IMG/VR virus record: IMGVR_UViG_3300024332_000008
Location: 1-26,116 of that record
Reading direction: 5' to 3' (one strand)
DNA length: 26,116 nucleotides
From: a virus
The notes under the pieces were generated by a model. The model had not been told where the DNA came from, searched no databases, and was given only the letters and a program-made list of their open reading frames with translations. The position numbers were made by a program, and so were the translations under genes. The stretch's first letter is position 1, and every line of letters begins with the position of its first letter. Positions 1 through 26,116 of the stretch are shown here, piece by piece.

Positions 1-1
1 A

Positions 2-877
2 AATAGTATATTCAATTTAGTAAAAATATACGAACAAATAGATTATAACGAAGATTTAAAAAGCTCAGCAGTAGTTACTACAGGTAGTTTTAACTGGGAG
101 CATGGTGTTAAAGATAGCAAAGTTATGTTTTCACCAAATCCAAACGGTAGATTTAAAGTTTCTTGGGTTCCTAAGATTGCTTTACAAAATAAACAAGTGA
201 TTAAAAATGGGGTAAGACACCCTGGCAATGATCACATTGGGGCGTTTGGTTGTGATAGCTATGATATATCAGGAACAACAGATGGGAGAGGATCGAAGGG
301 TGCTTTGCACGGTTTAACTACTTTTAGTATGGAGGATGCACCTCCTAACACTTTCTTTTTAGAATATGTAGCTAGGCCACAAACCGCTGAAATGTTTTTT
401 GAAGATGTTTTAATGGCATTGGTATTTTATGGAATGCCTATATTATGTGAAAACAATAAACCTAGATTATTGTATTATTTAAAGAGACGAGGGTATAGAG
501 GATACTCTATGAATAGACCTGATAAACTTTATAATAAGTTATCTGTAACAGAAAGAGAAATAGGTGGAATACCAAACTCGTCAGAAGATATAAAGCAAGC
601 TCACGCAGCTGCTATAGAAACTTATATTCAAAATCACGTAGGTGTAACTAGTGATGGAGAATATGGGTCAATGTACTTTAATAATACCCTGAATGATTGG
701 GCGAAATTTGATATAAATAAAAGAACAAAATTTGATGCCGCTATTAGTTCAGGTTTAGCTATAATGGCGTGCAATAGACATCTATATAGACCAAACCCAC
801 GAGTTGAAAAACAAAAGTTAAATTTAAGCATTGCAAGGTACAAAAACAACGGTGCAATTTCGAAAATAATAAAATAA
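2..877 (+). CDS. Terminase large subunit, C-terminal nuclease part (5' end outside window)
   Basis: This is the 3' end of the packaging motor gene. The large terminase subunit pumps DNA into the procapsid through the portal, and its RNase H-like C-terminal domain cuts the concatemer. The frame is open from base 2, so the Met at 125 is internal and the ATPase half lies upstream of the window. The sequence GAFGCDSYDISG has the usual look of the first nuclease strand, and the Asp at 254-256 is the likely first metal ligand. Further on, MALVFYGMPILCENN and the Arg/Tyr-rich stretch after it resemble the distal part of terminase nuclease domains of Bacteroidota phages. The stop lies 2 bases before the portal start, so the two genes are probably co-transcribed and translationally coupled. 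The terminase assignment is firm from motifs plus neighbours. The exact subfamily is not determined. Confidence 0.88.
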   Translation, partial: NSIFNLVKIYEQIDYNEDLKSSAVVTTGSFNWEHGVKDSKVMFSPNPNGRFKVSWVPKIALQNKQVIKNGVRHPGNDHIGAFGCDSYDISGTTDGRGSKGALHGLTTFSMEDAPPNTFFLEYVARPQTAEMFFEDVLMALVFYGMPILCENNKPRLLYYLKRRGYRGYSMNRPDKLYNKLSVTEREIGGIPNSSEDIKQAHAAAIETYIQNHVGVTSDGEYGSMYFNNTLNDWAKFDINKRTKFDAAISSGLAIMACNRHLYRPNPRVEKQKLNLSIARYKNNGAISKIIK

Positions 878-879
878 GT

Positions 880-3306
880 ATGGCTGAGTCAGTTATAAAT
901 AGTTTTTTCCCAAGCCAAGTTGCTAGCGACGCAGAGAAAGTGTCACCTGAGTATGGATTGAGAGTTGGTAGAGCTATTCAAGATGAATGGTTTAAATCCG
1001 ATTCTGGTAGTAATAGATATAAGAGTAATCAAAATACTTTTCATAAGCTGAGGTTATATGCTAGAGGTGAGCAACCAATACAAAAGTACAAAGATGAGCT
1101 ATCAATTAACGGTGACTTGTCTTACTTAAATATAGACTGGAAGCCTGTTCCTATAATACCTAAGTTTGTAGACATCGTTGTTAACGGAATATCTGAAAGA
1201 GCTTTTGATATAAAAGCACACACGCAAGATCCTTATGGTGTTTCAAAAAGAACTAAATATTTAGAAAGTATAATAAGAGATATACAAACTAAAGAGATTA
1301 ATGACTTTGCGCAAGAAAACTTCGGTGTAAATTTATATGAAAACCCACCTGAAATGCTACCAGACTCTAAAGAAGAGTTGGATGTTCACATGCAGTTAAC
1401 TTATAAGCAAGCTGTAGAGATCGCTGAAGAGCAAGCAATAAACGTTTTACTGGAGGGTAATCATTACGATTTAACAAAGAAAAGAGTTACCTACGATTTA
1501 GCAACCATAGGTATTGGTGCTGTGAAAAACAGATTCTCTAAATCCGAAGGAGTTGTAATAGATTATGTAGATCCTGCTAATTTAGTTTGGTCACACACAG
1601 ATTCACCTTACTTTGACGATATATATTATTGTGGGGAAGTTAAAGACGTTGCTATTAATGACTTAAAAAAGCAATTTCCAGAATTAACAGGTGAAGATTT
1701 AAAAAGCATATCAAGACAAGGATACCAGAACAACGGTTTCTATGACAGATCGCTTTCTAATTATAACGAATCAGATTCAAATACAGTTCAAGTTTTGTAT
1801 TTCAACTACAAGACATACATGAACGAGGTTTATAAAATAAAAGAAACAGCTACAGGAGCATCTAAAGTTTTATTAAGAGATGATACTTTTGATCCACCAG
1901 TAGAAGTGCTTGAGCAGCAGTTTGGTAAATTATCAAGGTCTATTGAAGTATTATATGAAGGTGTTTTAATATTGGGTACAGACTATTTACTTAAATGGGA
2001 GTTAGCCAAGAATATGATGCGACCTAAAAGCGACAGCGCTAAAGTATATTTGAATTACAGTATAAACGCACCTAGAATGTACAAAGGGCGTATAGAATCT
2101 TTAGTTAGTAGAATAACTGGGTTTGCTGATATGATACAGCTAACACATTTAAAATTACAGCAAGTGTTATCTAGAATGGTTCCTGATGGCGTTTATTTAG
2201 ATGCTGATGGCTTGGCTGAGATTGATTTAGGTAATGGAACAAATTACAATCCCCAAGAGGCTTTAAATATGTTCTTTCAAACAGGTTCTGTTATCGGTAG
2301 ATCTTTCACACAAGAAGGAGATATGAATCCGGGCAAAGTACCTATTCAAGAAATAACAAGCGGAAGTGGTGGTAATAAATTAGGAGCTTTAATTAACACC
2401 TATAATTATTACTTACAAATGATACGTGATGTCACTGGGTTAAACGAAGCAAGAGATGGTAGTATGCCTGATTCTAAATCTTTAGTGGGCATACAAAAAA
2501 TCGCAGCGGCAAATAGTAATACAGCTACAAGACACATATTAGAAGGAGGACTTTATATAACTGCACATCTAGCGGAGTGTCTGTCGCTTAGAATATCAGA
2601 TATTATAGAATATTCACCAGCCAGGGATGCTTTTATACAAAAGATAGGATCTCATAATGTTGCTACGCTAGCTGAAATGGGTAATTTACATTTGTATGAT
2701 TTTGGTATATTCTTAACACTTATGCCAGACGAAGAGCAAAAGCAAATATTAGAGAACAACATACAGACAGCTTTATCAGCAGGTTTAATAGACTTGGATG
2801 ATGCTATAGATATAAGAGACGTTCAGAACCTAAAGTTAGCTAATCAATTGCTAAAGGTTAAACGACGTAAGAAACAAGAGCGTGATCAATTGATTCAGCA
2901 GCAAAACATTCAAGCACAGGCGCAAGCAAACGCTCAAGCTCAACAAGTAGCTGCTCAAGCTGAGATTCAAAAGAATCAAGCATTAATAGCGCAAAAAGCA
3001 GAACTAGTCCAATTAGAAGGCCAACTGGATCTACAAAAACTTCAAGCAGAAGTGGAAGCTAAAAAAGAATTAATGGCTCAAGAGTTTCAGTACAACATGC
3101 AACTAAAAGGCATGGAAACACAAAATAATAAAAGTAGAGAGTCTCAAAGAGAAGATAGAAAAGACGATAGATCTAAAATGGAGGCATCTCAACAAAGTGA
3201 ATTAATAGAACAAAGAAAAAACAATACACCACCAAAAAACTTTGAATCCGGCGGAAACGACATAATTGGCGGTGGATTTGACTTAGGTACCTTTGATCCT
3301 AAGTAA
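880..3306 (+). CDS. Portal protein
   Basis: An 808-residue protein that should form the dodecameric ring at one capsid vertex, where DNA enters and leaves and the tail attaches. The N-terminal third contains WKPVPIIPKFVDIVVNG, a stretch I associate with portal proteins of Bacteroidota phages. The middle has an Asn/Thr/Arg-rich segment (GLNEARDGSMPDSKSLVG) typical of the portal wing/stem region. Residues about 660-775 form a Gln/Ala/Lys/Glu-rich, almost continuous predicted coiled coil, which suggests a long helical barrel reaching into the capsid, as in P22. The last 20 residues are Gly/Asp-rich. Portals are usually 450-750 residues, so this one is long because of that tail. It directly follows the terminase and precedes the scaffold, the standard order. 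ATA dominates among its isoleucine codons (14 of the first 21), unlike the capsid gene. Confidence 0.9.
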   Translation: MAESVINSFFPSQVASDAEKVSPEYGLRVGRAIQDEWFKSDSGSNRYKSNQNTFHKLRLYARGEQPIQKYKDELSINGDLSYLNIDWKPVPIIPKFVDIVVNGISERAFDIKAHTQDPYGVSKRTKYLESIIRDIQTKEINDFAQENFGVNLYENPPEMLPDSKEELDVHMQLTYKQAVEIAEEQAINVLLEGNHYDLTKKRVTYDLATIGIGAVKNRFSKSEGVVIDYVDPANLVWSHTDSPYFDDIYYCGEVKDVAINDLKKQFPELTGEDLKSISRQGYQNNGFYDRSLSNYNESDSNTVQVLYFNYKTYMNEVYKIKETATGASKVLLRDDTFDPPVEVLEQQFGKLSRSIEVLYEGVLILGTDYLLKWELAKNMMRPKSDSAKVYLNYSINAPRMYKGRIESLVSRITGFADMIQLTHLKLQQVLSRMVPDGVYLDADGLAEIDLGNGTNYNPQEALNMFFQTGSVIGRSFTQEGDMNPGKVPIQEITSGSGGNKLGALINTYNYYLQMIRDVTGLNEARDGSMPDSKSLVGIQKIAAANSNTATRHILEGGLYITAHLAECLSLRISDIIEYSPARDAFIQKIGSHNVATLAEMGNLHLYDFGIFLTLMPDEEQKQILENNIQTALSAGLIDLDDAIDIRDVQNLKLANQLLKVKRRKKQERDQLIQQQNIQAQAQANAQAQQVAAQAEIQKNQALIAQKAELVQLEGQLDLQKLQAEVEAKKELMAQEFQYNMQLKGMETQNNKSRESQREDRKDDRSKMEASQQSELIEQRKNNTPPKNFESGGNDIIGGGFDLGTFDPK

Positions 3307-3339
3307 TAATAGTAATGTATAATTATATAATATTTTATC

Positions 3340-4497
3340 ATGTCAGAAAACCTAGAAGAAGTTCTTGACACCCAAGAGGAAGCGCAAGAACAAACTACCA
3401 ATGAACAAGAGGTAGTAGAAGAAAAACCCACAGGCCCTATTTCGCAAGACGAAGAGGGAGTTATAAAAGTCAATTTAAGTGACTTAAACAAACCAGAAGA
3501 ACCTGAAGCTGTAGAAGAAGTTGTAGAGCAAGAAGAAACTGAAAATTTAGATACCACAGAAAGCGAGAGTATATTAGAGGAGGTAACTGAAGAACAGGTT
3601 GAAGCTGTAGCTGAAGAACTTGAAGAACAGGTTGAGCAAGCTATAGTTGAGCAATCAGCAGGTATAGATCTACCAGATAATATACAGAAGGTTGTTGAAT
3701 TCATGAACGAAACAGGGGGTAGCTTACAGGACTACGTCAAGCTAAACACCGACTACGCATCATTAAACGATTCGCAACTAATACGCGAGTATTACGAAAC
3801 TACCAAACCTCATTTAGATAAAGAAGATATTGAGGTATTGATGGAAGACTTCTCGTATGACGAAGAGATAGATGAGCCTAAAGACATTAGAAAAGCAAAA
3901 ATAGCTTTTAAAGAAGAGGCTGCAAAAGCAAAGAAGCACTTAGACGGATTAAAGTCTAAATACTACGAAGAAATTAAAGCTGGGTCTAGGTTAAACCCTG
4001 ATCAGTTAAAAGCAGTTGATTTTTTCAACCGCTATAATAAAGAAAACGAAGAGGCTACGAAACTAGCTACTTCAAAAAAAGAAATATTTTTATCTAAGAC
4101 CAATAACGTTTTTAACGAGGATTTCAAAGGTTTTGATTATTCAGTTGGAGACAAAAAGTATAGGTTCAAAATTAAAAATACAAATGACGTAAAGGATACC
4201 CAAAGCGACATTAATAATTTCGTCAAGAAGTTCTTGAATGATAAAAACGAAATGTCAGATGCTAAGGGTTACCATAAGTCATTATTTACAGCTATGAATG
4301 CTGACGCAATAGCGAATCATTTTTACGAGCAAGGTAAAGCCGACGCCGTTAAATCTAGTATGTCACGAAATAAGAATGTTGATATGGACCCAAGACGGGG
4401 ACATGATAAGAACTCAGCAACAAATGGGTGGACTGTACGTTCGGTTCCTAGTGATGCGAAAAGCGCAAATAGCTTTAAGATTAAAAAAAGGAAATAA
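3340..4497 (+). CDS. Putative capsid scaffolding protein
   Basis: A 385-residue protein placed between portal and major capsid genes, the usual site for a scaffold. Scaffolds guide coat assembly around the portal and then leave or are cleaved. Residues 1-110 are extremely acidic and rich in Glu, Gln and Val with almost no aromatic residues, so they are probably disordered or coiled coil. The middle is a mixed-charge helical region. The protein ends in the basic stretch FKIKKRK. A basic C-terminal segment that contacts the coat is known for P22-type scaffolds; applying that here is inference. No protease gene is visible next to it, and no protease motif was seen inside. The call rests on position, composition and length. 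It could instead be another internal head protein. Confidence 0.68.
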   Translation: MSENLEEVLDTQEEAQEQTTNEQEVVEEKPTGPISQDEEGVIKVNLSDLNKPEEPEAVEEVVEQEETENLDTTESESILEEVTEEQVEAVAEELEEQVEQAIVEQSAGIDLPDNIQKVVEFMNETGGSLQDYVKLNTDYASLNDSQLIREYYETTKPHLDKEDIEVLMEDFSYDEEIDEPKDIRKAKIAFKEEAAKAKKHLDGLKSKYYEEIKAGSRLNPDQLKAVDFFNRYNKENEEATKLATSKKEIFLSKTNNVFNEDFKGFDYSVGDKKYRFKIKNTNDVKDTQSDINNFVKKFLNDKNEMSDAKGYHKSLFTAMNADAIANHFYEQGKADAVKSSMSRNKNVDMDPRRGHDKNSATNGWTVRSVPSDAKSANSFKIKKRK

Positions 4498-4519
4498 TTA
4501 ACCATTAAAAATTAATAAA

Positions 4520-5941
4520 ATGGGAGACTTTACAGGAAGTGCTTCGGCGCTTCAACACTTAACACCACGACCAATTAAAGGATTGTTTGGAGACAATTAC
4601 CTTTCTGTCGCGGATATGGATTTTACACAACAGTTTTTACCTGAGGTGTATGAAAAAGAAGTAGAAAGATACGGTAACCGTACGATTTCTGGATTCTTAA
4701 GAATGGTAGGAGCGGAAATGCCAATGGCATCTGACGTTATTACATGGTCTGAGCAAGGACGTTTACACATCGCTTATGATGACGTAACTGCAAATGACGC
4801 AACTACTTTAACTTTTCCAGCTGGGCATTTAATCGGGAAAGGAATGACTATCGTTGTTTCTAAAGGATTTGATACTCAAAAGGCTTATGTACAAGATGTA
4901 GTAGGAAACGTTGTTACTGTAGATACTTACGGTGCTGCTTCTGGACTTACTGTTACAGGTGCTGATGTAAAAGTATTTGTATATGGTTCTGAATATGCTA
5001 AAGGTACGTCTCAAGCAGGTAATTCTGTTGACGCTTCTTTTACAACTTTCAACAACAAACCAATTATCCTTAGAGATAAGTATAATGTGAATGGTTCTGA
5101 TGTTGCTCAAATTGGTTGGGTAGAAGTAACTACTGAAGCTGGAACTTCTGGATACTTATGGTATTTAAAATCTGAGCACGAAGCTAGAATTCGTTTTGAA
5201 GATCAATTAGAAATGGCTATGGTTGAAGCTGAAAAATCAACAGACGGTGCAGGTAACGTAAGAAACATTGCTGCAGCTGCTGGATTTGGCGGTGGAGCAA
5301 ACGTAACTGGATCTGAAGGTTTATTTGCTGCTTTAGAAGATAGAGGATTAGTTTATACTAATGCTGACTTTGGAGCTGCTGGTGGAGCTGGTCTTGCTGA
5401 TTTCGATACTATTCTTAATGAGTTAGACAAACAAGGAGCTATTGAAGAGAACATGCTTTTCTTAGATAGAGGAACTTCTTTAGAGATTGACAATATGCTA
5501 GCGCAACAAAATTCTTACGGAGCTGGAGGTACATCTTACGGTGTATTCGATAACTCAGAAGATATGGCGTTGAACCTAGGATTCTCAGGATTCCGTAGAG
5601 GATCTTACGATTTCTATAAAACTGATTGGAAATATCTAAACGATTCTACAACACGTGGATTAGTTGCAGATGTTGAAGGTGTATTAGTACCAGCAGGAAC
5701 TTCTACAGTTTACGATCAGCAATTAGGGAAGAACATTTCAAGACCATTCTTACACATCCGTTACAGAGCTTCTGAAGCTGATGATCGTAGAATGAAATCT
5801 TGGGTAACTGGATCAGTAGGAGGTAACTATACTTCTGACGCTGATGAGATGAATGTTCATTTCTTATCTGAGAGAGCTTTATGTGTACAAGCTGCTAACA
5901 ACTTTGTATTATTCAAAGGAGCTGCTGCACCACAAGGGTAG
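4520..5941 (+). CDS. Major capsid protein
   Basis: A 473-residue protein that should form the icosahedral shell, presumably with the HK97 fold. Support comes from its position after portal and scaffold, its size, and its composition rich in Gly, Ala, Thr and Asp. It begins with a short segment before FLPEVYEKEVERYGNRTISGFLRMVGAEM, which looks like the N-arm and E-loop side of phage coats. Codon use stands out: all 16 isoleucine codons are ATT (11) or ATC (5) and none is ATA, whereas ATA dominates in neighbouring genes. Such a shift is expected for the most highly translated virion gene. The start follows an A/T-rich leader (ATTAATAAAATG) without a Shine-Dalgarno motif. The TAG stop is followed after 6 bases by a long RNA hairpin. 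The coat assignment is strong; the fold is inferred from the family. Confidence 0.9.
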   Translation: MGDFTGSASALQHLTPRPIKGLFGDNYLSVADMDFTQQFLPEVYEKEVERYGNRTISGFLRMVGAEMPMASDVITWSEQGRLHIAYDDVTANDATTLTFPAGHLIGKGMTIVVSKGFDTQKAYVQDVVGNVVTVDTYGAASGLTVTGADVKVFVYGSEYAKGTSQAGNSVDASFTTFNNKPIILRDKYNVNGSDVAQIGWVEVTTEAGTSGYLWYLKSEHEARIRFEDQLEMAMVEAEKSTDGAGNVRNIAAAAGFGGGANVTGSEGLFAALEDRGLVYTNADFGAAGGAGLADFDTILNELDKQGAIEENMLFLDRGTSLEIDNMLAQQNSYGAGGTSYGVFDNSEDMALNLGFSGFRRGSYDFYKTDWKYLNDSTTRGLVADVEGVLVPAGTSTVYDQQLGKNISRPFLHIRYRASEADDRRMKSWVTGSVGGNYTSDADEMNVHFLSERALCVQAANNFVLFKGAAAPQG

Positions 5942-5947
5942 ATTACA

Positions 5948-5990
5948 AGTAATTCTTACCCTCGTTGAACTGACGGGGGTAATTATTACT
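5948..5990 (+). terminator. Long hairpin directly after the major capsid gene
   Basis: Left arm TTACCCTCGT (5956-5965) pairs with ACGGGGGTAA (5973-5982), ten pairs including one G-U, around a 7-base loop. Beyond a 2x2 internal loop, AGTAAT (5948-5953) pairs with ATTACT (5985-5990). The downstream bases are T-rich but broken by A, so there is no clean U-tract. It starts 6 bases after the TAG stop. A terminator just after the coat gene is known in T7 (T-phi after gene 10). Here it may be a partial terminator or an mRNA-stabilising 3' hairpin. Confidence 0.6.
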
Positions 5991-6015
5991 CTTATTAATT
6001 TTATTATATTATATC

Positions 6016-6783
6016 ATGGCAAAAAAAGAAAAAGCTCCAGTACAAGATGTATGGGAAGCAAAAGATAGATTATATACGCTTAAAAATAACAAGCGTCCTC
6101 TAGTATTTACCGTACCTTCAAGGCACAGTGCTAAAAAACCTTTATTATGGTTTGACGAAGAAAAGGGATACCAAAGAGAATTAAAGTACGCAACAAACCA
6201 ACCTAGTCCATTTGTTGATGAGCACAAAGGAACAGCTACGTTAGGGCGTATAGTTTTTAGAGACGGTGCATTAACCGTACCAAAACAAAACCAGGTTTTA
6301 CAAAAATTACTTTCTTTATATCATCCAATGAAAGAGTTGGTGTGGGAAGAGTATAAACCTCAGCAACAAGCTGCAAGTCAACTAGATTGGATTGAAGCTG
6401 AAATAACCGCACTTAACTTAGCTAAATCTCTTGAAGTAGAAGAGCTTGAAGCTATATTAAGAGTTGAATTCGGTACCAAGGTAAATGATTTATCTAGTAG
6501 TGAATTAAAAAGAGACGGTTTAATATTTGCAAAAAGAAACCCAATACTATTTGTTGAATTAGCTAATGACGATAACGTCAAGTTAAGAAACTTTGGTATT
6601 AAAGCTGTAGAAGCTAAAATAATTAAACTATCACAGAATCAAAGATCATTTACTTACGGAGATGGTGATAGAAAACTTATGGCTGTACCTTTTGACGAAA
6701 ACCCATATTCAGCACTAGCTGCATGGTTTAAAACCGACGAAGGAGTAGAAGTTTATAAGGCAATTGAAAAAAGACTTAAATAG
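6016..6783 (+). CDS. Conserved head or neck-region protein of unknown function
   Basis: A 255-residue protein with no domain I can name. It begins with a Lys-rich stretch (MAKKEKAP). It has a charged helical middle (about residues 115-165), then VKLRNFGIKAVEAKIIKLS, and ends with VPFDENPYSALAAWFKTDEG followed by a basic helix. The last 80 residues look like the conserved core, and I have an impression of similar C-termini in other Bacteroidota phage head-tail regions; that is memory, not a search. It stands alone between two RNA hairpins (5948-5990 and 6790-6828), so its transcript level may be set separately from the genes on either side. Its leader ends TATATCATG, similar to the TTTATCATG before the scaffold gene. 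Position suggests a head-completion, decoration or connector role. There is no direct sequence proof. Confidence 0.7.
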   Translation: MAKKEKAPVQDVWEAKDRLYTLKNNKRPLVFTVPSRHSAKKPLLWFDEEKGYQRELKYATNQPSPFVDEHKGTATLGRIVFRDGALTVPKQNQVLQKLLSLYHPMKELVWEEYKPQQQAASQLDWIEAEITALNLAKSLEVEELEAILRVEFGTKVNDLSSSELKRDGLIFAKRNPILFVELANDDNVKLRNFGIKAVEAKIIKLSQNQRSFTYGDGDRKLMAVPFDENPYSALAAWFKTDEGVEVYKAIEKRLK

Positions 6784-6789
6784 TCATTC

Positions 6790-6828
6790 ATAGTGGTTAG
6801 GCCATCGTATGGGTGGCCTAATTACTAT
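6790..6828 (+). terminator. 15-bp stem-loop between two virion genes
   Basis: ATAGTGGTTAGGCCA (6790-6804) pairs along its full length with TGGCCTAATTACTAT (6814-6828), with two internal G-U pairs and a 9-base loop (TCGTATGGG). It starts 6 bases after a TAG stop and ends 12 bases before the next ATG. No T-tract follows, so it is more likely an RNA-processing, stability or partial-termination element than a classic intrinsic terminator. An effect on translation of the gene at 6841 is also possible. Confidence 0.6.
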
Positions 6829-6840
6829 AAATAAAGAAAT

Positions 6841-7629
6841 ATGAGCGTAAGTATAGATACTGTTTATCAAAGAGTACTAGGTATACTCAACAAAGAACAA
6901 CGAGGGTATGTTACGCCTCAGGAATTTAACTTGTTCGCTAATCAGGCACAGCTTGATTTATTCGAACAATACTTTTATGATATAAATCAATTTAGCAGAA
7001 TGCCAGGTAACGACACTGCTTACTCTGACATGCTAACCGTACTACAGGAAAAAATAGCTATATTCGAAAAAAGAGCACCTTTGACTTTCCTAAATAGTTC
7101 AAATGGAACTTGGACTTACCCCTCGGATATGTACCGAAAGGGTACTGTTATTTATTCTCATAAAACAATAAGAGATTTATATCCCTCCCCGACGCAAATC
7201 GCGAACTATCCATTAAATAATCCAACTGTCTATAGACAAGAGCTAAGTGAAGACATTGAGGTTGAAAGAATAAATGCTAATGAGTTTTTATATATCAACT
7301 CGTCTCCCCTTACGAAACCAAAAAACATTAGACCAGTATATGTGGCGGATGAAAGAGGGTTTAAAGCTTATGGCGATGCAGAATTGAAAACCAATATAGA
7401 TTTAATTTATATAAAAGAACCTGTCAAAGTAGAGTGGAGATACCAAATGGTATACGGTGAGGCTTTGTACGATGCTACCTATTCTGTAGATTTTGAACTA
7501 CACCCATCTGAAGAGACGGAGTTGGTTATTAAAATATTAGAACTGGCTGGCTTGTTAGTTAAAGATATACAAATGTATCAAATAGCTGCAGGAGAAGAGG
7601 TTAGAAACACACAACAAGAAAAAGCTTAA
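6841..7629 (+). CDS. Putative head-tail connector or tail-tube protein
   Basis: A 262-residue protein. The N-terminal 45 residues contain VYQRVLGILNKEQRGYVTPQ and then NLFANQAQLDLFEQYFYD, a helical, aromatic stretch that I associate with a conserved virion protein of marine Bacteroidota phages. The central part is beta-rich with short Tyr/Pro turns, and the C-terminus is helical and ends Gln/Glu-rich. The gene is followed after only 3 bases by 7633-8544, and the two probably act together at the portal-tail joint. Position after the capsid module and before the giant hub gene favours a neck or tubular tail role. No enzymatic motif is visible. The precise role is inferred from gene order only. 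The A/T-rich leader (ATAAATAAAGAAATATG) fixes the start. Confidence 0.62.
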   Translation: MSVSIDTVYQRVLGILNKEQRGYVTPQEFNLFANQAQLDLFEQYFYDINQFSRMPGNDTAYSDMLTVLQEKIAIFEKRAPLTFLNSSNGTWTYPSDMYRKGTVIYSHKTIRDLYPSPTQIANYPLNNPTVYRQELSEDIEVERINANEFLYINSSPLTKPKNIRPVYVADERGFKAYGDAELKTNIDLIYIKEPVKVEWRYQMVYGEALYDATYSVDFELHPSEETELVIKILELAGLLVKDIQMYQIAAGEEVRNTQQEKA

Positions 7630-7632
7630 CAG

Positions 7633-8544
7633 ATGGGATTACTATATCAAAATAACGAACAATACTACTTAGGACCGGATGGTATTTGGAACAGCTACGA
7701 CGAAAACTACGGTGATTATCAAGCCATAACCATAAAGGATATAGTAAACAATTTTATAATATCTTATGTAGGTGAAGGTAAACTTATAAGTAAGATAAAA
7801 AGAACCGACGTTGCTTTTCATGCTCAACGTGGATTAGCCGAAATGAGCTTCGATATATTACCTAGCTCTAAATATATAGAGGTTGAAGTAGGTCCGTCAT
7901 TATCAGTTCCGTTGCCACAAGATTTTGTAGGCTATATCAAAATAGCAACTGTAGATGATTCAGGGATCGAAAGAATATTATACCCAGCTAGAAAAACAGG
8001 AGATCCTTTACCTTATGTACAGGATTATAATTACGAATACATATTCGATGAGCAAAGTCGAGAAATAGTAACAGCAACCCCATCCGAAAGTTTTAAAAGA
8101 TTTAGAGGAGACGGAGCGCCGCTTGAGTCAGAATACCAAGGATTAAGTAATCCAGACTTAATACAGAGCGGAGCAAAAGGCGGTAGATACGGATTAGATC
8201 CACAATATTCACAAACCAACGGGGTATTCTTTATAGACCCTATAAAAGGTTTAATGCATTTTAGCTCTAACGTATGCGGTCAAATTATAACTATTAGATA
8301 TGTTTCAGATGGATTAGCTACAGATGCAGAAAGCAAGATACATAAGTTTGCGGAAGAAGCTCTGTATAAGTATATAGCTTACGCTATATTATCTACACGC
8401 CCACAAATACCAGAATATGTAGTATTAAGATACAAGAAAGAAGCGAGAGCAGCTAAAAGAAACGCTAAACTAAGACTATCTAATTTTAAACTTGAAGAAT
8501 TTACTCAAATATTAAGAGGCAAGTCTAAGCAAATAAAACACTAA
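7633..8544 (+). CDS. Putative neck (ring/adaptor) protein
   Basis: A 303-residue protein starting MGLLYQNNEQYYLG. Residues about 35-75 form a helical block (KLISKIKRTDVAFHAQRGLA) that precedes a beta-rich stretch with SLSVPLPQDFVGYIKI. This helix-then-beta-sandwich layout is what one sees in head-tail adaptor or ring proteins such as T7 gp11-like adaptors and crAss-like ring proteins. The likeness is structural in feel and was not tested by alignment. The C-terminus is strongly basic and helical (RYKKEARAAKRNAK), a likely nucleic-acid or portal contact. It lies 3 bases after the previous gene and 3 bases before the 1919-residue hub gene, so the three genes form a tight unit. Function is inferred from order and composition. 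Confidence 0.62.
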   Translation: MGLLYQNNEQYYLGPDGIWNSYDENYGDYQAITIKDIVNNFIISYVGEGKLISKIKRTDVAFHAQRGLAEMSFDILPSSKYIEVEVGPSLSVPLPQDFVGYIKIATVDDSGIERILYPARKTGDPLPYVQDYNYEYIFDEQSREIVTATPSESFKRFRGDGAPLESEYQGLSNPDLIQSGAKGGRYGLDPQYSQTNGVFFIDPIKGLMHFSSNVCGQIITIRYVSDGLATDAESKIHKFAEEALYKYIAYAILSTRPQIPEYVVLRYKKEARAAKRNAKLRLSNFKLEEFTQILRGKSKQIKH

Positions 8545-8547
8545 AAT

Positions 8548-11500
8548 ATGCCAGAATTTTTACACACGTTCCTCAAGGGTAAAATGAACAAAGACCTTGA
8601 TGAGCGTCTAGTTCCAAATGGCGAGTACAGAGATGCTTTAAACCTAGAGGTGGCTACATCTGAAGGCTCAGACGTGGGTGCGTTGCAAACACTTATCGGT
8701 AACGTTCAAAAAGAAAATCGTAGTTTAAACGACATAACAACTTTACATACTACATGGCAAGCATCTGGACTAGCATATATACCGGTTGATTCTAAATGTA
8801 TAGGTACTGTTAAAGATCCTACTACTGAAAAAATATACTGGTTTATTGCTGCAAGTAGTATAAACGCTATTATAGAATACGACCAAATAAGAGATGTTGT
8901 ATATCCAATATTAGTTGAAAAAAAATCAGATTCTAACTTCTTAAAATTTAGTCCTGATCATTTAATAACAGGAGTAAATATATTAGAGGGATTCTTATTC
9001 TTTACTGATAACCAAACAGAACCTAAAAAAGTTGAAATTGAAAAATTTAAAGAAGGTTCAACAAGCTTCGACCAGACTACACAGATATTCGGTAGAAATA
9101 TTGAAGAAGCAGATATAACTGTTATTAAAAAATCACCCTTACTGAAGCCTACTATATACAAAAAAGAATCTGTAAGAGACGGTGAGATTAGAACAACTAC
9201 AAGTTTTGAATTTAATACCTTATCAACAGATCCTGAAGATGACCCGGATGAGGTTATCTCTATGGATTTTGGTACTGTTATAACATTAGACTGGGCCGAT
9301 CCTGCGGATTATATAGCGGGTGACTTTCTACTATTAAGCATACAAGATCCAGATGACAACTTTAATAGAAGCTTTCAAGCTAGAGTTAAAGTAACTCAAG
9401 TTGTTTCTGAATTGCAATGTATATGTGAACTACAAAGTGTAGGAGAAGACTTACCTCCTGGCGTACAAGGTTTTGACGTTGAGTTAGAACTTGACGATCC
9501 ATTATTTGAGTTCAAATTCCCTAGGTTCGCATACAGATATAAGTATGACGACAACCAATTCTCAGCATTTTCTCCATTTACGGAAGTAGCTTTTATACCT
9601 GGTCAAGAATTTGAATACACGGGAGCAGATGGTTATAATCTAGCTATGACTAATAATATTAGGGTTTTAGAGGTAAGAGATTTTATATCTTCTGATATAC
9701 CTGACGATGTTATAGCGGTAGATATACTTTATAAAGAATCCAGTAGCACTAATGTATACAGGGTTGATACTATAGAAAAAAGTGCTCCTAACTTACCTGG
9801 TAAAGATTACAACCAATGGTACGATACGTCTTACCAAGGGCCCGCTAGCACAGGCTTTAGCGGTAGAATTAAAATAGAAACAGAGCTAATATCTTCGTTG
9901 CTTCCATCAAATCAATTGCTAAGACCTTATGACAACGTGCCTTTAAAAGCGCTCGCACAAGAGATAACAGGTAATAGGCTAGTATATGGTAACTACACGC
10001 AGAACTTTAACATGGTTGACTTTGCGGATAACGAGGTTATACCTAACTTTGAATTTAGTATAGTACATGATCCAAGCAAGAACGAGGATATAGACCCTGA
10101 TACCGGTTTAAATAGCCAATCAGATCCTATAGCGGGTGTACCAATAGAATCTCTAAAGTCTATGCGTACATACCAGATGGGTATCGTATATTTAGATGAG
10201 TACGGTAGACAAACACCTGTATTTACAAATGACTCTGGTGGTAGATCATTAGCAAAAGAATTTGCAGATCTTTATAATACTATTGAGATCGGCATGTTAT
10301 CGAACCCTCCTAAGTGGGCTACACATTACAAATTCTACGTAAAAGAAACTTCCAACGAATACTACAATATAGCTTTAGACAGATTTTATTTACCTGATGA
10401 TGGTAGTGTTTGGTTGTCTTTCCCATCTGCTGATAGAAATAAAGTAGATGAAGAAACATTCTTAGAACTTAAGAAGGAACATGACAATGACGTATTTATA
10501 GCTGAGACAGCTAGGTACAAAATACTATCTATATCTAATGAAGCGCCTGATGCTGTTAAAATAAGAAGATCTCAAGTAGGTAGACAATCTACTCCGTTTA
10601 CAGCCTCCGGTTATCCGCAAGTAAACAAAGGTTTCTTTGAGGTGCCAAAAGATGATTTTGAAGGTACTGACACAGGTGGCGGTGGATTAGCCGATCTAAA
10701 TAAAGAAAATAATCTTTCTTGTAGAATAATAATGGGAGGTAGAATATCCGATTATTTTGAAATAGAATGGATAAAAAAACAAGGAGCTGTATACAGAATA
10801 CAATTAAGGTTCCCTACTGACGATAGTATAGATTTTGTACCGGAAGGACAAACTACAGGCAATATGGATATAGCCATATACCAATCGAAAGCAGAAAACA
10901 AGCCTGAATACCAAGGTAGATTTTTCGTAAAAATATATAAAGACAACGCTTTAGAACAAAGAATAATAAAGCTAGCGGAAGATGCTCAACTAACTGTTGA
11001 ATATACAGCACAGGTTGCTTATATACAAAAAGACGGTAAGACAAGTTGGTGGAGAGACAGTGATCCTCGCGTGTCTAAAAAGTGGTTTTGGGATAAAGTA
11101 CATCCGTTAGATGTAAGGAGAAGAGCGTCCCCTGATGTAAAATTCCAAAATGGTAATCAATTAGAAAGACCATATACTGGTTTAGGTATACAGACGGGCT
11201 CTAGGGATCTAACTATATCTTATCATGGTTTTGGTAACCCTTGGAAACAAAGTAGAGCTTTTTACAACCGCAAAGGAATTTGGTGGAATTGGCCAACTAA
11301 CACACCCTCTGATGCTCATCATATAGGGTTTGCTAAATCGCTAGATACAACTGGTAGTGTATTTAGAGTAGCTGAAGATCCTGATAAAGAATTAGATGAC
11401 CATACATACACAATAACCAAGAGTTATAGATCTGCTTATTGTGTTGCAAGCAGAAGAACAGGTAGACACGGATCTGGTAAATATGGATCTAGGAGAGTCG

Positions 11501-14307
11501 TTAGATGGAATATTAAAATAGATAAACCTATAGCTTCAGCCGCTGGTCTACCAACACCAACTGGCAGTTCTAATCCACCACAAAAGCCAATTGAATTTCT
11601 AAGGCTATACGCTGTCGACGCAGATACTTATACTTCTACAAACCCAGCTATATTTGAGACTTACCCAAAAGAAGCTATTGATTTAGATTTATATTATTCC
11701 GCAAGTGATATATATAGTATAGAGAATCCCGGCACAACAGAAGCAGCTCACCAACCTATCAAGAAGCTTGGTTGGTTTAATTGCTATACATTCGGTAACG
11801 GTGTTGAATCAGATCGTATACGTGACGATTTTAACGCTGTCCGTATAGACAAAGGTCCTGTTGTTTCTACTGTACTAGATGAGGCATACGGTGAAGAGTT
11901 AAAAGCAACTGGTTTAATATTTTCTCAAATATTTAACTCAAGGTCTGGTATTAATAGACTTAATCAGTTTATTATGGCTGAGCCAATAACAAAAGACTTA
12001 AACCCATATTACACTAGTGTTCAAAAACTACATTCAAGAGATACCGATTTAATAGCTCTATGTGAAGATAAAATATTAAAAATATTAGCAAACAAAGATG
12101 CCTTATTCAATGCAGATGGTAATACAAATGTTGTTGGTAACACCGCTGTTCTTGGGCAGTCTATCCCGTTTATAGGGGAGTATGGTATATCTAAGAATCC
12201 TGAGAGTTTTGCTTCTTATGGGTTTAGAGCTTATTTTACAGATAAAAACAGAGGAGTTGTATTAAGGTTGTCTAGAAATGGATTAGAGGAAATATCGTCA
12301 GCAAATATGCGTGATTTCTTTGCTGATAACTTATACTCATCTTCTGTCTTATTAGGTTCATACGATGACGATAAGAACGTTTATAATCTTACTCTTAATA
12401 AACTTACTGATGAGTGGCAAAGCAAGCTTAAACTCGGCGAAAACAGATCGCAGGGTCGAGTTAATGAAAAAGCTATACAGCTTCCGCCTCACACAGGTAC
12501 AACTGTTTCTTTTAAAGAAGATGTAAAAGGTTGGACATCCCGTAAAGACTTTATACCAGAAGGAGCTATATCTTTAAACAATGTTTATTATAGTATAAAA
12601 AAGGGTAGAATATGGGAGCACGGGGCTACTAATGCTACTAGAAATAATTTTTACGGTGTTCAATATGATAGTGCAGTGCGCTTCATGATAAATGAGCAAC
12701 CTAATAGCGTTAAAAAATATAAGACTTTAAACTATAACGGTACAGAATCAAAAGAATACAGGTATAAAGTAGAAGGTTTCCCAGAAGTTCAAACATTTAG
12801 TTTAGCTGAACTACAAGCTAACCCATCTTATGTTCCTATTAGCGAAGTTTCTACACCTGGATGGTATTCAAGTTTAATACAAACCAATTTACAAGAAGGT
12901 AGTATTAAAGAATTCTTAGACAAAGAAGGGAAGTACTTTAATTATATAAAAGGTATTGGAACAAAATTTGAATCAAACCATGATAATAACCTAGATAGCT
13001 CAGAGTTTTCAATGCAGGGAATTGGGCGAGCTGTTGTTTCAGGAGACGTACAATCGTCATTTATTATGCATGTAGAAGTTGATCCTACTTGTTATATAAG
13101 CAGGGTAGCTCCAGTAGTTGTAAATGGTAATTTAGATATATACGAAGACTGTTCTTCATGCGGCTCGATCGACTTAGCTAATTTAACAACAAATAGTAAT
13201 AGCCCAGCCGGCAATGTAACATATCAAATAGTTCAAGATAATACAAATGATGTATTAGCTATACTTAGCGGTAGTGTAATGCAATACCAATCTGTTACAC
13301 CTAATTTTAATGGAAGCGCTGGCTCGTTTAACTTTACAGCAACAGACACTCTTAATGGATCCTCTTTAGTGAGCAACGTGGGCACTGTTACTGTTAATGT
13401 TATACCTGTTCCAGATGTACCTTACTTTGTAACAACTCCGCCAAATACTTCTCAGGCTGTAGGGGATCTTTATATGTACAATTTCCAAGTTGATGATGCA
13501 GATCACGCAGCTGGTGACTTAATTATAACGTCCAACAACTTACCTAGTTGGTTAACAATTGCCCATCAAATTGATGGTAACTACGTGGTTAGTGGTATAA
13601 TACCAGACACAAACACTTATAATTTTGATTTAATCGTAAGCGATACAGATAATCCACCAAATACAGCAACACAAAATGTTGAAACATCTAGTGCGTTAGC
13701 TAATCTTTTAAGCAATTTAGATATAATAGGTAGATACGTTAAAACAGCGGAACCAGCAGGAGTTTGGGTAAATCCAAGTACAGGCGTTTCAACCCAAGTA
13801 TGCGCGTCAACAGCTAACGGTAGTCACACTTGTAACTACGGTACATTCAATATATTAGCTAAAGGAGATTTAATGTCTGCCCCTTTAGAAATTGGTAGAG
13901 TGTCTATATCGAATTCTGGTGGTGGTGGAAATAACGGAAGCGCGTCGACGGTTGTTGATGATGATGGCAACTACACTCTTGATCTAGGGGTTCCTAGTGG
14001 TAATGAGAAATACTATACTCCACAAGGTACAGTTAGAAGTGATAAAGATAGATACGATGGTTTTCAAATAAGTGCTGCGGATGCTCAAACTTTAGCTAAT
14101 GGATCTAGCAATGGACACATCACGTTCACAATGGAATGTGGAAGCACTAAGGTTTTGAGCAACGGAACAGTTGAACCACTATGTCATGCAGATGCATTAT
14201 GGTTTCAGATATTTGATTTAAACGGACAACAAATACTATGTAGCGCTTTTACTGTTCAATCTTTAATAACAATTGACATATACACAGGCCAACCTGTCGA
14301 AGACTAA
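8548..14307 (+). CDS. Giant tail hub/stabilisation-type virion protein with Ig-like C-terminal region
   Basis: A 1919-residue structural protein, the second largest gene here. The start region KMNKDLDERLVPNGEYRDALN resembles the opening of 'stabilization' or tail-hub proteins of crAss-like and marine Bacteroidota podoviruses. The rest of the first 1500 residues is beta-rich with many Asp/Tyr turns, suggesting propeller-like or repeated beta modules. Around residues 1300-1530 there is a Trp/Tyr-rich block (FKEDVKGWTS, ISLNNVYYSIKKGRIWEH). Two close cysteines occur in DCSSCG near residue 1535. Residues about 1622-1711 look like a cadherin/He_PIG-type Ig domain (LPSWLTI, then YVVSGIIPDT and NFDLIVSDTDNPP). 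The last 200 residues contain several cysteines and Gly/Asn-rich turns like an adhesin tip. It probably forms the tail body and contributes to receptor contact. The hub call is moderate; structural protein is firm. Confidence 0.72.
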   Translation: MPEFLHTFLKGKMNKDLDERLVPNGEYRDALNLEVATSEGSDVGALQTLIGNVQKENRSLNDITTLHTTWQASGLAYIPVDSKCIGTVKDPTTEKIYWFIAASSINAIIEYDQIRDVVYPILVEKKSDSNFLKFSPDHLITGVNILEGFLFFTDNQTEPKKVEIEKFKEGSTSFDQTTQIFGRNIEEADITVIKKSPLLKPTIYKKESVRDGEIRTTTSFEFNTLSTDPEDDPDEVISMDFGTVITLDWADPADYIAGDFLLLSIQDPDDNFNRSFQARVKVTQVVSELQCICELQSVGEDLPPGVQGFDVELELDDPLFEFKFPRFAYRYKYDDNQFSAFSPFTEVAFIPGQEFEYTGADGYNLAMTNNIRVLEVRDFISSDIPDDVIAVDILYKESSSTNVYRVDTIEKSAPNLPGKDYNQWYDTSYQGPASTGFSGRIKIETELISSLLPSNQLLRPYDNVPLKALAQEITGNRLVYGNYTQNFNMVDFADNEVIPNFEFSIVHDPSKNEDIDPDTGLNSQSDPIAGVPIESLKSMRTYQMGIVYLDEYGRQTPVFTNDSGGRSLAKEFADLYNTIEIGMLSNPPKWATHYKFYVKETSNEYYNIALDRFYLPDDGSVWLSFPSADRNKVDEETFLELKKEHDNDVFIAETARYKILSISNEAPDAVKIRRSQVGRQSTPFTASGYPQVNKGFFEVPKDDFEGTDTGGGGLADLNKENNLSCRIIMGGRISDYFEIEWIKKQGAVYRIQLRFPTDDSIDFVPEGQTTGNMDIAIYQSKAENKPEYQGRFFVKIYKDNALEQRIIKLAEDAQLTVEYTAQVAYIQKDGKTSWWRDSDPRVSKKWFWDKVHPLDVRRRASPDVKFQNGNQLERPYTGLGIQTGSRDLTISYHGFGNPWKQSRAFYNRKGIWWNWPTNTPSDAHHIGFAKSLDTTGSVFRVAEDPDKELDDHTYTITKSYRSAYCVASRRTGRHGSGKYGSRRVVRWNIKIDKPIASAAGLPTPTGSSNPPQKPIEFLRLYAVDADTYTSTNPAIFETYPKEAIDLDLYYSASDIYSIENPGTTEAAHQPIKKLGWFNCYTFGNGVESDRIRDDFNAVRIDKGPVVSTVLDEAYGEELKATGLIFSQIFNSRSGINRLNQFIMAEPITKDLNPYYTSVQKLHSRDTDLIALCEDKILKILANKDALFNADGNTNVVGNTAVLGQSIPFIGEYGISKNPESFASYGFRAYFTDKNRGVVLRLSRNGLEEISSANMRDFFADNLYSSSVLLGSYDDDKNVYNLTLNKLTDEWQSKLKLGENRSQGRVNEKAIQLPPHTGTTVSFKEDVKGWTSRKDFIPEGAISLNNVYYSIKKGRIWEHGATNATRNNFYGVQYDSAVRFMINEQPNSVKKYKTLNYNGTESKEYRYKVEGFPEVQTFSLAELQANPSYVPISEVSTPGWYSSLIQTNLQEGSIKEFLDKEGKYFNYIKGIGTKFESNHDNNLDSSEFSMQGIGRAVVSGDVQSSFIMHVEVDPTCYISRVAPVVVNGNLDIYEDCSSCGSIDLANLTTNSNSPAGNVTYQIVQDNTNDVLAILSGSVMQYQSVTPNFNGSAGSFNFTATDTLNGSSLVSNVGTVTVNVIPVPDVPYFVTTPPNTSQAVGDLYMYNFQVDDADHAAGDLIITSNNLPSWLTIAHQIDGNYVVSGIIPDTNTYNFDLIVSDTDNPPNTATQNVETSSALANLLSNLDIIGRYVKTAEPAGVWVNPSTGVSTQVCASTANGSHTCNYGTFNILAKGDLMSAPLEIGRVSISNSGGGGNNGSASTVVDDDGNYTLDLGVPSGNEKYYTPQGTVRSDKDRYDGFQISAADAQTLANGSSNGHITFTMECGSTKVLSNGTVEPLCHADALWFQIFDLNGQQILCSAFTVQSLITIDIYTGQPVED

Positions 14308-14312
14308 TAAAT

Positions 14313-15869
14313 ATGAGTAATACAACGGCAATAGACAATTTTACGGTAACCTCAACAGAGCATATAATACCAGGTGGAGAACTAATAGTTGACCACACTC
14401 AAGCTACGGTTCTTACTATATCTCCTAATCAGGGATACCAAGTAAATGCAACTGACTTTTTTATCAACTCAGCAAGCCCGGAGGTAGATGTACCTAATTC
14501 TTTTTTCTCTCAATCAGGAAGTGATGTTAAGCTGAATGTACTGTTTCTTGCTAATGCAGTAATGCCTTTTTCTAATTTAGAGATAAAGATATGCATGCGA
14601 GGCGGAGCAGGAGAAATTGGAGCTGTGGTAGGTGGGGTTATTTATTTCGACACCGCTAATGCATCACCACCATTTGGCACTGCGACATTTTCAAACGAAG
14701 GACCCGCAGATACAACTGAAACCGTTATATCCGAGTTGATAGTAGCAGACGCGGATTATTACTTCCAACAAACACCAACTATATCTTTAAGATCTGGCGA
14801 GGCTGATAATTATAATTTTTATACAACCGGCTCTGTGTTTAACGCAGAGGGTAGATTAACAGCAATAAGAGTTAATGCCGATTATACTTATCCGTTTGCA
14901 AACGCGCAAGGTGATGAAATTGATATATACGGTCACGCTATAATTATACCGGTTATTAACGAGATAGTTACAGCATGGGGAATAAACACCTCTGTACCCG
15001 CTACGGTCGCGTCTAATAGAGACTTAGCTATATTTGGTGGTACTGGAGCACAATACAGTTTAAGTATAGACAATGGGGCAACGTTCAGTAATAACCAAGC
15101 CACAATACAGGGGACTATACCGGTTGGACAAGCTCTTGAAAATATAAATTTTCCATCAGTAAAGGGCGGCGTGGTACATACTTTACAGTTTAATTTGAAT
15201 TACCCTGCCGGGGATTCCGACTTAGACCCTGCGCGACCTGCAGAATATTGGACAATAGTATTCGATAGATCAATTCCAGTTAATATAGAATTATCAGGAA
15301 CAATAGGATCTTTTGATGGTATTCAAATATCAGACAACGGCCCAACCACTTGGCAAGGTCAGTCAACCAGCAATCAATTAAGCAGCATAATGTTTACATT
15401 AGTTGGTCCAATAGGTACAACACTGGAGTGGAACGATACTTTACAAATACCTGAAAGCGCATTCACTAAGAACGAAGATTTACCAGATGGAATATTTACA
15501 ATAGCAGGTGCTAATAAAAACACAGATGGACCCAACCAGGTTGCTACATTGACTGTGCAATCAAGTACAGGAAATACCGGTGTAAACGATATGAGTTTCT
15601 CTATGTCGGCTCTTACATTGCAAAGCTACTTAACTATTAATTATGAATGCCAGCGATATGATCTAACGGCAGGGCAACAAGAAGACGGTGTTTTTGAATA
15701 TTATGACTGTGGTGATTTGTCGCCAACATTAGTAACAGTAAATATTGGTACAGTTAATCAAGTGTGTGCATCGACAGTATTCCCACCAACATTAGTTAAC
15801 GGTCAAGGTACTGTTGTGATAACACAAACACCTTGTGTGCCAGGGCCAGACTTACCGCCACCGGATTAA
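14313..15869 (+). CDS. Beta-rich tail fibre/adhesin-like protein
   Basis: A 518-residue protein with almost only beta-forming residues (Thr, Ser, Val, Ile, Asn, Gly), few Lys/Arg, and no enzymatic motif. The N-terminal 95 residues appear to be one beta domain (IIPGGELIVDHTQATVLTIS) ending near ICMRGGAG. Later parts look like further Ig-like or jelly-roll units. The C-terminal quarter has several cysteines (YECQ, YDCGD, QVCAST, TPCVPG) and a Pro-rich end (PDLPPPD). QVCAST also occurs in the C-terminal part of the preceding 1919-residue protein. The gene follows the hub gene by 5 bases. It is probably part of the host-recognition apparatus or a surface decoration. No close family is recognised, so the fibre call is inference from composition and position. 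Confidence 0.55.
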   Translation: MSNTTAIDNFTVTSTEHIIPGGELIVDHTQATVLTISPNQGYQVNATDFFINSASPEVDVPNSFFSQSGSDVKLNVLFLANAVMPFSNLEIKICMRGGAGEIGAVVGGVIYFDTANASPPFGTATFSNEGPADTTETVISELIVADADYYFQQTPTISLRSGEADNYNFYTTGSVFNAEGRLTAIRVNADYTYPFANAQGDEIDIYGHAIIIPVINEIVTAWGINTSVPATVASNRDLAIFGGTGAQYSLSIDNGATFSNNQATIQGTIPVGQALENINFPSVKGGVVHTLQFNLNYPAGDSDLDPARPAEYWTIVFDRSIPVNIELSGTIGSFDGIQISDNGPTTWQGQSTSNQLSSIMFTLVGPIGTTLEWNDTLQIPESAFTKNEDLPDGIFTIAGANKNTDGPNQVATLTVQSSTGNTGVNDMSFSMSALTLQSYLTINYECQRYDLTAGQQEDGVFEYYDCGDLSPTLVTVNIGTVNQVCASTVFPPTLVNGQGTVVITQTPCVPGPDLPPPD

Positions 15870-15880
15870 AATAAATAAAT

Positions 15881-16213
15881 ATGGATCAAATAACTTTAAC
15901 TTTTCCCAACCCAATACAAGTGTCTGTGCAGATAGGAGATATTGCTTATTATACTAATGATCCTATGGGGTCAGAGGTTGTAAAAATAGGTGATGTAATT
16001 AACATAGACTATGGAGCAAGAACCATTAAATGCAATATTCCAGCATGGGCAATTAGACCCACTAATTCGTCTTTCATATTATTTACAAAAGACAACAAGG
16101 TTAACACTAGCGGTATTTTAGGATACTTTGCAGAGGTTGAGCTTAGGAATGATTCTTTAAACAAAGCAGAGCTGTTTTCAGTGGGTTCAGAGATATTTGA
16201 GAGCAGCAAATAA
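15881..16213 (+). CDS. Small conserved virion protein of unknown function
   Basis: A 110-residue protein. The first half is beta-rich (LTFPNPIQVSVQIGDIAYYT). The second half contains FILFTKDNKVNTSGILGYFA and then NKAELFSVGSEIFESSK at the C-terminus. I recall very similar C-termini in short proteins next to tail genes of uncultured marine phages, which makes a real, conserved gene likely. That is recognition, not a search. Charge and size fit a single folded beta domain, without signal peptide or membrane segment. The leader AAATAAATAAATATG is a textbook A/T-rich Bacteroidota start. Its position between fibre and cupin genes points to a minor tail component. The molecular role is unknown. Confidence 0.65.
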   Translation: MDQITLTFPNPIQVSVQIGDIAYYTNDPMGSEVVKIGDVINIDYGARTIKCNIPAWAIRPTNSSFILFTKDNKVNTSGILGYFAEVELRNDSLNKAELFSVGSEIFESSK

Positions 16214-16230
16214 CATGTAATAATAATTAT

Positions 16231-16719
16231 ATGTCAAAAAATGAAATTAAATCCAATGAAAGCAAGCTTAGTAACTTTGTACATCAATTAGAAGATTTAC
16301 AAAATACTATGATTGAAAACAACCATTTAGAAAACGTATTTGGAGACGGCAAAAATCTCGTGAATAATGAAATATTCAAAATAGAAAGCGAGTTTTCAGA
16401 TCAATTATACATGCGTAAAATGTATATGCCTAAGGAATGCGTAGTAGTAAGTGCAATGCACCACACTGAGCATTTTTGGTTTTTATTAAAAGGACGAATA
16501 CTGGTTACTACAGATGGCAACGAAGTAGAACACATAGCTCCTTGTTATGAAAAATCTATGAAGGGGGCAAAAAGATTAATATTATCTTTAGAAGATTCCT
16601 TATTCATAAACGTTCATAAAAACCCAACAAATACTAAAGACATGAAAGAGGTTGAAGAGTCTTTGTACTCTATAACACTCGAAGAATATAATAAAAAAGA
16701 AAAACTATGGCAGGAATAG
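16231..16719 (+). CDS. Cupin-fold protein encoded in the tail module
   Basis: A 162-residue protein. Residues 1-50 are charged and helical. Residues 60-130 look like one cupin barrel: HHTEHFWFLLKG (His77, His78, Glu80, His81) corresponds to cupin motif 1, followed by a short Gly/Asp turn (VTTDGNE), and INVHKN with His129 corresponds to motif 2. These residues could bind a divalent metal. Cupins include sugar isomerases, dioxygenases and pure binding proteins. The virion setting suggests a structural or carbohydrate-binding role, or an enzyme acting on a surface glycan, but no substrate can be read from the sequence. Small cupins beside tail genes occur in other marine phages in my recollection. 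The gene ends TAG inside the start of the next gene (13-base overlap), which implies translational coupling to the internal-virion genes. Confidence 0.7.
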   Translation: MSKNEIKSNESKLSNFVHQLEDLQNTMIENNHLENVFGDGKNLVNNEIFKIESEFSDQLYMRKMYMPKECVVVSAMHHTEHFWFLLKGRILVTTDGNEVEHIAPCYEKSMKGAKRLILSLEDSLFINVHKNPTNTKDMKEVEESLYSITLEEYNKKEKLWQE

Positions 16720-17387
16720 CGAGCGCATTAGCAATCGGAGGCGCTGTAAAAGGACTCACCGGTATAGCCGGAGGAATTATAGGTAGTGGTAAAAGGAAAA
16801 GAGAACAAGCAGCAGCTCAAGAGGAGTATGATATGTTTAAAACCCAATACCAAGAACTAGATACCTCTAACTTATATGCTAATTTAGAAAACACCATGGA
16901 AGACTTAACAGTCGACCAAAGAGCTGCAGAGTTCCAGTTGCAAGCACAGCAACAGGGGCAAGCTAATATTATGGAGCAAATGTCTGGAGCCGCTGGTGGT
17001 TCGGGAATTGCAGCACTAGCTCAAGCTATGGCTAATCAACAAACTTCTAATGCAGCGGGTGCAGCAGCAAACATAGGCCAACAAGAGAGAGCTAATCAAA
17101 TGGCTAAGGCAAGTCAAGCAGCTACTCTACAAAACCTAGAAGCACAAGGAGCTGAGCAAGCTAGATCTTTAGAATACAGTAAAACAAGTACTCAACTAGG
17201 AATGGCTCAACAAAGATTGGGCGCAGCTAACCAAGCTAGACAACAAGCTACTCAAAGCATATTGGGTGGTGTTGGAGACCTAGTGGGATCAGCAGCAGGG
17301 GCTGCATCAGCGGGAGCTGGAGGTGGTAATATGCTGAGAGGGGGTCTTGGTCAAAACCTATTAAAAGGCTTCGGCTTAGCAGGTTAA
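16707..17387 (+). CDS. Putative internal virion (ejection) protein with Gly/Ala membrane-like ends
   Basis: A 226-residue protein. Residues 1-28 are Gly/Ala/Ile-rich and hydrophobic, immediately followed by KRKRE, a typical membrane-insertion layout. Residues 30-180 are a Gln/Ala-rich helical and coiled-coil region. The last 40 residues are again Gly/Ala-rich (VGSAAGAASAGAGGG). The composition parallels T7 gp14, which is ejected to form a pore in the outer membrane, and similar short proteins precede the large ejected proteins of podoviruses. That parallel is by layout; no homology is claimed. The start overlaps the cupin gene by 13 bases, and the next gene follows after 12 bases. With 17400-18626 and the giant frame from 18642 it forms a three-gene set like T7 14-15-16. 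Confidence 0.62.
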   Translation: MAGIASALAIGGAVKGLTGIAGGIIGSGKRKREQAAAQEEYDMFKTQYQELDTSNLYANLENTMEDLTVDQRAAEFQLQAQQQGQANIMEQMSGAAGGSGIAALAQAMANQQTSNAAGAAANIGQQERANQMAKASQAATLQNLEAQGAEQARSLEYSKTSTQLGMAQQRLGAANQARQQATQSILGGVGDLVGSAAGAASAGAGGGNMLRGGLGQNLLKGFGLAG

Positions 17388-17399
17388 ATATAATAAACT

Positions 17400-18626
17400 A
17401 TGGCAAAAAAAGCAACAGCAGCACGTAATTACGGCGCGGACAATGCCCTTATTCAAGGAGAGGCTAACATGCGTAAGACCACCGGATTTCAAAACATAGC
17501 AGCAGCGTTTGATGCTCCTATGAATAGAATGAAGGAGATGGCGTCTGTTATAAGTCGTAAAAACCAAGCTAGGAATGCTAAGGTAGAATCCTATATGAGT
17601 GCATTGAATGCGAATATAGATGTAACTGCTTTAACAGAAAATGATCAAAAAGAAGTTAATAATTACTTGATGCAGTCTAAAGACGAATATGCAGAAGCAG
17701 CATCGGCTATAACTAATTTTACAGCAGGTACTCCAGAATATATGGAGCAATTAGATATAATGAATGGTGTTAAAAACGGTTTAGCAAATTTAAAAACTGA
17801 ATTAGACGGTTTTGAGCAATCCAAAGGCACTTACTTAGAGGAATTTAAAGACTTATCTTTAGGTAACAATACTAACAGATCAGACACAGCTGCAAACATT
17901 TTTACGGGAGAAACTAGGTTTTCTATAGGCACTGGTGGTCATTTGCATTTTACTGGTAGCGATGGAACTTCTATACCCTATTCTAAGCTAAAAATGCCAT
18001 TTAAAAAAGATTACAAGCAGGCAATGGGTTTCAATGATCTATTCACTCCTATATATAATTCAGGACTGTACGATAACAATAAAAAGAAGACGTTCGAAGA
18101 TAGGATAAGAATTATTGCAGAATCTAATCCTGACGGTATGAAATCAATAATAGCTGATGGTTTGACAAGCTACGGTGATTATCAATCATTAGTACCTCTA
18201 TTAGAGGATCCATCAAGGCAAGACGAGCTTACAGATAAGTTTATAGCTATAGCATCAGGGGCAGCAAGCGAGGCTGCTAGAGAAGGCAAAATACAAAAGG
18301 ACAAAAAGAATAGAGGCAATGGATCAGGCGAAAGTGCAACCCATTACGCTCCTCAATATTACACGGATCTTCAAGGGCGTAAGGTTTCTTTTAGAGAATC
18401 TAAAATGCCGGGTAAATATGAAGACATAACTAAATACCTTCCAATGGGTTCTGATAGTACTCCTGATTCAGGTGATGCAGAAAAGCCTGATGGTAAGTTA
18501 ACTAGACAGGAAATTATAGCTCAAGGAGCTAAAGAAGCAAGGGAAGCCAACCTTACTGAAGCTGGAACCATGGATGCCATAAACAAAAAGTTAGAGGCAG
18601 CAGGTATGGAGCCTATGAGTAAGTAA
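17400..18626 (+). CDS. Putative internal virion protein, second of three
   Basis: A 408-residue soluble protein with no signal peptide or membrane segment. It begins MAKKATAARNYGADN with a basic patch. Residues 40-150 are helical and coiled-coil-like. Residues about 170-200 form a small beta segment (GGHLHFTGSDGTSIPYSKLKMPF). The C-terminal 130 residues are mixed-charge and hydrophilic, probably partly disordered. It sits between a Gly/Ala-rich protein and the giant frame, the place of T7 gp15 in the ejection set. Such proteins form a tube or spool inside the capsid and leave with the DNA. The role is inferred from order and composition, and it could instead be a minor tail protein. The stop is followed by a 15-base A/T leader and the giant gene's ATG. 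Confidence 0.58.
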   Translation: MAKKATAARNYGADNALIQGEANMRKTTGFQNIAAAFDAPMNRMKEMASVISRKNQARNAKVESYMSALNANIDVTALTENDQKEVNNYLMQSKDEYAEAASAITNFTAGTPEYMEQLDIMNGVKNGLANLKTELDGFEQSKGTYLEEFKDLSLGNNTNRSDTAANIFTGETRFSIGTGGHLHFTGSDGTSIPYSKLKMPFKKDYKQAMGFNDLFTPIYNSGLYDNNKKKTFEDRIRIIAESNPDGMKSIIADGLTSYGDYQSLVPLLEDPSRQDELTDKFIAIASGAASEAAREGKIQKDKKNRGNGSGESATHYAPQYYTDLQGRKVSFRESKMPGKYEDITKYLPMGSDSTPDSGDAEKPDGKLTRQEIIAQGAKEAREANLTEAGTMDAINKKLEAAGMEPMSK

Positions 18627-18641
18627 TTAAAATAAAATAAT

Positions 18642-21600
18642 ATGCCAAAGTATAAAACTAAAGACGGTGTCATTGACACTACTGACTACACTGAAACACA
18701 GATGGTTAGTTTTAATTTTAACTATCCAGACGCTACAATTGTAGAGGAGGATTTTCAAGACGGAGCTGCGGGGCCGGATGCGCCTGTAACTCCAGTAATG
18801 CCAAACAGAGCGTCCATAATAGCGGGGACTCAGCCAAAAGATACGGAATTACCATCGGAAGACACTTCTTCGGATTTATCAGTGGGTGACGAAGGATACT
18901 TAGAACAAGAAAGAAAGAAAGGTAGAGCTGTAAGTGATATTGAAAGGGAAATTAGAAACCCTAAGAAGTATAAAGAATATACATGGTTGTACAATTCTAG
19001 CCAGCAAAAAAAGGAGGAAAAAGCTCAACGTATTCGTGAAAAAAACTTAGCCAGGTTAAACAAGACTCCAGAGGAAACCCAAAGCTATAAAGACAGAGCT
19101 ACTTTAATGCAGGCGTCAGTAGAGGCTGTTACTGCTGAGACGGAAAAAAACGAGATATTAAGCGAAACCTTTAGAATAAAAGACTTAGACCGTAGAAACG
19201 CAACTACAAAATTTGGCTCAGGTAAGTATGTGGAATATCTACCTAAATATAAAACAGACGAGGACTACGAAAAATACTTGAAAGAAAGTCTAGGTAACAA
19301 ATATGATAGGTATAAAGAATTGTCTGACGCTGCTAGCAAAGACAACCTATACTTAACAACATCGAACATTTCAGATTATGCTACTTTAGACGATGCCGAT
19401 GCCAATGTAGCAAATGCAGTCGTTTATAAAAACCAAACAGAGGCTAATCAGGTGTATTTAAGAGATGTAGACGAGGAAGACCAAACCTACGTTGAATTAT
19501 ATACTGGGACAAAAGACACACAAAAAAAGAAACAAGCTGCGTATAAAGCAGAGGTCGATAGAGCGTTAGGCGATCAAGAAAAATACAAGGCTGCTACAGG
19601 TGATCCACTATTAGAAAAGACTACTTATAATGGTGTAACTTACGATCCAGTTGTTAATGCAGAATTAGCAATGGATAAAGTTGAAGAGCAAACCCAGATA
19701 CAGTTAGGGAAAGATCTAGAAGCATTCCAAAATAATAGCGTAGATATACAAGGTGACATAAAAAAGTTAGAGGATATTCAAAAGCAAATGGAAGAATACT
19801 CCACTACTGATTTTGAAAACCCAGACCAAGTAAAATATAGAGAAGGGCTTATAGAAAAAGAGTCTAGCCTACTTAATAAAATAAACGCGCAAATTATAGT
19901 TTTAAACGCGGAATCTACATCTTTAACTAATAGAGTTAAGAAAGGAAGGATTGCACAAGCTACAGATGCTGCGTTGGTTAAGTCTTATAAAACAATGGAC
20001 AAATTAGCCAACGTATGGGACAGTGCGTTTGTGGGTAGTACCAAAATGGTAATAGGCGGTATCGCTAGAGCTTTTGGAGACGAAGAAACGTATAACGCAG
20101 CGGTTGACTATAACCAGCAGTTACAGGAGTATAGTGAAAAGTATTTACCAGCTGCATTGACAATGGACGACAGCAGTTCCGCTTGGCAATATGCCGGGGA
20201 TATGTTAGTTAATAATTCTCCTTCAATAGCAGTAGCTTTAGCCACTGTAGGTACTGGAGGAATAGCAGCAGCTGGAGGTGGAGCGGTAGCAAGAGCAGCG
20301 GCAACCAGAACAGCCTCGAGATACGCTAGTGGTTTATTTTTTACAATGGAGGCTGGTGGTCAATTATCCAACCTTGAAATTGCAGAACGCGGAGCTGACG
20401 AAGCATTAGCGTCTTTAAGAGAAGAGCTTAAGATAGCAGAACAATCTGGTGCTGGAAGTATTGTAATTAATGATATTAAAGATCAAATACAAGTACAAGA
20501 AGAAAATAAAAGCAAATCATTCACGCAAAAAGCGTTTAATAGTATAATATACGGAGGTATTGCCGCAGGTGCTGAGAGACTAGGAACATTAGGTTTTATA
20601 AGTAACTTTCAAAAGTATTCAAAATCAGTTGGAGGTAATAAGTTTAGAAAATTATTTGGGGATGCTGTTGGATCTAGAGTTGCTAAGAATGTTGGTTTAT
20701 TAAACGCAACAGGAATTGGGGCCGGTATTGAAAACATAGAAGAAGGTTTTACTCTTATAGGACAAAACATAGCCGATAACGCAATATTTCAACCAGATAA
20801 ACCAAAAAGTATTATAGAGGGCTTAGACGGAGAATTTGTTAGGAATACTTTAACATCGTCTTTTGCTATATCTGGCCCTAGCGTAAGCCAAAATATATAT
20901 AGTCAAGTAGCAAATGTAGTCAAAACTAGAAAGCAATCTAGAGAGGAAGGAGCTATAAGAGATGAGTTAATATCTATACAAGCAGAACTGGACGGGTTAG
21001 ATAAAAGAACTAAAAAAGCAAGATCATTAGCCACTAAAAGAGATGAGCTTATTAATAAGTCTGCCATGGAAAATACTGGGATTATGCTTAATCTTAAGAA
21101 TTTAACAGGCAGCGAAATAGAAACTGTTTTTGAGAACGATGCTGAAATGCGCAGGCTAAAGCTAGAAGCGCAGGATTTAGACGTTACGGATAACTCACCA
21201 AGAACAAGAGCGGAATTTAACCGTTTAAAAAATAAAGCTCAAGAATTATTTAATGCCAACCAGACTTTATTAAGTAGAGGAGAAGTTGATATTGAAAAAT
21301 TTGCAAAAAATACAGCAAACCCAGTTGAGGCTGAGTTTAACGCTAGACGATACAATACATTTAAGTACATCGCTGAAAACAATCCTAACACCAATACTGT
21401 AATAATTAAGGACGAAGCCGATGCCCAAGCTTATGCAAACTCTAGATTTGGAGAAGACAGCCAAGCTAACAAGGACTTCATGGAGGACTACGCTAGTAGA
21501 GGATCTAATGCAGAATTTGACGCTAATGGAGATTTATTATTATATGAAGATGTTATTTTAAATCAAATAGCAGGTGGAGGTATAAATGCAGAAATAGCTT

Positions 21601-24600
21601 CGGTATCACCTTTGCACGAAATTGGCCACCAACAAATAAAAGCGGCTGGTATAATAAAAAATGATGCTCTAACGACTTCGTCAGCTAACGACTTAGTTAA
21701 GAGTATTCTCGCAGATGTACAGTCTAGATTTGAACAAGGCAAGATCACACAGGAAGAGATGGATATTTTCAATCAACGTATGGCTTTTTACAAAAAGCAA
21801 GGTGAAGGAATGTATACAGAAACAGAAGGTGTAGACGCAGATGAGCTTATACAACTGGTTGGTGATTTTACAGCATTAGGTATATTGCCAAAGAGTAGTT
21901 ACAATACTTTGTTCGGTGCCAAAACGCTTATCAATAACTTATTAAAAAGATTCAACGGAGATAGTGCTCCATATTTTAATGTAAACAATGCAAATGACGT
22001 TTACTCTTTTGTGGCTAATTTTCAAAACAAAGCCGCCGCATTTGAATTAAAGAAAGGGGTAGCTGGCAAAGGAGCAACAAAGAAATCTATAAGCGCAGCA
22101 GCAGAGAAAAGTAATGCTAGAGTAAATCTTATAACTAAAGAGCAATTGTCTAGTCCGAGATCGCAGTCTATATTGTTTGAGGAAATTTCAAATATGGCAG
22201 CTGCTCAGATAGCTGGTAGATATTCTTTACCTCCACAAACATTAGAGGATTTTACTAACGACGTAGTTGGTAGAATATATCTTGCTAAAGAAAACGAGAA
22301 GTGGGACGGAAAAGGTACACTAAGTGGATTCTTAGGCGGTAGAATTAGTTTCCGTATTGAGGATGTTGTTCGTAAAGAATATAAGCTTAACCCAGCAGAA
22401 AGACAGTATTTAAGTACTGTAGAGAACTTAAGACCGGAAGATCAAAAAGATCTAATGACAGAAGAAGTTGCTCCTGCGGTACAAGAAAAACCTAAGTACA
22501 GAACATTAGTAGAAAGCAAACTATTGCCTCCCGCTCAAGTTAAGTCAGTTAAGCAAAAAATAGTATCAATAGCTCGTGTTTTAAAAAGCAGGCTAGATGC
22601 CCCTATGGGTAAGAATGCTTCTGTAACACCTATAATTAATGAACTAAAGAAAAATTTAGGTAAGCAGATAGACATTGAGTTTAAGACTATGTTGGGTAAG
22701 AAAAAAGGTGGCGAGCTAAAAGAAAATGTACTGAAGCATAAGAAAGCTATCTTAGAGAACATGACCACTACTTGGTTAATGCAAGCTATGCCGTTTGCTA
22801 TTGAAAAGTCTGTTGGTGGTAAATACAAAGTAGATGAAGAAGGTAAAAGAGTAAAAGATACTAATGGTGATTTTATTTTTATACCAAACTATACTAGAGA
22901 ATGGGAAGGTAAAGATATAGACCGAGCTAAAACATCTACACAACAACAAGGTAAAACATCTGGTCCTGAGATATCAAGAAGATTAACTAATGCATCGTCA
23001 AAAATCAGTGACGATCAATTCCTTAGTTACTTATTTAAAGACGGGGAAGTTATAAGAGGTCGTAAAGAATCCCTATCTAAAGCATTAGCGGAAGAGTACG
23101 GTTTTGATATGATAAATAGAGAGCTAAAAGATCCAGATAGTGATATAAGTAAAGCGTTTGAGAATAACCAAGAAATGCTTGGTATGGTTATAGCTGACAA
23201 TTTTGTTGCCGAGGTATCAAAGCAAAGCGAAAGAGGTCTTGTTAAAAGAAGCGCAATTGTAAATCCGCAAGTTGTATTTAGAGATGCTTTAGCTTTAGAG
23301 ATTGATGGTGATTTAGACGGGTCATTAGCATTGCTTGAAACATTGTCTCCAGAAGATAGAGCAGCGTATGAAGACATTACAGCTAATATAAAGGTTGATA
23401 CTGCTAGGTATAAGCAATCTCTTAAGAAATGGAAAGGCGCACCTAAAAATATCAAAGCTCTTATCAATCAGTATTTTGAAAATAACTCTGCTCGCGACAA
23501 TAAGCAGGCTATGAAGGAATACTATCAGTTCAGTGTAGATATGATAGATGCTTTGCCAAATGCTTTAGTGAAAGCCTTGGGAGCAGATTTCTTTGGAGCA
23601 CACTATAGATATTTAAATCCTAAAGAAGCAAAGTCATTAGGAGCTAAGATAAGATCTAAAATAGATGCATTACCTAATATAAACGAAGACATAGGATTTA
23701 ATCCTGAAGACATGCGTTTAATTCAAGCAGGTTCTGGTATTGTTGCTACTATAACAAAAGATATATTAAACAAAGAATTTAAAACCGCTCAAGATAAGGT
23801 TGACGCTTTTATGGATAAGTATGGTAGCGAGGTTGATGCTTTAAATGTAGCAAACAAAAAAGCTATAGAGAAAGTAGTTTCCACCGCGTTGGATATATCT
23901 ATGAAGAAGCCTCAGCAAGCTGTAGGATTTTTAAGAATGTTAGAATCCACAACTAATATAGGTAAGTCACTTAGATCTTTAACTGGTATTAGTGATATAC
24001 AAATGACAGCAGCTTCTCAAGCTGTATACGTTAACACTAAAACTGGAAAAGGGTACAGTAACACTTTGAACGCTGGTCAAAAAGCAAAAGTTGAATCCGG
24101 AGAAATTGTTCTTAATGAAAAACATCCAAACTATAAAGAAGCTAAAAAGTTTATAGCTGATGGATCAAAACAAACAATACCCCAGTTAATAAGAATTAAA
24201 GGAGAACACGCTACTCCTTCTTCTAACTTTAATGTAAGTGTAGCTAAAGAGTTTTTAACATCTTTAAGTATTGCAATGGAGAACCCAGGAGGTAAGCAAA
24301 TTGTAAAAGATGCTTTAATCGCTAAGGTTAATGAGTTAACTATAGAGTTCAACCAGCAATTAAACACAAAAGTGTTATCTGATTTACAAGACGCTAAATT
24401 AGGAGCAACAAGTGATATAGGTGATTTAAGATTATTAGCTATACCATTGGAAAGTCAAAACGCTTTTTACGATATGAAAGGCTTACAGACTATTGGTAGA
24501 GTACAATCATTAATGAATACAATGTTTAGCCCTAAAAACGTTGCTGAGCGTGCTAAAATAGCTACAGAACAAAAAGCTATAAACAACGCCAGAAAGAAAT

Positions 24601-26116
24601 CTTATGCGGCTAACCCTAAAGGAATAAGCGTATATGACTTTGATGATACATTGGCTACAACTAAGTCTAATGTTATGTACTCCGTGCCAAATAGTGAAGG
24701 CGGATTTAGTGATGGTACTACAAAACTTAAAGCTATCTTTATGGTTGGTGGCCCTGGTGCTGGTAAAACAAATGTTGGTAAAGGTTTACAACTTGGGAGA
24801 CGCGGATATAAAGTTGTTAATCAAGATATAGCTTTAGAGGCTATGAAAACAGAAGTGGGACTGCCAAACAACGAATCTGATTATACAGCAGAGCAAAGAT
24901 CTATGAGATCGAAATTAGGAGCAGCAGCAAGGAAAGCCGCTGTAGCTAAGTTTGATAAATATGCGGAAGCTGGTAATGGTATGGTTATTGACGGTACAGG
25001 CGCTTCTTATAATGCCACAACTAAAAAAATAAAAGCATTAGAAGAACAAGGCTTTGAGGTACACATGGTTGTAGCTACGACTCCTCTTTCCACGGCATTA
25101 GAAAGAAACAGAGCTAGAAAAGAAAGATCGTTAAAAGATTTTGTAGTAGAGAAAACTTATAATCAAGTGCAAGAAAGCTTAGCACAATACAGAAAAGATT
25201 TTGGGGATCGCTTATACGAAATAAACACAGAGACTATAGAATACGGTAAACCTTTGCCTAATGACTTTTTACAAGAAGTTTATGCTGGTATTAATAAAAA
25301 TAAGGTTAACAAGATTGACGCTACTCAATTCGCAAAACAAGGGGAAAGCTTGGCAAACGCCGGCGCTAAATTTGATTTTAGTGATTTCAATAAGGTTGTT
25401 AAAGGTGAACCTGGCCCGTTAGCTCCAAGACTTAAAAAAGCTATAGATAAATTTGGCAACGAAAATATTTTTGTATTAACTGCAAGACCAGCGGAATCTG
25501 CTACTGCTATACACGCATTCTTAAAAGGACTAGGTATGGAAATACCTTTAGAAAATATAACAGGCTTAGCTAATGGTTCACCCGCGGCAAAAGCATCTTG
25601 GATGATTGGTAAGGTTGCAGACGGATATAACGACTTCTACTTTGTCGATGATCACATGGGTAATGTAAAGGCAGTTAAAGATGTTCTAAATGTATTTGAT
25701 GTTAAGGGTAAAGTTCAACAAGCAAGAGTTAAAAGAAGTGCAGCTTTAGGCAAAGGGTTAAACGAAATGATAGAGCGTAACAAAGGAGTTGATGCGCGTG
25801 CTGTATATTCTAAAGTTAGAGCTTCAAAAGAAGGTGCTTCTAAAGGTAAGTTTAAAATCTTTATACCTTACGGCGCAGATGATTTTAGAGGTTTAACATC
25901 TTACACTTTAGCGGGTAAAGGCAAGCAGGGTGAAGCTGATCAAAAATTCTTTGAAGACAACTTGGTTAAACCCTACATGAGAGGTATATCTGCTATGGAA
26001 AAAGCTAGGAGAGCTTTAAAGAACGATTATTTAACTCTTCTTAAGCAATTACCTGGTATGAAAAAAATGCTAGGCAAACAAATAGGAGACACCGATTATA
26101 CGGTAGATCAAGCTGT
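18642..26116 (+). CDS. Giant multi-domain virion protein, polyvalent-protein type (3' end outside window)
   Basis: One frame runs from ATG 18642 (leader AAAATAATATG) through at least 2491 codons without a stop. Read in order: residues 1-90 are acidic linker; 100-440 are charged helices with a coiled coil near 347-435; 527-550, 627-650 and 687-715 are Gly/Ala-rich hydrophobic segments that could meet a membrane. HEIGH at 992-996 is a zincin metallopeptidase motif. Residues 1177-1246 resemble sigma region 2. Residues 1250-1980 are helical and not assigned. HAD motif I lies at 1999-2003, a P-loop kinase at about 2025-2216, and HAD motifs II-IV at 2280, 2317 and 2336-2337. A charged domain follows from 2400. 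It occupies the place of T7 gp16, so it is probably packaged and ejected. Phage polyvalent proteins are a described concept, but this combination is not one I can name. Its enzymatic roles are inferred. Confidence 0.8.
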   Translation, partial: MPKYKTKDGVIDTTDYTETQMVSFNFNYPDATIVEEDFQDGAAGPDAPVTPVMPNRASIIAGTQPKDTELPSEDTSSDLSVGDEGYLEQERKKGRAVSDIEREIRNPKKYKEYTWLYNSSQQKKEEKAQRIREKNLARLNKTPEETQSYKDRATLMQASVEAVTAETEKNEILSETFRIKDLDRRNATTKFGSGKYVEYLPKYKTDEDYEKYLKESLGNKYDRYKELSDAASKDNLYLTTSNISDYATLDDADANVANAVVYKNQTEANQVYLRDVDEEDQTYVELYTGTKDTQKKKQAAYKAEVDRALGDQEKYKAATGDPLLEKTTYNGVTYDPVVNAELAMDKVEEQTQIQLGKDLEAFQNNSVDIQGDIKKLEDIQKQMEEYSTTDFENPDQVKYREGLIEKESSLLNKINAQIIVLNAESTSLTNRVKKGRIAQATDAALVKSYKTMDKLANVWDSAFVGSTKMVIGGIARAFGDEETYNAAVDYNQQLQEYSEKYLPAALTMDDSSSAWQYAGDMLVNNSPSIAVALATVGTGGIAAAGGGAVARAAATRTASRYASGLFFTMEAGGQLSNLEIAERGADEALASLREELKIAEQSGAGSIVINDIKDQIQVQEENKSKSFTQKAFNSIIYGGIAAGAERLGTLGFISNFQKYSKSVGGNKFRKLFGDAVGSRVAKNVGLLNATGIGAGIENIEEGFTLIGQNIADNAIFQPDKPKSIIEGLDGEFVRNTLTSSFAISGPSVSQNIYSQVANVVKTRKQSREEGAIRDELISIQAELDGLDKRTKKARSLATKRDELINKSAMENTGIMLNLKNLTGSEIETVFENDAEMRRLKLEAQDLDVTDNSPRTRAEFNRLKNKAQELFNANQTLLSRGEVDIEKFAKNTANPVEAEFNARRYNTFKYIAENNPNTNTVIIKDEADAQAYANSRFGEDSQANKDFMEDYASRGSNAEFDANGDLLLYEDVILNQIAGGGINAEIASVSPLHEIGHQQIKAAGIIKNDALTTSSANDLVKSILADVQSRFEQGKITQEEMDIFNQRMAFYKKQGEGMYTETEGVDADELIQLVGDFTALGILPKSSYNTLFGAKTLINNLLKRFNGDSAPYFNVNNANDVYSFVANFQNKAAAFELKKGVAGKGATKKSISAAAEKSNARVNLITKEQLSSPRSQSILFEEISNMAAAQIAGRYSLPPQTLEDFTNDVVGRIYLAKENEKWDGKGTLSGFLGGRISFRIEDVVRKEYKLNPAERQYLSTVENLRPEDQKDLMTEEVAPAVQEKPKYRTLVESKLLPPAQVKSVKQKIVSIARVLKSRLDAPMGKNASVTPIINELKKNLGKQIDIEFKTMLGKKKGGELKENVLKHKKAILENMTTTWLMQAMPFAIEKSVGGKYKVDEEGKRVKDTNGDFIFIPNYTREWEGKDIDRAKTSTQQQGKTSGPEISRRLTNASSKISDDQFLSYLFKDGEVIRGRKESLSKALAEEYGFDMINRELKDPDSDISKAFENNQEMLGMVIADNFVAEVSKQSERGLVKRSAIVNPQVVFRDALALEIDGDLDGSLALLETLSPEDRAAYEDITANIKVDTARYKQSLKKWKGAPKNIKALINQYFENNSARDNKQAMKEYYQFSVDMIDALPNALVKALGADFFGAHYRYLNPKEAKSLGAKIRSKIDALPNINEDIGFNPEDMRLIQAGSGIVATITKDILNKEFKTAQDKVDAFMDKYGSEVDALNVANKKAIEKVVSTALDISMKKPQQAVGFLRMLESTTNIGKSLRSLTGISDIQMTAASQAVYVNTKTGKGYSNTLNAGQKAKVESGEIVLNEKHPNYKEAKKFIADGSKQTIPQLIRIKGEHATPSSNFNVSVAKEFLTSLSIAMENPGGKQIVKDALIAKVNELTIEFNQQLNTKVLSDLQDAKLGATSDIGDLRLLAIPLESQNAFYDMKGLQTIGRVQSLMNTMFSPKNVAERAKIATEQKAINNARKKSYAANPKGISVYDFDDTLATTKSNVMYSVPNSEGGFSDGTTKLKAIFMVGGPGAGKTNVGKGLQLGRRGYKVVNQDIALEAMKTEVGLPNNESDYTAEQRSMRSKLGAAARKAAVAKFDKYAEAGNGMVIDGTGASYNATTKKIKALEEQGFEVHMVVATTPLSTALERNRARKERSLKDFVVEKTYNQVQESLAQYRKDFGDRLYEINTETIEYGKPLPNDFLQEVYAGINKNKVNKIDATQFAKQGESLANAGAKFDFSDFNKVVKGEPGPLAPRLKKAIDKFGNENIFVLTARPAESATAIHAFLKGLGMEIPLENITGLANGSPAAKASWMIGKVADGYNDFYFVDDHMGNVKAVKDVLNVFDVKGKVQQARVKRSAALGKGLNEMIERNKGVDARAVYSKVRASKEGASKGKFKIFIPYGADDFRGLTSYTLAGKGKQGEADQKFFEDNLVKPYMRGISAMEKARRALKNDYLTLLKQLPGMKKMLGKQIGDTDYTVDQA
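21549..21911 (+). other. Zincin-like metallopeptidase domain inside the giant protein
   Basis: Residues about 970-1090. A strand-like stretch (DLLLYEDVIL) is followed by SVSPLHEIGHQQ. His992, Glu993 and His996 fit the HExxH zinc site, with Glu993 as catalytic base. Glu1068 in VDADELIQLVGDF is a candidate third ligand, as in gluzincins, about 72 residues downstream. Zincin domains are common in phage polyvalent proteins. Targets could be host proteins or the giant chain itself. Fold and third ligand are inferred. Confidence 0.6.
22170..22379 (+). other. Sigma-factor region-2-like segment inside the giant protein
   Basis: Residues about 1177-1246 run: Ala/Ile-rich helix with AAQIAGRY, a short Pro turn, TLEDFTNDVVGRIYLA, then KWDGKGTLSGFLGGRISFRI. 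The order (basic/aromatic helix, acidic 'ED' helix, K-W/F-D turn, Ser/Phe helix with Arg) is that of sigma-70 region 2. It is a short likeness seen by eye and may be chance convergence of a helical domain. Confidence 0.3.
24609..25721 (+). other. HAD phosphatase-like domain split by a kinase insertion
   Basis: Residues about 1990-2360. Motif I is DFDDT (Asp1999 nucleophile, Asp2001 acid/base). Motif II is Thr2280 in FVLTARP. Motif III is Lys2317 in SPAAKASW. Motif IV is Asp2336-Asp2337 in YFVDDHMGN. All four catalytic motifs of the HAD superfamily are present, so an active phosphohydrolase is plausible. The 277 residues between motifs I and II are far more than a normal cap and contain a whole kinase domain. 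Confidence 0.78.
24714..25289 (+). other. P-loop kinase domain (zeta/polynucleotide-kinase type) nested in the HAD domain
   Basis: Residues about 2025-2216. Walker A is GGPGAGKT at 2036-2043. VVNQD (Asp2062) matches the N-x-D substrate-binding site of zeta and polynucleotide kinases. VIDGTG at 2115-2120 ends the third core strand. The Arg-rich ERNRARKER at 2154-2162 fits the lid arginines that grip phosphates. About 190 residues is the usual length of this fold. Substrate is unknown: UDP-GlcNAc, a nucleic-acid 5' end and a small nucleotide are all possible. Confidence 0.75.

Follow-up and report, generated by a model that had tools for sequence, protein, structure and literature searches.

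A P-loop kinase nested in the flap of a HAD phosphatase domain, and recurrent exchange of modules at this site, in giant late proteins of phages

How does a complete kinase come to lie inside a phosphatase, and what might a phage gain from such an arrangement? The question is raised by a stretch of viral DNA of 26,116 nucleotides (IMG/VR record IMGVR_UViG_3300024332_000008; hereafter the window), in which a sequence-only reading had placed a P-loop kinase between motifs I and II of a HAD phosphatase, within a presumed virion protein. The motifs on which that reading was based, the four of the HAD domain and the Walker A, N-x-D and lid arginines of the kinase, were all located. The features are listed below; the invariance of kinase residues refers to a set of 39 nested and free kinases, two T4-like phage homologues included.

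18642..26116, plus strand: giant late-gene protein, first 2,491 of 3,110 aa, continuing past the window end
21615..21629, plus strand: HEIGH metallopeptidase-type motif, residues 992-996, HExxH conserved in relatives
24627..24689, plus strand: first half of the HAD domain, with strand 1, motif I, squiggle and first flap strand (24672-24689)
24636, plus strand: HAD motif I DFDDT, D1999 and D2001
24690..25298, plus strand: inserted P-loop kinase, 203 aa, residues 2017-2219, at the flap turn (AAA_33/Zeta/PNK profiles)
24747..24770, plus strand: Walker A GGPGAGKT, residues 2036-2043, core G and K invariant in 39/39
24819..24827, plus strand: NQD, residues 2060-2062, N and D invariant in 39/39
24984..25001, plus strand: VIDGTG substrate-side motif, residues 2115-2120, D and T invariant in 39/39
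25104..25127, plus strand: lid RNRARKER, residues 2155-2162, three Arg invariant in 39/39
25299..25727, plus strand: second half of the HAD domain, starting with the second flap strand (25299-25316), from AlphaFold2 and invariant alignment columns
25476, plus strand: HAD motif II, T2280 in LTAR
25590, plus strand: HAD motif III, K2317
25647, plus strand: HAD motif IV, DD2336-2337

The open frame 18642-26114 is uninterrupted across the region, and the full length of 3,110 aa is reached in the longer contigs L002 and L003. Synteny with portal and structural genes places the gene among the late virion genes. The neighbouring structural genes have matches in Flavobacterium (elemo), Cellulophaga and Maribacter podoviruses, and the position of the giant-protein gene is that of elemo phage gp18, a 'structural protein' of 3,695 aa, and also that of the gene for the 3,860-aa giant of the Manatee Spring phage. 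Residues 629-784 are weakly homologous to the elemo giant (blastp 7e-4, hhalign 8e-4); homology of the C-terminal and metallopeptidase (HExxH) regions to the elemo and Manatee giants was undetectable, and searches with the giant protein reached annotated phages solely via its kinase. Of the 91 relatives that exceed 2,400 aa, 88 have the HExxH motif, compared with 0.3 in shuffled sequences.

With its HExxH peptidase motif and late-gene position, the giant multidomain protein resembles the polyvalent proteins, which have been proposed to be packaged and injected and whose repertoire includes Zeta-like kinases and ADP-ribosyltransferases (ARTs) (Iyer et al. 2017, PMC5512222). It differs from them in the nesting at one fixed docking turn, which is absent from the searched text of that paper; a word search there found no mention of polynucleotide kinase, phosphatase or inserted domain. 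The designation as a virion protein is likely, given the HExxH motif and a late-gene position shared with a protein annotated as structural; packaging in the virion and ejection with the DNA we infer. The Manatee Spring phage giant (L165, 242-11821, minus strand) carries two HEFGH motifs, and a small late-gene protein of the window (16231-16719) gives a weak Cupin_2 match (0.0022). A ribonucleotide reductase large subunit is encoded on the opposite strand directly downstream, after an amidase, in L002 (10484-12202, minus strand), and about 15 tRNAs and an annotated tmRNA lie beside the late genes of Maribacter phage Panino (L082, 37258-40021, minus strand).

The HAD phosphatase comprises residues ~1996-2362 of the giant (window 24,627-25,727). 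Profile searches, proposed in the sequence-only reading for both domains, succeeded for the kinase, which hit AAA_33, Zeta and PNK; the HAD half stayed below the Pfam family thresholds, and its sequence profile matched nothing meaningful in the PDB, so a fold search was required. The HAD assignment is based on relatives without the insert that are up to 81% identical to the window HAD, on weak HAD family matches found in its relatives, and on the HAD of L012, which was modelled separately with its own insert of 44 aa (AlphaFold2 pLDDT 90.6); all 11 PDB matches of this model at E<=0.001 in a Foldseek search were HAD enzymes. The four motifs (DxD, S/T, K, acidic) are invariant in uninserted relatives, and a Rossmannoid fold with squiggle and flap is seen in the AlphaFold2 models. 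The original reading of this half as HAD was thus right, since the window holds all four motifs and HAD-only relatives as close as these exist. Annotated phages queried with the uninserted giant-protein HAD and the stand-alone HAD of L047 yielded no relatives, and neither did the species genomes of bacteria and archaea that were scanned. The HAD region of two giants (L030 ~6100-6500 and L042 ~6270-6550) is broken by frame changes with stop codons, which reflect either genuine decay or sequencing error.

The spacing between motifs I and II is 279 residues in the window versus 76-77 in ~198 of 243 distinct relatives; the window thus has 203 aa more. The insert enters at the turn of the beta-hairpin just after motif I, where the uninserted consensus reads V-[LI]-[YV]-T-x-P-D-G; the flanks TKSNVMYSVPN and DATQFAKQG, previously read as parts of a continuous domain, form the two sides of this one hairpin. 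AlphaFold2, run on 43 sequences, folded both kinase and HAD and gave a nested model with pLDDT 92.1 and pTM 0.83, in which hairpin strands 29-34 and 238-243 flank the complete kinase; strands 12-17 and 29-34, together with the alignment to uninserted relatives, define the first half of the HAD domain. The altered spacing and the confident nested model indicate that the nesting is beyond chance, and homologues with the HAD but without the insert were found, e.g. L014. An insert in the HAD flap is by definition a C1 cap (PMC8069645), so the kinase, with flap strands on both sides, occupies the C1-cap position. As in C1-capped HAD phosphatases, the insert lies within the flap hairpin; in contrast to them, it is a whole second enzyme, is optional, and is swapped for unrelated modules among close relatives.

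Since the window is of metagenomic origin, an assembly chimaera or a decayed fusion could be suspected, and nothing beyond that origin speaks for it. The same junctions are shared by L002, L003 and L004 from other samples, and these independent contigs refute a chimaera; ~29 further nested copies divergent from that of the window, and strong purifying selection, likewise count against such an artefact, which we regard as having practically no chance of being true.

The closest known kinases are the polynucleotide kinases (PNKs) of T4 and C. thermocellum, and Zeta. In Pfam it matches AAA_33 (E=8.7e-15) and Zeta_toxin (1.2e-9, the latter reaching 6e-14 in L199), and in PHROGs phrog_505 'polynucleotide kinase' (1.1e-10); its relatives also match PHROG 'polynucleotide kinase' families. 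The best matches of its profile in the PDB are T4 PNK (1ly1; 4.3e-6), C. thermocellum PNK (6.2e-6) and Zeta (8.4e-6). The Asp of NQD aligns with the general base of T4 Pnk (1ly1), and the lid aligns with the RNxxR-type lids of T4 and C. thermocellum PNK. The PNK-type DxxR arginine three residues past the general base, R38 in T4, is absent in all aligned kinases (NQDIAL in the window). With the Zeta/PezT toxin kinases the insert shares the fold and the N-terminal motifs, and Zeta is the top PDB match in Foldseek; however, the profile alignment spans only the N-terminal part and leaves the Zeta lid outside and unmatched, the IEGTGR arginine is replaced by Ala (IDGTGA), and no antitoxin gene was noticed.

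Kinases of the marine T4-like phages Melnitz and HTVC008M and of Atu_ph07 are 28-35% identical to that of the window and share its invariant residues, but are encoded as small separate genes or within another protein in which no HAD motif was seen. The genes beside the HTVC008M and Melnitz kinases were considered as candidates for this HAD and rejected on reading them. The first residues of the stand-alone kinases are MKTFAELQE|G in Melnitz and MIPFILKE|G in HTVC008M, where the bar marks the putative cut. A hallmark of T4 capsid-targeting sequences is a prohead-protease site, L/I-x-E, at about residue 10 (PMC9026906); the two starts fit such a site, the motif being short, and if it is real these homologues would be packaged too. 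Stand-alone kinase or HAD proteins in L078 (2953-3621), L080 (3004-3666) and L047 (5839-6366) carry short N-terminal peptides that end in L-x-E and resemble T4 capsid-targeting sequences.

All HAD and kinase motifs are kept in the 16/16 nested copies of the first set. Kinase pairs give dN/dS values of ~0.05-0.14, and the part of the HAD that follows the insert gives 0.04-0.05, with one misframed comparison, to L012, left out of these figures; purifying selection acts on both domains. Together with the kinase residues invariant in 39/39 sequences, this suggests that both enzymes are probably active, and the degenerate active sites that would have spoken for other families were not encountered.

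The contents of the flap were compared in a census of 243 distinct related HADs, assembled by targeted searches, so that its counts are not unbiased natural frequencies: 198 flaps are empty, 30 hold a kinase, 8 a helical insert of 44 aa and 6 an ART-like insert, and the remaining one, L159, has a slightly longer flap hairpin. The spacing of motifs II-IV is 55 in 241 of the 243, and nearly all variation in length therefore falls in the flap. The inserts other than the kinase are as follows.

L254 2497-3429 (insert ~2560-2994), also L368-L371 and possibly L164: ART-like insert at the HAD flap turn
L012 6070-6231, also L005, L006, L008, L013, L025, L050 and L134: 44-aa helical insert at the HAD flap turn

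The ART-like assignment draws on an ART-PolyVal match (PF18760) of L254 at E=1e-4, below the Pfam cut-off, and on weaker ones of L369 and L371 (0.013 and 0.005, respectively); the L164 insert appears ART-like by eye, with no Pfam support.

On a tree of the HAD domains with inserts removed, the presence of the kinase changes at least 12 times, indicating that modules have docked at the flap repeatedly. Forcing the first 16 nested HADs into one clade was rejected (p-AU 0.0235); a single origin of nesting followed by plain vertical descent is ruled out by this test and by the number of changes. Exchange is also visible in the DNA. The kinase-free giants L012 and L008, with the 44-aa helical insert, and L014, with none, are 72-80% identical to the window's protein before the HAD, and in the codon alignment the window flanks show ~75-90% DNA identity to these three. 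The insert has mostly 75-90% DNA identity to kinases of otherwise distant giants, and the switch in identity between relatives sits near each insert boundary. Most of the nested kinases in the first set share 84-90% identity with that of the window, their HADs only 55-61%. In L069 and L073 the kinase precedes an uninserted HAD by ~1,000 residues. The giants L067, L068 and L076 bear a kinase, and no HAD was found in their records, which may be fragments; in L067 and L076 the kinase stands in place of the HAD. Given kinase giants of this kind and flaps with other or no contents, kinase and HAD assort independently.

This independence bears on the proposal that one chain phosphorylates and dephosphorylates the same kind of substrate, in particular that the nested pair is an analogue of T4 Pnkp, a 5'-kinase with a 3'-phosphatase that, right after injection, would mend the DNA or RNA ends left by cuts of the host defence. 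In T4 Pnkp (PDB 1ltq), too, a P-loop kinase and a HAD phosphatase share one chain, and the lid arginines align, as does the general-base Asp. Foldseek with the nested model returned Zeta, C. thermocellum PNK (TM 0.67 by target length) and T4 Pnkp as PDB neighbours, the last aligned over ~362 columns, through both domains, at a low TM, as expected if the domain arrangement differs. Indeed, the T4 domains are in tandem, kinase then phosphatase, whereas here, as the sequence-only reading had stated, the kinase is nested within the HAD; T4 has Arg at Asp+3 and the window Leu; and the HAD half is only weakly related in sequence. End healing accords with the kinase profile and lid and with the PHROG families of the kinase relatives. 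It also accords with the HAD relatives, of which 14/25 match phrog_415, a PHROG 'polynucleotide kinase' family (best 7.6e-9), a weak hint of a Pnkp-type phosphatase, and with a DNA ligase encoded in 13/21 related records. However, the ligase is found in phages without the kinase too, the PNK3P Pfam match is confined to one relative (E=0.37), and the DxxR position lacks its Arg. An RNA ligase occurs in just 1/21 related records and none was seen in the other 20, which leaves RNA healing with such a partner unsupported. The flap, moreover, is empty in ~80% of the sampled HADs or filled by ART-like or helical modules, and some giants have a kinase with no HAD in the record. Repair of a shared substrate is therefore disfavoured though possible, and end healing in particular seems to us unlikely, with some real weight left to it.

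Quite improbable, in our estimate, is that the insert acts as a Zeta/PezT-like UDP-N-acetylglucosamine kinase which weakens the cell wall at entry, with an unrelated HAD. The Zeta domains of polyvalent and MuF proteins have been suggested to weaken the wall in this way (PMC5512222), and the Pfam and Foldseek matches, like the Zeta kinases known among polyvalent proteins, agree with it; the truncated profile alignment, the unmatched lid and the Ala in place of the IEGTGR arginine argue against it. Varied cargos at one site of an otherwise constant scaffold could also mean that the HAD is mainly a structural dock, its catalysis secondary and the insert alone mattering, as an effector. The conservation of the four HAD motifs in every nested copy and their invariance in uninserted relatives, with dN/dS ~0.05, make this a reading to which we give little credence.

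We favour, with somewhat better than even confidence for the whole, a polyvalent-type giant with exchangeable docking at the flap and an active PNK-like kinase in the C1-cap position of the HAD. The giant would be a polyvalent-type protein of a lytic podovirus, with a host probably among the Bacteroidota, made late, packaged and delivered alongside the DNA. In the commonest form of the HAD the flap is minimal and the active site probably open. Recombination close to the conserved flanks of the hairpin would pass complete modules from phage to phage at the flap turn, be it a kinase, a helical pair or an ART-like domain; in the window the turn holds an apparently active PNK-like kinase, at the cap position of an apparently active phosphatase. 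Docking would guarantee co-delivery, and the kinase may restrict what reaches the active site of the phosphatase. Once inside the host, the most likely acceptor of the kinase is a hydroxyl of a nucleic-acid end or nucleotide, which we favour with moderate confidence, and the HAD would remove a phosphate; a substrate common to both enzymes is possible and not required. More speculatively, and we hold this only tentatively, the flap could be a general socket in which swapped enzymes serve as catalytic caps acting in concert with the injected phosphatase, the kinase controlling or reversing it on the same substrate class.

A kinase inserted in the HAD flap is a variant on known themes, namely C1-capped HADs, polyvalent proteins and PNK/Zeta-like kinases; our literature search, chiefly of openly available papers, found no report of it. 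The most interesting result is, above any single fusion, the recurrent exchangeable docking at one flap. HAD caps determine substrate choice, yet in this protein a whole second enzyme takes the place of the cap, and unrelated modules replace it in phages whose proteins are closely related. With empty, helical, kinase and ART-like states at one site of one scaffold, cap evolution becomes testable as a natural series. For the phages, it means that multifunctional, probably injected proteins are built by swapping domains inside domains, instead of end to end.
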